This document shows, in pieces, positions 1 through 64,000 of a stretch of 64,000 nucleotides of DNA; the first letter of the stretch is position 1, and each line of letters opens with the position of its first letter. The DNA is from Desulfuromonadales bacterium (GTDB lineage Bacteria; Desulfobacterota; Desulfuromonadia; Desulfuromonadales; BM103): the NCBI GenBank assembly GCA_030145205.1, contig JAQYVZ010000017.1:1-64000 (forward strand), written 5' to 3'. Both the position numbers and the translations under genes were made by a program. Below the pieces are notes generated by a model. It searched no databases and was not told the origin of the DNA. It saw nothing but the letters and a program-made list of their open reading frames with translations.

Positions 1-1495
1 GCTTGTCCACCAATCCCAGTGACAGCCGTCTCACCAGAATATCCGCAACGCGTGCGGCCAACTCATGCCGCACCGCATACACCACTTCCGCTTCAAGATA
101 AGGGTGCGCCGGGTGCAGGCGTGCTTTCAGCCCGTGCTGCTCGGCGAGCGCGCAGACCTCCTTGGCGCGATCACCATATGCACGGTTGAGGTGTCGCGCA
201 ACGGTCGACTCCAGGCCATACTTGTCTTGCAGGCACAGGTCGGCGTCTTCGGCAAAACCATCACCGCCTAGGAGCATCATCGAGCGCGTTTTGCAGGAGA
301 ATTGCGGCGCAAGCCGGAAGGCTTTGATCCCTCGGTCAACGACATCCTCCGCCATCTGTCGATAGGCGGTCCATTTCCCGCCGGTGATGGTCAGCAGACC
401 GGAGTCGCTTTGCTGGATCACGTGAGTGCGGGCCAGCGTTGCCGTATCTTGAGCTTGCGGGTCGATGACCAGCGGCCGCAATCCGGACCAGACGGCTTTT
501 ACGTCTTCGCGGCGCACATGGAGATCAAAATAGCGGGCAACATGGCGCAGCAGGTAGTCGACCTCTTCCTCTGACGCGCGCGGGTGCTCCGCCACTCGGG
601 CTGGCTCGTCAGTGGTGCCGACCAGCGCATGCCCTTCCCAGGGGAGTACAAACAGAACTCGGCCATCTTCGGTTTCGGGGATCATCAACCCGGTGGCCGG
701 TGGGGCAAATTCCTTGTCCAGCACAATATGGATGCCGGAGCTGGTTTTCAGCAGAGGCGCGGCGGTCGGGTCATCGAGCTGTCGAACCTGGTCGGTGAAA
801 GGTCCGGTTGCATTGATCACGCCCCTGGCCTGCATCTGCCACTCCTGACCGGATAAACGGTCGACAAGCTGAGCACCAGAAATCCGGCCGGCCTGTTTCC
901 GCAGGGCGGTCACTTCAACATGATTGGCGATGATCGCACCTTGGCGTTGAGCAGTCAGCGCCAGCGCCAGCGCCATGCGGGCATCCAGGAACTGCCCGTC
1001 GTAGTAGAGAACGCCAGCTTTCAGCCCTTCCGACTTGAGCATCGGAAAACGCTGCAGGGCACTGATTTTCCCGAGCAGGCGGCTGTGCCCGATGTTCTTC
1101 TTACCGGCGAGCAGATCATAGAACTTCAGGCCGGTGAACACATAAGGGACGTCCCACCAGGAGTAAAGAGGGGTGACCAGCTGAATGCGGCGTGACAGGT
1201 GGGGCGCATTTTGCAATAGGAGGGCGCGTTCCCGCAGGCCCTCCCGGACCAGGTTGTATTGCACCCAGTCAAGCTTTTTCACCGCAGCTTCGAGATAACG
1301 TACCCCGCCATGCAACAGTTTGGTGCTACGGCTGCTAGTCCCTTCGGCGAAGTCATTTTTTTCAACCAAGGCGACGTTCAGTCCCCGTGCAGCGGCATCC
1401 AGGGCAATGCCACAGCCGGTCGCCCCGCCCCCGATGACCAACAGGTCGAACCGCTTGCCTGTTTGCAACTCTGCTAGCTGCTGCGTTCGCTGCAT
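1..1495 (-). CDS. glpD: FAD-dependent glycerol-3-phosphate dehydrogenase (partial, C-terminus off window)
   Basis: Reading the minus strand from the ATG at 1495 gives about 498 residues with no stop before the window edge, so the C-terminus is missing. The N-terminus carries the FAD-binding glycine motif (LLVIGGGATGCGIALDAAARG), followed by the GlpD-typical FAEGTSSRSTKLLHGGVRYLE stretch and later TGPFTDQVRQLDD and TGGKWTAYRQMAEDVV. The family oxidises glycerol 3-phosphate to dihydroxyacetone phosphate at the membrane and passes electrons to quinone. The start is supported by an AAGGGA Shine-Dalgarno about 5 nt upstream. It is divergent from the radical-SAM gene at 1629. No other glycerol-uptake gene is visible; more glp genes could lie to the left. 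Identification is firm; the electron acceptor is known only by family. Confidence 0.93.
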   Translation of the reverse strand, partial: MQRTQQLAELQTGKRFDLLVIGGGATGCGIALDAAARGLNVALVEKNDFAEGTSSRSTKLLHGGVRYLEAAVKKLDWVQYNLVREGLRERALLLQNAPHLSRRIQLVTPLYSWWDVPYVFTGLKFYDLLAGKKNIGHSRLLGKISALQRFPMLKSEGLKAGVLYYDGQFLDARMALALALTAQRQGAIIANHVEVTALRKQAGRISGAQLVDRLSGQEWQMQARGVINATGPFTDQVRQLDDPTAAPLLKTSSGIHIVLDKEFAPPATGLMIPETEDGRVLFVLPWEGHALVGTTDEPARVAEHPRASEEEVDYLLRHVARYFDLHVRREDVKAVWSGLRPLVIDPQAQDTATLARTHVIQQSDSGLLTITGGKWTAYRQMAEDVVDRGIKAFRLAPQFSCKTRSMMLLGGDGFAEDADLCLQDKYGLESTVARHLNRAYGDRAKEVCALAEQHGLKARLHPAHPYLEAEVVYAVRHELAARVADILVRRLSLGLVDK

Positions 1496-1577
1496 CACTT
1501 TCCCTTCCCATTCTTGCGTGCTCAACCTGAACCTCAGGATAACATTTTTACCCCTCCGGCTGTGTGGCAAAATCGGT

Positions 1578-1592
1578 GTGATATAGTATCAC
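1578..1592. promoter_or_regulatory. Palindrome over a possible -10 box upstream of the radical-SAM gene
   Basis: GTGATA-TAG-TATCAC is a perfect 6-bp inverted repeat that contains TATAGT, a plausible -10 hexamer for the gene starting at 1629. Its position suggests an operator, but no clear -35 box accompanies it and no regulator can be named. Confidence 0.3.
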
Positions 1593-1628
1593 CATGGTGG
1601 ACGCAGTCGGTTCCGCAGCGGAGGTGCC

Positions 1629-2648
1629 ATGCAGATAGCTCAGTTCTGGGAAGAGCGTGAACACGCCAGGGTGCAATGCCACCTGTGCCGCTTTCATTGT
1701 GTGATTGTAGATGGCCGCCGGGGACGTTGCGGCGTGCGGGAGAATCGTGCCGGTACCCTGTACACGCTGGTTTACGGCCGCAGTATCGCCGAACAGGTCG
1801 ATCCGATTGAGAAGAAGCCCCTGTTCCACTTCCACCCGGGCTCCCGCTCTCTGTCAATCGCCACGGTCGGCTGCAACTTTCACTGTCTGCATTGCCAGAA
1901 CGCGGATATCTCCCAGTGGCCTCACCAGAGACAGGATGTCCCAGGCGAAGACCTGATGCCGGAGCAGATCGTTGCCGATGCGACGGCTCAGCAGTGTGCC
2001 AGTATTGCCTACACCTACACAGAACCGACCATTTTTTTCGAATACGCTTATGATACGGCCGTTCTCGCCCGGCAGGCCGGGGTCAAAAATGTCTTTGTGA
2101 CCAACGGCTATACGACCACTGCGGCGCTCGAAAAAATTGCGCCTGTTCTGGATGCTGCCAACGTTGATCTGAAGGGGTTTACGGAAAGCTTCTATCGGGA
2201 TGTGACCGGCGCGTCACTGGCCGGAGTCCTGGAGTGTCTGAAAGATTATCGACGGCTCGGCATCTGGCTCGAGGTGACCACCCTGGTGATTCCGGGGCTG
2301 AATGACAGCCCGGAGGAGCTGCGCCAGATTGCCGACTTCATAGCGAGTGAGCTTGGCCCGGAAGTCCCTTGGCATGTGACCGCTTTCTACCCGGCCTACA
2401 AGATGCTTGATCGGCTGCCGACGTCGCCGGAGACCCTGTTGCGCGCATATGCCATCGGGCAGGAGGCGGGGCTGGCGCACCTCTATATCGGGAATGTCGC
2501 GACGGCGAGCGGCGAGGATACCCTTTGCCCGGGGTGCGGCGCGGCGGTTATCCGTCGGCAGGGCTTTCGGTTGCTGAAGATCGATCTAGAGGGGAGTTCT
2601 TGTCGCCATTGCGGGAGGAAAATCGCGGGGGTCGGCCTGGGCTGCTAA
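1629..2648 (+). CDS. amrS: AmmeMemoRadiSam-system radical SAM enzyme (AmrS-like)
   Basis: A 339-residue radical SAM protein. The signature CxxxCxxC is present as CNFHCLHC near residue 83, preceded by an N-terminal CHLCRFHC and CGVREN region and followed by TYTEPTIFFEY and NVDLKGF motifs typical of the PflA-like AmrS branch. The C-terminus adds a cysteine set (CPGCG, CRHCG) that could bind zinc or another cluster. AmrS is named from its frequent co-occurrence with MEMO1- and AMMECR1-domain proteins; neither partner is encoded in this window, so the link rests on family similarity. The product and substrate of this branch are not established. The gene is flanked by divergent glpD and convergent fadL-like genes, so it is probably transcribed alone. 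Confidence 0.85.
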   Translation: MQIAQFWEEREHARVQCHLCRFHCVIVDGRRGRCGVRENRAGTLYTLVYGRSIAEQVDPIEKKPLFHFHPGSRSLSIATVGCNFHCLHCQNADISQWPHQRQDVPGEDLMPEQIVADATAQQCASIAYTYTEPTIFFEYAYDTAVLARQAGVKNVFVTNGYTTTAALEKIAPVLDAANVDLKGFTESFYRDVTGASLAGVLECLKDYRRLGIWLEVTTLVIPGLNDSPEELRQIADFIASELGPEVPWHVTAFYPAYKMLDRLPTSPETLLRAYAIGQEAGLAHLYIGNVATASGEDTLCPGCGAAVIRRQGFRLLKIDLEGSSCRHCGRKIAGVGLGC

Positions 2649-2654
2649 TCGAAA

Positions 2655-2692
2655 ACGCCCCCGCTGAGGCATCAAGGCCGCTGCGGGGGCGT
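2655..2692. terminator. Bidirectional intrinsic terminator between amrS and the FadL gene
   Basis: A perfect 10-bp GC-rich stem (ACGCCCCCGC at 2655-2664 with GCGGGGGCGT at 2683-2692) lies between two convergent genes. The minus-strand product ends in GTTTTC and the plus-strand one in TGTTGTT, so it can serve both. Confidence 0.75.
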
Positions 2693-2742
2693 GTTGTTAA
2701 AAAAGGGACTCTTTCTACCTGAGCGTCTCTCCTTGAACCTAA

Positions 2743-4110
2743 TCAGAAACGATATCCCAGGCTGATGCCGACCAGGTAGATGTCAGAGGCGTAGTTGCCA
2801 TTGGCCGTGCCGACGGAAGTCGGAGTGCCGTTGATGATGGTGGCCATGTTGGAGCCAGCCGGGTCCCCGATGGTGTTGGTCTTCTTCCTGTCCTCGTGGT
2901 GCTCCAGGCCGAAGGCTCCAGACAGGGTCCATGCCCCGAAGGCGATGTCGGCGCCAACCGTGAACAAGTGGGCGTCGGTGTCTGGGATCAGTGGCTCGAA
3001 AGTGCTGTCCGGAACGGCGTTGTTGCCGTACAAGTAGCCGGCGTTCAGGGACGCCGTCTCGTTGAGCTGGTACTGGCCGCCGATGTTGTAGGTCCAGGTC
3101 GATTTCCAGTCGCGCGGTGTCAAGTTGGATGTCGAGCCGAGGACGGGGGTGTCCAGCTTGATCAGCAGCTGGTCGGTGGAACTCCAGTCTTCCCAACGTA
3201 TGCCGACTTCAATCACCAACGGTTCTGAGACCTGGAACGCAATTCCAGCGGTGGCCTGTGCGGGCAGCGTGATGTCGGCCGAACCGCCGCCATTCGGGAA
3301 CTCACCGGCCAGTAGTGCGGTGACGTTACTGAACCGAACGTCGCCTTCCGCTTCCACGTCGATCTCGCTGCGGTAGGTGGCGCCGATCGAGATCCGGTCG
3401 GTGGCCTTGAACAGTATGCCGAGGTTGAAGCCCATCCCCCATCCGTCTGCCTCGAATTTCTGGCTGATGTCCGGCAGGACACCTAAATCAGGCAGTGCGT
3501 CACCGTAATAGATGTTGTCAACCAGCCAGTAGGTCGCTGTCTGGTTGACCTTGCTCTCCAGGGTGGCCTTCAGATAGAGCAGGCTGAAGCCGCCGGCGAC
3601 CGACAACCGCTCGGTGACTCGGTAGGAGATCACCGGGTTGATATTCATAGTCAATACCTCCCCGGAAGTGCCGATGTGCCGGCCATCGTAGTTGTCGTTC
3701 CACTCATTTGACAAGCCGAACGGGAAGAATATGCCCAGGCCGGCAGCCAGTTTGTCGTTGGCCTGGTGCGTGTAGTAAAAGGTCCCGGGGAAGTTCCAGC
3801 CGGTTTCATCTTTAGCGCTGCCGCCGCTGTCGAATTCAATTTCCCGGGCGGAGTAGATGGCGGTGGTGCCGAACTCGACCTGTCGTCCCGGCACGTCGTT
3901 CAGCAGGGCCGGATTGAAGTAGAGAGACGAGGGGCCTGTCGGGTGAGCAACGACGGCGTTGGCCTGCCCGAGGCCGGATGCGCCCTGGGTGAAGACTCCG
4001 AAGCCTGAAGCCTTGGCGGTCTGTGCCTGCAGAACAGCCAGTAAAGTCAGAAGAATCAGCGCCAGCAAAAACAGCTGTGACGCGCGCTCCGAGTGGTAAC
4101 GTCTTTTCAT
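2743..4110 (-). CDS. OmpP1/FadL-family outer-membrane transporter
   Basis: A 455-residue protein that starts with a basic N-terminus and a hydrophobic signal segment ending near QTAKASG. The mature N-terminus SGFGVFTQGASGLGQANA and the following SSLYFNPALL are the hatch-domain and NPA motifs of FadL-type beta barrels. The rest alternates short amphipathic strands (for example SVAGGFSLLYLKATLE, ISIGATYRSEIDV) and ends in an aromatic C-terminal residue (LGYRF), as expected for BAM-dependent insertion. FadL proteins take up long-chain fatty acids or other hydrophobic compounds across the outer membrane. A good AAGGAG ribosome-binding site precedes the ATG. Fatty-acid use would fit the acyl-CoA dehydrogenase operon at 55895-61900, but the two are unlinked and the substrate is unknown. 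Confidence 0.88.
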   Translation of the reverse strand: MKRRYHSERASQLFLLALILLTLLAVLQAQTAKASGFGVFTQGASGLGQANAVVAHPTGPSSLYFNPALLNDVPGRQVEFGTTAIYSAREIEFDSGGSAKDETGWNFPGTFYYTHQANDKLAAGLGIFFPFGLSNEWNDNYDGRHIGTSGEVLTMNINPVISYRVTERLSVAGGFSLLYLKATLESKVNQTATYWLVDNIYYGDALPDLGVLPDISQKFEADGWGMGFNLGILFKATDRISIGATYRSEIDVEAEGDVRFSNVTALLAGEFPNGGGSADITLPAQATAGIAFQVSEPLVIEVGIRWEDWSSTDQLLIKLDTPVLGSTSNLTPRDWKSTWTYNIGGQYQLNETASLNAGYLYGNNAVPDSTFEPLIPDTDAHLFTVGADIAFGAWTLSGAFGLEHHEDRKKTNTIGDPAGSNMATIINGTPTSVGTANGNYASDIYLVGISLGYRF

Positions 4111-4196
4111 GACAGGCTCCTTGTTTGATTGCCACGGAGTCGATGGTTGTGATAGTAATCAGTGCGTATGTCTTCTGTTATACGGGAACGGAAACG

Positions 4197-5009
4197 ATGA
4201 CACCTCAAGCATATTTTATGGAGAGCTCGGAGGAAACCTTCCGGCTCGATAATAAAACGGATATGACGACGGTTCTGTCTCAGGCACGCTGGGCCGGCTT
4301 GCACCCTGGGATGAGTGTCGCCGACGTCGGTTGTGGCCCCGGCAAAACGTCTGCCGCCCTGCTGGAGGCTGTCATCCCGGGCGGTCGTGTTGTTGGTATT
4401 GACGCATCGACCGAGAGGCTCGATTTTGCCCGGGGCCAGTATGGCTCCGAAGGCTTGCAGTTCTACCAGGGCGATGCTCTGAACAACCTTGACGAATTGG
4501 GAACCTTTGACTTCGTCTGGTGTCGGTTTTTTCTTGAGTATCATCGTGAAAGTGCCGATAAACTTTATGCCAACCTGGATCGTCTGGTCCGTCCCGGCGG
4601 CATCCTTTGTTTGATCGATCTTGATTACAACTGCATGACCCATTTCGGTCTGCCGCCACGGCTGGAAGCGACCATTCACCAAATCGTCGGTGGTGTGGCG
4701 AATGAAACCGACTTTGACCCATTCGCCGGTCGACGCATCTATACCCGGATGTATGACCTGGGTTACACCGAACTGGATGTCCAGGTCAGCGCCCATCACC
4801 TTATTTTCGGACCTCTCGCTGAGCGGGACCGTTTCAACTGGGAGCAGAAACTCAAGGCGGTGGCCCGCCAGACGAGTTTCTCTTTTGAGAATTACCCGGG
4901 CGGGTACGATGAGTTTGCCGCCGAGTTCCGGACATTCTTTGAAGATCCCCGCCGGTTTACCTATACCCCCATGATCCTTTGCCGGGGGCGCAAACCTTCA
5001 ATGAAGTAA
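4197..5009 (+). CDS. Class I SAM-dependent methyltransferase
   Basis: A 270-residue protein with the SAM-binding glycine loop VADVGCGPGKTS, the acidic second-strand motif GRVVGIDAS and a post-I FDFVWCRFFLEYH segment, i.e. a Rossmann-fold class I methyltransferase. I chose the ATG at 4197 (MTPQAYFMESSEE) because it follows GGAACGGAAACG; an upstream in-frame ATG at 4125 would add 24 residues overlapping the divergent fadL leader. The substrate cannot be inferred: overall layout resembles UbiE/small-molecule methyltransferases. The last 12 bp overlap the end of the convergent HD-GYP gene. Confidence 0.8.
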   Translation: MTPQAYFMESSEETFRLDNKTDMTTVLSQARWAGLHPGMSVADVGCGPGKTSAALLEAVIPGGRVVGIDASTERLDFARGQYGSEGLQFYQGDALNNLDELGTFDFVWCRFFLEYHRESADKLYANLDRLVRPGGILCLIDLDYNCMTHFGLPPRLEATIHQIVGGVANETDFDPFAGRRIYTRMYDLGYTELDVQVSAHHLIFGPLAERDRFNWEQKLKAVARQTSFSFENYPGGYDEFAAEFRTFFEDPRRFTYTPMILCRGRKPSMK

Positions 5010-7298
5010 ATCTCCCGTAGCGCGTGGCTGGCCGATAAACTCTTGGAGAGCCTGCTCGACTTCCAGCCTCAAACCGGTAAATTCCAGGCCATTGCCCGGT
5101 GCAAAGTCAGGTTTGGAGCGGTGCTCTTCCTGGTTGGTCCAGACGACCTTGGCCACCGCCTTCAACGGGGGGAGGTCCTTATCCGGCAGGCTGAAGGAAA
5201 TATGCACCAGGGTCCCTTCAATGATCGGCGCATCGAGTTCCACAAACAGGCCGCCGGTACTGATGTCCCGGGTTGTACCGACATTGGCGTGACTGTTGAA
5301 GCGTACAGATACCGGTGCTTCCCAAGGGATGCGGGAGGGGCGCGAGCCACCGTCGTTGCTGGTGCCGCCGCCCGTGCTTCCCGAAGATTGAGTTCTCTTG
5401 TGGTACGCGATAAACGCCTCGACCACGGCTGGGTCGAACTTGATGCCGCTTTGCTTGCGAAGCAGGTCGTAGGCTGTCTGCAACGGCATCGGCTCGCGGT
5501 AGTGGCGTTTTGAGGTGATTGCTTCGAAAAAGTCAGCGACCGAAATGATTTTTGCGCCGGTCGGGATCTCCGCTCCTGTCAGACCGTCCGGGTAACCGCT
5601 GCCATCAATGTTTTCATGATGGGCACCGGCAATCGTAGGAACCTGTTTGTAAATCCCTTCAAAATTGATCTGCGAGAGAATGTCGCGGGTGGTTTGCGCG
5701 TGGGTCTTGACGATGGTGTATTCTTCTCCGGTCAGCCGTCCTTCCTTTTTCAGAATCGCATCCGGTACACCGATCTTGCCGTAATCGTGCAGCAGGGAGG
5801 CGACTCGGATCTGCTCGCTCTCCTCCTCACCGATGTTCATGGCCTGGCAGACGCCGCAGACGTATTCCGTGACCTTCTCGCTGTGGCCCGAGGTCAGTGG
5901 ATCGCGGGCGTCGATGCTGGCCGCCAGAACTTGTAGAGTTGACTGGAACTGGCGTTCCTTGGTCAACAGCAGGTCGGCATTGCGGATGCTGATGCCGAGA
6001 ACCGGAGCGATCCCCATCAGCAGGCTGACGTCACTGTGCACCAGCGGGCGATTTGACTTGATGTTGTCGACCGCCAGGATTCCGATCGATTCCCCTTCAC
6101 AGATGATCGGGCAGCAGATGAAAGAGTGCGTTTCCAGCATGTGGACCAGGTCGAGGCTGCGGTTGGAAAGGTCTGTTTTCAGGTTCTGAACATCTTCGAC
6201 CAGGAATGGTGTTTGTTCATGGAAGGCAACCACGAAGACGCCTCTGGAATCTGTCTTGTCCAGATTAAACGCTGTGCTGGTCAAGGTTCGCAGCTGGGCG
6301 TTGTTGTAGCCGAAGCCGCTTCGGAAGACCAGTTGAGAGCTGTCCTCATCGGCAAGCAGGATCATGCCGCGGTCGAAGTCGAGTCGGTGGTCGAGAATCT
6401 GAACGACATTGCTGAGGATCTCATCGACTGCAGTGGGCGCACTGATCGCTTGGCCGATTTCGTGGGACATCAGCACATTGCTGTAATTGAGATTCATCTG
6501 CTCGATCAGTTTTTCACTGGAATCCACAAGCATATTCAGGCCACGGCTCAATTCACGCTTCTCCTGGATCTGCGCGGCCCAAGCCAGAGCCATGGCGACC
6601 GCGGTTGAGGCCGGCACCAAGGTCGTCAATGTCAATTCAGGGATCCATCCGGAAGCGATTGCACATCCCCCACCAAGTATAACGACCGTGGAGTTCCGGG
6701 CACGCTTGAGGATGGTCGATGCCTGCTTTTTCCAGGTGATGATGTAGCGGCAGCGATCGCTGTTTTCAAAGGCGCATTCGGGGTGCTCGATTTGCGGCAG
6801 TTGGTTGTTGAACATCATGCAGACTGCTTCGAAAAAACCGATGCGGTTTTCACATTGGAAGGGCTTCTCCACGACACCGTCCAGTGGTGTAACGGTAACT
6901 TCGACGCGGTTTGCCGCCAGTGACCGTGAATCGTAGAGAGATGAGCGAGTAAACTTGGATGAAGTCCGGCGCACCAGGTTGAACGCCCGGGTTGGGCCGA
7001 CCATCCCCAGAATGTATTGGCGCATGGCGCCAATCGCCTCTGGAGAGGCTGCATACCGGCCAGCTTCACGGGCAATCTGCGGATTGCCGGTCAGTTCGAC
7101 GGTTTTTTCGTAAAACCGGTCGATTTGTTCCTGGGTGAACCAATGAGACTGGTCAGCAACCTCGTAGCCCTTCATGTTGGCGGATTGCAGAAGATCTCCG
7201 ATTTTTACCTTGGGATAGTTCTTTTTCAACAGCTTAATGTAGGCATCAATGATGCGGCTGTTGTAAAGATCCTTATGTAGTCTGAAAGGATGGCTCAT
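4998..7298 (-). CDS. GAF / HD-GYP / PilZ protein, probable c-di-GMP phosphodiesterase
   Basis: A 766-residue multidomain protein. Residues 1-195 form an N-terminal region ending in a Cys-containing CAFENSDRCRYIITW stretch that resembles V4R-type small-molecule-binding domains (uncertain). Residues 203-246 are hydrophobic and could span the membrane twice. A GAF domain covers about 280-440. The HD-GYP domain follows with the metal-binding HD (SLLHDYGKIG, His504-Asp505) and the diagnostic HHENIDGSGYP at 560-570. A C-terminal PilZ domain (about 660-750) shows TTRDISTGGLF. HD-GYP domains hydrolyse c-di-GMP and PilZ domains bind it, so feedback by the substrate is plausible. The gene overlaps the upstream PilZ/GNAT-like gene by ATGA (7295-7298), implying translational coupling in one operon. 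Confidence 0.88.
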   Translation of the reverse strand: MSHPFRLHKDLYNSRIIDAYIKLLKKNYPKVKIGDLLQSANMKGYEVADQSHWFTQEQIDRFYEKTVELTGNPQIAREAGRYAASPEAIGAMRQYILGMVGPTRAFNLVRRTSSKFTRSSLYDSRSLAANRVEVTVTPLDGVVEKPFQCENRIGFFEAVCMMFNNQLPQIEHPECAFENSDRCRYIITWKKQASTILKRARNSTVVILGGGCAIASGWIPELTLTTLVPASTAVAMALAWAAQIQEKRELSRGLNMLVDSSEKLIEQMNLNYSNVLMSHEIGQAISAPTAVDEILSNVVQILDHRLDFDRGMILLADEDSSQLVFRSGFGYNNAQLRTLTSTAFNLDKTDSRGVFVVAFHEQTPFLVEDVQNLKTDLSNRSLDLVHMLETHSFICCPIICEGESIGILAVDNIKSNRPLVHSDVSLLMGIAPVLGISIRNADLLLTKERQFQSTLQVLAASIDARDPLTSGHSEKVTEYVCGVCQAMNIGEEESEQIRVASLLHDYGKIGVPDAILKKEGRLTGEEYTIVKTHAQTTRDILSQINFEGIYKQVPTIAGAHHENIDGSGYPDGLTGAEIPTGAKIISVADFFEAITSKRHYREPMPLQTAYDLLRKQSGIKFDPAVVEAFIAYHKRTQSSGSTGGGTSNDGGSRPSRIPWEAPVSVRFNSHANVGTTRDISTGGLFVELDAPIIEGTLVHISFSLPDKDLPPLKAVAKVVWTNQEEHRSKPDFAPGNGLEFTGLRLEVEQALQEFIGQPRATGDLLH

Positions 7299-9397
7299 TT
7301 GCTGCCTTCCTCATCGGTTTTATTCAGTCGGTTGAAAAGGCTGTCGCAGAATTCGAAGTAGGGATCCAGATTACGGCTGTCAAGTACCCAGAAATTGTAG
7401 TGCTTCTCCGGCTCAATATCCTGGCTGACCACATATTCCTTCGGATAGGTCAGGATCGGAATCTTTTTCTGCGGGTATTTAGAAGAGAGCATCGACACTG
7501 CTGTAAAGAAGGCTTCACGGGGCAGGGCCTTGGAATCCAGAACGATAACGGTGATGGCGTTAGTCAGATTCGACAGGTTCAGGCCGACCTCGGAGCGCAG
7601 AACCACGAAGATGGCAACCGTCGCCCCATCGCGGCGCAGGGCGAACAGGTTTTGCCGTCGTTGGAACCCGGCCATCTCGTAGCTGGTGTTCAGCTCCTGG
7701 TCATCGGGCTGTTCCGGGGTCAGGTCAAGTCCCTGCAGCATCAGACCGCCCGATTTCCGCTGGTAGAAGGCCTCCAGGTTGAGTAGATCCTCGTTTTTGG
7801 CCGGAGAGAGCTCCCATGGGCCGTTGTCACGCCACTGCAGGTCAAATTTCTTCTGGTAATGGAAGTAGGCCAGAGTGTCGACGGAACAACGTCTGGGATC
7901 CTGGTAATGCTTGGCGACACCACCGAAGACGCGCTGCGGAAAGCGGTTCTCCGGCCGGAAGTAGCACATCACGTAATCCATGTGGGACGAAAAGAGTCCC
8001 TGTGATTCATGAACGGCCTCACCGACCATCTGCAGGGTTTGCAGCCCGGCCTGCCGTGAGCGGGTCCGGTCAGCAGCATGGTGGTGAATCAACCAGGCAT
8101 TGCTGTGCGTGCGCAGCATGGCCAGATGCCCGATAATCTGGCTGTTTTCCTGGTAGACAAAATGTCGGGCGATCTCCGGTGCGCGAGTATAGAGTTTGGC
8201 GTAGGTCTGTTTGAATTCACGGCGATGTTCCTGCAGTGAATGGTACTTTTGCGGATAGATGAAACCGCTGCTGAAAAAGAACTCCCACAAGTCATCGACC
8301 TCAATCGACGGGCAGACCCCTTTGTGGCGGTTTTCGGCCCGGTGCAGCAGTGCCATCAGTCGGGTGTGGTCGGTAATGGTCATGTCGAGGATGGCAATAC
8401 CGCTGCGCAGTTGCTCCTGCGGGGAGCCGAAGGCCTCCGCCCGGCTATGGACCACCTGGGCCTGGCACTTCAGCTTGAAGGTGTCGGTCAGGTGCAGTTC
8501 GAGGTCGTCAAGAACCATCCCGGGCATCAGCAGAGCCTCACGTGGATTCTCGTTGACGCTGAGTCCGGAGCCAGAGAGGTCGATAACATCCAGTTGACAG
8601 CGCTCTCCGGTAAGGGGGTGTGTAAACACCGCGAGCGGCGTCGGGCAGAGCTCCTGGCGCCGGCTGCGATGCTTGCGGTTGGGAAAGCGGTGCTGGCCGG
8701 TTGCCTCGGGGATAATGACCAGGGTTTGTTCCTGACGTGTCCCGTGCTGCCTCAGGATTCGACCGGCGGCAACCAGTTTGGTCTGATCCTGATTTTCGAG
8801 CAGTAGGGTGACTTGTTCATCGGGGTCGAGCCAGCGGAATGTCTGAGGAGGTTGGGCGCTTAGCTCAAGCCGGAAGGCGGCGGCACTGAAGTCGACCAGA
8901 CTGCCTGAGAAGGTGGTGCCGTTTTGAATGACACGGGCCCGGACGTCTTGGCAGAAGCGACGCTTGGTCTGGCGTAAAGCCAGTTCGCGGCAATACGTCG
9001 GTAGTCGGCAGGACAGGCCGTCTGCCGTAAAGACAGGGTCTTCAACCTGGACCTGCAACACATTATGGCCGCTGGGAACTTCCAGGTGGCTGAGAATAAA
9101 ATCGCCCCGCCGCACGCTCTCCGGGGGCGGTTCAGACCAGTAGCAGGTAAAGTCGCTGTCGCGGCAGGGCTGTGGGTCAGTGTGGAGGCGCAGACTACGG
9201 CCGTGTAGGCGGTGCTTCAGCAGGACGGTCAGTGGCGCAGACTGGAAATGCAGGTAGTTGAGACGGTTGATCAGGGTGTTGAGGCGCACCTTGCGGGCAA
9301 CGGTGCCCCGTTCCGTTGCGGTACCCTGACCGCCAGACGGAGAATGACACCGTATCGTCGCAAGCTTTAGAGGTGCATTGACATCAACACTTTGCAC
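7295..9397 (-). CDS. PilZ-domain protein with a GNAT-like C-terminal half
   Basis: A 700-residue protein. The N-terminal half contains two PilZ-like segments: one around residues 145-230 (KRRFCQDVRARVIQNG, SLVDFSAAAFRLEL) and one around 235-350 (NRKHRSRRQELCPTPLAVF, VIDLSGSGLSV). The RxxxR and (D/N)xSxxG elements are the c-di-GMP-binding signature. The C-terminal half from about 365 (VDDLWEFFFSSGFIYPQKY to IIGHLAMLRTHSNAWLIHHH) looks like an FemA/GNAT acyltransferase fold, but no catalytic residue can be assigned. I infer a c-di-GMP-controlled acyltransferase or effector. The start is a GTG with only a distant GGGG; GTG codons further in are alternatives. It is first in the operon with the HD-GYP gene (4-base overlap). 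Confidence 0.72.
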   Translation of the reverse strand: MQSVDVNAPLKLATIRCHSPSGGQGTATERGTVARKVRLNTLINRLNYLHFQSAPLTVLLKHRLHGRSLRLHTDPQPCRDSDFTCYWSEPPPESVRRGDFILSHLEVPSGHNVLQVQVEDPVFTADGLSCRLPTYCRELALRQTKRRFCQDVRARVIQNGTTFSGSLVDFSAAAFRLELSAQPPQTFRWLDPDEQVTLLLENQDQTKLVAAGRILRQHGTRQEQTLVIIPEATGQHRFPNRKHRSRRQELCPTPLAVFTHPLTGERCQLDVIDLSGSGLSVNENPREALLMPGMVLDDLELHLTDTFKLKCQAQVVHSRAEAFGSPQEQLRSGIAILDMTITDHTRLMALLHRAENRHKGVCPSIEVDDLWEFFFSSGFIYPQKYHSLQEHRREFKQTYAKLYTRAPEIARHFVYQENSQIIGHLAMLRTHSNAWLIHHHAADRTRSRQAGLQTLQMVGEAVHESQGLFSSHMDYVMCYFRPENRFPQRVFGGVAKHYQDPRRCSVDTLAYFHYQKKFDLQWRDNGPWELSPAKNEDLLNLEAFYQRKSGGLMLQGLDLTPEQPDDQELNTSYEMAGFQRRQNLFALRRDGATVAIFVVLRSEVGLNLSNLTNAITVIVLDSKALPREAFFTAVSMLSSKYPQKKIPILTYPKEYVVSQDIEPEKHYNFWVLDSRNLDPYFEFCDSLFNRLNKTDEEGSK

Positions 9398-9516
9398 AGA
9401 TTGAACCCCGACGCCTCCAGGACGTTATTGATCCTCCCCGGATCGGATGCAACACCAATTGTGCATCGCCCTCCCCAAGGGATACACATAGGCATAGTTT
9501 GATAAAATTATGCACA

Positions 9517-9544
9517 ATTATATGTAATTGAATCTAATTGTCAA
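9517..9544 (-). promoter_or_regulatory. Near-consensus sigma-70 promoter for the PilZ/HD-GYP operon
   Basis: On the minus strand TTGACA (9544-9539) and TATAAT (9522-9517) are separated by 16 bp. Both hexamers match the consensus exactly. Transcription would start near 9510, giving a leader of about 110 nt before the GTG at 9397. The spacer is itself part of a palindromic repeat, so the promoter is probably repressed. No GEMM c-di-GMP riboswitch is visible in the leader. Confidence 0.7.
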
Positions 9545-9597
9545 GGAATTAGATTCAAATGAATCTAAATTGACAAGGAATTAGATTCAAAAGAATC
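9528..9597. repeat. AT-rich palindromic repeat array over the operon promoter
   Basis: A perfect 12-bp inverted repeat (TTGAATCTAATT at 9528-9539, AATTAGATTCAA at 9547-9558) is followed by a near-perfect palindrome (TTAGATTCAAATGAATCTAA, 9549-9568). The block repeats directly with a 32-bp period: CAAGGAATTAGATTCAAA occurs at 9542-9559 and again at 9574-9591. One arm fills the spacer between the -35 and -10 boxes of the minus-strand promoter. Three turns apart and palindromic, these look like operators for a dimeric or oligomerising repressor. Confidence 0.6.
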
Positions 9598-9666
9598 CCT
9601 TATCTGCTGTTTTTATGAGATGGGGATGCGTGAATGAAGCCGAAACAGGACATGCAGTCATGTTTT

Positions 9667-11643
9667 TTAGAGGGGGTGCCCATGCAGAAATTCGCGGGCC
9701 TGGCGGATATCAAGATCTTCACCCAGCAGCATCAGGGTGTCGCCGGTTTCGAGGCGCAGGTCAGCGGAAGGGCTGTAGATCACGCGTTCATGTCGTACCA
9801 CGCCCACCACGGATGATCCGGTTTCCGCCCGAAAGTTAAGCTCCGCCAGACTCTTGCCCAGGCAAGGCGAGTCGTCGGGGACGGCCTGAATTTCAATCTC
9901 CCCCCCCTCCAGTACGGAAAGGTAGCCGGTCAGGTTGCGAGTCTGGAGGTTGGCCTGCCGGTAGCGTTGGTGATGTTCGTCACTTAGGGTGGAGATAAGT
10001 TTAAGGACTCGCCCCTCCGACACTTGAAACTGGCGTAGTAGCAAGGTGGTCAGTTCCAGACCAGCGCCGAATTCGTCGGTGATGATTTCGTCGGCGCCGA
10101 GTTCTTTCAGGTTCTCGATTTCCGCAACGTAGCGAGTGCGAGCCAAAATGTAAATATCCGGGTTCAGCTCTCTTGCCGTTGGGATGACGCGGGACAGGGC
10201 GGAAGGGTCGTTGATCGCCAGGACCAGAGCGTTGGCCTTGGTAATGCCGGCGCCTTTGAGGACGGCTTCTGCAGTAGCGTCACCGTGAATGATAAAGTCA
10301 CCCGACTGGCGTGCCAGCCGCACCGCTTCGCCGTTGAGTTCGATATGAATGTAGGGTAGGCGCATGTTACGGAGGGCATAGGCGACATTACGTCCGGAGA
10401 GGCCGTAGCCGGCGATCACGACATGACCCTCCAGGTTGGCAGTCCGTTCCTGCTCCTCGCTCGCTTCGTGGGTTACCGTCTTGCCGAGCCAACCAGCAAT
10501 GCGGGCCGCGATCGCGTGGGCGTGGCCGAACAGGAACGGTGTACACATCATGGAGAGGGCCACGACCGATAGGGCAACCTGGTAGGTTTGTTCCTGCAGG
10601 GCGCCAACAGCGAGTGCCTGCTTGAGCAGGATGAAAGAGAATTCTCCGACCTGAAAAATCATCAGACCGCAGGTCAGCGCCGGACGTAGAGGGTAGTGGA
10701 CAAGTCGCGCTGCGATGGCGGCAGCACCAATTTTAACCAGACTTAACAGCACTAGCCCTGTCAGGACCAAAGGCCACGTATCAGCAAGAATGCGCAGATC
10801 GATCAGCATGCCGATCGAAATAAAGAACAGGGCGAGGAAAACATCGCGAAACGGGATGATGTCGGCCAGAACCTGATGAGACGAATCCGATTCGGCGAGA
10901 GCCAGTCCGGCGATAAACGCGCCCAGGGCCAGTGAGAGTCCGGCCTGTGCGGTTGCCCAGGCTGTACCGAGGACCAGGGCGAGGATGGTGAGGCGGAATA
11001 GTTCAGATGAGCGGGTCTTCAGGATGCTGCGCAACAACGGTTGCAGCAGGTGCCTGCTGAACAGGTAGAGGCCGGCCAGGATCGCGCTGGCGCGCACCAG
11101 TGACCAGGCAGAGAAGCCCTGCGGGTTGTTGCCGAGCAGGGGCAGCCCGACCAGGAAGAAAATGACGCAGAGATCCTGGAACAACAGGATGCTCAGAGAA
11201 ATCCGACCGTGAGGAGAATCGACTTCGCCCCGTTCCAGAAGCATCTTCAGGACGATGGCCGTGGATGAGAGCGCCATTGCCATTCCGAGGCTGATAGCAC
11301 TGGAGGGTGGCAGCCCCGTCAGCCAAGTTGCCAGACAGACCAGCAACCCGGTGATGGCGACCTGGGTAGCTCCGGCCCGCAACAGCAGCTTTTTCAAGAG
11401 CATGATGCGGCCGTAGGAGAATTCGAGCCCGATGGTGAACAGCAGCAGGATGACACCGATCTCTGCAACGATTTCCACTTCGTGCACAGCACCGATCAGG
11501 TGGAATCCGTATGGGCCGACCACGAGTCCGGTGACCAGGTAGCCGACAATCGGCGATTGTCGCAACCGGCTGAACAGGTAAGCGTTCGCCAGGGCGAGGC
11601 AGATCAGGATCAGGATGTCTTGCAGCAAGGTCAGGTTAGGCAT
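9667..11643 (-). CDS. CPA2-family monovalent cation:proton antiporter (KefB/YbaL-like)
   Basis: A 658-residue integral membrane protein. The first ~385 residues are a Na+/H+ exchanger domain of about 12-13 membrane segments starting LLQDILILICLALANAYLFSRL and including the family motifs GPYGFHLIG and LLLFTIGLEFS. A TrkA-N (RCK) nucleotide-binding domain follows (HVVIAGYGLSGRNVAYAL, HGDATAEAVLKGAGI), then a TrkA-C domain at the C-terminus (DSPCLGKSLAELNFR). Such proteins exchange K+ or Na+ for protons and are gated by NAD(H) or similar ligands at the RCK domain. I chose the ATG at 11643; a GTG at 11652 is an in-frame alternative. It is separated from rarA by about 80 bp on the same strand. Confidence 0.88.
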   Translation of the reverse strand: MPNLTLLQDILILICLALANAYLFSRLRQSPIVGYLVTGLVVGPYGFHLIGAVHEVEIVAEIGVILLLFTIGLEFSYGRIMLLKKLLLRAGATQVAITGLLVCLATWLTGLPPSSAISLGMAMALSSTAIVLKMLLERGEVDSPHGRISLSILLFQDLCVIFFLVGLPLLGNNPQGFSAWSLVRASAILAGLYLFSRHLLQPLLRSILKTRSSELFRLTILALVLGTAWATAQAGLSLALGAFIAGLALAESDSSHQVLADIIPFRDVFLALFFISIGMLIDLRILADTWPLVLTGLVLLSLVKIGAAAIAARLVHYPLRPALTCGLMIFQVGEFSFILLKQALAVGALQEQTYQVALSVVALSMMCTPFLFGHAHAIAARIAGWLGKTVTHEASEEQERTANLEGHVVIAGYGLSGRNVAYALRNMRLPYIHIELNGEAVRLARQSGDFIIHGDATAEAVLKGAGITKANALVLAINDPSALSRVIPTARELNPDIYILARTRYVAEIENLKELGADEIITDEFGAGLELTTLLLRQFQVSEGRVLKLISTLSDEHHQRYRQANLQTRNLTGYLSVLEGGEIEIQAVPDDSPCLGKSLAELNFRAETGSSVVGVVRHERVIYSPSADLRLETGDTLMLLGEDLDIRQAREFLHGHPL

Positions 11644-11726
11644 GGGTGACACTCAATCAGAGTCGTGTTGACAGGTTGTCTGCAAGCATGCTGAAGATTC
11701 CCCGTTGGGCAATGTGCTCGTGTTGC

Positions 11727-13058
11727 TCAGCTTTCGGTGTCAGGGTCTGTTTTGTCCCGACTTCGCGCCAGTTCTGCCCGATGGGCCTGCCGTTCGCGGA
11801 TATGTTGCTCGTAGCCGCTCTGTCTGGGGCGGTAGTAGCGGGCGCCCTGCAAATCTTCAGGCAGGTGGGAATGGGTAACGATGGCGTCAGGTTGGTCGTG
11901 GGCGTATTCGTAGCCTTTGCCGTATCCCAGGTCCTTCATCAGCTTGGTCGGTGCGTTACGAATGTGGGCTGGAACGGGCAGCGCGCCGCTGCGGCGGACT
12001 TCCGCCTGAGCGGCGCCAATCGCCTTGTAGGCTGCGTTGCTCTTGGGAGCTGTTGCCAGATAGGTGACTGCCTGGGCCAGGGGGATGCGGCCTTCCGGCA
12101 TGCCGACGAAGTGCACTGCCTGTTGTGCGGCCAGGGCGATCTGTAGCCCCCGCGGATCGGCGTTGCCGACATCCTCGGCGGCAAAAATCACCATGCGGCG
12201 TGCAATGAACAGCGGGTCCTCACCCGCCTCAATCATGCGGGCCAGCCAGTAGACGGCAGCGTCAACGTCTGAACCTCGCATGCTTTTGATGAACGCGGAA
12301 ATGACGTTGTAATGCTCTTCGGCGCCTTTGTCGTACAGCAGCGGCGCCTTCTGCATGGCGTCTTCGATGTCCGTGCGCGTCACCTGACCCGCTGCTGTCG
12401 CTGCGGCCATTTCAAGCGTGTTGAGGGCAATGCGGGCGTCGCCGTGGGCCTGTTCGGACAACAGGTCAAAGGCGTCTTCGTCGACCTGAAGATTGCGTCT
12501 GCCAAGCCCATCCGGGTGGCCCAGCGCCCGCTGCAGCAGGCATTTGATGTCGGCACTGTCGAGCGGTTCGAGCACGAAGACCTGGGAGCGGGAGAGCAGG
12601 GCCGAGTTGACTTCGAAGGACGGGTTTTCGGTGGTTGCGCCGATCAGGATGACGTCACCGCGCTCGACCCATGGCAGGAATGCATCCTGCTGCGCCTTGT
12701 TGAAACGGTGGATCTCATCAACAAAGAGCAGCGTCCGCCGTCCATGGTAGTTGCGCTCTTCGCGTGCCTTGGCGACCAGTGCTCGGACCTCCTTGACGCC
12801 CTGCAGGACAGCTGAGAAAGATTCGAAGCGGCACTTGGTGGTCGCGGCAATGACTTGCGCCAGGCTGGTTTTACCCGTGCCGGGCGGGCCCCAGAAAATG
12901 ACCGAGGAGAGTTGGTCGGCTTCGATCAGGCGGCGCAGAATCTTGCCCTCGCCGATCAGGTGTTGCTGCCCAACCATATCGTCCAGGCTGGCGGGACGCA
13001 TGCGTTCGGCCAAGGGGGCTGCGACAGTTTTGTCAACGCTTGCTGCAAATAAATCCAT
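11727..13058 (-). CDS. rarA: Replication-associated recombination protein A
   Basis: A 443-residue AAA+ ATPase of the RarA/MgsA/WRNIP1 family. It begins [10 protein letters not shown], then has [16 protein letters not shown], Walker [10 protein letters not shown], Walker [11 protein letters not shown], sensor 1 ATTENPSFE and the family C-terminal region [19 protein letters not shown] and [12 protein letters not shown]. The family acts at stalled replication forks and interacts with SSB and the clamp-loading machinery. The start at 13058 is chosen because AGGA lies 7 nt upstream; a TTG two codons earlier is less likely. It is divergent from nadK. Confidence 0.94.
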
Positions 13059-13203
13059 GGTCAATCCTGAAGGTTACGAGATCTTGACAGCTTAACACAG
13101 CGGTCCTTTGAGTGACAAGCAGATGAGGGCGTAAGTGCCTGATAGCCGTAGACTTTAGACATTTCTTGTGATAGAGTCTGCTGGCTTTATTGAGGAGGTT
13201 GAC

Positions 13204-14058
13204 ATGAAGCGTATCGGGATATTTGCCAAACGTCATCATCAGGACGCGATCAAGCTGGCGGGTGATGTTATGACATGGCTGAATGAGCGGGATGTCGAGG
13301 TCTTTGTTGATGAACCCCTGGCGGTTGATATGGGGGACGTCAAAGGCTATCCGGGACGGTCGATTCCGGCCCTTGTCGATCTGGTTATCGTTCTGGGTGG
13401 TGACGGGACACTATTGTCCGTGGCACGACTGGTCGGTGAACTGCGTACGCCCATTCTGGGCGTCAACCTCGGCAGCCTCGGCTTTCTTACGGAAATCACC
13501 CGGGATGAGCTGTTCCCGGTGCTGGAACAGATTGTCAAGGGAGACTTCAGCGTCTCCGAAAGGATGCGACTCGATGTCTTTGTCCGGCGCGAGGGCGACC
13601 TGCTCGGGCGCTACCGGGTGTTGAACGATATCGTGATCAATAAGGGTGCCCTGGCACGGATCATTGACATGGAAGCCTGTGTTGATGACGATTATTTGAC
13701 CACCTTTAAGGCTGACGGTCTGATCATTGCTACCCCGACCGGAACCACGGCCTATAACCTGGCGGCGGGCGGGCCGATTATCTACCCCGGACTGCACTGC
13801 CTGGTGATTTCTCCCATCTGTCCGCACACCCTGACAAATCGACCGATTATCGTGTCTGATGAGGCGATGATCAAGGTCAAGGTCAAGTTCAAGGACGAGG
13901 ACGTGGCCCTGACTGCCGACGGGCAGGAGGGGATGCCGCTGAAGGGGGGCGACATCGTCGAAGTCCGTAAGTCGCGTTATGCGACCCTGCTGGTGAAAAG
14001 CCCCAGCAAGGACTATTTTGAAGTGCTGCGGACCAAACTGCGATGGGGAGAGCGCTAA
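13204..14058 (+). CDS. nadK: NAD kinase
   Basis: A 284-residue protein that phosphorylates NAD to NADP using ATP or polyphosphate. It has the catalytic GGDGT motif (VVLGGDGTLLSVARL), the NLGSLGFLTEI loop, and the substrate-binding TPTGTTAYNLAAGGPI region, all standard for the family. The start MKRIGIFAKRH is set by a GAGGAGG Shine-Dalgarno; an upstream in-frame ATG at 13168 lacks one. The gene is 76 bp before recN in the same direction, a pairing that is common in bacteria. Confidence 0.95.
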   Translation: MKRIGIFAKRHHQDAIKLAGDVMTWLNERDVEVFVDEPLAVDMGDVKGYPGRSIPALVDLVIVLGGDGTLLSVARLVGELRTPILGVNLGSLGFLTEITRDELFPVLEQIVKGDFSVSERMRLDVFVRREGDLLGRYRVLNDIVINKGALARIIDMEACVDDDYLTTFKADGLIIATPTGTTAYNLAAGGPIIYPGLHCLVISPICPHTLTNRPIIVSDEAMIKVKVKFKDEDVALTADGQEGMPLKGGDIVEVRKSRYATLLVKSPSKDYFEVLRTKLRWGER

Positions 14059-14134
14059 GGCTGTCGGCAGAGGGTGACGCGATCCCTGCAAACAAAGTTC
14101 TCTCGCAAGACGCAACGCGCGAAGCGATCCTTCT

Positions 14135-15829
14135 ATGCTGCTTAACCTGATTATTCACAATTTTGCCATTATTGATCGACTTGAGGTCGCTTTCGGTGCC
14201 GGGTTTAATGTGCTGACCGGTGAGACCGGTGCCGGCAAGTCGATCATTATGGGGGCGGTCGGTCTTCTGCTCGGCGACCGGGCCAGTCCGGATCTGGTCC
14301 GGGCCGGTGCCGAGGATGCGACGGTTGAGGCCCTGTTCGATATTGCCGACCACGCTGTTCTTCGGCAGACCTTGAGCGAGCATGGCTTTGTGGTAGAGGA
14401 TGACCTGGTGATCCGGCGAGTGGTCAGCCGCAATGGGCGCAGTCGTGCCTATCTGAACGGCTCTCTGGTTACGTTGACCCAGCTGCAGCCATTGGCTGAG
14501 ATGCTGATGTCGGTCTGTGGACAGCACGCTCACCAGACCTTACTGCATCGTGAGGCGCATCAGTCTCTGCTTGACCAATTCGGCGGCATCACGGCAGAGG
14601 TCTCCGCCTACCGAGAGATGTTTCATGCTTTACAGCAGGTCACAGCCGAGTTGGAGGCGCTGACGGCTGCTGAACGGGAGCGCCACCAGCGGATTGATTT
14701 CCTTGCGCATCAGAGCGCCGAGATCGCAGCGGCGCAGCTCTCTGTCAGCGAAGAGGAGGAGCTTCAGGCAGAGCGGCGCCTGTTGCAGCATGCTGAACAG
14801 TTGGCGACCCTGTCGCGGGGCGGCTACGACACCCTGTACGGCGCCGAAGGCGCGGTCTGTGAGCGCCTGGGACAGCTAGCTGATGACCTGGAGGCTGTTG
14901 GTCAGATTGATCCACAACTGGCCACCCACGCGGAGGTCTTACGGCGCGCCTTGTATGAACTGGAAGATGTGGCCGGTGAACTACGTAGCCGTGCGGACCA
15001 GGCCAACTTCGAACCGGGGCGACAGGAAGAGGTCGAAGAGCGCCTGGCCACCATTGCCCGGCTGAAACGCAAGTACGCCCCGAGTGTTGAAGAAGTTCTG
15101 GCCGTTCAGCAGGCGTGCGAACAGGAGCTGTCGCAGTTAGAGCATGTCGGCGAGACCCGGGACGTCCTGCAGGCTGACCAGACACGTTTGACGACGTTGC
15201 TGCAGGAGCAGGGAAGCCAAATCAGCGCACGGCGGGGTGCCGCCGCCCAGCGGATGGAAGCGCAGGTCATGGCCGAGCTGGCCGACCTGGCGATGCCCGG
15301 AACCCGCTTTCATATCCAGCTCACCTCCTTGTCGGAGCCAGCGGCAACCGGTCTGGAACGGGTTGAGTTCCTGATTGCGCCAAACCAGGGGGAAGCTTTG
15401 CTGCCGCTCGGCAAGGTCGCTTCTGGCGGGGAATTGTCGCGCATTCTGCTGGCGCTCAAGCAGGTCGCTCCGGAACGTGATGAGGTACCGACCCTGGTGT
15501 TTGATGAGGTTGACGCCGGTATCGGCGGCGTGACCGCCAGTTCTGTCGGCCGCAAGCTGTACGATGTGAGCCGTGCTGCCCAGGTGCTGTGCGTCACTCA
15601 TCTGCCGCAGGTTGCTGCTTTCGCCGACCAGCATTTTCAGGTGATGAAAAGCGAGGTTGAGGGTCGGACCCTGACTGCCTTGAACCGTCTTGATGAAGAA
15701 GCGCGTGTCGAGGAGATGGCCCGGATGCTTGGCGGTGCCAGGACAACGGACCTGACTCTTGAAAATGCACGTGAATTGATTGCCTTGTCCCGGGCTACGG
15801 GAACTAGCAGAGGTCACGATGATCCGTAA
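14135..15829 (+). CDS. recN: DNA repair protein RecN
   Basis: A 564-residue SMC-like ATPase of double-strand-break repair, at the usual family length. The N-terminus has the Walker A GETGAGKS and the C-terminal half has the ABC signature SGGELSRILLAL, Walker B LVFDEVDAGIGG and the VCVTHLPQVAAFAD switch segment. The middle (about residues 150-350) is a charged antiparallel coiled coil, rich in Glu, Gln and Arg. Its last 11 bp overlap the start of the downstream GNAT gene, so the two are coupled. Confidence 0.95.
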   Translation: MLLNLIIHNFAIIDRLEVAFGAGFNVLTGETGAGKSIIMGAVGLLLGDRASPDLVRAGAEDATVEALFDIADHAVLRQTLSEHGFVVEDDLVIRRVVSRNGRSRAYLNGSLVTLTQLQPLAEMLMSVCGQHAHQTLLHREAHQSLLDQFGGITAEVSAYREMFHALQQVTAELEALTAAERERHQRIDFLAHQSAEIAAAQLSVSEEEELQAERRLLQHAEQLATLSRGGYDTLYGAEGAVCERLGQLADDLEAVGQIDPQLATHAEVLRRALYELEDVAGELRSRADQANFEPGRQEEVEERLATIARLKRKYAPSVEEVLAVQQACEQELSQLEHVGETRDVLQADQTRLTTLLQEQGSQISARRGAAAQRMEAQVMAELADLAMPGTRFHIQLTSLSEPAATGLERVEFLIAPNQGEALLPLGKVASGGELSRILLALKQVAPERDEVPTLVFDEVDAGIGGVTASSVGRKLYDVSRAAQVLCVTHLPQVAAFADQHFQVMKSEVEGRTLTALNRLDEEARVEEMARMLGGARTTDLTLENARELIALSRATGTSRGHDDP

Positions 15830-16268
15830 AGCAACACTTGCCGACACCAAAGATATTCATCAACTGTTGCTCGGTTTTGCCAAAAATGGGTTAGTTCTGC
15901 CCCGTTCTTTGGCGGAAATTTACGAGGCGATCCGGGATTTTCATGTGGATGAGGTTGATGGCCAGGTTGTCGGAGTGGTCGCCCTGAGTCTCTACTGGGA
16001 AGACCTCGCTGAAGTTCGCTCACTGGCCGTGCATTCCGACTTCGGCGGCCGTGGGATTGGTCGCGCCCTGGTCGAAGCCTGTGTGGCGGAGGCGCGTGCG
16101 TTGGGCCTCAAACAACTGTTTGCCCTGACGTATCAGCCGGAGTTTTTTGGTCGCCTCGGTTTTGAACCGGTTGAAAAAGCGGATCTTCCTCAGAAAATCT
16201 GGCGTGACTGCATGAAGTGCGCAAAGTTCCCCGACTGCGACGAACTGGCGTTTATCTTTGAATTGTAG
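15819..16268 (+). CDS. GNAT acetyltransferase resembling short N-acetylglutamate synthase
   Basis: A 149-residue single-domain GNAT protein. The acetyl-CoA pyrophosphate loop is FGGRGIGRALVE, preceded by the core strand AEVRSLAVHSDF. The C-terminus (RDCMKCAKFPDCDELA) matches the short stand-alone N-acetylglutamate synthases found in actinobacteria and Desulfobacterota, which make N-acetylglutamate for arginine synthesis. The start MIRKATLADTKDI is preceded by AGAGG and overlaps recN by 11 bp. argJ at 23120 can also acetylate glutamate, so this enzyme may prime the cycle. The assignment to glutamate as substrate is by family resemblance only. Confidence 0.72.
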   Translation: MIRKATLADTKDIHQLLLGFAKNGLVLPRSLAEIYEAIRDFHVDEVDGQVVGVVALSLYWEDLAEVRSLAVHSDFGGRGIGRALVEACVAEARALGLKQLFALTYQPEFFGRLGFEPVEKADLPQKIWRDCMKCAKFPDCDELAFIFEL

Positions 16269-16301
16269 TGAGTATGGCACATTTATTGTAGTGTAAATAA
16301 C

Positions 16302-16329
16302 TTGACAGTGTTGGCGCGCTCCATATATT
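16302..16329 (+). promoter_or_regulatory. Sigma-70 promoter upstream of the M23 peptidase gene
   Basis: A perfect TTGACA at 16302-16307 is followed after 16 bp by TATATT at 16324-16329, in the intergenic region before the peptidase start at 16377. Confidence 0.6.
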
Positions 16330-16376
16330 AATGTCCGATATGTAAAATCAGCGATGTTTCTGTGAGGTTAGTTCTC

Positions 16377-17246
16377 TTGTCTGCTAAAAAGTTCGCAATA
16401 CTTGTTATTCCTGAAGGATCTCACCGGGTTCGCCGCTTCAGTGTGCAGCGCTCTCTGCTCAACTGGGTGGCCTGCGGCATGGTTCTGGTTCTGCTCGGGC
16501 TGAGCGCCTTGGTGTTTGATTACGTGCGCACCAACCTCGACCAGAGCGAGTTTGCCCGTCTCCAGGTTGAAAACCGCGAGCAGCGTGATGAGATGCGCCG
16601 TTTGGTGGTGAGACTGGAAGATCTGCGCAAGGAAATGGTTGTCCTCGCCCAGAATGATGCCAAGGTGCGGGTCATGGCCAAGCTGTCGCGCCCCAAGGGG
16701 GACAGCCTTAGTGGAGTCGGCGGTCCGGGCTCTGATGATTTGCCCCAGGAATATTCCGATATCCAGCGCCGGATTGATGACCTGCGCCACCAGATCGATC
16801 TGCAGCGGGAGAGCCAGGAAGAGATTCAGGGCTTCCTGAACGATCAACGCTCCCTGTTAGCGGCCAAGCCATCGGGATACCCGGTCAAGGGTTGGACCAC
16901 TTCCAGTTTCGGTATGCGGCGTGACCCGTTTAATGGCCGTCGCAAAATGCACGAAGGTTACGATATAGCGGCTCGCACCGGCACGCCGGTGACCGCAACC
17001 GCCGACGGAATTGTCAGCCAGTCGAAGGCCGTCCCCGGCTACGGTAAAATGGTTGTGATCGATCATGGTTACGGCTATCGCACCTACTACGGTCATAACT
17101 CGAAGAATTACGTCAAGGTTGGCCAGCGCGTTAAACGCGGCGAACGGATTGCTGCAGTTGGCAACACCGGTCGTTCTACCGGTTCCCACGTGCATTACGA
17201 AGTGCGCATGAACGGTGTACCGGTCAATCCGAAGAAGTTTTTTTAG
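16377..17246 (+). CDS. Membrane-anchored M23-family murein peptidase
   Basis: A 289-residue protein. One N-terminal membrane segment (WVACGMVLVLLGLSALVF) is followed by a coiled coil of about residues 55-95 (RLQVENREQRDEMRRLVVR) and a second coil near 130-160. The C-terminal LytM domain has the zinc-ligand motif HEGYDIAARTGTPV, the GYGKMVVIDHGYG strand and the SHVHYEVRMNG site. It is predicted to cut peptidoglycan cross-links, or to act as an EnvC-like activator, in the periplasm. I chose the TTG at 16377 (MSAKKFAILVIPEGSH) because GAGG lies 9 nt upstream; a GTG at 16362 adds five residues but lies on that same sequence. A strong terminator follows. Confidence 0.87.
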   Translation: MSAKKFAILVIPEGSHRVRRFSVQRSLLNWVACGMVLVLLGLSALVFDYVRTNLDQSEFARLQVENREQRDEMRRLVVRLEDLRKEMVVLAQNDAKVRVMAKLSRPKGDSLSGVGGPGSDDLPQEYSDIQRRIDDLRHQIDLQRESQEEIQGFLNDQRSLLAAKPSGYPVKGWTTSSFGMRRDPFNGRRKMHEGYDIAARTGTPVTATADGIVSQSKAVPGYGKMVVIDHGYGYRTYYGHNSKNYVKVGQRVKRGERIAAVGNTGRSTGSHVHYEVRMNGVPVNPKKFF

Positions 17247-17270
17247 AAGACTGTGACTATCGAAGATTTG

Positions 17271-17298
17271 AAAGCCCCGCCTGAAAAGGCGGGGCTTT
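17271..17298. terminator. Intrinsic terminator after the M23 peptidase gene
   Basis: A perfect 12-bp stem (AAAGCCCCGCCT with AGGCGGGGCTTT) with a GAAA loop runs into TTTTTGTTT on the plus strand, between the convergent peptidase and lpxR genes. Confidence 0.9.
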
Positions 17299-17325
17299 TT
17301 GTTTGGGGTGAAGTTGGTGCAATTG

Positions 17326-18372
17326 TCAGAATGTAAAAAACCAGGAGAGGGCCAGCGACCCGAAGTTGTGGTCTTCCTCTTGACCCTCGAATTCCCGGGT
17401 GCGGGTGACATTCGTGTAGGTCAGCATCAGGTTGCGATAACTGAGGGTGAGGCCGGCAGCGAAATCGGCAATCAGGGGCTCTTTGTCGATGCTGTGGCTG
17501 TCGGTGAAGGTGTTTCCGTCCAGGAAGATGTCGCGCAGCACGTACTTGCCGTTGACGGCGGCGAACAGGTAAAGGCTTGGTTTGTTGCTCGGTGAGAAGC
17601 GGGTGCTGCCGGCCGGCCGGATCAGGGAAACACCGAAATTCCGGGGCAGATTCAGGCCGGCACGGATTTCCAGGCCACTATTAAGATAGGTCGCTACATT
17701 CCCAATGGCCCCGCCGGCATGGGCGATCATGTCCGCACTCAGCTTGCCGGGGTCCTTCTGGCTGAACAACCACTTGCGTTCAAAGGCGACGACAACTCCG
17801 GGTTCATTTTTTAGCTGGTTGTCCCAGCCTTCCGCCGTGTCAATGTTACGTAGCTCATGTACCAGGGTCTGGGACTCTTCCGCAAAAGAGAGCGGGCCGA
17901 CCAACCCCATCTGAATTTCTACACTGTCGAGAAAGTCCCGACCTTCCTCCTGACGTGCCAGGCGGTGGTATGCCAGCCCGATGTATGACCAGCCGGCATA
18001 AGGGCGGTCATCAAGAATCAGGTCGGTTTGGCTGGTATCGCCGGGTGTGTACATGTTTTGGCCGAAGGAGAATTCAGCCTTGTGGCTGAATTCTGGCCCG
18101 GAATCACGGATCAACGGAATTTTGTGAATCCATTCCAAAACCTGCCGGGGCAGCCGCCCATTTTTTGCGTGGGGTGACAAGTCGGGAGAAAGAAGCGAGT
18201 ATTTGACGCCGTTGGTGTAATTGCTGTCGGTGCCGTTGAACAGGTCGTTCTCAAAATAGAAGGTGTGTGACCAGGGGTTGTCGTCCGCGGCCTCCGCGGG
18301 GAGGTTGGGCAGGAGCAGCATGACCAGCAGGAACAGACTGCGGAAAATTCGTGTGGAAACGTGTTCGGGCAT
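17326..18372 (-). CDS. lpxR: Outer-membrane lipid A 3'-O-deacylase, LpxR family
   Basis: A 348-residue protein with a signal peptide (FRSLFLLVMLLLPNLPAEA) and a mature start DDNPWSHTFYFENDLF. The Asn-Asp pair in FENDLFNGTDSNYTNGVKYS, the following Thr, FGQNMYTP and DDRPYAGWSYIGL match the LpxR (DUF2219) family, which removes the 3'-acyloxyacyl group from lipid A at the outer leaflet. The C-terminus ends in an aromatic (LSWFFTF), as in beta barrels. I chose the ATG at 18372 because it gives a compact signal peptide; an in-frame ATG at 18435 would add 21 residues. Neither has a strong Shine-Dalgarno. The catalytic His candidate is in TLVHELRN. Confidence 0.82.
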   Translation of the reverse strand: MPEHVSTRIFRSLFLLVMLLLPNLPAEAADDNPWSHTFYFENDLFNGTDSNYTNGVKYSLLSPDLSPHAKNGRLPRQVLEWIHKIPLIRDSGPEFSHKAEFSFGQNMYTPGDTSQTDLILDDRPYAGWSYIGLAYHRLARQEEGRDFLDSVEIQMGLVGPLSFAEESQTLVHELRNIDTAEGWDNQLKNEPGVVVAFERKWLFSQKDPGKLSADMIAHAGGAIGNVATYLNSGLEIRAGLNLPRNFGVSLIRPAGSTRFSPSNKPSLYLFAAVNGKYVLRDIFLDGNTFTDSHSIDKEPLIADFAAGLTLSYRNLMLTYTNVTRTREFEGQEEDHNFGSLALSWFFTF

Positions 18373-18585
18373 GGTCTGCTCGGCGTTATGGGTAGACGCC
18401 GCTCCAAAGTATTTCGAAACAGGATTGAGAGTCATCTCAACAGAAGCAGCATGATAGCATGTAAGCCGGTTTTTTGTGTACGCTCAGGAAAAGGTTTCGA
18501 CGGTTCACGGGGGTGGTGTTTGTCCTGTTGCCGAACAGGAACCCAGAAATCGGTGAAGGGGGCCGGCTGGGGGGGCATTTGAGCA

Positions 18586-18614
18586 TTGTGGCACCTGATA
18601 GCGTGTGCTAAAAT
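18586..18614 (+). promoter_or_regulatory. Putative sigma-70 promoter for secA
   Basis: TTGTGG (18586-18591) and TAAAAT (18609-18614) are 17 bp apart, about 80 bp upstream of secA. No SecM-like leader gene is visible in the lpxR-secA intergenic region, which otherwise holds nothing I can assign. Confidence 0.45.
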
Positions 18615-18694
18615 TCCTAATTTAGCCGGGTTTTAAGCAAAGATGTCCCAAACGTGGACCCGACAGCACATTCAATCCGTAACGGAGTTCTTTC

Positions 18695-21388
18695 ATGATA
18701 GGATTTTTCAAAAAGTTGGCTGGCAACCAGAATGAGCGTGATCTCAAAAAGGCCAAGCCGATGGTCGCCAAAATCAACGGCCTGGAGCCGGAGATACAGG
18801 CGCTTTCTGATACAGAGTTGCAGGCCAAGACCGCGGAATTCAAGGGCCGTCTTGCGCAGGGTGAGACGCTGAATGACCTGCTCCCCGAAGCGTTCGCTGT
18901 GGTTCGTGAAGCCGCCTGGCGGGTGCTGAAAATGCGGCACTTCGATATGCAGCTGATCGGCGGGATGGTGCTACATGATGGCAGCATCGCCGAAATGAAA
19001 ACTGGTGAGGGCAAGACTCTGGTGGCGACCCTGCCATGCTATCTGAACTCCCTGTCCGGCGAAGGCGTGCACGTGGTGACGGTCAATGAATACCTGGCGA
19101 GCCGTGATGCAGAGTGGATGGGCGCGGTCTACAAGTTCCTGGGCCTGTCCGTCGGTTGCATTGTTCATGGCATGAACGATGCCCAGCGTCAGGAGGCCTA
19201 CCATGCTGACATCACTTACGGCACCAATAACGAATTTGGTTTCGACTACCTGCGCGACAATATGAAGTTTGCCCTGGAAGATTATGTCCAGCGCCCGCTG
19301 AACTTTGCAATTGTCGATGAGGTTGACTCGATCTTGATCGACGAAGCGCGGACGCCTTTAATCATTTCAGGCCCGAGCAACGTCACCAGCGAGCTGTACC
19401 ATACGGCTGATCGGATCATCCCCAAGCTGAAAAAAGGCGAGATGGTCGAGGAGCGGGACGGCACCATCGGTCGGGCATTCAAGACCTATAGCGGTGACTA
19501 CACGGTTGATGAAAAAGCCAAGGCGGCGACCCTCACCGAGGAGGGTGTGGCCAGGGTCGAGAAACTCCTCGGGGTCGATAACTTGTACGAGCCAGGCAAC
19601 ATGACTCTGTTGCACCATGTCAATCAGGCCCTCAAGGCGCATGCCCTGTTCAAGAAGGATGTCGACTACGTGGTCAAGGATGGCCAGGTCATGATTGTCG
19701 ATGAATTCACCGGACGCTTGATGCCGGGTCGGCGCTGGAGCGATGGCCAACACCAGGCGGTTGAGGCGAAAGAAGGCCTCAAGATCGAGAAAGAGAACCA
19801 GACTCTGGCCACAATCACCTTCCAGAATTATTTCCGGATGTACGAAAAGCTGGGGGGCATGACGGGTACGGCCGAAACCGAAGCGTCAGAGTTTCACGAG
19901 ATTTACAACCTCGGCGTGGTGGTGATTCCGACCAACCAGCCGATGATCCGGCTTGACCAGGCTGACTTGATCTACAAGACCGAGCCGGAGAAACATGCTG
20001 CCGTGATTGAGGATATCGTCGAGCGGCGGGAAAAGGGTCAGCCGGTGCTGGTCGGTACCATCACCATCGATCACTCCGAACTCTTGTCCGGCTTACTGAA
20101 AAAGCGGGGTGTGCCTCACAGCGTCCTCAATGCCAAACACCATGAACAGGAGGCGGAGATCGTTGCCCAGGCCGGGCGCAAAAACGCGGTGACCATCGCG
20201 ACCAATATGGCTGGCCGTGGTACTGACATTGTGCTGGGCGGCAACCCGGAAATGATGGCCAAGCGGGAAGCGGGCGGTTCCGAGGATTACGAAACAGCCT
20301 ACCCGGCCGCCCTTGAGAAATACCGGGCGATGTGCGCTGCTGAAAAGAAAGAAGTCCTTGAACTCGGCGGCCTTTATATTCTGGGGACGGAGCGCCATGA
20401 ATCGCGGCGGATCGACAACCAGCTGCGCGGCCGTTCCGGTCGTCAGGGCGACCCGGGGGAGAGCCGCTTCTACCTGAGCCTCGAGGACGACCTGTTGCGA
20501 ATTTTTGGTTCGCAGCGGGTGGCCTTTGTCATGGAAAAGCTCAAGGTCCCGGAAAACGAACCGATCGAACATCGCATGATCTCCAAGGCGATCGAAGGGG
20601 CACAGCGCAAGGTCGAGGCGCACAACTTTGAAATTCGTAAACACCTGATCGAGTACGACGACGTCATGAACCGCCAGCGCGAGGTGATTTACAACCAGCG
20701 TAAAGAGGTGCTTGCCGGGGAAAGCATTCCGGAAACCATTGCGGCGATTCTCGAAGAAACCATCGAGGACATCGTCGTCAGCTTCTGTCCGCCAAAGACA
20801 GCGCCGGCCGACTGGAACTGGGAAAGCCTGTCCAATGACTTTTTTAACCAGTTTAACTTTGTGGCGGAGCTGCCGTCCCCCGACACGCCCGGACTCAAGG
20901 CGGACCAGATGGAGGCGCAGCTCAAGGAACAGGTCCATCAGCACCTGGCAGGGAAGACCGAGGCCTTTACGCCGGAGGTGATGGAGCACCTGATGAAGGT
21001 TCTGTTGCTACAGACTATTGACATGCAGTGGAAGGACCACCTCCTGTCGATTGATCATCTCAAAGAGGGGATCGGGATGCGGGCCTATGCCCAGAAGAAC
21101 CCCAAGGAGGAGTATAAGCGGGAGGCCTACGACCTGTTTATGGAGATGATGGTGCGTATCCGCCAGGAGGTGCTGAACAAGCTATTCCGGGTCCAGTTAG
21201 CACGCGAAGAGGAAGTTTCGCAGATGGAAGAGGCGCAGCGCCGTGAGCGTCAGGCCCTGGCCAGACAGGCCGGCCCTGCTGCCGGGCAGTCTGCCGCTCC
21301 GGCCAAACGTGACGAAGACAAGGTGGGGCGCAACGACCTCTGCCCTTGCGGCAGCGGTAAGAAATACAAACGATGCTGCGGGAACTGA
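18695..21388 (+). CDS. secA: Preprotein translocase ATPase SecA
   Basis: An 897-residue protein of standard SecA length. The first nucleotide-binding domain has EMKTGEGKT (Walker A), [29 protein letters not shown] (DEAD-like Walker B); the preprotein cross-linking domain and the second motor domain ([24 protein letters not shown]) follow. The C-terminal tail ends in a zinc-binding, SecB/ribosome-interacting motif with spacing [13 protein letters not shown]. It drives protein export through SecYEG by ATP hydrolysis. A histidine kinase gene starts 16 bp after its stop, so the two are likely co-transcribed. Confidence 0.98.
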
Positions 21389-21404
21389 CTCAGGGGCTGC
21401 TGTA

Positions 21405-23120
21405 GTGCAAAAGGACCTCTTCGAAAATCCGACCGAACTCGGACCGGTTGCCATCCTGTTGCTCGAACAGAGCGCCGGTAGCCTGGGTCTGATTCAGCAG
21501 GCGTTGCCCGGCGTCAGTGTGCATATCCTGCCGATGGCTGATGTCTCGTTGGCCCCTGACCTGGTCTCCCGTGAAAGGGTCAGCGTGGTGTTCTGTGACC
21601 AGTCCGGTCTGGAACCCTCCTCTGATGACTCGCGGCAACAGCTGTTGCGGGTTCACCCCGGCTTGGCGATTGTCCAGGTGGTTGCGGATGGTGCCGTTAA
21701 CGCTGCGCTGGAGGCCTTTCGGCAGGGTGCCAGAGATGTCCTCGTCGCGCCCTTGGTTCCGGAAGATATCTGCCACGCCTTTGCCCGGGTCCAGAACAGG
21801 GAATGGGCTCAGCGGGACGCTCGTCAGCTGCATATGGCGACCCGCACGGTTCTGGATGAACTGGTCTTGCTGAAGTCGATCAGTGCGACGGCCAGCAGTG
21901 CGGTTGATCTTGATAAGCTGCTGGTTCGTCTGACGGCTCTGATTCAGGAGTCACTCAAGGTTGAAATCGTGTCACTGATGTTGGCTGACGAGGACGGCGA
22001 GCTGCAGATCAGGGCCGCAACTGGACTCCCGGACAAGGTGCTTTACCAGCGGCGGTCGCCTGAAAAGTACGGTGTCGCCGGACAGGTTTTTACCAGCGGT
22101 GAAGCGGTCTTGGTGGACGATATGGAAACGGATGGCCGGTTCGTCCTTCAGACGTTTTCCGATCGCTACCGGACCCGGTCGCTGCTGTCCGTACCGGTGA
22201 CCTGCCATGGCAAAATCCTGGGCGTTTTGAACGTCAACAACAAGGAAGACGGGGAGACTTTTGCGGGTTCGGACCTGGAACTGCTACAGAGCATCGCCCA
22301 CCAGGCTGCTTTGGCAATCGAGAATTTCAGGTTGGTCAACCGGATTGTGCAGCAGGGCGCGGAGCTCGAGCAGATGCATGAGGAACTGCTGGCGTTCCAC
22401 CGTGATCGCGCCCGGTTTGTCAGCAGCCTGTCTCATGAGCTGAAGACCCCGTTGACCTCGGTGATCGGGTTCGCTGATTTGATGCTGGAGCTGTATGAAC
22501 AGCTGGATCCTGTAAAACGGAAAGACTATCTTCGCAGTATCCATAGCGAGGCCATGCAGCTGGAAACCTTGGTGAGTGGTATGCTGCGCCTGTTCTCAAT
22601 CGATTCTGATACGGAGCAGTGGAGCTGGGAATCTCTCGATTTCAGCTGCCTGGTCAATGACGCCTGCCAGCGTTTTGCGGTCGTCATGGCTGAAAAAGAG
22701 CTGGCTTTTGAGCTGGTGCTGCCTGAGGAACCTTGGCCGGTTTGGGGCGCGGCAGATAAAGTAGCGCTGCTGCTTGATGCCCTGCTTGATAATACGGTCC
22801 GTTACAATCGTTTCGGTGGAACCTTACGGATTGAGGTCGAGAACTGTGACAACAATGGCGAAGAACGGGTTCGCTTCCTGATGACGAGTCAAGGGCCGGG
22901 CTTTCCGGAAGAGGAGATCAAGGCCTTTCTGCTGCAGGAGACTGCAGACAGTTCTCAAGTGAGACATTCCGGGATTGTCGGCATCAGTCTGGCGACATGC
23001 CGGGCGATTCTGCATAAGTTGCGTGGCCGGGTCTATTTTGAGACGTTGGATAAGGAGACAACCACGCTCGGTTTCCTGTTGCCGACCCGACCCCGGCGCA
23101 TGCGAAAGGATGCGATGTGA
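21405..23120 (+). CDS. GAF-domain sensor histidine kinase with a pseudo-receiver N-terminus
   Basis: A 571-residue cytoplasmic protein without membrane segments. Residues 1-125 look like a degenerate receiver (VAILLLEQS, VVFCDQSG, DVLVAPLVPED), in which the conserved Lys is Ala. A GAF domain covers about 160-310. The HisKA box is SSLSHELKTPLTSVIGFADL and the N-box LLLDALLDNTVRYN. The ATP-lid DxGxG position reads SQGPG, so the Asp is missing, and the second glycine box is VGISLATCRAIL. It may be a weak or inactive kinase. The start is a GTG preceded by CAGGGG; the gene overlaps argJ by TGATG. No partner response regulator is adjacent, so the signal and output are unknown. Confidence 0.82.
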   Translation: MQKDLFENPTELGPVAILLLEQSAGSLGLIQQALPGVSVHILPMADVSLAPDLVSRERVSVVFCDQSGLEPSSDDSRQQLLRVHPGLAIVQVVADGAVNAALEAFRQGARDVLVAPLVPEDICHAFARVQNREWAQRDARQLHMATRTVLDELVLLKSISATASSAVDLDKLLVRLTALIQESLKVEIVSLMLADEDGELQIRAATGLPDKVLYQRRSPEKYGVAGQVFTSGEAVLVDDMETDGRFVLQTFSDRYRTRSLLSVPVTCHGKILGVLNVNNKEDGETFAGSDLELLQSIAHQAALAIENFRLVNRIVQQGAELEQMHEELLAFHRDRARFVSSLSHELKTPLTSVIGFADLMLELYEQLDPVKRKDYLRSIHSEAMQLETLVSGMLRLFSIDSDTEQWSWESLDFSCLVNDACQRFAVVMAEKELAFELVLPEEPWPVWGAADKVALLLDALLDNTVRYNRFGGTLRIEVENCDNNGEERVRFLMTSQGPGFPEEEIKAFLLQETADSSQVRHSGIVGISLATCRAILHKLRGRVYFETLDKETTTLGFLLPTRPRRMRKDAM

Positions 23121-24316
23121 TGAACGATCAACAGCTGTCGCCACTCGGTTTCCGGTTTGCGGCCCGAGCCGGAGGTCTGAAGAAATCAGGGAAGCCTGAC
23201 CTCGGGCTGATTGTGTCCGAGACACCCGCCTGCTGTGCCGGCGTGTTTACCCGTAATAAGGTTGTTGCCGCGCCGGTCCAGGTCACCGCGCCGAAGATTC
23301 GTCAGGGGCGCTGCCAGGCCGTGCTGATCAACAGCGGCAACGCCAATGCGTGCACCGGCGAACAGGGTTTCCGAGCCGCAGAGGAGTGTGCTGGTCTGGT
23401 CGCGAATCAGCTGGGTCTTGCCGAAGAGCTGGTTGCTGTCTCGTCCACCGGGGTGATTGGTGTCCCTTTGCCGATGGAGACGCTGTCCGCACAGCTTCCC
23501 GTGCTGATTGACGATCTCGGCAAGGCCGACGGCAATGATGTGGCTGAAGCGATGATGACGACCGATTCCTTTGCCAAGAGTAGCGCCCGGACTATTTCGG
23601 TCGACGGTCGGGACTGTCGCCTGCTCGGCCTGGCAAAGGGGGCGGGGATGATCCACCCCGATATGGCAACCATGCTGGCTTTTGTGGTCACGGATGCCTC
23701 CGTCACGCCCGACTTTCTCGACACGGCATTGCGTACGGCGGTCAATAAATCGTTTAACCGGATTACCGTTGACCGGGATACTTCGACCAACGATATGGTT
23801 CTGGTCCTGGCCAATGGTCTGGCCGGGAATGCTGAGATTGCCGCCGGTCAACAGGAAGGCGAGCTATTTGCTCAGGCGCTCACGGAGATTCTGCTCGACC
23901 TGGCGAAGATGATCGTTCGCGATGGCGAGGGCGCGACCAAGCTGGTGCGCATTCAGGTCACCGGTGCCGCCAATGATGCCGATGCCCTGTTGGCGGCGCG
24001 TAGCGTGGCGACCTCCGCCCTGGTGAAAACTGCATTTTTCGGTGAAGACGCCAACTGGGGCAGGATTATCGCGGCGGTCGGTTATTCGGGTGCCGAGGTG
24101 AATCCGGACCAGGTTCACATCTGCTTTGATGATGTGGCAATGGTTGAGGCCGGCCTCGGCCTTGGGCCTGACCAGGAAGCGCTGGCGACCGAGGTGTTGC
24201 AGCAGTCCGAGTTTACGGTCACCGTCGACCTTGGCCTTGGTACGGGCAGCGCGGACTATTATACCTCCGATCTGACATATGATTATGTCAAGATCAACGC
24301 AGACTACCGCACCTGA
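23120..24316 (+). CDS. argJ: Bifunctional ornithine acetyltransferase / N-acetylglutamate synthase
   Basis: A 398-residue protein of normal ArgJ length. It transfers the acetyl group from N-acetylornithine to glutamate, recycling acetate in arginine synthesis. The self-cleavage site is KGAGMIHPDMATMLAF, with Thr184 as the new N-terminal nucleophile of the beta chain; NSGNANACTG and FGEDANWGRI are further family motifs. The ATG at 23120 overlaps the kinase stop codon (TGATG), so translation is coupled to that gene. An upstream GTG at 23117 is in frame but unneeded. Other arg genes are not in the window. Confidence 0.95.
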   Translation: MNDQQLSPLGFRFAARAGGLKKSGKPDLGLIVSETPACCAGVFTRNKVVAAPVQVTAPKIRQGRCQAVLINSGNANACTGEQGFRAAEECAGLVANQLGLAEELVAVSSTGVIGVPLPMETLSAQLPVLIDDLGKADGNDVAEAMMTTDSFAKSSARTISVDGRDCRLLGLAKGAGMIHPDMATMLAFVVTDASVTPDFLDTALRTAVNKSFNRITVDRDTSTNDMVLVLANGLAGNAEIAAGQQEGELFAQALTEILLDLAKMIVRDGEGATKLVRIQVTGAANDADALLAARSVATSALVKTAFFGEDANWGRIIAAVGYSGAEVNPDQVHICFDDVAMVEAGLGLGPDQEALATEVLQQSEFTVTVDLGLGTGSADYYTSDLTYDYVKINADYRT

Positions 24317-24369
24317 GTCGACAGGCTCCCTGCGTTCGACAATCAACGTTCAGTATCCCTAGGGGTGTT

Positions 24370-25029
24370 ATGAATCCTGCCCTTTATATCGATCATACCC
24401 TGTTGAAACCGGAGACACGGATGCAGGAGGTTACCGCCTTGTGTGAAGAAGCGGTGGAATACGGCTTCGCTTCGGTCTGTATCCCGCCCCGCTTCGTGCG
24501 GCAGGCTGCTGATCTGCTCTATGGCTCGGAGGTGAAGACGGGTACGGTTGTCGGTTTTCCGCTCGGTTATGAGATGTCTACGGTCAAGGCGGTGCAGGCC
24601 GACCAGGCGGTGCAAGCCGGTGCGGACGAACTGGACATGGTGATTCCGCTCGGCGCCGCACGTGATCGGGACTTCAGCGCCGTGACGGAGGATGTCCGGG
24701 CGGTGGTTGAGCGGGCGGAGGGGCGGACTGTCAAGGTGATCCTCGAATGCTGTCTGTTCGAGGCCGCAATCAAACAGCAACTGGTTGAGGCGGTTATTGC
24801 CGGCGGAGCGCAGTACGTGAAAAGCTCAACCGGGTTTGCCGCCAGCGGTGCCACGCTCGAGGATATCCGTTTGATGACAGAGACTGCCGCCGGACGCATC
24901 AAGGTCAAGGCCGCCGGTGGGATTCGTGACTGGTCTTCCTGCCGGGAGTTTATCCGGGCCGGCGCCGACCGGATCGGGACCAGCGCCGGTGTGGCGATTA
25001 TGGCCCAATGGAGGCCGTATGCCGAGTAA
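24370..25029 (+). CDS. deoC: Deoxyribose-phosphate aldolase
   Basis: A 219-residue class I aldolase that splits 2-deoxyribose 5-phosphate into glyceraldehyde 3-phosphate and acetaldehyde. The Schiff-base lysine is in YVKSSTGF (Lys151), the catalytic Asp in GADELDMVIPLG (Asp89), and the second active-site Lys in KVKAAGGIRD. It starts IDHTLLKPETR, typical of short bacterial DeoC. The last 11 bp overlap the start of the phosphopentomutase gene, giving a deoxynucleoside catabolism pair. Confidence 0.96.
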   Translation: MNPALYIDHTLLKPETRMQEVTALCEEAVEYGFASVCIPPRFVRQAADLLYGSEVKTGTVVGFPLGYEMSTVKAVQADQAVQAGADELDMVIPLGAARDRDFSAVTEDVRAVVERAEGRTVKVILECCLFEAAIKQQLVEAVIAGGAQYVKSSTGFAASGATLEDIRLMTETAAGRIKVKAAGGIRDWSSCREFIRAGADRIGTSAGVAIMAQWRPYAE

Positions 25030-26233
25030 TGTCGGGCGTGGCATCTGGATCGTGCTGGATGGTGTCGGTGTGGGGGCTCTGCCCGATGCTGACCGCTACG
25101 GTGATGCTGCTGCGGCCACCTTGCCACATGTCGCCGCCGCGTGCGGTGGCCTACACTTGCCGCATCTGGCCGGGATGGGGCTGGGGACTCTGGCCGAAAT
25201 CAAAGGGGTTCCCCCGGTGGCTCGGCCTCGCGGTGCTTACGGCAAGATGCAGGAGGCCGCCCTCGGTAAGGACAGCACCTCCGGCCATTGGGAACTCGCC
25301 GGGGTCGTTCTCGACCCGCCGTTTGCGACTTTTCCACAAGGGTTTCCGACCACGCTGTTGCGGGAATTTGAAGCCCTTGCCGGTAAGGCGCCACTCGGCA
25401 ACGTCTCTGCGAGCGGTACGGAAATCATTCAGGCGCTGGGCGAGGAACACCTCCGCACCGGCCGGCCGATTGTCTATACCAGCGTTGATTCGGTTCTACA
25501 GGTTGCGGCTCACGAGGAGGTGTTGCCGCCGCAGGAGCTGCACGCTCTCTGTCGCGAGGTGCGGCGACTGGCTGATGACTACCAGATAGGCCGGGTGATC
25601 GCCAGACCGTTTGTCGGTGCCGCCGCCGGGGCCTTCCAACGGACCAGCCGTCGCAAGGATTTTTCCATGCCGCCGCCGGCTCCAACCCTGCTTGATTATC
25701 TGAGCGATGCGGGTCGGATGGTCTGCGCTATCGGTAAGATCAGTGACCTGTTCTGCGAGCGGGGCATCGGGCAGTCTCGTCCGACTCGGGATAATGCAGA
25801 TGGCATGCGAACCCTGTTGGCGGCTTATGCCGACCTCCCGCCGGGAGGCCTGCTGATTGCCAACCTGATCGATTTTGACATGCTTTACGGTCATCGGCAG
25901 GATGCTGTCGGTTTTGGCCGGGCTCTGGAGACGTTTGACGCCTGGTTACCGCAGCTGCAGGCTGCGATGCAGCCGGGAGATCTGTTGACGATCACTGCGG
26001 ATCATGGCTGTGACCCAACAACGCCCGGTTCGGATCACACCCGCGAGTATGTGCCCCTGTTGGCTTGGCATCCGCAAATGACGGGTGCTGTCGGCCTGGG
26101 GATACGGTCCGGATTCTCAGACCTGGCCGCCACTCTGGCGGATTTTTTCGGCCTGGACGTTGCCTTGGCCGGTCAAAGCTTTTGGACGGAGATTGCCGGT
26201 GAGGTTGACAGTGGCCGCCGGCAAAGCGGGTGA
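25019..26233 (+). CDS. deoB: Phosphopentomutase
   Basis: A 404-residue alkaline-phosphatase-superfamily enzyme that interconverts (deoxy)ribose 1-phosphate and 5-phosphate. Metal-binding motifs are WIVLDGVGVGALPDA, the phosphoacceptor region GKDSTSGHWE, and ADHGCDPTTPGSDHTREYVP. The ATG at 25019 (MPSNVGRG) lies inside the 3' end of deoC, the overlap implying coupled translation. With deoC it feeds the pentose of salvaged nucleosides into glycolysis. No nucleoside phosphorylase is visible nearby. Confidence 0.96.
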   Translation: MPSNVGRGIWIVLDGVGVGALPDADRYGDAAAATLPHVAAACGGLHLPHLAGMGLGTLAEIKGVPPVARPRGAYGKMQEAALGKDSTSGHWELAGVVLDPPFATFPQGFPTTLLREFEALAGKAPLGNVSASGTEIIQALGEEHLRTGRPIVYTSVDSVLQVAAHEEVLPPQELHALCREVRRLADDYQIGRVIARPFVGAAAGAFQRTSRRKDFSMPPPAPTLLDYLSDAGRMVCAIGKISDLFCERGIGQSRPTRDNADGMRTLLAAYADLPPGGLLIANLIDFDMLYGHRQDAVGFGRALETFDAWLPQLQAAMQPGDLLTITADHGCDPTTPGSDHTREYVPLLAWHPQMTGAVGLGIRSGFSDLAATLADFFGLDVALAGQSFWTEIAGEVDSGRRQSG

Positions 26234-26234
26234 A

Positions 26235-26960
26235 TCAGGACTTGAGCTGGTGTTCGCAGAAATCACCAACGCCAGCCTGAGCCGTCGAGACTTCGCTTAA
26301 GAAACGCTCTTCGATGAATTTTTTCAGCTGGGAACCTTCGTCCTCTGAGAGCGACGCAAAGCCGACGCCGAAACCTTGCATATAATTGTTGCTGGTGCCG
26401 GGCTGGACGGTGTAGAGAACTGTCGCGGCGACTTCCAGTTCCTTGCAGTGGCCGAGGAGCGGGAAGACAATGGACAGGCTGTCACCAACCTCCAGTTTGG
26501 TCGCGGCCTTGAAGAACAGGCCCCGCATGCTCAGGCTGAAGACATCTGCCAGGACAAAATCACTGGCATCAATTTTGTACATGCCGGGGATACGTAATTG
26601 CAGGCGGAGATTTTGCCGAGGATGCTGTTCGACGTAGCGTTGAATGAAGGCAAACAAGGAGAGGATGTCTACCGGAACGTTGAGGGTTTCCAGGGGCAGT
26701 ATGGCTGGTGGTGTCGCGTCTTCCTGCGCCAGGGCCAGTAGCGGCGGTTTGGCTGCAGCCTTCTGGTCGGCGAACTGCAGATCCGGATCAGCGAGAATTT
26801 GCTCGCCGGCGACCAGCAGACAGGGGGCGCTCTCCAACAGAAACGCGTTTGCCTGTGCCGCATTGGTGGCGGCCAGAACCCGGTAGCCCCAATGCTTGAG
26901 GATCGGTTCCAGGGTTGCGAGCAGATCGGGACGATTGTCAGCGAGCAGTAAACATTTCAT
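26235..26960 (-). CDS. PilZ-domain protein with an N-terminal receiver-like region
   Basis: A 241-residue protein. The first ~115 residues (MKCLLLADNRPDLLATLEPIL, LLVAGEQILADPDL) resemble a response-regulator receiver fold but lack a clear phosphoacceptor Asp and conserved Lys. The C-terminal part (about 120-225) resembles a PilZ domain in DeltaPilZ style: QNLRLQLRIPGMYKI, DVFSLSMRGLFFKA, GFGVGFASLSEDE. It could bind c-di-GMP, but the (D/N)xSxxG motif is altered. I prefer the ATG at 26960; one at 26993 is in frame. The gene is convergent with deoB, whose stop is one base away. Confidence 0.65.
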   Translation of the reverse strand: MKCLLLADNRPDLLATLEPILKHWGYRVLAATNAAQANAFLLESAPCLLVAGEQILADPDLQFADQKAAAKPPLLALAQEDATPPAILPLETLNVPVDILSLFAFIQRYVEQHPRQNLRLQLRIPGMYKIDASDFVLADVFSLSMRGLFFKAATKLEVGDSLSIVFPLLGHCKELEVAATVLYTVQPGTSNNYMQGFGVGFASLSEDEGSQLKKFIEERFLSEVSTAQAGVGDFCEHQLKS

Positions 26961-27044
26961 AGCAGCAGAACCTGTTGTCGAAATAAAGGACATTTCTGCC
27001 CGATTTTAACTGACGGGCCAGAATACATAAAGGAGAAAATAGTA

Positions 27045-27422
27045 ATGAAAAGGTACATGTTGCTTGTTTTTCTAATGATTTCTGTGTGCAGCTCTGCCTG
27101 GGGTGTTGAGATCCGCGATGCCGTGATGACAACAGCCGTGGAAAACCGGACCCCGGTCGATAATGTCGAGGTTTTTCCCTCGGCCGACGGCCAGCTTTAC
27201 TGTTTTACCCGGGTGGTGGGCGCTCTTGAACCGACCGAGGTGATCCATCTCTGGTACCGGGGTGATGAATTGATGGTGCGTACTGTGCTGCCGGTGAGGT
27301 CATCAAGCTGGCGGACCTGGTCTACCAAGAAATTCCTCCCGGAATGGCAAGGTCAGTGGCGGGTCGAGATCCGTGACGCGGCCGATGCTCTTCTGCAAAC
27401 TTTGACGTTTGACTTGATCTGA
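27045..27422 (+). CDS. Secreted DUF2914-family protein
   Basis: A 125-residue protein with a signal peptide (MLLVFLMISVCSSAWG). The mature part matches the short DUF2914 form: FTRVVGALEPTEVIHLWYRGDE, then SSSWRTWSTKKFLPEWQGQWRVEI near the C-terminus. The function is not known; the fold is a small beta-rich domain, often seen in delta-proteobacteria as a periplasmic or lipid-linked protein. An AGGAG site precedes the ATG. It ends in a bidirectional terminator shared with the mucR-like gene. Confidence 0.75.
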   Translation: MKRYMLLVFLMISVCSSAWGVEIRDAVMTTAVENRTPVDNVEVFPSADGQLYCFTRVVGALEPTEVIHLWYRGDELMVRTVLPVRSSSWRTWSTKKFLPEWQGQWRVEIRDAADALLQTLTFDLI

Positions 27423-27431
27423 TCAATACAA

Positions 27432-27462
27432 AAAAAGCGACGGAATATTTCCGTCGCTTTTT
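27432..27462. terminator. Bidirectional intrinsic terminator
   Basis: A perfect 14-bp inverted repeat (AAAAAGCGACGGAA with TTCCGTCGCTTTTT) with a 3-nt loop lies between the convergent DUF2914 and mucR-like genes, with T-runs in both directions. Confidence 0.9.
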
Positions 27463-27478
27463 TGTTAGATCAACCCTG

Positions 27479-27907
27479 CTATTTTTTCTTGGCGCGACTG
27501 GCCCGTGCTTTGGCCAGATTTTCACCAAGACCGCGGTCAATGGCCATCTGGCGACGTGTCTCTGAATATTTTTTGGCTGCCAGCGATTGTGAACGCGGAA
27601 TGTCGAACTGTTTGCGATAGGCCGCAGGCGTCATGTCGTGGGTAGTCTTAAGGTGACGCGCCAAGGTTTTCATGCCCTTGCCGCAGATCATACAGTAGAT
27701 TTTGTCCCGGCCAAAAGCCTTTTTGCGGGACACGGCCGGTTCGTTACCCTGTTCTTCAGTAGGGACCGCGACTTCTTCGCCTTTTTCGAGTGCGTTGAGC
27801 GCAGCATAGACATCATTCAGTTCGCTGACGAGCTCTTCTTTGGTCATGTTGGACATTGAAGCATGTGCTGAAACAATTTCTGCGGTCATTTCAAGAATTG
27901 TTGCCAT
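27479..27907 (-). CDS. MucR/Ros-family zinc-finger transcriptional regulator
   Basis: A 142-residue protein. The DNA-binding domain has the Ros-type C2H2 finger CMICGKGMKTLARHLKTTH, followed by MTPAAYRKQFDIPRSQSL and the basic tail typical of the family. The N-terminal ~60 residues are hydrophobic/acidic and, by analogy, mediate oligomerisation. The ATG at 27907 (MATILEMTAEIV) has a TGGAGG Shine-Dalgarno at 6 nt spacing; a longer reading from 27979 is possible but has none. MucR proteins bind AT-rich targets, oligomerise, and control exopolysaccharide and motility genes in alpha-proteobacteria. An AT-rich leader between this gene and dgt may be its own operator. Confidence 0.9.
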   Translation of the reverse strand: MATILEMTAEIVSAHASMSNMTKEELVSELNDVYAALNALEKGEEVAVPTEEQGNEPAVSRKKAFGRDKIYCMICGKGMKTLARHLKTTHDMTPAAYRKQFDIPRSQSLAAKKYSETRRQMAIDRGLGENLAKARASRAKKK

Positions 27908-28178
27908 CCGTTCCTCCATAGAAGCATGTTGAAAAAAGAAATATTTTACAGATACTAATACAGGATGGAAATAAATCAAGTCGGATTATACTTTGTATGA
28001 TTGTTTTGCAAAAGAACTGTTTTTGATAATGAATTAGTTTCGAATGAATTGAAAACATTCTTCCGTTGATTTATTAAGACGGATACTTTTTTGTTAGGAT
28101 TGCAATTTTTATTGAGTGCATTTATGTGTAGAATCGTTTTTGAGGTTCTGTGACTCGTTGAACAATGCTGAGGCTGCC
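27908..28178. promoter_or_regulatory. AT-rich divergent mucR-dgt regulatory region
   Basis: This 271-bp region is clearly richer in A and T than its surroundings. At 28031-28055 it holds GAATTAGTTTCGAATGAATT followed by GAAAA, which matches 20 of 24 positions of the repeat unit at 9546-9569 upstream of the PilZ/HD-GYP operon. No strong promoter hexamers stand out; both divergent genes must start here. Confidence 0.4.
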
Positions 28179-29219
28179 ATGAATTTCAGAGTGAGATACG
28201 AACAGAGTGAAAAAAAGCTTCTCGGCCCAGGAGCCTGTTTGAGTTCGACCAGTCGTGGACGCGAGCGCCTGGAGGAGCCCTGTCCGGTGCGGACGGCTTT
28301 TCAGGTGGATCGCGACAGGATACTGCACTGCAAGGCGTTCCGTCGTCTCAAGCATAAGACCCAAGTATTTCTTGCCCCCGAAGGGGATCATTACCGGACG
28401 CGTTTGACGCACACCCTCGAGGTTGCCCAGATTGCCCGTACGGTTGCCCGGGCCTTACGCCTGAATGAGGATCTGACAGAAGCCATCGCGCTCGGGCACG
28501 ATCTGGGACATACCCCCTTTGGCCATGCTGGTGAGCGTGTTCTGGACGAGCTGCTGCCGGAAGGGTTTCATCATGTCAGGCAGAGCTTGCGAGTCGTTGA
28601 CCTGCTGGAGCGGGATGGTCGGGGGTTGAACCTGACCTGGGAGGTTCGCGATGGTATCCTCGGGCACTCGAAGGGGCAGGGCAAGCTCGCTGGAGAAGCG
28701 TCCGACAACCTGCCATCGACTCAAGAAGGTCATCTGGTGCGACTTGCCGATGTCATCGCCTATGTCAATCATGATCTGGACGATGCCGTCCGCAGCGGCC
28801 TCATCGATGCGCAGGACGTGCCGCGGAAGCTGCGTGACCAGTTGGGGGAGACACACTCGCAGCGCATAGATACCATGGTCAATGACATCTTGCTGGCGTC
28901 AACGGCAGGAGCTGAGGTCGCGGTCTGTTTGTCCCCTGCTGTCCTGGAAGGGGTTGCCGCCCTGAGGGACTGGTTGTATTGCAATGTCTATCGCACTGCC
29001 TCGGTTGAAGCGGACTTTGCCAAGGCCAGCCGGGTCCTGCGCGAACTGTTCAACTACTTCCTGGAGAATCCTGCCGAATTGATTGCCTGTGGTGCGGCCC
29101 CTGACGCAGAAACCCTTCCAGAGGTGGCGACAGCCGATTTCCTGGCCGGCATGACCGATCGCTATGCCATGAATCTTTATCAGAAACTGTTGTTGCCGCA
29201 GCCTTGGAAGACGCTTTGA
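28179..29219 (+). CDS. dgt: Deoxyguanosinetriphosphate triphosphohydrolase-like protein
   Basis: A 346-residue HD-domain hydrolase of the Dgt family, which converts dNTPs to deoxynucleosides plus triphosphate. It starts MNFRVRYEQSEKKLLG, has FQVDRDRILHCKAFRRLKHKTQVF, the metal-binding THTLEVAQIAR and GHDLGHTPFGHAGE (HD), and LVRLADVIAYVNHDLDDA further on. The ATG at 28179 is chosen from the TGAGG at 6 nt; an upstream ATG at 28116 lacks one. It is divergent from mucR. Whether dGTP is the preferred substrate is not determined by sequence. Confidence 0.9.
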   Translation: MNFRVRYEQSEKKLLGPGACLSSTSRGRERLEEPCPVRTAFQVDRDRILHCKAFRRLKHKTQVFLAPEGDHYRTRLTHTLEVAQIARTVARALRLNEDLTEAIALGHDLGHTPFGHAGERVLDELLPEGFHHVRQSLRVVDLLERDGRGLNLTWEVRDGILGHSKGQGKLAGEASDNLPSTQEGHLVRLADVIAYVNHDLDDAVRSGLIDAQDVPRKLRDQLGETHSQRIDTMVNDILLASTAGAEVAVCLSPAVLEGVAALRDWLYCNVYRTASVEADFAKASRVLRELFNYFLENPAELIACGAAPDAETLPEVATADFLAGMTDRYAMNLYQKLLLPQPWKTL

Positions 29220-29480
29220 TGGTGTCTGAAGTGGCTGGGCGTGGAAAAATACCGGCCTGGTGAAAATCGAGGTGCCGGACGCTGTTTTTATCCTCGAGCT
29301 TCTGCCCGCCTTGTACGACAGGATGCTTGACACTCCGAAACGCCGTATGGTAGTTTTTTAGCGCGTTTACAGCGTCTTATCCGGGGAGTGAGAGGGGCTT
29401 TCAACGGCCTCAGGTTTTCCTGTAGAAGTTGACGCGTTGCCAGAATTAATGGACCTGCCCGGTTATCTGAGGAGGTTGGG

Positions 29481-30770
29481 ATGAGTAAAAAGCTGCTGTT
29501 GGCTGACGACAGCGTTACGATCCAAAAGGTGATTCAGATCACCTTCGCCCATGAAGACTACGAGCTGACCATTACCGATAACGGTGATTCTGCCTTTGAA
29601 AAGGCTAGAGCGCAGCGGCCGGATCTGGTTCTGGCGGATGTCTACATGCCGGGCAAAAATGGCTATGAGCTCTGTACCGCCTTGAAGCAGGACCCTGGCT
29701 GTAAGTCGGTGCCGGTGTTGCTGCTGGCAGGTTCGTTTGAACCTTTTGACGAAGATAAGGCCCGGGCGGCCAAGGCCGACGGCTGGTTGGAGAAGCCGTT
29801 CGAGTCACAAACTCTGATTGACAAAGTTGCGGAGCTTTTGGCCGCCGCTCCGGCTGTTTTCGAAGAACCTGCACCGGTTGCTGCAGAGACGGCGCCTGCC
29901 GAACCGGCAGAGGCGATGCTGGATGATTTTTCATTTACTGAGGAGCCTCTCACAGAGGAGCCCGCAGTCGGTCTTGGAGGCTCCGATGATTGGAGCGACG
30001 TGGATGCGATCGTCACTGATGATGTCGCACCTGCCCCTGAAGCCGTAGCAGCGATTGGCGTCAGCGCCCCGGCCGGGAACTTTGATTTTGCCGCGGAAGC
30101 GGCGTCGACTGTCGCACCGGTTGAGGACGAAGAAATCTTCATTTTTGAAGATGAGCCAGAGGCGGAGACCCTTCCTCCCATGGCTGAAAGTGAGCCGGTC
30201 GCTTTCGACAGTGCTGATGACGATGTAATGGCTCTCGATGATGACGATATCCTCGGCTCCGAGGATCTTGAGCCGTTGGGAGAAGAACCGACTTTGGCCG
30301 CTTGGTCGCGTGACGATTTTGTCGTCGAGATGGAAGAAGACGTCTTTGCCCCGGCGGAAGAGGTGCCTGCGCCGCCTGTCGAGGAAGTCCCCTTTGCTGC
30401 GGTCGAAGCCCTGCCGACTGAAGCTCCTGAGCAGCCTGCGGTTGAAACAGTTGCCGCGTTGGAGCCTGAGCCTCCGGTCGCGCCGCCGGTTGAGCCTGTC
30501 GCTGTTGCCCCGGTTGTCGAAGAAGACGTGTTTGCTGCTGAGCCGATGGAGCCTGCTGCTGTTGTTGCCGAATCTGCGGAAGAGGTTGAGTCCAGAGTGT
30601 CGGCACTGACCGATGCGGAGCTCGAGGCCATTGTCGAAAAGGTGGCCGGACGGGTGATCGAACAGCTGGCCGGGACGATTCTGGAGAAAATCGCCTGGGA
30701 GGTGGTCCCTGATCTTGCCGAGGCGTTGATTAAAGAAGAAATCAGCAAAATCAAGGGGGCTGCCGCCTGA
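29481..30770 (+). CDS. Response regulator with a long acidic linker and a helical C-terminus
   Basis: A 429-residue protein. Residues 1-118 are a canonical receiver: acidic pocket LLADDSVTIQKVI, phosphoacceptor Asp53 in DLVLADVYMPGKNGYEL, and conserved Lys in WLEKPF. Residues 120-370 are low-complexity, rich in Ala, Pro, Glu and Val, probably disordered. The final ~50 residues form a conserved-looking helical cap (DAELEAIVEKVAGRVIEQLA, then KIAWEVVPDLAEALIKEEI). No output domain of known DNA-binding or enzymatic type exists, so it is likely a scaffold or polarity-type regulator (compare linker-rich receivers in myxobacterial motility); this is inference. The start has GAGGAGG. A terminator follows. 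Confidence 0.75.
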   Translation: MSKKLLLADDSVTIQKVIQITFAHEDYELTITDNGDSAFEKARAQRPDLVLADVYMPGKNGYELCTALKQDPGCKSVPVLLLAGSFEPFDEDKARAAKADGWLEKPFESQTLIDKVAELLAAAPAVFEEPAPVAAETAPAEPAEAMLDDFSFTEEPLTEEPAVGLGGSDDWSDVDAIVTDDVAPAPEAVAAIGVSAPAGNFDFAAEAASTVAPVEDEEIFIFEDEPEAETLPPMAESEPVAFDSADDDVMALDDDDILGSEDLEPLGEEPTLAAWSRDDFVVEMEEDVFAPAEEVPAPPVEEVPFAAVEALPTEAPEQPAVETVAALEPEPPVAPPVEPVAVAPVVEEDVFAAEPMEPAAVVAESAEEVESRVSALTDAELEAIVEKVAGRVIEQLAGTILEKIAWEVVPDLAEALIKEEISKIKGAAA

Positions 30771-30827
30771 CAGTCTGATATCGCCCAAGGGCCGCCGCCC
30801 GGAAGGCGAATCCAGTAATTGACGTTG

Positions 30828-30860
30828 GAAATGGGGATTGCTAAAATCCCCATTTCTTTT
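30828..30860 (+). terminator. Intrinsic terminator after the response regulator gene
   Basis: A perfect 12-bp stem (GAAATGGGGATT with AATCCCCATTTC) with a GCTAA loop runs into a TTTTT tract. Confidence 0.85.
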
Positions 30861-31009
30861 TGGCTGTGCCTTGTTAACCGCGTTCGCTGCGGGGAATTTG
30901 CCGTTATTGGCGAGGATTGCACACAGTCAATGTTGGCCTAAGAGAACCCCGGGTTGCACCTCGGCTTTTTGCCTGTAGCGCGCAGTCCGCCTGGAAGGAA
31001 GAAGAGTAG

Positions 31010-33664
31010 ATGGAGCCGAAACTGTCCAAAGTGTATGAGCCGCAAAGTGTGGAAGGTCGCTGGTACCAAGCCTGGGAGGATGCCGGTTATTTTCGTGCCG
31101 ATGAAGACTCGACCAAGCCGCACTATTCCATTGTCATCCCGCCGCCGAATGTGACCGGCGTACTGCATATGGGCCATGCCCTGAACAACACCCTGCAGGA
31201 TATCCTGGCACGTTGGAAGCGGATGAGCGGTTGTGAAGTCCTTTGGATGCCAGGGACCGACCATGCCGGCATTGCGACCCAGAACGTGGTGGAGAAGCAG
31301 CTGGCTGTGGAAGAGCTTGATCGTCACGCGATCGGCCGCGACGCTTTTATCGAGCGGGTCTGGAATTGGCGGGAAGAGTCGGGCGGGAAAATCATTGAAC
31401 AGCTGAAGCGACTGGGTGCGTCGTGTGACTGGGGGCGTGAGCGCTTCACCATGGATGAGGGCCTGTCGAAGGCGGTCCGCGAAGTCTTCGTCCGTCTTTA
31501 TGATGATGGCTTGATTTACCGGGCCAATCGCCTGATCAACTGGTGCCCACGTTGCCATACGGCGTTGTCTGACCTGGAAGTCGAGCATGACGACAAGAAG
31601 GGCCATCTGTGGCATTTGCGCTACCCTGTGGTCGGTACGGATCGGGTTATGGTGGTTGCGACCACCCGACCGGAGACTATGCTGGGCGACACGGCCGTGG
31701 CTGTCCATCCGGAGGATGAGCGTTACCGGGACCTGATTGGCAAGAAGGTGCTGTTGCCGCTGGTTGATCGCGAGATTCCGATTGTTGCCGACGAATATGT
31801 TGACAAGGAGTTCGGCAGCGGTGCTGTCAAGATCACACCGGCACACGACTTTAACGATTTTGAGCTGGGAAAACGTCACGACCTGGATGTGCTTAATATC
31901 TTTGATGAATCCGGCGTGGTGAATGAAAATGGCGGACCTTACTGTGGCCAGGAACGTTACGAGGCGCGCGCTAATGTTGTCGCTGACCTTGAGAACCAGG
32001 GTCTGCTGGAAAAGATCGACAATTACCAGAACGCCGTCGGTGAGTGCTATCGTTGTAAGACGGTGATCGAACCCTATCTCTCCCTGCAATGGTACGTGGA
32101 CGTCAAGCCGCTGGCCGAAGAGGCGATCAAGGCTGTTCGCTCCGGCGAAACCCGAATCGTACCGCAGCAATGGGAGAAAACTTATTTCGAATGGATGCTG
32201 AACATTCAGGACTGGTGCGTCAGCCGCCAGATCTGGTGGGGACACCGGATCCCAGCTTGGTTCTGCGACGAATGCGGCGAAATTACCGTCAGTCGTGAAG
32301 ATGCCACGGTGTGTGCACATTGTGGCGGTCGCCAGCTCCAGCAGGAGACGGATGTTCTGGACACCTGGTTCTCCTCAGCGTTATGGCCTTTTTCGACCAT
32401 GGGCTGGCCGGAGCAAACCGCGACTCTGGGCAAATTTTACCCGACCTCCTGTCTGGTTACCGGTTTCGATATCCTGTTTTTCTGGGTTGCACGCATGATG
32501 ATGATGGGCATCAAGTTCATGGATAACGTGCCGTTCAAGGACGTGTATATTCATGCGCTGGTGCGAGATGCCCAGGGACAGAAGATGAGTAAGAGTAAGG
32601 GGAACGTCATTGATCCGCTACTGATTATTGACGAGTATGGCGCAGACGCGTTCCGCTTTACCCTGACCTCGTTTGCGGCCATGGGACGAGACGTCAAGCT
32701 GTCGACCGACCGGATTGCCGGCTATCGCAACTTCTGCAACAAGATCTGGAACGCGAGCCGGTTTGCCCTGATGAATCTTGAGGGTTTTGAGCCGGAAGGG
32801 ATCAGCCTGACTGAACTTGACCTTTCCGATGCAGACCGCTGGATTCTGACCCGCTTCAAAGATGCGGCCGGCCAGGTTGAGACGGCCCTCGAAGAGTATC
32901 GATTCAACGATGCAGCCAGTGCACTGTATGCGTTTACCTGGCACAGCTTCTGCGACTGGTACATCGAGCTGAGTAAGGATGACCTGTACGGCGATGACGC
33001 TGCGGCGAAACAGCGGTCCCAGGCGGTACTCTATACGGTGCTGGAACAGTTGCTACGGCTGCTGCACCCGTTCATGCCGTTTGTGACGGAAGAAATCTGG
33101 CAGGCATTGCCCGGCCAGAGGCCCTGTGCCTCCATCATGCTGGCGGAGTTCCCGACCGGCGCTGGGCTGCCGATAGATTCGGCAGGTGCAGAGCGGATGG
33201 ATCTGGTCATGGACGTGATCCGTGCCATTCGCAATGTGCGCGGTGAAATGGAGGTGGCACCGAGCCGTCAGGTTGCTGTTATCCTCGACTGCAAGTCACC
33301 CGCGTCGGTTGCAGTTCTGCAAGCTGGTGAGACAGCCATCCGTTCACTGGGGCGGGTCGGAGAGCTGACCGTGGGACAGAATCTTGAGAAGCCGAAGCAG
33401 GCAGCGACCCAGGTCGCTGGTGATGTGGAAATTCTGTTGCCACTGGCCGGACTGGTGGATGTTGCCGAGGAGGTCAAGCGCCTCGATAAAGAGATCGCCA
33501 AAGTGCAGAAAGACGTCGATTTCTTCACAAAGAAGCTTGGCAACGAGAAGTTTGTCGCCAATGCGCCGCCCCAGGTTCTGGAAAAGGACCGTGGTAAGCT
33601 GAAAGATGCCGAGGAGAAGTTGGCGATCCTGCAGGAGAGCTTGCGTAAGATAAAGTCCCTTTGA
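31010..33664 (+). CDS. valS: Valyl-tRNA synthetase
   Basis: An 884-residue class I synthetase. The HIGH-type motif is NVTGVLHMGHALNN and the KMSKS motif is GQKMSKSKGNVIDPL. The editing domain lies between them (TTRPETMLGDTAVAVHP, KITPAHDFNDFELGKRH). The C-terminus carries the ValRS-specific coiled coil (EEVKRLDKEIAKVQKDVDFF). The start is preceded by GGAAGGAAGAAG. Between the terminator at 30828 and the start I see no T-box or other recognisable leader. Confidence 0.98.
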   Translation: MEPKLSKVYEPQSVEGRWYQAWEDAGYFRADEDSTKPHYSIVIPPPNVTGVLHMGHALNNTLQDILARWKRMSGCEVLWMPGTDHAGIATQNVVEKQLAVEELDRHAIGRDAFIERVWNWREESGGKIIEQLKRLGASCDWGRERFTMDEGLSKAVREVFVRLYDDGLIYRANRLINWCPRCHTALSDLEVEHDDKKGHLWHLRYPVVGTDRVMVVATTRPETMLGDTAVAVHPEDERYRDLIGKKVLLPLVDREIPIVADEYVDKEFGSGAVKITPAHDFNDFELGKRHDLDVLNIFDESGVVNENGGPYCGQERYEARANVVADLENQGLLEKIDNYQNAVGECYRCKTVIEPYLSLQWYVDVKPLAEEAIKAVRSGETRIVPQQWEKTYFEWMLNIQDWCVSRQIWWGHRIPAWFCDECGEITVSREDATVCAHCGGRQLQQETDVLDTWFSSALWPFSTMGWPEQTATLGKFYPTSCLVTGFDILFFWVARMMMMGIKFMDNVPFKDVYIHALVRDAQGQKMSKSKGNVIDPLLIIDEYGADAFRFTLTSFAAMGRDVKLSTDRIAGYRNFCNKIWNASRFALMNLEGFEPEGISLTELDLSDADRWILTRFKDAAGQVETALEEYRFNDAASALYAFTWHSFCDWYIELSKDDLYGDDAAAKQRSQAVLYTVLEQLLRLLHPFMPFVTEEIWQALPGQRPCASIMLAEFPTGAGLPIDSAGAERMDLVMDVIRAIRNVRGEMEVAPSRQVAVILDCKSPASVAVLQAGETAIRSLGRVGELTVGQNLEKPKQAATQVAGDVEILLPLAGLVDVAEEVKRLDKEIAKVQKDVDFFTKKLGNEKFVANAPPQVLEKDRGKLKDAEEKLAILQESLRKIKSL

Positions 33665-33700
33665 GGGGGCAGAATTCTTGAATTCGCTGAAAACCGAATA

Positions 33701-33732
33701 AAAAAACGGCCCGCTCTGCAGGGCCGTTTTTT
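33701..33732. terminator. Bidirectional intrinsic terminator after valS
   Basis: A perfect 12-bp stem (AAAAAACGGCCC with GGGCCGTTTTTT) with an 8-nt loop separates convergent valS and the cytochrome gene, with T-runs on both strands. Confidence 0.9.
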
Positions 33733-33790
33733 TTATGGCAATTATTTCTGGTGAAGCCGATGTCACGCAGAGATCGGGTGTACGAGGTGT

Positions 33791-34855
33791 TTACTTTGCG
33801 CCGTGCTTCTGGTGAAACCTTGTGGCATGTTTGAGGGCCCATTCCTTGTTCTGCTCTTCATGACAACTCAGACAGGCGAACTCAAGCGCAATGAAGTCTT
33901 CCGTAAATGTTGACTTCCTCCCCTTTTCCTCGATGGTCTTGAACATGCTGTCTTGCGTGCTGACGTTGATTTTGAACAAGTGAGTGCGCACATTCCCGAT
34001 GTAGCTGGCTCGGGCAATGGCCGGCATCGGAATCTCGGCCATGTGGCAGTCGATACATGTGATGCCCGCCTCGCCGTGCACGCTTTCCTCATAACGGGTG
34101 GCCGATCTGGAATGGCAAATCGTGCAGTTCTCTTTGGTCTGAGAAGCGCCCTGGTGGGGGTTGTGGCAGTTGAGGCAGGAGAGTCCTTTGTGCACACCCG
34201 CTTTCAACTCATTGATTTGTTCGTGGTGGCGGACCAGGCCGATCTCGCGTAGCGGCCTGTTGTCGATGCCGCCACGCTGGTGGCATTGCGCACAAAGTAC
34301 CTCTGAACGGGTCCTGCTGATGTATCTCCTGGTGGGTGTATCGAGGTGCTCACTGGCAGGGCCGTGGCACATTTCGCAGCCGATGCCGTCTTCATGCCAG
34401 GTGCCGAGGATACCCGGTCTTTCGCCCTGGTGCCCCACTGAACTGTACCCGGTCGTGTGGCAGTAGCCGCAATCGTACGTTTTCTTGTCACCGGGGAAAT
34501 AATAAGACCAGGAGCGGTCATCCAGGTTGTACATGGTTTTGCTTTTGCTGCCATCTTTAGCCGATGTGATAATGAAGCCGGACTGGTCAACGAAGTTTGC
34601 CTTGGTTTTAAAGCCACCGATCACATATGAAATGTCACTCCATGAGTAACCGCTCGGCAGTTCCAGGTCGGCTGGTTGAACATTGCCCGCTTTGCGCAAT
34701 TGAAGGTGATGCCCCGTCTTGATCCAATCGTTGTACAGGTCGGCGTGACAATCGGCGCAAATGTCCGAGCCGACATATTGGGGTGCGGCGGCGACTGCTT
34801 GAGGCAGCAACAGGAAAGCAAGAAGGAGGAGGCCGGGCAATCGCAGCATGGTCAT
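33791..34855 (-). CDS. Periplasmic octaheme c-type cytochrome
   Basis: A 354-residue secreted protein with a signal peptide (LLLLAFLLLPQAVAAA). It has eight CXXCH haem-attachment motifs: CADCH, CGYCH, CEMCH, CAQCH, CLNCH, CTICH, CIDCH and CLSCH. Spacing is uneven, with a haem-free beta-like insert of about 85 residues after the first site. The layout resembles cytochrome c554/NrfB-like multihaem electron carriers of Desulfuromonadales, but I do not recognise a characterised orthologue and see no conserved lysine ligand site. It probably moves electrons in the periplasm. It lies 32 bp after ptsP on the same strand and could be co-transcribed. A second ATG two codons in is an alternative start. 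Confidence 0.88.
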   Translation of the reverse strand: MTMLRLPGLLLLAFLLLPQAVAAAPQYVGSDICADCHADLYNDWIKTGHHLQLRKAGNVQPADLELPSGYSWSDISYVIGGFKTKANFVDQSGFIITSAKDGSKSKTMYNLDDRSWSYYFPGDKKTYDCGYCHTTGYSSVGHQGERPGILGTWHEDGIGCEMCHGPASEHLDTPTRRYISRTRSEVLCAQCHQRGGIDNRPLREIGLVRHHEQINELKAGVHKGLSCLNCHNPHQGASQTKENCTICHSRSATRYEESVHGEAGITCIDCHMAEIPMPAIARASYIGNVRTHLFKINVSTQDSMFKTIEEKGRKSTFTEDFIALEFACLSCHEEQNKEWALKHATRFHQKHGAK

Positions 34856-34887
34856 AAGGGGAAAGTCTCCAAGTAGAAGCGGTTCTT

Positions 34888-37254
34888 TTACGGTGCCCCT
34901 ATAGCGTTTTGCAGCTCTGTTTGGATGTCGGCAAAAATCGTTTCAAGGTGGTGGCGGATCTCCTGACTGGTGTCCATCTTCAGGAGTTCACTGAAGCAGT
35001 CAGTTGCCTGTTCGTGAGAGATGCTGCGGATGATGGCTTTGACCCGAGGGATGAAGGGTGCGGGCATGGAAAATTCGCGCAGCCCCATGCCGATCAGTGG
35101 CAGCAGGGTGATTGGGTCGGTGGCCATTTCTCCGCAGAGGCAGACACCTTTGTGCGCTTTATTTGCAGCAGTGCAGATATCGCTGAGAACGCTCAGAACG
35201 GCAGGATGCAGCGGGTCGTAGTGCTTGCTGACCAACGGATTGTTGCGATCTGCGGCCATCATGTACTGGACAAGATCATTGGTTCCGAGGGAAAAGAAGT
35301 CGACCTCCCGCGCCAGGTTGGGAACCAGTCGAGCCGCCGCCGGAACCTCGATCATGACTCCGAGTGGCAGGTCGTTCCGGTAGGGAATTCCCTCCTTGTC
35401 GAGAGTCTCCTTCGATTCTTCGATGATCTCCTTGCAGGCCCGGATCTCTTCCATGGAGGAGATCATCGGAAACAGCAGCCTGATGTCGCCATGCTGCGCT
35501 GCCATGAGAATCGCCTCGATCTGGGTCCTGAAGATCTCCTGGTTGTCAAGAGAGACCCTGACGGAGCGCCAGCCCATAAACGGGTTGTCTTCATGTGGAT
35601 GGGTGAAGTAGGGCAGTCCCTTGTCGCCGCCGATGTCCAGGGTTCGGATCGTAACCGGTTCGCCGGGAAAACCTTCGACAACACGGCGATATAGCTCGTA
35701 TTGCTCCTGCCTGCCAGGAAACTCCCGACGCGCCATGTAGGGGAATTCGGTGCGGTACAATCCGACCCCTCGGGCACCGAAGCGCTGCGCGGTGCTGATG
35801 TCGCTGATCAGGCCGATGTTCGCTCGCAGCGTCACCTCCAGACCATCCGTTGTACGTGCTTCGATACCCCGGAATTCGTCAAGCTTGCAGATCTGGCGAG
35901 TCTGATCCTCAAGTAGACGTTGGTACTCGTCACGAATTGTTGGGGTCGGCTTGATGTAGATGCGCCCTGAATTCGCATCAAGGATGATGTCGTCTTCCGG
36001 GGCAATGCTCTTGATTGCGCTGCGGACATTTACCAGGGCCGGAATTCCCATCGACTTGGCCATAATCACGGCATGGGAGTGGCGTTCGCCGGTTTCCGTA
36101 ATGATGCCGAGAATCATCTCGGGATCAAGGGTGGCCATGTCTGACGGGAGGATCTTGTGGGCGACGAGGATGCCGGGGTGTTTTAGACGGATTGGCTGTT
36201 TTGGCGCATCGCCAACCAGGTTAGCCAGCAGGCGTCTGCCGATATCCTCCATATCTGCTGCGCGTTCGCGCAGGTAGGGGTCTTCCATCTGCTTGAAGGC
36301 GTCAATGTATTCGGCAACGACTTTCTCCAGGGCGTAGACAGCGCAGTGCCCCCGGTTGATTTCATCTTTCAGCTTTGCACTGACACTGCGGTCCTCAAGG
36401 ATCATCAGGTGTGAGTGAAAGATGGCGGCATCATGCTCGGTCAACCGTTTGGCAACCTGTTTTTCCAGGTAGAGCGTCTGAATGCGGGTCCGCTTAAGGG
36501 CGGCATCCAGCTTAGCAAGCTCCTGTTCAATGTCGACATCTTCTTCGTGCAGGATGTCGCTGAAGCCGAGGCGCTCTTCAAGGATTGCGGCTGGCCCCAG
36601 GGCAACGCCTGGATAGGCAACTTTTCCACGCAGGCTGTTCTGGATGTCCGGTTGGTTCTGCTCGTCGCGGTTGGCCAGGGTCTGGCGTGCTGAGGCCAGT
36701 TCCTCGGCGGTTTTGAGGGCTTCCTTCTCCTTCATGTGAATCGAATCGAGAAGGCGGGCATTGACGACAATCGAGGAGATCTGAAAGGCAATGGTGGAGA
36801 GTGCGCTGATTTCGTCCTTGCTGAATTGGCGCACTTTCTTCGTCTGTAGCGCGATAACGCCAAGCGGGTTGTCGCGGTCGAACAATGGGATGCCGAGGAA
36901 GGAATGGAAGCGCTCTTCGCCAGTTTCCTTGAAGTAGCGGAAGCTGGGGTGCTTCTCCGGTTCCTCAATGGCGATGGCATGACGGTTCTGGGCCGCCATG
37001 CCGGTGAGTCCTTCGCCGATCTGCATGGTGACTTTGCCGATGGCACGACGTGAGAGGCCTTTAGTGGCCCGCAGGCGAAGAGTTTTCTGGTCGCTGTCAA
37101 GCAGGTAGATGGAGCAGACGTCGGAACGCATGCGGCGCGCAACCAAATTGACGACATTGCTAAGCATCTCGTCAAGGTCGTGCGATTGCAGGATCAGCAG
37201 ACTGATGTCTTTCAGGGTGGTGATCCCGATTTGTGAGCTGTCTGACTTAGACAT
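34888..37254 (-). CDS. ptsP: GAF-containing phosphoenolpyruvate-protein phosphotransferase (EI-Ntr)
   Basis: A 788-residue protein. Residues 1-170 are a GAF domain (LKDISLLILQSHDLDEMLSN start). From about 205 it is a full enzyme I: phospho-His site ERHSHAVIMAKSMGIPA (His394), then the PEP-binding barrel with RTLDIGGDKGLP, GWRSVRVSLD, LPLGVMIEVPAAA, FFSLGTNDLVQYMMAADRNN and GVCLCGEMATDP. It takes phosphate from PEP and starts the nitrogen-type PTS, which in proteobacteria signals to sigma-54 genes and potassium transport. HPr and EIIA genes are not in the window. The start has only a weak Shine-Dalgarno. It lies downstream of the candidate small RNA terminator and a sigma-54 activator gene. 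Confidence 0.95.
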   Translation of the reverse strand: MSKSDSSQIGITTLKDISLLILQSHDLDEMLSNVVNLVARRMRSDVCSIYLLDSDQKTLRLRATKGLSRRAIGKVTMQIGEGLTGMAAQNRHAIAIEEPEKHPSFRYFKETGEERFHSFLGIPLFDRDNPLGVIALQTKKVRQFSKDEISALSTIAFQISSIVVNARLLDSIHMKEKEALKTAEELASARQTLANRDEQNQPDIQNSLRGKVAYPGVALGPAAILEERLGFSDILHEEDVDIEQELAKLDAALKRTRIQTLYLEKQVAKRLTEHDAAIFHSHLMILEDRSVSAKLKDEINRGHCAVYALEKVVAEYIDAFKQMEDPYLRERAADMEDIGRRLLANLVGDAPKQPIRLKHPGILVAHKILPSDMATLDPEMILGIITETGERHSHAVIMAKSMGIPALVNVRSAIKSIAPEDDIILDANSGRIYIKPTPTIRDEYQRLLEDQTRQICKLDEFRGIEARTTDGLEVTLRANIGLISDISTAQRFGARGVGLYRTEFPYMARREFPGRQEQYELYRRVVEGFPGEPVTIRTLDIGGDKGLPYFTHPHEDNPFMGWRSVRVSLDNQEIFRTQIEAILMAAQHGDIRLLFPMISSMEEIRACKEIIEESKETLDKEGIPYRNDLPLGVMIEVPAAARLVPNLAREVDFFSLGTNDLVQYMMAADRNNPLVSKHYDPLHPAVLSVLSDICTAANKAHKGVCLCGEMATDPITLLPLIGMGLREFSMPAPFIPRVKAIIRSISHEQATDCFSELLKMDTSQEIRHHLETIFADIQTELQNAIGAP

Positions 37255-37340
37255 GGGGTTGTCAAATCTGCAGTTGTGGTGCTCTGGTGTCAGGTTGGTT
37301 CCTTGGGAATGATACCGAATGGAATTCGCTTTGGCGAGAT

Positions 37341-37381
37341 AAAAAAAGCGCCGCCCGGGGGAGAGAGTTCCCTGGCGGCGC
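37341..37381 (-). terminator. Intrinsic terminator of the candidate sigma-54-dependent small RNA
   Basis: Read on the minus strand, an 8-bp GC stem (GCGCCGCC with GGCGGCGC) with an inner GGGA/TCCC pairing is followed by TTTTTTT. It lies about 100 bp before ptsP and about 300 bp after the preceding coding sequence on that strand, too far to be a simple gene terminator. Confidence 0.85.
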
Positions 37382-37441
37382 GAAACAAGGGAGCAGGATT
37401 TCCTCTGTGGGGTTGGAAGCTGCTGTTCCCTAGACAGTTGC
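37341..37441 (-). ncRNA. Candidate ~100-nt sigma-54-dependent small RNA
   Basis: A perfect -24/-12 promoter at 37452-37468 predicts a start at about 37441, and the strong intrinsic terminator ends at 37341. No credible ORF lies between. The RNA would begin with a small hairpin (CTGT-CTAGGGA-ACAG, an exposed GGA in the loop), a C-rich single-stranded stretch (CTTCCAACCCCACAG), then GAGGAAATCC and the terminator hairpin with a pyrimidine-rich loop (CTCTCTCCCCC). Three GGA triplets (AGGGAA, GAGGAA, AGGGAA) could suggest CsrA binding; the C-rich patches could pair with Shine-Dalgarno sequences. Both are speculation. Two activator-type palindromes lie 122 and 186 bp upstream. Confidence 0.5.
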
Positions 37442-37451
37442 TCGTATATAC

Positions 37452-37468
37452 AGCAAGGTATGTGCCAA
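37452..37468 (-). promoter_or_regulatory. Sigma-54 (-24/-12) promoter
   Basis: The minus strand reads TTGGCACATACCTTGCT. It has the invariant GG and GC exactly 10 bp apart and matches the YTGGCAC-N5-TTGCW consensus throughout. It lies in a gene-free 432-bp region between ptsP and the activator gene, pointing towards the terminator at 37341. Confidence 0.8.
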
Positions 37469-37554
37469 GTTCTGGGTCGTGTGAAAAAAAGCTTTGAGGG
37501 CAGGTTTCGTGGGTGTTTTGCTGGGAGTGCCGGCTTTTGTAAGATTGGCCAGAG

Positions 37555-37572
37555 TGTGCCAGGTGTGGCACG
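37555..37572. promoter_or_regulatory. Upstream activator palindrome, copy 1
   Basis: TGTGCC-AGGTGT-GGCACG, centred about 122 bp upstream of the predicted sigma-54 start. Same arms and 6-nt spacer as copies at 37619 and 40003, which flank the activator gene at 37687-40002. Confidence 0.65.
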
Positions 37573-37618
37573 ATTGTTTGCTGCTTACGGGAAAAGGCGG
37601 GGGTAGTGGCGATATGGC

Positions 37619-37636
37619 TGTGCCGTTTGTGGCACA
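37619..37636. promoter_or_regulatory. Upstream activator palindrome, copy 2
   Basis: TGTGCC-GTTTGT-GGCACA, with the pairing extended to GCTGTGCC/GGCACAGC. It is 64 bp from copy 1, about six helical turns, which would place both sites on one face of the DNA, as is usual for enhancer-binding proteins. Confidence 0.65.
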
Positions 37637-37686
37637 GCATGTGTGGCGAAAATTGGCCGGAAAAAGATCTTTGCGGGGCACTGCCG

Positions 37687-40002
37687 CTAATTTTTTGATT
37701 TAAAATCGGCCCCGCGGAGATTGTAACGCGTCAGTAGTCGATAGAAAGTGCGTCTTGGAATGCCAGCCTGACGGGCGGCTGCGGTCACGTTCCCCTTGTT
37801 TTCTACGAGGTAGTCAGTCATCAGTTTCTTTTCAACCTGACCGACATGCTTCTGACGGGCCCCGTGAAAGCCAATTGTGCTGGTGCTGTCCGGCAGAGTT
37901 GAAGCCAGTTCTGAGAAGATCACCGGCAGGTTTTCGAGGTGGATGATCTCATCGTGGGTTAAAACGGCGGCACGCTCGATGATATTCTGGAGTTCCCGAA
38001 TATTGCCGGGCCAGTGGTAACAATGCAGAGCCTGCAAAGCTTTTTCCTCAATGCCGAGCAGGGTTTTGTTCACCCGCTTGCTGGCTTTATCCAGAAAGAC
38101 CTGAACCAGTTCGTTGACGGATTCCATGCGGTCGCGCAGCGGCGGTATGGTGATAGTGAAGACGTTCAGGCGGAAGAACAGGTCTTGCCGGAACCAGCTC
38201 TCCTCCACGCCCCTTTCAAGGTTTTTGTTTGTTGCTGCAATCAGTCTGACATCTACCTGAATGGATGTGTTGCTGCCAACCCGGCGAATTTCACCGGAGT
38301 CCAGGACGCGCAGCAGTTCTGCCTGCAGCTTCGGCGTAATGTCGCCGATTTCGTCGAGGAAGATGGTGCCCCCGTTGGCGGCCTCGAACAGGCCTTTTTT
38401 GTCAGAAACAGCGCCACTGAAAGAGCCCTTCTGGTGACCGAACAGCTCGCTTTCGAGAAGGCTGTCCGTCAGGGTGGTGCAGTTGATGGTCACCAGCGGT
38501 TTGTCGGCACGTTGGCTTTGCTGGTGAATGGCCCGTGCTGTCAGCTCCTTGCCGGTGCCGCTTTCGCCGCGCAACAAGACGGTTGTCTGGGTCGGTCCAA
38601 CTTGTTGAATCAGTTTTAGGACGCCAAGGGTTCGTGTGTCCTGCCCCACAATGTCGGAGTCACCGAATTGTTCGGCCAGGGCTCTCTGGGCCAGCTCGTA
38701 TTTCTGGGTCAATTTGACCTGGTCCTCTTCAAGCCGTTTGAGGGAATACGGCAGGCACATATCCGGCTCAGCAAGGTCTTGAAAGACGGCAACGGCGTGC
38801 TCACGGCAGGTTTCGTAGCCGCAGGCGCCACAGTCAAGTTCGTCGGCTGGTTCGTATTTGTTGGTGGAGCGTAAAATGTGCCGCAGTCGTTCACCGCTCG
38901 GTACGTCAGGGCGCTTCGCCTTGCTGGAGAAGGTCCGGGTAAAGTCGGGCAGGGGGGCGGCTTGCTCGTAGCAAGGTTCTGTTTTGTAGTACAGATTATG
39001 GTTGTTCTGGTAATCGATGATCAGGTTGCGCTTCGAGAATGTGGTTAGACGATTGTTCTTGTCGGGGCCTCCGATGCAGCCACCGTTGCAGAAGCGGATG
39101 TCAACGACCCGGGGGGTAATCCGTCCGGCCGCCAAGTCTTTGATGACTTCAAGAATATTCTGCTCGCCTTCGGCTGTAATAAAGTCCGGATTCGTGATGT
39201 CGTGCTGGATGTCAAATGCCTGGAAGGGGCCGCCGGAGATGGCAAAGAGACGCCCACGGTCCGGCTGCCGACCGCTTAGGGGTGATTCGCCGAGGCGCTT
39301 CAGGTTGAGACTTTTGTCGCGAAACATCTGCGATAATTCACTGTAGGTAATGACGCAGTCCACGTCCATGCGGGTCTGGTCGGCGGTTATTTCAAACTTT
39401 CCGGCAACGCATGAGCTGATGTAGACGACCGGGGTGTCCTGGCCGACGCGCTGCTTGATAAAGCGTCCGATCGCAATCATGGGAGAGACAACGCCAGCAA
39501 GGTTTCTCAGCAGCTGTGGGTAATGGCGCTCTATCAGGTCGAGGATCGTTGGGCAGTGACTGGTAATCAGTGGGCGCTTGTCGGCGTTGCCGATGGCCTG
39601 GTTGTACATGTCCGTCAGGAGGTCGACGCCGACAGAACCCTCATGAACTTCTGAGAAACCAAGCCGTTTCAGACCGGTCACCAGCTGGCCGGCCTTAACG
39701 TCATGAAAGGAGGCTGGGTAGGAGCAACCCAAAACGGCAATCGGAGGTTTGGGGCCAGAGAGCAGCCGCCGGCATTCTACGATACATTCAGTGATCACTT
39801 TGGCGTGCTGAGAGCAGACGCGCACGCATTTACCGCAGCCGATGCAGCGTTCCGGAATGACCTCCGCGTAGTCGCGAAGAACCCGGATTGCCTTGACCGG
39901 GCAGTTGCGGATGCAGGCGTAGCATTTACGGCATGCCGCCTTGTTGGTTTTGATCGGAATGATGGCGAGGCCTCCTGGGGTGACGCTGTGATGGAGGCGC
40001 AT
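37687..40002 (-). CDS. Sigma-54 activator with ferredoxin and [FeFe]-hydrogenase-like sensor domains
   Basis: Up to 771 residues. Two 4Fe-4S ferredoxin motifs (Cys24/27/30/34 and Cys53/56/59/63) open the protein. Residues 85-340 resemble the [FeFe]-hydrogenase large-subunit C-terminal domain with all four H-cluster Cys ligands: TSHCP (Cys150), SSCVAGK (Cys198), [11 protein letters not shown] (Cys305, Cys309); the catalytic proton-relay Cys of TSCCP is His. A further four-Cys site ([10 protein letters not shown], Cys391/394/399 plus Cys416) precedes the AAA+ domain: Walker [15 protein letters not shown] at the sigma-54 loop (usually GAFTGA), Walker [13 protein letters not shown] Fis-type helix-turn-helix ends it ([20 protein letters not shown]). 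I infer an H2- or redox-sensing enhancer-binding protein. The start is uncertain: the ATG at 40002 lacks a ribosome-binding site, see 39971. Confidence 0.85.
39971..39976 (-). promoter_or_regulatory. Strong Shine-Dalgarno pointing to an ATC/ATT start
   Basis: AGGAGG on the minus strand lies 7 nt before an in-frame ATC (39963) and 10 nt before an ATT (39960), codons 14-15 of the long reading. No ATG, GTG or TTG lies at that distance. Since the long-form ATG at 40002 abuts the operator palindrome and would lie at the -10 box, translation may begin here with a rare codon. Confidence 0.35.
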
Positions 40003-40025
40003 TGTGCCATTTGTGGCACGCTAGG

Positions 40026-40029
<4 letters not shown>
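40001..40029 (-). promoter_or_regulatory. Putative sigma-70 promoter of the activator gene with an internal operator
   Basis: On the minus strand TTGACC (40029-40024) and CACAAT (40006-40001) are 17 bp apart. The spacer and -10 contain the third TGTGCC-ATTTGT-GGCACG palindrome (40003-40020), so binding there would block polymerase: autorepression by the activator is the simple reading. Confidence 0.5.
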
Positions 40030-41001
<972 letters not shown>

Positions 41002-41009
<8 letters not shown>

Positions 41010-41970
41010 CGCAAACCCTCCAGCAGCGCACCAGATGACCGTATTCAACCTCCTGAAGCGGTGGCAGCTGACCTTCGCAGGGGGCAAAGGCACGCGGACA
41101 GCGCTCCAGGAAGGCGCAGCCGTCAGGCAGGTTGCCTGGCGCTGGCACCGTTCCTTGAATGGGAGACAGGCGTTGACGTTTGCTGCCGATTTTCGGAATA
41201 CACTCGAGCAGCCCCTGGGTGTAGGGGTGAAGCGGGTTGGCAAAAAGTTTTCTGACCGGAGCCACTTCGAGCAGGCGCCCGGCATACATGATGGCGACCC
41301 GGTCGGCGGATCGAGCAACAATGCCAAGATCGTGGGTGATCAACAGGGCAGCCATGTTACGTTCTTCCTTGAAACGCGACAGCAGGTCGAGGATTTGTGC
41401 CTGAATGGTCACGTCGAGAGCTGTGGTTGGCTCGTCAGCGATCAACAGTTGCGGGTCGCAGGAAAGGGCCATGGCGATCATCACCCGTTGGCGCATTCCC
41501 CCTGATAACTGGTGAGGAAAGTCTTGCAGGCGCTCGTGGGCTGCAGGAATGCCGACCTGGTTCAGGAGCTCGGCGGCCATTTTTAAAGCCACTGGCCGGC
41601 TTTTACCTTTATGCAGCTGAATTGTTTCTGCAATCTGGTCGCCGATGCGGAACACCGGATTGAGCGAGGTCATTGGCTCCTGGAAGATCATGCTGATGCG
41701 GTTGCCCCGGATGCGTCGCATTTCGTCAAGTGGCATACGCAGCAGGTCCTGGTCGTTAAAGCGGATTTCTCCCTCGACAACGCGCCCCGGCTCGGGAATC
41801 AGTCGCAGCAGGGAGAGGGCGGTCATCGATTTTCCGCAACCGGATTCGCCAACCAGGGCCAGTGTTTCGCCGGCGTCAATCTGCAAATCGATGCCAGCGA
41901 TTGCCTTGATCAAGCCATCGCGCGTAAAGAAAAATGTTTTCAGATTGTTGACTTCAAGCAGTGGCGGCAT
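41002..41970 (-). CDS. Oligopeptide/dipeptide ABC transporter ATP-binding protein, DppD/OppD type
   Basis: A 322-residue ATPase with Walker [14 protein letters not shown]-loop [14 protein letters not shown], signature [15 protein letters not shown], Walker [13 protein letters not shown] and switch His [13 protein letters not shown]. The C-terminal oligopeptide-transporter extension has the Cys-rich [17 protein letters not shown]. DppD and DppF normally energise two membrane permeases fed by a periplasmic binding protein; none is encoded here, as a PHP phosphoesterase gene is divergent on the other side. The permeases must be elsewhere or be lost. Confidence 0.9.
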
Positions 41971-42163
41971 CCGGTGACATCCTTTGTGGTTTCTTCAACA
42001 GGGAAGCATGCTGTACGCCGGTTGTCAATAGAAAGCAAGAGGAGAAAATCGTGAAGCGTGCTGTACAAAAAACATCCTCAAGAATGCGTTGTCTCGGTGC
42101 GTTGTCTGGTGGTATGTATGAGAGAGGCAATCCCCCAGTTCCCCGTACGCTTTTGGATTATTT

Positions 42164-43027
42164 ATGCACGATCTCGTCGATCTCCACATGCACAGCATCT
42201 ACTCTGATGGTCGACTGACGCCGACCCAGTTGGTCTCCCGGGCAACCGATGCCGGTTTGCGGGCAATGGCTATTGCCGACCACGATAATGTGGATGGTGT
42301 CCCCGAAGCGATGGCCGCCGGCGAGCTCGCGGGGATCGAGGTCCTCTCGGGGGTTGAGCTGTCCGTGGTGTGGGAGCAGTATCAGGACCTGCACCTGCTT
42401 GGTTATGGGTTTGATCCTGCGGATGACCGCTTGGGACAAGCGCTGGCTGACTTCAGGGAGTTTCGGGCCGGACGCAGTGAGCAGATCCTGGTGAAGATCA
42501 ACGAACGGCTTGTTGCGGAAGGACGTCAGCCGCTCGACTTTGCAACAGTTAAGGCTACGGCTGGCGGAACCATTGGCCGGCCCCATATCGGACAGACGCT
42601 GTTGGAGGCCGGTTATGTGCGCAGCATGGAGCAGGCGTTTCAGCGCTACCTGGTGCCGTGCAATGTGCCGAAACGCTACTTTCCGGTTGACGAGGCGATC
42701 GGCATGATCCATGCGGCCGGCGGTTGTGCCGTACTGGCGCACCCGCCGTTTATCAAGGCGACGGATCGTGAGATGGAAGAATTGATCGAAGCCCTGGTTT
42801 CCTTCGGTCTGGACGGGGTCGAAGTGTATAATTCAGGTGCCGACAATGCAACGATCGACAAACACTTGACCCTGACCAGGCGTCGCGGTCTTATCGTAAC
42901 CGGCGGCTCCGACTTTCATCGTGACGAGCCGAATGGTATTGAATTGGGGAAAGGGTACGGCAACCTGAAGATTCCCTATCAATGCGTCGAAGAAATTCAC
43001 CGCAAGGCGGCCGGTTATCCGGATTGA
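42164..43027 (+). CDS. PHP-domain metal-dependent phosphoesterase
   Basis: A 287-residue PHP protein. It starts DLHMHSIYSDGRLTPTQLV, with the metal-binding HxH motif, followed by AIADHDNVDGV and GVELSVVWEQYQDLHLLGYG, and ends GSDFHRDEPNGIELGK. This matches the YciV/TrpH-type RNase AM and nucleoside-bisphosphate phosphatase group, which hydrolyses 3',5'-bisphosphates or RNA 5' ends. The exact substrate is not fixed by sequence. It is divergent from the ABC gene and convergent with mntP (17-bp gap). Confidence 0.85.
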   Translation: MHDLVDLHMHSIYSDGRLTPTQLVSRATDAGLRAMAIADHDNVDGVPEAMAAGELAGIEVLSGVELSVVWEQYQDLHLLGYGFDPADDRLGQALADFREFRAGRSEQILVKINERLVAEGRQPLDFATVKATAGGTIGRPHIGQTLLEAGYVRSMEQAFQRYLVPCNVPKRYFPVDEAIGMIHAAGGCAVLAHPPFIKATDREMEELIEALVSFGLDGVEVYNSGADNATIDKHLTLTRRRGLIVTGGSDFHRDEPNGIELGKGYGNLKIPYQCVEEIHRKAAGYPD

Positions 43028-43044
43028 TGGAGCTTCAGGTGTTC

Positions 43045-43608
43045 TCAGTTAATCCCGAGGGTGTGTTCCCAGAGGATTTTCAAACCGATGGTGATCAGGA
43101 CCACCCCACCGAAGATTTCAACTCGTGATCCCCAGCGTGTGCCAACTCTGTCGCCGAGCAGCATGCCTGCCAGGGTCAGGGCCCCGGCGACCAGACCGAT
43201 GACCACCGCCGGCAGCCAGATGGAGACGCCGAGCAGGCTCAGGGAGAAGCCGACAGCCAGGGCGTCGATGCTGGTGGCAATCGACAGCATGACCAGGGTT
43301 GCTCCCCGGGTCGGGTCGTTGTCGGTCGTCCTCTCTTCCCCAAACGATTCTTTGATCATCCTCCCGCCGACGAAGGCCAATAGAGCGAAAGCGATCCAGT
43401 GGTCCCAGGCGGCAATCCATTGCACCAGGGTCTGGCCGGCCAGCCAGCCAATGACCGGCATCAAGGCCTGAAAGAGTCCGAAATGAAAGCTGAGGCGGAA
43501 CAGACGTCGTCCGGTCAGGCTGCTCAGAGTCACACCGGTTCCCAAGGCAACGGCAAAAGCATCCATGGCCAGGGCCAACGCGATCCCGAACAGAGTGGGT
43601 GTATCCAT
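43045..43608 (-). CDS. mntP: Manganese efflux pump MntP
   Basis: A 187-residue membrane protein of two similar three-helix halves. Each half has an Asp-containing motif (ALAMDAFAVALGTG and SIATSIDALAVGFSL) characteristic of MntP/YebN (DUF204). It exports Mn2+ to prevent toxicity. An AGGACA site precedes the ATG. I see no yybP-ykoY manganese riboswitch in the 76 bp before it, only a long hairpin that belongs to the upstream transcript. Confidence 0.9.
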   Translation of the reverse strand: MDTPTLFGIALALAMDAFAVALGTGVTLSSLTGRRLFRLSFHFGLFQALMPVIGWLAGQTLVQWIAAWDHWIAFALLAFVGGRMIKESFGEERTTDNDPTRGATLVMLSIATSIDALAVGFSLSLLGVSIWLPAVVIGLVAGALTLAGMLLGDRVGTRWGSRVEIFGGVVLITIGLKILWEHTLGIN

Positions 43609-43631
43609 TCCGATGTCCTAGACGGGCAAGA

Positions 43632-43669
43632 ACAGCCCATGCCAGCCGGTTCGGGCTGGCATGGGCTGT
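43632..43669. terminator. Long hairpin between mrp and mntP
   Basis: A perfect 16-bp inverted repeat (ACAGCCCATGCCAGCC with GGCTGGCATGGGCTGT) with a 6-nt loop. On the minus strand it follows the mrp gene and is trailed by TTCTT, a short T-run, so it is probably an mrp terminator; its length is unusual. Confidence 0.55.
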
Positions 43670-43684
43670 GTTGTGTTGCTGGAG

Positions 43685-44548
43685 TTAAATAATCTTGCGG
43701 GCGATCTGTTGCAGGGCCAGGGCGGCCTCCGCGTCCGGGTGCGCCATAAGAAACGGCTTGCCGTTGTCGCCCGATTGTACCATGCGCGGGTCCAGCGGGA
43801 TTTTGCCCAGGAAAGGGACTTCTCGCTTGGCGGAAAGCATCTCACCGCCGCCGCTCTTGAAGATGTCGGAAACTTCGCCGCAGTGCGGGCAGATAAATCC
43901 GCTCATGTTCTCAATCACGCCGAGCAGGTTCAGATTCAGTTCGCTACAGAAGCTGATCGATTTTTCCACGTCAACCAGGGCGACGTCCTGCGGGGTGGTC
44001 ACCACGACGGCTGCCGCACCTTTGCCGAGCAGTTGGGCCGCCGAGAGAGGCTCATCGCCCGTTCCCGGAGGGCAGTCGATGACGAGATAATCGAGCTCTC
44101 CCCAGCTGACATCAGCCAGGAACTGCTGGATGGCGCCATGTTTCATCGGGCCGCGCATGATCATCGCCTGGTCATCCCGTTCAAGCATGAAACCGATCGA
44201 CATGACTTTGATCCCTTCAAACTCCAATGGGGTGAGTCCGTCTTCGTTCGAGAAGACCTGTTCTTTATTCAGACCGAGCATGGTCGGCAGGCTGGGGCCA
44301 TGAAGGTCGACATCGAGCAGACCGACTTTTTTGCCTTCCTTGGCCAGCGCCAGCGCCAGGCTGACTGACATGGTGCTTTTACCAACCCCGCCTTTGCCGG
44401 ACATGACCAGCAGTTTCTGCCCGATCTGGCAGAGACGTCTTTCCAGGCGCTGGCGGGTTTGAAATTGTTCGTCGTTTTCCTGAGGGCTTTGCGATTTGGC
44501 TGAACAGGAGGAGACACTGCAGCTGTCGCAGGAACTGTGATCGGTCAT
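43685..44548 (-). CDS. mrp: Mrp/NBP35-family iron-sulfur cluster carrier ATPase
   Basis: A 287-residue P-loop protein. The deviant Walker A is MSGKGGVGKSTMS, the switch region VIDCPPGTGDEPL. The conserved CxxC (CPHCGEVSD) near the C-terminus is the bridging-cluster site of the homodimer. The N-terminus has extra cysteines (CDSCSVSSCSAK) typical of this group. It assembles or transfers Fe-S clusters to apoproteins, a plausible need in a genome with many Fe-S and haem proteins. It runs leftwards towards mntP but is separated from it by a hairpin. Confidence 0.93.
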   Translation of the reverse strand: MTDHSSCDSCSVSSCSAKSQSPQENDEQFQTRQRLERRLCQIGQKLLVMSGKGGVGKSTMSVSLALALAKEGKKVGLLDVDLHGPSLPTMLGLNKEQVFSNEDGLTPLEFEGIKVMSIGFMLERDDQAMIMRGPMKHGAIQQFLADVSWGELDYLVIDCPPGTGDEPLSAAQLLGKGAAAVVVTTPQDVALVDVEKSISFCSELNLNLLGVIENMSGFICPHCGEVSDIFKSGGGEMLSAKREVPFLGKIPLDPRMVQSGDNGKPFLMAHPDAEAALALQQIARKII

Positions 44549-44859
44549 GATGAGAAGTGTCCTTTCAGGCGGGGGTTTTCCGGCAGGCCATTCGGTTTTT
44601 GCGATGGTCGTTTCCCGGTGCAGAGAGGAATTTAGTCACCTGGCGGGTCCCTGTCAAGGCCAACCTGAGTTATTTAGGGAATCCGGGTCGTTTGCCGGTT
44701 GCCTGAGTAGGGGGAAATTCGTTAAAATGAGGACTTTATGGTTTGATGACAGGGCCAATCTGTTGATACTGGTGAAGTTCGCTGTTGCAGATTGGTGCGA
44801 GTCGGAGATGATATAACCTTTATAACGGCCGCAAGGCCGGGAAAGTTGGTGCTGGTTTT
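44549..44859. other. Gene-free region before the DsbC-like gene
   Basis: This 311-bp divergent region must hold promoters for mrp and the DsbC-like gene, but I find no hexamer pair with good spacing. A short inverted repeat (CGGCCGCAAGGCCG) sits about 30 bp before the 44860 start, near its ribosome-binding site. No ORF with coding character is present. Confidence 0.4.
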
Positions 44860-45624
44860 ATGCGTACTGTTTTACTTCTCCTGTTGATCAGTTGGTGTCT
44901 GCTGCCCGCGGCCTTTGCCGCTGAGAACTCATGTGCCAAGGACGATTGTATGAAATGCCATGCGCTGAGTGTCGAACAGGCCTCAACGCTCCTTGGCAAT
45001 TTGGTCGACAAGGTGAACCAGATTGCCCCGGCCGAGATTCCCGGACTGTGGGTCTTGGAGGTTGAGAAGGATCGCCAGAAGTTTCCGGTCTTTATGGATT
45101 TTTCAAACAGCTACCTGTTTTCCGGCAACGTGATTCGCTTGTCTGATACGGCAAATGTCACCCAGCAGCTGCATGCGGAGATGAACCGTATCGATGTCTC
45201 GCGGATTCCGGTTGATGATGCTCTGCTGCTTGGTGACCCGGCGGCAAAAACCAAAGTCATTCTGTTTACTGATCCGCAATGCCCGTTTTGCAGCAAAATG
45301 CACGATTCGATCAAAGAGGTGGTCAAAAGAGATCCGCAGATTGCATTTCTGATCAAACTCTACCCGTTGAAGATGCATCCGCAGGCTTATGGCATTTCCA
45401 AGAGCATCATTTGTGCAGATTCCATGGATTTCCTGGAAAAAAGTTTGCGGGGCGAAGCTGTGCCGCCTGCCAGTTGCGACACCAAGGCAGTTGATGAGAC
45501 TTTGGCGCTGGCCCAGGAACTTGGAATTCGGTCAACGCCGACGATGGTTCTGCCGACCGGCGAAATCCAGCCGGGTTACAAGAAAGCGGACGATCTGTTG
45601 CGCCTGCTTGGCAGCAGCAAGTAA
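44860..45624 (+). CDS. DsbC-like thiol:disulfide protein with a CXXCH haem site
   Basis: A 254-residue secreted protein. A signal peptide (LLLLLISWCLLPAAFA) is followed by CAKDDCMKCH, a haem c attachment motif at residues 30-34. Then come a DsbC-type N-terminal dimerisation-like region and a thioredoxin fold with CPFC (141-144) and a cis-Pro loop (RSTPTMVLPTG). The haem site next to a thiol active site could let electrons pass between cytochromes and disulfide bonds, or the CXXCH may instead serve in maturation. The family (seen widely in Desulfuromonadales) is uncharacterised. It is transcribed alone; the next gene, fabI, starts 110 bp on. Confidence 0.82.
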   Translation: MRTVLLLLLISWCLLPAAFAAENSCAKDDCMKCHALSVEQASTLLGNLVDKVNQIAPAEIPGLWVLEVEKDRQKFPVFMDFSNSYLFSGNVIRLSDTANVTQQLHAEMNRIDVSRIPVDDALLLGDPAAKTKVILFTDPQCPFCSKMHDSIKEVVKRDPQIAFLIKLYPLKMHPQAYGISKSIICADSMDFLEKSLRGEAVPPASCDTKAVDETLALAQELGIRSTPTMVLPTGEIQPGYKKADDLLRLLGSSK

Positions 45625-45734
45625 CAGGATCAGAACGGTTGTAAATGACGATGCGGCGAGAGAGTTGCTTTCGTTGCGCTGATTTGGTACAACTGCCACG
45701 CAGATATTAAAAAGAGATGGAGGTTCAGGCTTTT

Positions 45735-46505
45735 ATGGGTTTAATGGATGGAAAACGCGGCGTCATTTTCGGTGTCGCCAACGACAAGAGTATTGCGTGG
45801 GGCGTTGCTCGCATGTTGCATGAGCAGGGCGCCTCCCTGGCATTTACATACCTGAACGACGCGCTCGAGAAACGGGTGCGGCCGCTTGCTGAAAGCCTGG
45901 ATTCTGAACTGATTTTGCCTTGTGATGTGTCTTACGATATTCAGATTGAAGAGGCGTTCGCAGAAATAGAAAAACGGTGGGGCAAGCTGGACTTCATGGT
46001 TCACTCGATTGCTTTCGCTCACCGTGACGATCTCCGGAACCCCTTCAGTCAGACCAGCCGGGACGGCTTCAGTCTGGCGATGGATATCAGCGCCTATTCC
46101 CTGGTTGCGCTGACCAAGGCAGCGGCCCCCTTGATGAAAGATGGCGGCAGTATCGTGACCATGTCTTATCTTGGCTCCCAGCGGGTGATCCAAGGCTACA
46201 ACGTCATGGGTGTCGCCAAGGCGGCTCTCGAATCGTCAATGCGTTACCTGGCGGCAGAGCTGGGCGAGCAGAATATCCGCGTCAATGCCCTGTCTGCAGG
46301 GCCGATCCGGACTCTGGCGGCCTCCGGAATTTCCAATTTCAAGGACAAGATCAAGTTGATGGAGAATGCCGCGCCCTTGCACCGTACGGTGACTTTGGAC
46401 GAGGTTGGCAAATCGAGTGTCTACTTGCTCTCCGACCTCTCCTCCGGTGTGACCGGTGAAGTCCATTACGTCGATTGTGGCTTCAATATGGTTGCCAGCG
46501 GCTGA
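45735..46505 (+). CDS. fabI: Enoyl-ACP reductase (NADH)
   Basis: A 256-residue short-chain dehydrogenase-type enzyme that reduces enoyl-ACP in fatty-acid elongation. It starts MGLMDGKRGVIFGVANDKSIAWG, has the SIAFAHRDDL segment, the catalytic Tyr-x6-Lys (GYNVMGVAKAALE) and SAGPIRTLAASGI. The ATG at 45735 is preferred over 45717 because GGAGG then lies at a usable distance and the protein matches FabI's usual N-terminus. It is a likely triclosan and isoniazid-type target by family. Confidence 0.95.
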   Translation: MGLMDGKRGVIFGVANDKSIAWGVARMLHEQGASLAFTYLNDALEKRVRPLAESLDSELILPCDVSYDIQIEEAFAEIEKRWGKLDFMVHSIAFAHRDDLRNPFSQTSRDGFSLAMDISAYSLVALTKAAAPLMKDGGSIVTMSYLGSQRVIQGYNVMGVAKAALESSMRYLAAELGEQNIRVNALSAGPIRTLAASGISNFKDKIKLMENAAPLHRTVTLDEVGKSSVYLLSDLSSGVTGEVHYVDCGFNMVASG

Positions 46506-46537
46506 TGGCAACCCTTCCTTGTTTCTTCGAGATGTGT

Positions 46538-46561
46538 AAGGCTTCCTCAGGGGAGCCTTTT
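46538..46561 (+). terminator. Intrinsic terminator after fabI
   Basis: A stem of about nine pairs (AAGGCTTCC with GGGAGCCTT, one G-U) with a TCAG loop, followed by TTTT. Confidence 0.6.
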
Positions 46562-46610
46562 GCATTTTCTTCCGCGCGTTGTTCTTCGCTCAGCATCTGG
46601 AACTGAATTT

Positions 46611-48230
46611 ATGATTCACGGTTCTCTGACAGGTCTGAAATCGAGCCAGGTCAAGGCTCTGGAACGGATTTACCAACGGCGCATTCCGGCCGATCAGGTG
46701 GTCACTCCGGAACTGGCGCGTTACTTGAGCGAACTGTCACGTGAATTGCGGCGTCAGGTTGGCTTGATTGTTGACCGAGGTGGCAAGGTCCTGCACGTAA
46801 TTCTGGGAGATGACCGGCAGATTGTCATCCCCGACCTCAACCGTTTTGGCCTCGACCGCAGCGGCCTGCGTGGCCTGCGCTGTATCCATACTCATCTCAA
46901 GGGAGAGCCCCTTTCCCAGGACGACCTGAACGACCTGGCCCTCTTGCGGCTCGACCTGATGGTTGCCCTGGAATCCCGTGAAGACGGTTTACCTGGCAAA
47001 ATTCAGTTTGCTCATTTGATTCCGCCCGATCCACAGGGGCAGATTGTCAAGGTGCAGGACGTTGCGTCGGTCCATGCCCTGGATGTTAACCTGACGGTTT
47101 TTCTGCGAGGACTGGAATCTGAGCTGGAGCGTGATCGGGCTGAATCGGTCGACCTGGGTGATAGCCGGGAAAAGGCCATCCTGATTTCCGTGTCGCAGGC
47201 CTCGCTCCGCGAAGTGGAAGATTCCCTGGATGAGTTGGTAGAGCTGGCGCGTACCGCCGATACGGTTGTGCTGGAACGGATCATTCAGCGTCCACGTAAA
47301 TTGAACCCGCGTACCCTGATGGGGGAGGGCAAGGTCAAGGATGTGGTTATCAGCGCTCTGCATAAGGGCGCCACGCTGCTGGTTTTTGATCAAGACCTGA
47401 CACCGGTCCAGGTCCGTTCCATCACGGCCATGACCGACCTCAAGGTCATCGATCGCAGCCAACTGATTCTCGATATTTTCGCGCGTCGGGCACATACTCT
47501 TGACGGCAAGGTGCAGGTGGAGTTAGCCCAGCTCAAGTACATCCTGCCTCGCCTGGCCGGCAAAGGGACGGCGATGTCGCGTCTGATGGGTGGCATCGGC
47601 GGACGTGGCCCCGGTGAGACCAAGCTCGAGGTGGATCGGCGGCGTATCCGCGATCGGATCTCTCGCCTCGAGAAACAGTTGAAGGGGCTGGGCCGTGGTC
47701 GTGTCCAGCGCCGCCAGCGGCGGGTCAAGGCGGGCGTCCCGATCGTGTCGATTGTCGGTTACACCAATGCGGGCAAGTCGACGCTGCTCAACGCCCTGAC
47801 CCAGAGCGATGTTTTGACCGAGAACCTGCTGTTTGCGACGCTCGATACTTCGACGCGCCGGCTGCGTTTTCCGCAAGAGCGGGAGATTATCATTACGGAC
47901 ACGGTCGGGTTCATCCGGAAGTTGCCTGTGAGCCTGATCGGGGCGTTTAAGGCAACTCTGGAGGAACTGGAAGACGCCCATTTACTGCTGCACGTGGTCG
48001 ATCTTTCCAACCCCCGCTTTGAGGAGCAAATCAGTGCCGTTGACCGCATTTTGCGAGATCTCGACCTGAACCATGTCCCTCGTTTACTGGTGTTCAATAA
48101 GACAGACCTGGTTCTTGAGGAAGAGATAGCGCCTTTGTGTCGGCGTTTTGAGGCGATCCCGGTCAGCGCAAAAAAACGTGAGAGCTTCGAACCACTTCTG
48201 ACGGAACTTGAAGAGCGCTTCTGGCATTGA
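46611..48230 (+). CDS. hflX: Ribosome-associated GTPase HflX
   Basis: A 539-residue TRAFAC GTPase. It has an additional N-terminal domain of about 190 residues before the HflX core. The glycine-rich GGIGGRGPGETKLEVDRR linker precedes the G domain: G1 GYTNAGKST, G3 DTVGFI, G4 NKTD. HflX splits stalled 70S ribosomes under stress. The ATG at 46611 (MIHGSLTGLKS) is chosen over an upstream ATG at 46560 that reads through the fabI terminator. The stop codon region is 66 bp before the transglycosylase start. Confidence 0.92.
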   Translation: MIHGSLTGLKSSQVKALERIYQRRIPADQVVTPELARYLSELSRELRRQVGLIVDRGGKVLHVILGDDRQIVIPDLNRFGLDRSGLRGLRCIHTHLKGEPLSQDDLNDLALLRLDLMVALESREDGLPGKIQFAHLIPPDPQGQIVKVQDVASVHALDVNLTVFLRGLESELERDRAESVDLGDSREKAILISVSQASLREVEDSLDELVELARTADTVVLERIIQRPRKLNPRTLMGEGKVKDVVISALHKGATLLVFDQDLTPVQVRSITAMTDLKVIDRSQLILDIFARRAHTLDGKVQVELAQLKYILPRLAGKGTAMSRLMGGIGGRGPGETKLEVDRRRIRDRISRLEKQLKGLGRGRVQRRQRRVKAGVPIVSIVGYTNAGKSTLLNALTQSDVLTENLLFATLDTSTRRLRFPQEREIIITDTVGFIRKLPVSLIGAFKATLEELEDAHLLLHVVDLSNPRFEEQISAVDRILRDLDLNHVPRLLVFNKTDLVLEEEIAPLCRRFEAIPVSAKKRESFEPLLTELEERFWH

Positions 48231-48295
48231 TGCGGCTTGGATTGACTCTGTCCCCCGTTTTGTGTAGCCTTGTGCCGGTTTACAGGAGGTACTTG

Positions 48296-50029
48296 ATGTT
48301 GAAATACTGTGTGTGGTTGCTGCTGCCGCTGTTGCTGGCCGGTTGCGCAACGGACGGAACTTACCTTTCCAGCCAGGATGGACTGCCCGACAGTCATGTC
48401 GCAAGAGATGGTGCTGCCCAGACAGGCCGTAGCGCCGACGTCGTGCAGTTTATGGGCGTCCCGGCTGAAAATACTCAGAGTGTCACCAGCCTTAACCCTG
48501 AAAAAGAGGCTTCTGATTCGACCTACCCCTCTTTGCAGGATCCCGTGCCGGAGGGCGTGCCGCTTGATGTAGAAACCCTGACCGACAATCGTGTCTTGCA
48601 GGGTGAAGGACAGACCCCTCCCGAAGAGGCAGGTCCGTCGGTCGACCCCGCCGAGCCGGTTTTTGATTTTCCGGTCGTTGAAAATGACAAAGTCCGCTAT
48701 TTCGTCGATTACTATACCGGTCGGGCTCGCGGCACCTTTAAACTCTGGCTGGAACGCTCCGCTCGCTACCTGCCGATGATGCAGGAAATTTTTGCCGAGG
48801 CCGGTCTGCCGCGCGATCTGGCTTATCTGGCAATGGTGGAATCCGGCTTCAACGCCAAGGCGTACAGCTGGGCACATGCGGTTGGCCCGTGGCAGTTTAT
48901 CGAGAGCACCGGCAAGCGTTACGACCTGACCAACAACTGGTGGCACGATGAGCGTCGCGACCCGGAAAAAGCGACCCGCGCAGCAGCTCGCTTTCTGTCC
49001 GACCTTTATGACGATTTCGACGGTGACTGGTATCTGGCGGTCGCTTCCTACAACGCCGGACCCGGCAAGCTTCGCAGGGCCATCAAGAAATACAAGACCC
49101 GTGATTTCTGGGAGATCAGCAGACGGCCCTATCTGCGCAAGGAAACCAAAAACTACATTCCGAAGCTCCTGGCGGTTCTGATAATCAGCCGCAACCCGGA
49201 AGCTTACGGGTTCACTGATCTGGAGTGGCAGCAGCCGCTGACCTACGATACGTTTACTTTGCCGAGCAGTACCGACCTGGAGGTGGTTGCCCGTTTGTGT
49301 GAAACGGACTATGCAACCATCAAGGCGCTCAACCCTGAACTGAAGCGTTGGTCGAGTCCTCCTGCGGTCAAGGATTACCAGATCCGGATTCCTGCCGGGA
49401 GCTCGGTGCTGTTTGCAGAAAAATATGCCGCACTGCCTGCGGCAAAACGGGCTAATTACCGGCGTCACAAAATCACCTCAGGCGATACCCTGCTGGCATT
49501 GTCAAAGCGGTATGGTGTCAGGACCTCTGACATCCAGCGTTTGAACCAGATCAAGAACCCACGCGCTTTGCAGCTCGGTACCAATCTGATTATTCCACTC
49601 AACCCGGATTATAATGGCCGGGCGGTTGCCGAACTGCGCGACGACTACAAGCGGTCCAAACGGGGCAGCTACACGGTTCGCTCCGGTGATTCTCTTTGGA
49701 AAATCTCCCGAAAATTCGGCGTAACCGAAAAACAGCTGCGGGTCTGGAACCGCTTGGGCTGGAGCAATGTTATTCGGCCTGGACAGCGTTTGGTGGTGTC
49801 CTCTCGAGCCAAAGCGTCGACCAAGAAGACGGCACGCAGAGCTGCGCCCACGGGGCCTGAGCAGAAGGTCGTTTACCTGGTACAGTCGGGTGACACCTTG
49901 TGGGGGATCGGGCGGCAATTTTCGGTCAATACCGCGCAAATCAGGGCGTGGAACAACCTGTCCAAGGATCACATCCTGCGCCCTGGGCAACGTTTGACCC
50001 TGATGGTGCGTGGTAGCGTCAGTGGCTGA
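48296..50029 (+). CDS. Membrane-bound lytic transglycosylase with LysM domains (MltD-like)
   Basis: A 577-residue lipoprotein. The signal ends in the lipobox LLAGC. A disordered acidic linker (to about 130) leads to an SLT domain: catalytic Glu in LAMVESGFNAKAYSWAHAVG, then GPWQFIESTGKRYDL and SYNAGPGKLRRA. Three LysM repeats follow at the C-terminus (ITSGDTLLALSKRYG, VRSGDSLWKISRKFG, VQSGDTLWGIGRQFS). It cuts glycan strands with 1,6-anhydro product and binds peptidoglycan by LysM. The start has TACAGGAGGT; the longer reading from 48227 has none. Confidence 0.92.
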   Translation: MLKYCVWLLLPLLLAGCATDGTYLSSQDGLPDSHVARDGAAQTGRSADVVQFMGVPAENTQSVTSLNPEKEASDSTYPSLQDPVPEGVPLDVETLTDNRVLQGEGQTPPEEAGPSVDPAEPVFDFPVVENDKVRYFVDYYTGRARGTFKLWLERSARYLPMMQEIFAEAGLPRDLAYLAMVESGFNAKAYSWAHAVGPWQFIESTGKRYDLTNNWWHDERRDPEKATRAAARFLSDLYDDFDGDWYLAVASYNAGPGKLRRAIKKYKTRDFWEISRRPYLRKETKNYIPKLLAVLIISRNPEAYGFTDLEWQQPLTYDTFTLPSSTDLEVVARLCETDYATIKALNPELKRWSSPPAVKDYQIRIPAGSSVLFAEKYAALPAAKRANYRRHKITSGDTLLALSKRYGVRTSDIQRLNQIKNPRALQLGTNLIIPLNPDYNGRAVAELRDDYKRSKRGSYTVRSGDSLWKISRKFGVTEKQLRVWNRLGWSNVIRPGQRLVVSSRAKASTKKTARRAAPTGPEQKVVYLVQSGDTLWGIGRQFSVNTAQIRAWNNLSKDHILRPGQRLTLMVRGSVSG

Positions 50030-50079
50030 TTCCCGGGTCTGATCTCCTGCGTTGACTGCTGGCGATCTTCCTGATTGTT

Positions 50080-50108
50080 TTGACATTTTTCGGGTGGGCT
50101 GTTAAAGT
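50080..50108 (+). promoter_or_regulatory. Sigma-70 promoter of the TPR-smr pair
   Basis: Perfect TTGACA (50080-50085) and TAAAGT (50103-50108) with a 17-bp spacer, about 40 bp before the start at 50148. Confidence 0.65.
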
Positions 50109-50147
50109 ACTGCCCTTTTAAAATTCTCTGAAAGGACAACAACTTTT

Positions 50148-50876
50148 ATGTTGAGTCTGATTGTTTCTGCAGCTGTCGGTATTGCGGTAGCCGCCCTTGT
50201 GGTGGTCGTCGCCGGCATCGATTTTGTCTATGCCCCGCTGATCGGCACGATCATTTTTGCCGCCATGTTTTTTCTCTTGGCCAAGGTGTTCATGAATAAG
50301 GTGAACGGCCGGGTGGACGATGTTCAGAAGGCGATGATGGCGAATCATCCGGAAAAAGCCATCCAGTCTCTGATGGAAATCCAGAAGAAGTATGGTCCCT
50401 GGCAGCTGTATCTGAAAAAACAGATGAACTCCCAGATCGGCACCATCTATTTTATGAAAAAGGATTTCACCAAGGCCCAGGAGTACCTGACCAATGGTTT
50501 TATCCGTCACTGGGTCAGCACGGCCATGCTTGCGATTGTTTACATGAAGCGCAACCAGTCGAGCCAGATGATCAAGACCTTCGACAATGCTGTTGCAGCT
50601 ACGCGCAAAGAACCGCTGCTCTGGAACCTGTACGCATTCTGTCTCGATAAAATCGGCGAAAGCGACAAAGCGGTTGCGATGATGGAAAAGGGTGTCAAAA
50701 AGTGCGGTAGCCATGAACTGCTCGAAGCCAACCTCGAATTGCTGAAGCAGGGCAAGAAGATGAAGATGCAGGCTTATGGCGACGTCTGGTACCAGTTCCA
50801 TCTGGAGAAGCCTGGGGCCGTATTGCGTAAACAGACCAAGATGATGCAGGGCCGCCGCAAGATGGTGCGTCGCTGA
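50148..50876 (+). CDS. Membrane protein with TPR-like repeats, function unknown
   Basis: A 242-residue protein. Two hydrophobic segments at the N-terminus (about residues 2-24 and 28-48) form a hairpin anchor. The rest is helical with tetratricopeptide-like pairs (AQEYLTNGFIRHWVSTAMLAI, LLWNLYAFCLDKIGESDKAVAMMEKG). The C-terminus is basic (QGRRKMVRR). I do not recognise an orthologue. It is 18 bp before the Smr gene and is likely co-transcribed. Confidence 0.7.
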   Translation: MLSLIVSAAVGIAVAALVVVVAGIDFVYAPLIGTIIFAAMFFLLAKVFMNKVNGRVDDVQKAMMANHPEKAIQSLMEIQKKYGPWQLYLKKQMNSQIGTIYFMKKDFTKAQEYLTNGFIRHWVSTAMLAIVYMKRNQSSQMIKTFDNAVAATRKEPLLWNLYAFCLDKIGESDKAVAMMEKGVKKCGSHELLEANLELLKQGKKMKMQAYGDVWYQFHLEKPGAVLRKQTKMMQGRRKMVRR

Positions 50877-50894
50877 TCACTGTGAGCTTAAAAG

Positions 50895-51596
50895 ATGGCT
50901 GCCAAGAAAAAGTCGCCTCGTAACGATTTTTCCAACAACCCCTTCAAAGATTTGAAGGGGTTGTCTGTTTCTGACGAGCGGGTGGAGAAATCGTCTGCAA
51001 AACAGAAGGCCCCGGCTCCACCGCCGTTGGCTAAGCCTGTGCAGAAACAGGAAGAGGACCCGCGGCTGTTTGAGCAGGAAATGGGGTGGCTTGGCGTACA
51101 ACGCCTTACGCAGGACGCGCCTCCGAATAACGATGTCAGGCAGGAAGGCGACTCGACGGAACAAACCATGGATGCGACGGTGACGCAAGAGGATGACGAG
51201 ACCTTGCTTGCTCTTGCCATGGACGGTGTGGAGGCAACCTTCAAAGACGATTGGCCTGCCGACCAGAGCGAAGCTGCCGCACCGCGGCGTCGTCGTCAGC
51301 TCAAGCGGGGTCATGTCAAGCCGGAAGCGGAACTTGACCTGCATGGCCTGACCCGCGAAGAGGCCCTGACTCGGGTCGGTCACTTTCTTGAGAATGCACG
51401 TCACCACGGATTTCGGGTGGTTCTGGTTATTACCGGTAAGGGCACGCGTGCGGACGGCGAAGGTGTGTTGCGCAGCGCCGTCGGTAGCTTTCTTTCAAAT
51501 CAGCCGGGAATGGTTCTGGAATGGTTCGAGGCGCCGCGCCAGTATGGTGGCAGCGGCGCCCTCGTGGTCTTCTTACGTCGCGAACGCGACGTGTGA
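50895..51596 (+). CDS. Smr-domain endonuclease-like protein
   Basis: A 233-residue protein. The first ~130 residues are low-complexity and charged. The C-terminal Smr domain has ELDLHGLTREEALTRV and VLVITGKGTRADGEGVLR, the LDxHG and GxGxR-type motifs of nicking endonucleases related to MutS2 C-termini. Family roles range from DNA recombination suppression to mRNA cleavage at collided ribosomes (SmrB). Codons 14-23 contain a perfect 13-bp inverted repeat, discussed separately. Its end is 15 bp from the convergent RNase E/G gene. Confidence 0.85.
   Translation: MAAKKKSPRNDFSNNPFKDLKGLSVSDERVEKSSAKQKAPAPPPLAKPVQKQEEDPRLFEQEMGWLGVQRLTQDAPPNNDVRQEGDSTEQTMDATVTQEDDETLLALAMDGVEATFKDDWPADQSEAAAPRRRRQLKRGHVKPEAELDLHGLTREEALTRVGHFLENARHHGFRVVLVITGKGTRADGEGVLRSAVGSFLSNQPGMVLEWFEAPRQYGGSGALVVFLRRERDV
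50936..50963. repeat. Perfect 13-bp inverted repeat inside the Smr coding start
   Basis: CAACCCCTTCAAA and TTTGAAGGGGTTG, separated by GA, form a strong hairpin about 40 nt into the message. It encodes NPFKDLKGL. It lies in the right place to affect translation or transcription of this gene. The pairing is a feature of the DNA; a function is inferred. Confidence 0.8.
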
Positions 51597-51611
51597 TGCT
51601 TCTGCGCCGGA

Positions 51612-54263
51612 CTATTCTTCTGATGCAGGCGTTTCGGCCGGTTTTTCCGGTGTCTTACGACGTGTCGTGCGACGCCGTGGCTTCGGTTTCTCCTCTGCCT
51701 GCGCCACTTCAGGTGTCGCCGTTTCCTCTGCTGCCACGTGGGCCGTCTCCGTTTTGGGGGCGGCTTTTTTGCGCGGGGCACGTTTCCGTTTCGGCTTTTC
51801 CTCCGGCTCTGCAGCGGGGGCGGCTGCCGTGTCCGTTGCTGCTTCCGTCGTCTCAGCCGGCAACTCCGTAGCCTTTTTCCGCGGCGCGCGGCGCCGTGGC
51901 TTCGGTTTCTCCTCCGCCTGATCCGTTGACGCCGGTGTGGCCTCCGTCTGAGCAAGCTGTACCGGTTCTGCCTGGGATGCGACCGGTGTCTCCTGAGCCG
52001 TCTCCGGTTTGGCTGCCGGTTTTTTGCGAGGCGCGCGTTTCCGCTTCGGTTTTTCCGCCGGTTCCGTAGCCGGATCAGCTTGGGGATTCGATGTCTGCTC
52101 GGCAGTTTCCACCGTGGTTTCAGCCGGCTGCTCAGCGGGCTTTTTGCGCGTGGTGCGGCGGCGCGGTTTCGGCTTCTCTTCGGTTTGAGCTATCTCCGAA
52201 GGTGCAGCTACTGCCTCTGCAGCTTGGACTTCTGTCTTTTCCTCAACAGGGGCCGATTGCTCGGTGGGCTTCTTGCGCGGCGAGCGCCGGCGTTTCGGTT
52301 TCGTTGCCTGCTCTGGAGCGGGCTCCACCGCTACGGTAGCCGTCTCATCCACGGCACTTTCCGCCTGTGGTACGGGGGTCTCTTCTGGTACGCTTGCTGC
52401 TGTTTCCTCCGGCTTAGGCGTACTTTTCCGGCGTGATGAGCGGCGACGCTTCGGTTTCTGCTCGGTCTCAGGCGTTGCGGTCTCCGTGTCCTGCGGGGTG
52501 ACCGTTTCCGCAGTCTCCTGCGGTGCAGGTTCGTTGGTCTCTGTCGCCTGTGAGTCGGCAGTTGACTCTTCATCCTCTGCCGCAGTCGTTTCTGTGGCTG
52601 CCGTTTCAGCGGCAGTTGCCGAGGCCGGCTTGCGGCGGCGACGACGGCGTCTCCGCTTCGGTTTCTCCGTTGCCTCACCGTTCTCTTCCTGTGTTTCTAC
52701 TGTTGTCTCAGGTTCGATTTCAGGAGGCAATGGGATGTTGCCGGCTTCGACATAGTCGGTCTGAACCTGCTTCTCTTTCTCTCGTTTCTGGAAATCGATC
52801 TCAACCTGGTCTGTCAGGTAGTCCGGCTGGCCGTGAATGTGAATCTGTAGATTGTAGCGGCGTTCCAGATCAAAGAGGTCTTCACGCTTGTTGTTGAGCA
52901 GGTAAGAGGCGACCTCGAGTGGCATCTCGGCATTGACGCGGCCAATCTGTCCTTTGGCGACGCTGGCTTGTATGCGCCGGATCAAACCGACCGCCAGACT
53001 CTCCGCACTCTTGATCCGGCCACTGCCGTGGCAGTGTGGGCAGGCCAGAGAAGAGCCTTCCGCAAGGGCCGCCTTGATGCGCTGTCGGCTCATTTCAAGC
53101 AGACCAAATTTGCTGATGCGGCCGATCGAAATGCGCGCCTTGTCCAGTTCAACCGATTTCTTGAGTTGGGCCTCAACCTTGCGGTTGTGCTTTGATTCGC
53201 GCATGTCGATAAAGTCAATCACGATCAGACCACCCAGGTCGCGCAGGCGCAGCTGTCGGCCGACTTCATCTGCTGCTTCAAGATTGGTCTTGAACGCGGT
53301 CGCTTCGACACCCTGCTCCGAGGTCATTTTGCCGCTGTTGACGTCAATGGCGACCAGTGCCTCGGTAGGGTCGATCACAATCGAGCCGCCGGAGGGCAGG
53401 GAAACCTTGTTCTGGTTGATCGTTTCGATCTGGTCTTCGATCTGGTAACGTGAAAAGATTGGGCGCCGTTCCTGATGGAGTTTTACCAGACTCACACATT
53501 CCGGCATGATTCGATTGAAAAATTCTTTCGCTTCCTTGAACACGTCCGGATCATCGATCAGGACTTCATCCATGTCGGTGGTAAACGAATCGCGGATCGA
53601 GCGAATGACCAGATTTGATTCCTTGTAGACCAGGGCAGGAGGCTTGGCCGAGTTGCCCTTGTCGCTGATTTCATCGTAGAGGTGCTTCAGGTAGGTGAAG
53701 TCGCGCTGCAGCTCCTCTTTTGTTTTACCAAGGCCTGCCGTGCGGACGATGTAGCCGATCCCCTCTGTCAGATCGAGGGACTCCATCGCTTTCTTAAGTT
53801 GTTTGCGCTCTGAGTCGCTTTCCACTTTGCGTGACACGCCGCGGGTCTGACTGCCCGGCATGCAGACCATGTAGCGTCCGGCGAGCGACAGGTAGGTTGT
53901 CAGGGCAGCGCCTTTGGTGCCGCGCTCCTCCTTGGTTATCTGGACCAGGATCTCCTGGCCGCGATGCAGGAGTTCATTGATGCGCGGGCGGCTTTTGCCA
54001 TTTTCAGATTGATTGTAGCCAGGCTTGACCGTCGTGGCATTGACCTCGTCGATCTGCAGAAAGCCGAGACGTTCGGCGCCATAATCGACGAAAGCGGCCT
54101 GCAGACCGGTTTCAACCCGGACCACAACCGCTTTGTAGATATTGCCCTTGGTCGGTTCGCGACCGGAGACCTCAATGTCGAGACCGGCCAGGATACCATC
54201 AACCACGATTGCCACCCGATTCTCCTCAGGGAGGGTGGCATTCACCAACATTTTTTTTGACAT
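51612..54263 (-). CDS. rne: Ribonuclease E/G with a repetitive basic C-terminal tail
   Basis: An 883-residue protein. The N-terminal ~500 residues are the RNase E/G catalytic core: S1 domain (GNIYKAVVVRVETGLQAAFV), 5' sensor, DNase-I-like site with metal ligands in VAIDVNSGKM and GLIVIDFIDM, and the zinc link CPHCHGSG. The remaining ~350 residues are low-complexity Ala/Glu/Pro/Thr spacers alternating with eight basic blocks (KPKRRRxxRKK type). In proteobacteria such tails bind RNA and degradosome partners. It should start mRNA decay and process rRNA/tRNA precursors. The start at 54263 is followed by a GGGTCC/GGACCC hairpin leader, and RNase E is often autoregulated by its 5' UTR; here that is inference. 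Confidence 0.93.
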   Translation of the reverse strand: MSKKMLVNATLPEENRVAIVVDGILAGLDIEVSGREPTKGNIYKAVVVRVETGLQAAFVDYGAERLGFLQIDEVNATTVKPGYNQSENGKSRPRINELLHRGQEILVQITKEERGTKGAALTTYLSLAGRYMVCMPGSQTRGVSRKVESDSERKQLKKAMESLDLTEGIGYIVRTAGLGKTKEELQRDFTYLKHLYDEISDKGNSAKPPALVYKESNLVIRSIRDSFTTDMDEVLIDDPDVFKEAKEFFNRIMPECVSLVKLHQERRPIFSRYQIEDQIETINQNKVSLPSGGSIVIDPTEALVAIDVNSGKMTSEQGVEATAFKTNLEAADEVGRQLRLRDLGGLIVIDFIDMRESKHNRKVEAQLKKSVELDKARISIGRISKFGLLEMSRQRIKAALAEGSSLACPHCHGSGRIKSAESLAVGLIRRIQASVAKGQIGRVNAEMPLEVASYLLNNKREDLFDLERRYNLQIHIHGQPDYLTDQVEIDFQKREKEKQVQTDYVEAGNIPLPPEIEPETTVETQEENGEATEKPKRRRRRRRRKPASATAAETAATETTAAEDEESTADSQATETNEPAPQETAETVTPQDTETATPETEQKPKRRRSSRRKSTPKPEETAASVPEETPVPQAESAVDETATVAVEPAPEQATKPKRRRSPRKKPTEQSAPVEEKTEVQAAEAVAAPSEIAQTEEKPKPRRRTTRKKPAEQPAETTVETAEQTSNPQADPATEPAEKPKRKRAPRKKPAAKPETAQETPVASQAEPVQLAQTEATPASTDQAEEKPKPRRRAPRKKATELPAETTEAATDTAAAPAAEPEEKPKRKRAPRKKAAPKTETAHVAAEETATPEVAQAEEKPKPRRRTTRRKTPEKPAETPASEE
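51630..52680 (-). repeat. Eight-copy basic repeat coding for the RNase E tail
   Basis: The reverse strand encodes eight blocks such as KPKRRRSSRRK, KPKRRRSPRKK, KPKPRRRTTRKK and KPKRKRAPRKK, spaced about 35-70 residues apart by Ala/Glu/Pro/Thr-rich linkers. The blocks are more alike than the linkers, so the basic elements are the conserved unit. Confidence 0.75.
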
Positions 54264-54612
54264 GAAATTCTTTCCGGGTCCAAACGTTCCGGACCCATTA
54301 ATTGTTTGGGAGACATCACCTTAACCCCGGCCTGACCGCTCAACCGTTCCGCCCGATTGCGTACGGGAGCTTCCGCGCAGGTCTTAAGACATTGTCTCGA
54401 AATTTGTTGCTACAGTCACAGGTGAAGCTGGACAAAACAGGCCAGATCACTGTGTCACGACGGCAGCATTGATACGGGGCCACATGACCCATATTTTACG
54501 TCAACTGACCAGTTGGCCAGGGTAAAAACATCGTAACTCAGCCATCATAGCAGAGTTTCTGCTAAATAGATAGCCCCGGAACTTTCTGGTTTTTCTGAAC
54601 AGTCGCCGGGCT
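54264..54612. other. Gene-free leader region of the RNase E/G gene
   Basis: Apart from the hairpin GGGTCC-N9-GGACCC (54276-54296) just before the RNase start and a small palindrome CAACTG-AC-CAGTTG at 54502-54515, I see no ORF, no good promoter pair and no known RNA. A long 5' leader for RNase E is usual. Confidence 0.35.
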
Positions 54613-55707
54613 TCAGCCGAGTTGTGCATCAATCCGGTCGAAATCGAGATACTGTTCGGCCAGGGTCTGGACCAGATTAAGTTTTTCCTTGTCCTCTGCG
54701 GTGATTTTAGAGACATCTCTGGTGACAGCATTGAAAATCTCAGCCGTGGTTTTCTCGGCCCGCATAAAGGGGAGGTCGCTGTCGTCGAGAATCGTTTGAG
54801 TAATCGGTGAGACAGGGCTGATTCCCGGAATAATAAGACCGGCCAGGCGTTCGTGGTACTCTGGGATATGGTAGAGGGTTGCCATCATGACCAGGAGTTC
54901 GTCGCGGCTACTGGTCACCACCAGCAGGGTCGAGAAGTCGAGCGCGTCAACCACTCGTTCGGCAGAGGCGGCGCCCAACTGGACATGGTGGATAATCCGC
55001 ATACCCTGTTCTTTGCTGGCCCGCATCGGCAAGTTGAGTAGCTTCGCCAGGTGTTGGAAGGTCGGGCCGGCCAGGATCGGCGAGTAGTTGAACCCGCCGT
55101 GGACTTCAAGGCCATACTCTCTGGTGGCCAGCGACAGGTAGTGCAGCGTTTTGTCCCGCTTCTCTGCAATCAGCTTGTTCGGCATGACGAACCTGACGTC
55201 CGCACCTTCCTTCTGGTAGAGAGCCAGGTTCAGATGGACATCGTCGATGACATGGCCGATACCGCCGCCGGTCACCATCAACACCGGCGCGTCGATCATG
55301 CGGGCGACCCGGGCGTTACTCAGGCCGAGGATGGAGCCGACGCCGCTGTGTCCCGCACCCTCGATGATCAGAAAATCGCAGCGCTTGTCAAGCTCTGCGC
55401 AGGCTTCCAGAAGCTGCTTTTCATACTGCTCCGAGGATGAATTGCCGTCCAGAAGCTCACGTGTATCGCCCGGTTGCAGCACGATCGGTGACATCCACTC
55501 GATATCATCTTCCAGGCCGTAGACCTTTGCTATCAGGGCCGCATCCTTGTCCATCCAGCGACCCTGAAAGCGGGCCGGTTTGGGACCAACTGGTTTGATA
55601 AAGCCGATGCGCTGGTATTTCTTGCGAGCCAGATGTAGCAGTGACAGGCTGGTTGTGGTTTTTCCGCAGTCCTGACCGGTTGCGGCGATGAAGAGTTTGC
55701 GGGCCAT
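54613..55707 (-). CDS. BioD-like P-loop protein with DRTGG domain
   Basis: A 364-residue protein. The N-terminal BioD/CobQ-like P-loop domain has ATGQDCGKTTTSLSLLHLA and LIIEGAGHSGVGSILGLSNA. A DRTGG domain follows from about residue 215 (GFNYSPILAGPTFQHL, LLVVTSSRDELLVM). The same pair of domains forms the N-terminal half of long phosphotransacetylases (Pta), but the acetyltransferase part is absent. It probably binds nucleotide as a sensor; the role is unknown. The start (MARKLFIAATG) has AGGAG; an upstream ATG at 55734 is less likely. It is 160 bp after the etf operon and separated by a terminator. Confidence 0.78.
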   Translation of the reverse strand: MARKLFIAATGQDCGKTTTSLSLLHLARKKYQRIGFIKPVGPKPARFQGRWMDKDAALIAKVYGLEDDIEWMSPIVLQPGDTRELLDGNSSSEQYEKQLLEACAELDKRCDFLIIEGAGHSGVGSILGLSNARVARMIDAPVLMVTGGGIGHVIDDVHLNLALYQKEGADVRFVMPNKLIAEKRDKTLHYLSLATREYGLEVHGGFNYSPILAGPTFQHLAKLLNLPMRASKEQGMRIIHHVQLGAASAERVVDALDFSTLLVVTSSRDELLVMMATLYHIPEYHERLAGLIIPGISPVSPITQTILDDSDLPFMRAEKTTAEIFNAVTRDVSKITAEDKEKLNLVQTLAEQYLDFDRIDAQLG

Positions 55708-55837
55708 GAGGTTTCTCCTGATCAATGAGGGCAATCACCACGCGATTATAGCAGGTTCGCAGGGAAGGTGTGATTTTAGAATGAATCCATTTCTACGGCG
55801 ATGTCGCAGACAGAGACACGGGGAGAAAATGTGAAAA

Positions 55838-55870
55838 GAAAAGCCCCGGAAATCTTCTCCGGGGCTTTTC
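55838..55870 (-). terminator. Intrinsic terminator of the acyl-CoA dehydrogenase/etf operon
   Basis: A perfect 13-bp stem (GAAAAGCCCCGGA with TCCGGGGCTTTTC) with a 7-nt loop, followed on the minus strand by TTTTCAC, 25 bp beyond the etfA stop. Confidence 0.88.
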
Positions 55871-55894
55871 TGGTCTCTGCAGTAAGGCTTAGCC

Positions 55895-56923
55895 TCAGGC
55901 CAGCAGTGCGTTGACCTTGGCGATCACCTCAAAAGCATCAGCCACGTAGAGAACATCAGCTTTACCCTGGGCCCACCCGCAGTTGGGGTCAAGGCTGATG
56001 GCGCGGCGCTCACCGATAAAGCGCCAGCCGACGGTGTGTGGTTCCTCACCATGGCAGCAGGTGGCCAGTCCCTTCGGATGGCGCGGGGTAGAGCCCGTTT
56101 GTCCGACCTGGTTGAGGTGGCTCATGAAACTGATGACTTCACCGCCTTCACTCGACTGGTCGACCAGTGATTTGCTGCTGCCGAGCGATGCTTTGCCACT
56201 GTTGATGAAACCAAGGATCAGCTCTTCGGCTTTTTTGATGTGCACCTGGCCGTCAGGCTGCTTTTTGGTCCAACCGGCACCGGCTACAAACAGGACCTCG
56301 GCTTCAGGACGAATTGTTTGGGTGTCGCTGTCCGGGGTCTGCACGCCGATTACTTTGGTGCGGCGGCAGTCGTCGCCAATGGCGACCTCAAGGGCTTGGA
56401 CTTCAGCTGAGCCGGCAGTTCCCTGCCAGGGCTCGAAAACTCCCGAATCGACGACCAGAAACCAGGGGCGCTGGGCGCGTGCGAGCGTGGCAACCATCCG
56501 CTGGCGATAGTACCAGCGTTGCACCTGGACCGCACCATCGTTGACTTTGATGTCGGCGATGTGCGTTTCGATACGGCCGTCGCAACGATAGGCTGCGCCC
56601 GGCAGACAGCGGGAAAAACGTGAGCTGGTCGGGGCGAGGACCAAGGTCGGTGCGGCCTCCTTGACCAGGGCCTCTACCGCAACGGTGTCTGTGGAGTAGC
56701 GCGAAGCAGCGAAATCTTCACCGCTGACGGCAAGGATGTTCGTAGCACCACAGGCAGTGATGCTGTCAGCTGCGGCTTGAACATCTGCGCCAATAAGCCC
56801 GACGGTTACGGCTGCGCCGCCGAGATCTGTGGCCAGAGTCAGGGCCGCGTTGAGCGACTCATAGGCAGCCTTTGGCAGTGAGCCATCAGCCTGGGTATGG
56901 GCGAGTAATAAAATCTTTTCCAT
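55895..56923 (-). CDS. etfA: Electron transfer flavoprotein alpha subunit (divergent)
   Basis: A 342-residue EtfA-like protein. The N-terminal nucleotide-fold domain starts MEKILLLAHTQADGSLPKAA; the C-terminal FAD domain has GAGWTKKQPDG, NQVGQTGSTPRHPKG and a final ADVLYVADAFEVIAKVNALL. In usual EtfA the FAD loop reads ISGA-IQH; here it is ATCCHGEEPHTVGW, so the flavin site differs. ETF carries electrons from acyl-CoA dehydrogenases to ETF-quinone oxidoreductase. ATGGAG precedes the start. It is last in the operon, 42 bp after etfB. Confidence 0.85.
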   Translation of the reverse strand: MEKILLLAHTQADGSLPKAAYESLNAALTLATDLGGAAVTVGLIGADVQAAADSITACGATNILAVSGEDFAASRYSTDTVAVEALVKEAAPTLVLAPTSSRFSRCLPGAAYRCDGRIETHIADIKVNDGAVQVQRWYYRQRMVATLARAQRPWFLVVDSGVFEPWQGTAGSAEVQALEVAIGDDCRRTKVIGVQTPDSDTQTIRPEAEVLFVAGAGWTKKQPDGQVHIKKAEELILGFINSGKASLGSSKSLVDQSSEGGEVISFMSHLNQVGQTGSTPRHPKGLATCCHGEEPHTVGWRFIGERRAISLDPNCGWAQGKADVLYVADAFEVIAKVNALLA

Positions 56924-56965
56924 TTTAATCTCCATCTACGATATGAGCAGAACCATCTGACGGTT

Positions 56966-57775
56966 CTAGGCTTTCAGCCAGTCGACGATCTCCTGAGCGA
57001 TCTCTTCTGCCGGAGTATCATTGACCACGCGGGTCTCTCTGCGTTGCTTGGGCAGTTCGACTGCAGCGTATTGCACGCCGCCGATACCGACCTGGGCCGC
57101 CTGGGCTCGTTGCAGCGCCGGCATCACCGTCCGCATGTTCATCATGCCCACCTGCGGATTGTTGGGCGGCTCCGGCAGACTGCCGGTGGCCCAACCGAGC
57201 ATGGCCGGTGCACCGTCGCAGCTGGACGCTTGGTACTGCCCAGCCTCAATCCGTTCGAGGATTTCCAGGACACCGTCATCGCCCACAGTGAGCTTGTCGA
57301 CCGCCAGGAACTGATCGACGATGTCGAGCCGTTCCGCGACCATCTGCATGGTCACGCCGGAATCGCGCGAAGCAGAGGCGCAACCGCCGAACAGCAGCAG
57401 CTTTGAGCGGTCCAGTCCATCGATCTTGCCGATGGCGTCAGCCAGGGTCGCGGCGACGTCAAAGGGGTCGGTGAAGCCGCCGGCTGAGCCGTCGATGGCG
57501 ACCAACTCAAAAGAGACTTTCTGGGCGATCGACATCATCAGCTGTTGCAGCTTGGCTTTGGGGCCGAGGCTGACCAGCCAGACTTTACTGTCCGGCACGT
57601 TCTTGGCGAGTTCAGCCGCTTCGAACAGGGCGTGTCCTGCCCAAGGGTCGAGCACGGCTGGCAGCATCATTTCATTTTTCAGGGCAGGGCCGGTCGGACC
57701 CTCGATCGGTTCCAGGGTCTGCAGCGGGTCGGGGACCAGGCTGCCGCAAACCACAATGTGAAATCCTCCGCTCAT
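56966..57775 (-). CDS. etfB: Electron transfer flavoprotein beta subunit
   Basis: A 269-residue protein with the EtfB-type fold: IVVCGSLVPDPLQTLEP, LDPWAGHALFEAAELAK, LLFGGCASASRDSGVTMQM. The usual AMP-binding DG-x7-E-x4 region is recognisable around DGVLEILERIEAG. The C-terminus (ETRVVNDTPAEEIAQEIVDWL) is typical. It forms the heterodimer with etfA. GAGGAG precedes the start. It sits between the ETF-QO and etfA genes, 33 and 42 bp away. Confidence 0.88.
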   Translation of the reverse strand: MSGGFHIVVCGSLVPDPLQTLEPIEGPTGPALKNEMMLPAVLDPWAGHALFEAAELAKNVPDSKVWLVSLGPKAKLQQLMMSIAQKVSFELVAIDGSAGGFTDPFDVAATLADAIGKIDGLDRSKLLLFGGCASASRDSGVTMQMVAERLDIVDQFLAVDKLTVGDDGVLEILERIEAGQYQASSCDGAPAMLGWATGSLPEPPNNPQVGMMNMRTVMPALQRAQAAQVGIGGVQYAAVELPKQRRETRVVNDTPAEEIAQEIVDWLKA

Positions 57776-57808
57776 CGTTTCTACTCCTCTATATAGTCCT
57801 TGGTTGAA

Positions 57809-59647
57809 TTAGTTTTCTGCTGAATGCAGCCCGCCTGAACCAGCCGCAAAGCTGACATTGCTGCGCAGCGGGTTGTCAACACGACCGTTGGTGCAATTCC
57901 ACATGCAGATCCCACAGTGGATGCATTTCTCGCGATCGAATTGTGGGACGCCGCCCCCTTCAGAGGCGCTGATTGCCTGTCCGGAACACATCGCTACGCA
58001 GATCTGGCTCTCGCAGTCATCACACACACTGGGATCAACAAAGCTGACATGGTCAGCAAAGCCATGTGCTGCTTGAACCTTGCCGCCGATCAGCAGGGCA
58101 TCTTGGTGGGAGATCAGCAGTTGGCCATCATATTCAATCGGAGGCCAACCGAGTTTGTCCATTAACGGCTCGAAGGGCGGTTTGCCTTGCTGCCGACAGT
58201 CTTCGACGATGGTGTCAATCTCTTGGGCAGTGAGCCGCTCGCTGAAATAATCTTTGAAAGCGGGGATGCGCTGCCAGGGCCGACGGAAAGCACCGCCAAG
58301 GTTAAAGCGTCCGTTGGTCAGGCCGGAAAGCGCCATGCCGAGCAGCCCGGGAATCATGCCGCGGGTGAAGCCATTGCGTGCTTGTTTGGCGATTCTGGCG
58401 TCATCTTCCACCCAGCTGTTGCGGCGGCGACCAAGGTAGGTGCGTTCCAGGTTAGCGTGGCTGTACGGTTCATCCTCTTTGGCCAGCTGGATGAGGCCTT
58501 CGGCCAATTGCACACCGGTCGCCCAGGCCTCGTCAACTCCGGAGCCAGTGAGGACATTTGTGCTACCTGAACCTTCGCCGATGCGGGCGAAGCCGTCGCC
58601 GACCAACACCGGTTCGCCGCGTTGTCCCGATTCCTGTAGCGACTTGGCCCCCCAGGAGCGCAGGGTGCCCCCTTTGAGGTGTTTCCAGATGGCCGGGTGC
58701 TGCATCCAATGTTGCAACAAGCGATAGCTGGAACGGACCGGGCTGTCGAGCCAGGAAGGCACAAAAATGCCGAGTGCCGCGATGCGGTCGGGGTAGACGT
58801 AGAGGAACCCGAAAATCTCAGGCTCGGGGTAGCCGAGGGTGTGCAACACAAAGCCAGGCTGCAAGGTGCAATCTTCCGGCAGTTCCACGACGAACTTCAT
58901 GCCGCCGGCCCATTCATCCTGATGATTGCCTTCAGGGAGACCGAAATGTTCGTCGAGTTTCTGCCCGACCGGGCCAACCGGGCCGTCACCGACGACGGTG
59001 AGGGCCGCTCGAATGTCCATCCCGGGCATGTAGCCTGGGCCGGGAGTCCCGTCTCGTTCCACGCCCTGGTCGGCGAGGCGGATGCCGACGACCCGGTCCT
59101 CTTCCAACAACGGTTCGGAGACCGGCATGCCAGGCCACACCTGTACCAAGCCAGAGCCGATCAGCTGGTTGCCGATCCACTGGGAAAACTGGCCGATGGA
59201 GAGCACCAGACCGTCTTCTTTGCAGAGGAAAGGGGGGATGTAAGGAAGCTTGACCGCATGGTCTTTGACGCCTAGCAGCCCGAACAGGCTGTCAAGCATC
59301 TTGACCCCTGAACTGCGATGGCTTTTGCCGAGAGGGTCCTTCAGGTAGAGGACTCGCTCTTCCTTGACTGGGGCCGCCATAGGAATCTGTGCCGGGTCAA
59401 GACCGGGAAGGCTCTCGCGCAGCGCCCTGCCGCGGGTGACAACCCCGGAGACACCGAAGCCGATGTCGTCGGCCCGTTCGTAGCAAACCACCTGCAGGGG
59501 CATGCCGGGCATGACCTTGCTTTCAAGCAAGATCGATCCGTCTTCAGCGGTCATTGCCTGGCTGAGAGTGTGCAGAAAACCTGCAGTAGCCGGTCCGAAG
59601 CCGACACAGGCAATGTCGACTTCCATCATCTGGCGATCAATACTCAT
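57809..59647 (-). CDS. ETF:quinone oxidoreductase-like flavoprotein with ferredoxin domain
   Basis: A 612-residue protein, close to ETF-QO length. The FAD motif is VACVGFGPATAGFLHTL, with a later GDGFARIGEGSGSTNVLTGSG. The C-terminal part has Cys motifs CDDCESQICVAMC and CIHCGICMWNC for 4Fe-4S clusters, in the place of the ETF-QO cluster domain. The family passes electrons from reduced ETF to membrane quinone. The central hydrophobic stretch (GMIPGLLGMALSGL) may be the monotopic membrane contact. It lies 12 bp after the acyl-CoA dehydrogenase gene and so forms a full route from acyl-CoA to quinone. Confidence 0.85.
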   Translation of the reverse strand: MSIDRQMMEVDIACVGFGPATAGFLHTLSQAMTAEDGSILLESKVMPGMPLQVVCYERADDIGFGVSGVVTRGRALRESLPGLDPAQIPMAAPVKEERVLYLKDPLGKSHRSSGVKMLDSLFGLLGVKDHAVKLPYIPPFLCKEDGLVLSIGQFSQWIGNQLIGSGLVQVWPGMPVSEPLLEEDRVVGIRLADQGVERDGTPGPGYMPGMDIRAALTVVGDGPVGPVGQKLDEHFGLPEGNHQDEWAGGMKFVVELPEDCTLQPGFVLHTLGYPEPEIFGFLYVYPDRIAALGIFVPSWLDSPVRSSYRLLQHWMQHPAIWKHLKGGTLRSWGAKSLQESGQRGEPVLVGDGFARIGEGSGSTNVLTGSGVDEAWATGVQLAEGLIQLAKEDEPYSHANLERTYLGRRRNSWVEDDARIAKQARNGFTRGMIPGLLGMALSGLTNGRFNLGGAFRRPWQRIPAFKDYFSERLTAQEIDTIVEDCRQQGKPPFEPLMDKLGWPPIEYDGQLLISHQDALLIGGKVQAAHGFADHVSFVDPSVCDDCESQICVAMCSGQAISASEGGGVPQFDREKCIHCGICMWNCTNGRVDNPLRSNVSFAAGSGGLHSAEN

Positions 59648-59659
59648 GATAATCTCCCG

Positions 59660-61900
59660 TTAGCGCGGATAGTCGAGGGCTTCGGGAATCATCACTTGAG
59701 CGAGCGCTTCAGCGGCGCGGTCCTTAGAGAGGCGCGAGCCAGTCAAACAGACATCGAGTCGGGCGCGCAGCTTAACGAAGCCGGAACGGCAGCTTTTGGC
59801 GCAGGGGCCGGCTTTTTCATTGTGAGCGCCGTCGGTTTCGATCGTATCGCCCAGGCTGCGGCCGTAGCTGCCGATGCCAGGCATGATGCTGTCGAGGGCA
59901 TCAAGATCCTCACCTTCGAAGCAGTGCTTACGGTCTTCTTCCTCCCATTGAGGATGGCCGTGGTAGCCGTAAGCAAGTTCCGCACAAATCCGGCCGACTT
60001 CACCCGCAGCGCGGGCGGCCTGAACATGACAGAGATCACTAAAGAAGGTTACATAGCCTTCGAGCCCCTCGGCAACCATCGGGTTCTCCGGTCCTTTGGC
60101 CTCAAGCTCAAGCATGTCGAGGATCTGACAGCGCGAAGCGAGCAGCCAGCAGAGGGCGTCGGCGAAGGGGAAAACCACGCCGTGACGCGAACTGTGGAAC
60201 AGCGGCTTGCCGTCTGCATCGTTGGTCTGCTGCAGGTACTCCAGGGTCCACAACCAGAGATGCATCGCACTCGCCAGGGTGCAGGCGCCCGAGTTGGGGT
60301 GGGTGCTGGCGATCTTGCGCAGGTCGTTGATCCACTGGCGGAACTGGAACAGGAACAGCTCGTTGGTCATGGTGATGCTCAATTGGCGGCGCTGCACAGC
60401 CTCGGGTCCTTCATAGGTCGCTTCAAGCTGGGCGTCCATCCATTTCTGGCCGAGGAAGCCGGGGCAGTCCTCAGTTATGCCGTAGCCGCCCATCAGGCTG
60501 ACCGCTTCGCGCAAAATCGTGGCGCCATGACCGGTGTTCCAGAGCTTGCCAGCAGGACAGAAGACATTGGCCAGAGAGTCCATGATCAGGAACTGGGTCA
60601 AGGTGTCGTTCTCGAGTTCCTGCATGCGGGCGGTGTCCTGTTCCTCTGCCGGTTGGGTTTTCATCGTGAGGTACTCGAGGGCGTCCTTCTGAACCTTGCG
60701 GAAGACCTTCAACTGAGCACGCCCCTTGATCCCCTGCTCGGTGAAGATTTTCTCCTTAGCTTTTTCGATCATGTCAAAATCATCGAACATGCGGGCCGAG
60801 TAGAAACCGAGAGCAGCACCCGCTTCGCCAGCAGCCCAGACGTCGACCAGTCGCTGCAGGCAATCTTCCTTCTGCTGCAGGCCGAGGTCGAAGCGCGGTG
60901 AACCGGGGGCAATGGAGGCGCCGCCGCGGAAACGTTGGCGATGGTAGCGGATGATCGGCTCCGGCGCCGAGAGCAGCTTGGCGGAACTCATGATACCGAC
61001 CGGCACGCGGGTGCGCCGGAACACCGATTCGATGATCTCCGAGTGGCTGTAATTGGGAATGATGACGCCGTCCTTGATGGTGTAGCCGCCGATGATGCGG
61101 TCGGCGGGGATTTTCAGGTTGAAGGCCGGGTCGCGGGTCGAGGAGAGCTGGTGGACCAGTTTCTGGGTCGGGGTGCCGCGGTCGTAGAGGCCGGGGTCAC
61201 TCTCTTCGAGAATGACCATGCAGCTCCCCTTGATCCGCGCGTCGTCGGAATCAACCGCTGCGGTTACGAAGTCAGCAAAGCCCATGTTGGTGATAAAACG
61301 GCCGCGCTTCTCGACCTGAAAGACCGGATCCTGGCCTTCCTCCCAAGAGTCGATGCGCAGCTTGCCCGAAACCACCCCGGTGTCGACGCCGACAAAGGGT
61401 AGCGGCTCGGTCAGAGCAAAGGCCCCGCGCTTGATCTCACGGTCTTCGCCCGGCTGCGGCGGGACGGCCATGTTCATGTATTTGCTGCGCTGTTCGGGGG
61501 TGCCTTTTTCATGGATCGGCGAGAGACCGAGGTTGCTGGCCAGGGAAGAGGTGGCGGCGCCGCCATCAACCCATGCGAGCTCGAAGGCAACCAGACCCAG
61601 AGCAAGGTTTTTCGGGCCTTCGATGAAACCACCATCTTCCGGGTCCATAAAGACCTGGGTCAGACCGGCTTCATCGAAGGCGGTGAGGATGGTGTTCTTC
61701 TCCGGTGTCCAGTCATGGGTATTGCGGGCACCGTTGGCGACCAGATTGGCAACCACGCCGCGTGCCACTTCACGGGAGGACTGTACGACCATCTGCAAGT
61801 CGTAGCGTTCGCTGAAACGCCACATGATCTGGCGGACATCGTCCCCTGGCAGGGTGCTCATCAACTGTTTACTTGGTTTGGCGGCGGCGCTCTTATCCAT
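59660..61900 (-). CDS. Large acyl-CoA dehydrogenase-like protein
   Basis: A 746-residue member of the acyl-CoA dehydrogenase family, about twice the usual 380. The N- and mid-domains (ALTEPLPFVGVDTGVVSG; RDPAFNLKIPADRIIGG) and C-terminal domain (SLMGGYGITEDCPG; ATYEGPEAVQRRQL with the catalytic-type Glu) are recognisable. A further ~230-residue C-terminal domain follows (HSSRHGVVFPFADALCWLLA, AYGYHGHPQWEEEDR). It resembles large FadE-type and DUF1974-containing enzymes, but the substrate is unknown. GGGAGA precedes the ATG at 61900; an ATG at 61927 is the longer option. It heads the operon with ETF-QO, etfB, etfA. Confidence 0.88.
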   Translation of the reverse strand: MDKSAAAKPSKQLMSTLPGDDVRQIMWRFSERYDLQMVVQSSREVARGVVANLVANGARNTHDWTPEKNTILTAFDEAGLTQVFMDPEDGGFIEGPKNLALGLVAFELAWVDGGAATSSLASNLGLSPIHEKGTPEQRSKYMNMAVPPQPGEDREIKRGAFALTEPLPFVGVDTGVVSGKLRIDSWEEGQDPVFQVEKRGRFITNMGFADFVTAAVDSDDARIKGSCMVILEESDPGLYDRGTPTQKLVHQLSSTRDPAFNLKIPADRIIGGYTIKDGVIIPNYSHSEIIESVFRRTRVPVGIMSSAKLLSAPEPIIRYHRQRFRGGASIAPGSPRFDLGLQQKEDCLQRLVDVWAAGEAGAALGFYSARMFDDFDMIEKAKEKIFTEQGIKGRAQLKVFRKVQKDALEYLTMKTQPAEEQDTARMQELENDTLTQFLIMDSLANVFCPAGKLWNTGHGATILREAVSLMGGYGITEDCPGFLGQKWMDAQLEATYEGPEAVQRRQLSITMTNELFLFQFRQWINDLRKIASTHPNSGACTLASAMHLWLWTLEYLQQTNDADGKPLFHSSRHGVVFPFADALCWLLASRCQILDMLELEAKGPENPMVAEGLEGYVTFFSDLCHVQAARAAGEVGRICAELAYGYHGHPQWEEEDRKHCFEGEDLDALDSIMPGIGSYGRSLGDTIETDGAHNEKAGPCAKSCRSGFVKLRARLDVCLTGSRLSKDRAAEALAQVMIPEALDYPR

Positions 61901-62036
61901 TGACACGTCTCCCTTGAAATTATTCAAATCGTCAAAAGTCTATGGCGGTGATCTTGTCAGAGTCAGACAGGCGTCTGCGGAACGAAAATTCAATTCACCA
62001 TTCTAACGAAAAGGGAAGAGAGTCTCCAGTAAAAAA

Positions 62037-63947
62037 CTACCAGCCGCCACCCCCGCCGCCCCCGCCGCCACCGCCGGAGGAGCCACCCCCGCCGGAGCCC
62101 GAGGAAGAGCCAGGTGCTGTCGAAGAGGAGGCCAGGGCAGAACTCAGCGAGTTACCGACGGAGTTGGAGAAATTGCCCATCTCATGCACATGCCAATGAT
62201 GACCGTGATACCAGACCGGGCGATACGGCTCGCCGCGTTTATCCAACAACAGGAAGAGGCCGGCGAAGCGCTCCATCCAGTGCTGTTCGACATCCAGGGC
62301 CAAAGCGTAAGGCAGAAAATGTTCAAAAAGTTCCGGGGTCTTCTTTGGGGGATTGCGGAAGTTCATCTCTTCGCGCTCGGCAACATCGAGAAACTGGCGA
62401 AAACCTTCAAGCTGGTCGAGAAGCTGACGCCCCGTCCGGGTCGGTGCCTTGAGCAGATGATGGAATAGCAGGTTGATGCCAATGACGCTGAGCAGGGCGA
62501 CTGGTAACGCAGGCGATCCCTGCTTGCCTAGGACCCCGGTAACAACGATCTCGGCACCGAAAAAGGGGATGGAAAACAGGGTAATAAAGACAGCGCCGAT
62601 TACGTCGAAAAGTGAGCCGATGCTATGCCACGCATGCCAGACTTTTTTGGCCAGGGCGAAGACGCCGAGAGTCCAAAAGACCAGCCAGAAGGTCAGAAAC
62701 AGGCTGATCATTTTCAGGTCTTTGTCTGGTAAGCCGTAGACGACCCCGGCGTAGAGCAGGACCGACAGGACGATGCCAGGGATTAACCACTTTTTGTTGC
62801 GAACGAAATAGAGGGTCTCATGGTTGCGCTGCAACGCGCTTTCATGCGCTTTGAGAACCTTCCTGATTTTTTTATGCTGTCGCTGTTCCAGTGTAATGGT
62901 GCCGTAGGTATTCTTCCTGAAAAACCCTTTCAGGATGGCTCCCTCTCCGGCCGGCAGTTTTCCTGCGGCCTGACTGGTTCGGGTCAGAGTGAACTTGTTG
63001 CTGTTCTCCTTGATCTCAATCAGGCCCTTCACCGCCAGGTTGACCAGGGCCGCAGCAAACGCCTTGTGGTCGTAGCCCATTCGTCCGATAAAACGTGCAG
63101 AGGCGGGCGACAGGTCCGGGGGCGGATGGTAGCGGGTGATGACCACGCCAGCTTCAGGGTCGCGCCCGACCATGACCCAGGCCAGCAGGTAGTAGCAAAG
63201 CAGAACCATCAGGCCAAACAGGAGGACCACCCAACTGCGGTTGTCGCGCAGCAGGAAAGTGATCTCTTCCCGGGTTGTTGGCTCCTGAATATGACCCTTC
63301 GGCCAGGCGACGACAATGGTCAGCCCCTCGCCTTGCCTGAACGCACGTGTCGTTTCAAAATGGACGCTGCCATCGTAATCCACGTTGACGGTGTAGTCTT
63401 GGCCCTGCGTGCCAAGCTCCCCGGTGTAGGCTTCGGCTACAAGCTGTTCAGAGCGGAGCCCGGCCGGGAGATTGACTTGTGTTGTCACCGTGTCAATCGG
63501 GAAATCCCAGAAATTCCCGGTAACATTCCAGTACAACTCATCATGATCGTCAAAAAAACCGAGCTGACGGTTGGTGCGGTAAGTCAGGGTATAGGTATAT
63601 TCGCCGCGGTCGAGAAAGACGTCCTTGCGGCCCACGTAGACGCGCACGCCGTCCGTGATTGTCTTGGTATGCCAGGCCTCTTCTCGGTTGTCGCGTCTGA
63701 TATCAACCACTTCAAAACCGACGCGGTAGCGGTTGCCAAGGCGATCCTTGTAATCGGTTGGAAAGTCACGATAGATGCCGCGTTTGATCTCTTGTTTCTC
63801 GGCCCTGACACGGATTGTTTCCGTGACCTGCATTGAGCCGTCAACAAACACTTCGATGACACTGTCGTAGCTGAGAATGCGCTCGTCTGCCAGAGCGGGG
63901 GAAACCAGCAGCAGGAACGACAGGATGATCAAAGCGTAGCGCATCAT
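62037..63947 (-). CDS. DUF2207 membrane protein with Gly-rich C-terminus
   Basis: A 636-residue protein. A signal peptide (LIILSFLLLVSPALA) is followed by a periplasmic beta-rich DUF2207 domain (residues 20-225: DSVIEVFVDGSMQVTETIRV, RGIYRDFPTDYKDR), one transmembrane segment near 230-252 (SWVVLLFGLMVLLCYYLLAW), a cytoplasmic segment, and two to three further helices near 390-500. The C-terminus is a Gly/Ser run ending in GGGGGGW, common in DUF2207 proteins. Function is unknown; such proteins are often next to LemA, which could be just off the window. GGAG precedes the ATG. Confidence 0.85.
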   Translation of the reverse strand: MMRYALIILSFLLLVSPALADERILSYDSVIEVFVDGSMQVTETIRVRAEKQEIKRGIYRDFPTDYKDRLGNRYRVGFEVVDIRRDNREEAWHTKTITDGVRVYVGRKDVFLDRGEYTYTLTYRTNRQLGFFDDHDELYWNVTGNFWDFPIDTVTTQVNLPAGLRSEQLVAEAYTGELGTQGQDYTVNVDYDGSVHFETTRAFRQGEGLTIVVAWPKGHIQEPTTREEITFLLRDNRSWVVLLFGLMVLLCYYLLAWVMVGRDPEAGVVITRYHPPPDLSPASARFIGRMGYDHKAFAAALVNLAVKGLIEIKENSNKFTLTRTSQAAGKLPAGEGAILKGFFRKNTYGTITLEQRQHKKIRKVLKAHESALQRNHETLYFVRNKKWLIPGIVLSVLLYAGVVYGLPDKDLKMISLFLTFWLVFWTLGVFALAKKVWHAWHSIGSLFDVIGAVFITLFSIPFFGAEIVVTGVLGKQGSPALPVALLSVIGINLLFHHLLKAPTRTGRQLLDQLEGFRQFLDVAEREEMNFRNPPKKTPELFEHFLPYALALDVEQHWMERFAGLFLLLDKRGEPYRPVWYHGHHWHVHEMGNFSNSVGNSLSSALASSSTAPGSSSGSGGGGSSGGGGGGGGGGGW

Positions 63948-64000
63948 GCCATGATCTCCGGAGGTTCTTGTTCAACTGTTTCCTTTAGTTCGAAAAAAGG
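63948..64000. other. Window end
   Basis: No coding sequence can be assigned in the last 53 bp beyond the DUF2207 start; it holds that gene's GGAG site and probably part of the intergenic space before the next gene upstream. Confidence 0.4.

Follow-up and report, generated by a model that had tools for sequence, protein, structure and literature searches.

Several small RNAs are transcribed from sigma-54 promoters under an enhancer-binding protein, among them Qrr with LuxO, CrcZ with CbrB and GlmY with GlrR. The locus presented here resembles these systems in its -24/-12 promoter at the right distance from the RNA, in putative distal enhancer sites upstream, and in a linked AAA+ activator with a GAFTGA-type loop, whose output would be a small RNA. 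The RNA is a different one, and in place of a receiver domain the activator carries its own hydrogenase-like iron-sulfur sensor. The kinds of sensor domain found in it (Fer4, Fe_hyd_lg_C and FeS) also occur in enhancer-binding proteins of Clostridiales (PMC6615313); that paper mentions no small RNA, whereas the activator described here adjoins an RNA gene.

A second kind of system acts on mRNAs of the tricarboxylic acid (TCA) cycle. The Neisseria RNAs NmsR_A and NmsR_B (NgncR_162/163; PMC5362039, PMC9973317) repress gltA, sucC, sdhC and fumC via UC-rich anti-Shine-Dalgarno regions (PMC5362039). Like these RNAs, ours has a conserved single-stranded C/U stretch complementary to the Shine-Dalgarno sequences of several TCA genes, gltA included. 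The NmsR RNAs come from sibling genes with -35/-10 promoters, whereas here a single gene has a sigma-54 promoter and a dedicated activator; the seed here lies in the terminator loop, and no sequence relation between the two has been shown. The alphaproteobacterial alpha-r14 RNA (RF02344) also has C/U-rich loops resembling anti-Shine-Dalgarno sequences, one of them in a terminator hairpin, but these are of the CUCCUCCUCCC type. It is the best weak resemblance in Rfam, but its 21.2 bits fall far short of the gathering score, 58.8, and membership was rejected. In Geobacter the same pathway is lowered by a protein: the repressor HgtR, induced by hydrogen, reduces citrate synthase and other TCA enzymes (PMC7894505, describing Ueki and Lovley 2010). 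That input and output are the ones we propose for the RNA, whose family matched none of 141 genomes from the sister orders of the class (covariance model, E 1e-4).

Both kinds, the sigma-54 activator with its small RNA and the anti-Shine-Dalgarno repressor, are known; the small RNA family is new and so is the combination. Our main reading, to which we give a probability of roughly two in three, is a redox- or H2-responsive unit in which the activator would switch on a sigma-54-dependent small RNA that represses TCA-cycle mRNAs by pairing with their Shine-Dalgarno sequences.

The small RNA gene and its family

The window (the whole stretch of 64,000 nucleotides that was analysed) had been given an initial annotation of a stand-alone, sigma-54-dependent RNA of about 100 nt, with a consensus promoter whose GG and GC are 10 bp apart, a strong intrinsic terminator about 100 bp further on and no ORF between them. 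This observation is confirmed, and the features are collected in Table 1.

Table 1. Features of the activator-RNA locus in the window
Feature	Coordinates	Strand	Evidence
ptsP (GAF and PEP-utilising domains), downstream neighbour, outside the unit	34888..37254	-	Pfam; replaced in two lineages
Small RNA gene, predicted transcript ~101 nt, predicted start 37441	37341..37441	-	Covariance model R1: 37440-37341, E 3e-21; folding z -2.8
T run of intrinsic terminator, seven T	37341..37347	-	Directly 3' of hairpin
Terminator hairpin of RNA	37348..37381	-	Stem covaries, loop conserved
Predicted pairing seed CUCUCUCC, terminator loop	37360..37367	-	CUCUCUCC in 50/55, CUCUCC in 54/55 family members
Sigma-54 (-24/-12) promoter TTGGCACATACCTTGCT	37452..37468	-	Perfect match; GG-N10-GC in 54/55 family loci
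Proximal activator palindrome CGTGCCACACCTGGCACA	37555..37572	-	Predicted, sequence pattern
Distal activator palindrome TGTGCCACAAACGGCACA, ~180-195 bp before start	37619..37636	-	Predicted, sequence pattern
Sigma-54 activator (enhancer-binding protein)	37687..40002	-	Pfam; PDB matches to [FeFe] hydrogenases; RNA in 81/81 genomes with activator
Palindrome CGTGCCACAAATGGCACA upstream of activator gene	40003..40020	-	Similar site in 9/12 genomes

The promoter is the only site in the window within one mismatch of the consensus, with exactly 10 bp from GG to GC. Since 1.67 matches with one mismatch are expected in 64 kb, a single match is not significant by itself and the weight rests on conservation, GG-N10-GC being kept before the RNA in all but one of the family loci. 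The terminator has GC-rich arms (GCGCCGCC...GGCGGCGC) followed by the T run; a simple terminator scan missed it because that scan allows loops of at most 8 bases. Between promoter and terminator no conserved ORF is apparent, and the alignment shows indels that break the frames. The RNA folds better than its own shuffles.

When the intergenic region was searched as DNA against 40 genomes, 30 of them gave matches. In an alignment of 20 sequences, conservation is high at -24/-12, dips between promoter and start, and then continues through the RNA to the T run. The covariance model matches 90 of the 136 genomes of the order, once per genome except for two with a weak second match; three weak genomes (G062, G082 and G096) were set aside, giving a family of 87, and named members include Desulfuromonas, Geothermobacter and Geoalkalibacter records. 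Very weak model matches (those three, G105 C77 and the second match in G048) were taken as other terminators with other neighbours and rejected. Matches in Stenotrophomonas, Lachnospiraceae and Oscillospiraceae, from a pattern scan of named genomes, were taken as chance or unrelated.

Both sides have changed in 13 of 20 base pairs (57 matches), a number reached by none of 500 shuffles; the alignment was fitted to the model and so leans towards structure, and slid controls fall to 2-6 pairs. The first stem is GGGGA/UCCCC in some members and AGGGA/UCCCU in others, its sequence varying while pairing is kept, and the terminator stem likewise varies with pairing kept in all members. Conservation is poor in the middle of the RNA. 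The terminator loop is nearly invariant (Table 1), and the first four bases of CUCUCC are predicted to be unpaired in 49 of 55 members. The initial annotation could match the RNA to no known family, which still holds: Rfam, searched at the gathering score and also permissively, gave no family, and we found no description of the RNA in the literature. Judged by conservation and covariation, it is a real, so far unnamed small RNA family of the order, and the proposal of a stand-alone sigma-54-dependent RNA is strongly supported by these together with the conserved promoter and activator sites.

The same evidence bears on the idea that only a promoter and a terminator are conserved, with no functional RNA, for example to insulate ptsP from the activator gene. 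Intergenic terminators are common, but here enhancers, promoter and first stem are conserved too, the loop is invariant while its stem covaries, and the GAFTGA motif of the activator is lost where the RNA is absent (below); we find this idea hardly credible.

The initial annotation also left two mechanisms side by side, CsrA titration and Shine-Dalgarno pairing, and placed a GGA in a hairpin loop. The placement was wrong, as the GGA triplets are base-paired and only one of the 55 family members is predicted to have a GGA that is fully unpaired. A sponge of the CsrB/RsmY type would require several unpaired, conserved GGA. CsrA exists in related Geobacter (PMC11934962) and GGA triplets are present in the RNA, but the mid-hairpin GGA is not conserved across the family and the part that is conserved is the C/U loop; we rejected titration as very improbable. 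Pairing, the other half of the suggestion, gains from the invariant CUCUCUCC loop and its complement at TCA-cycle gene starts.

The linked activator and its putative sites

Downstream of the activator gene, the RNA follows after about 190-430 bp and is itself usually followed by ptsP 66-301 bp further on. It is found in every activator-bearing genome (Table 1) and in 6 of the 55 genomes without the activator, while 49 of the 136 have neither (Fisher 1e-30, uncorrected for phylogeny). It was initially described as lying between the activator and ptsP, and of these two neighbours only the first is constant: family f18 and genus g7 keep activator and RNA, ptsP being replaced by YebC-RuvC-RuvA-like or DedA-like genes (by eye). 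This bears on a further explanation, in which the RNA serves ptsP as a 5' leader or attenuator and its terminator governs read-through. Its position upstream of ptsP on the same strand in most genomes would suit such a role, but with ptsP not directly downstream in f18 and g7, and with the terminator stem kept in all members, we rejected it as improbable. On the evidence of co-occurrence, the locus is instead a two-gene regulatory unit of activator and RNA, and the adjacency of ptsP is incidental.

Natural losses support this unit. No RNA is present in family f4, where the activator homologue (40-43% identical) directly adjoins ptsP; this protein retains its sensor cysteines and helix-turn-helix, but the GAFTGA loop, the part in contact with sigma-54, has been lost. 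G031 has lost activator, palindromes and promoter alike, and its RNA has an altered seed. In family f8 (G059, G082, G083, G084 and G096) the whole unit is missing and an ABC-transporter gene runs almost directly into ptsP.

Some further loci depart from the usual arrangement. Homologues of the activator directly upstream of ptsP that lack GAFTGA and retain sensor and helix-turn-helix (L146-L151, in G024, G117, G118, G121, G119 and G114) are perhaps now sigma-54-independent regulators. The RNA is present without a detected activator in G103, G104, G028, G134 and G135. Among named organisms, Geothermobacter hydrogeniphilus HR-1 shows this combination of RNA and no detected activator. Two of these are Geothermobacter-type loci (L061/L152, in G103 and G104) where the RNA is kept and no close activator was found; G103 also keeps promoter and palindrome, and a different activator may have taken over the RNA in this pair. 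In the window, two oligopeptide-type ABC-transporter ATPase genes (40026-41970) precede the activator, as in several relatives, and the same genes directly precede ptsP where the activator-RNA unit is missing.

Upstream of the sigma-54 promoter, loci with the activator carry TGTGYCA-N4-TGRCACA palindromes, usually two or three per locus and often near -230, -197 and -118 to -132, which we regard as candidate activator sites. Three of four activator-less loci checked have none better than chance, a three-mismatch site in G134 being counted as chance. A like palindrome lies 37-115 bp before the first conserved residues of the activator in 9 of 12 genomes, so that CGTGCCACAAATGGCACA is a probable autoregulatory site. 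In a scan of 12 genomes with a one-mismatch pattern, 23 of 30 palindromes fell inside the RNA-activator locus, and the other 7 equal the count for the reversed control. Because sites elsewhere are at chance level, the activator seems dedicated: as far as that pattern can resolve, it would control the RNA and its own gene and nothing else.

By Pfam the activator combines ferredoxin-like clusters, Fe_hyd_lg_C and FeS domains with an AAA+ sigma-54 domain, in which the GAFTGA-type loop reads GSFSGA, and a Fis-type helix-turn-helix; among proteins of solved structure it matches [FeFe] hydrogenases best. The window protein has the sensor cysteines in TSHCP, SSC and FCNGGC, and aligned relatives keep them with small variations around. 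We take these four cysteines (TSxCP, L2 and CxGGC motifs) to be the ligands of the H-cluster cubane. In place of the TSCCP cysteine that transfers protons in [FeFe] hydrogenase, the window activator and 15 aligned relatives have His. With this residue replaced, the domain more probably senses redox state, H2 or a related ligand than acts as an enzyme; catalysis appears unlikely, sensing possible, and a link of the RNA to H2 through this domain plausible.

The start of the activator gene deserves a remark of its own. Homologues begin about 14 residues inside the ATG-initiated frame (window 39940-40002), where a good AGGAGG precedes ATC-ATT, so the gene may in fact begin at a rare codon, AUC or AUU. 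Its ATG, at 40002, directly adjoins the palindrome.

Seed complements at TCA-cycle gene starts

The complement of the terminator loop is GGAGAGAG, and candidate targets were sought in four family genomes with the fixed pattern GGAGAGAG-N2-8-ATG. This pattern occurs at 22, 31, 19 and 17 sites, against 4, 8, 2 and 7 for the reversed pattern. Orthologues with such a start in several genomes are mostly TCA enzymes and cytochromes: citrate synthase and malate dehydrogenase (4/4 each), monomeric isocitrate dehydrogenase (3/4), aconitase B, class I fumarase and a DUF1451 protein (2/4 each), and two small cytochromes (3/4 each), one recognized by Pfam and the other from CxxCH motifs. TCA genes are in excess among the sites, with hypergeometric probabilities of 1e-4 to 3e-7 per genome, assuming 20 TCA genes in 3300 and our own count of real ORFs.

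GGAGAGA(G) precedes gltA in 19 of 19 RNA-bearing genomes and mdh in 17 of the 19; in the RNA-less genomes outside genus g31 it precedes neither gene (0/8 for each). These genome counts, like the others given here, are uncorrected for phylogeny. Where icd lies upstream of mdh it has GGAGAGA in all 16 RNA-bearing genomes. These starts could nevertheless be strong ribosome-binding sites inherited within the class, the same RNA and activator having other mRNAs as their main targets. Genus g31, which has lost activator and RNA, keeps the motif before gltA (2/2) and mdh (2/2), the motif is common to cytochromes and other genes, sister-order gltA often has GGAGAG, and icd has GGAGAGA in 2 of 3 scorable sister-order genomes and 1 of 2 g31 genomes; from the icd distribution, part of the motif is older than the RNA or independent of it. 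Against other main targets stands the change that accompanies the RNA: in RNA-bearing genomes the mdh Shine-Dalgarno goes from an AGGAGG type to GGAGAGA(G) and gltA gains a second GA, whereas family f4 has neither RNA nor motif. Nor is GGAGAG general near gene starts, occurring at none of the 41 genes of the window. We judge this alternative rather unlikely and retain TCA-cycle mRNAs as the predicted main targets.

Predicted duplexes of the RNA with these targets are stronger than with all 41 window genes, but since the targets were chosen by seed complement, the energies show only the size of the gap and are not independent evidence. Hfq was found in all 14 genomes checked.

Proposed circuit and other C-rich loops

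Under the main reading, the enhancer-binding protein, with its [FeFe]-hydrogenase-like iron-sulfur sensor, would bind two or three palindromic sites located some 110-230 bp upstream, together with a site before its own gene, and drive sigma-54 transcription of the ~100-nt RNA. The RNA, probably with Hfq, would expose the loop CUCUCUCC for pairing with the GGAGAGA(G) Shine-Dalgarno of citrate synthase, malate dehydrogenase, isocitrate dehydrogenase, fumarase and aconitase mRNAs, and with that of some periplasmic cytochrome mRNAs, so that their translation would be blocked once a reduced state or H2 switches the sensor. We infer the direction of regulation from known analogues, the Neisseria NmsR RNAs, which make translational repression the likely outcome. 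As the loop matches ribosome-binding sites of citric-acid-cycle genes, the RNA probably turns that pathway down, with the electron supply of the cell as the likely cue.

A wider claim is that the hydrogenase-derived sensor and sigma-54 activator read H2 or the reduced electron pool and control a single small RNA that shuts off acetate oxidation by the TCA cycle throughout the order, where the Geobacter sister group uses HgtR instead; we put this forward tentatively, at somewhat below even odds. If true, the RNA, with H2 or redox state as its input and an HgtR-like output, would be a parallel solution, a hydrogenase-like domain would be an unusual sensor for a small RNA circuit, and the family would bring an activator and a promoter of its own, an evolutionary record and a predicted regulon. 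The host bacteria have an acetate-oxidising TCA cycle that powers their reduction of metals and sulfur, and our literature search found no described small RNA of such a kind in them; the proposal makes it testable how they lower acetate oxidation in the presence of abundant H2 or other electron donors.

Terminators with the CUCUCUCC loop were also looked for in RNA-less genomes, and G059 and G060 gave no clear replacement RNA. Three loci outside the family have similar loops. In G062, whose genus lost the main RNA, a terminator with the same loop (GGAACUCUCUCCCC) lies between porin-like and multihaem-cytochrome-like genes (L094:2954-3047). In G082 (L099:2997-3065) and G096 (L098:1448-1520), where the main RNA is absent, two similar hairpins, their loops reading CUCUCUC(C) and CUCCUCC, end in a T run behind genes resembling lactate-utilisation iron-sulfur proteins (by eye), and are possibly a second C-rich-loop RNA or a 3' UTR.
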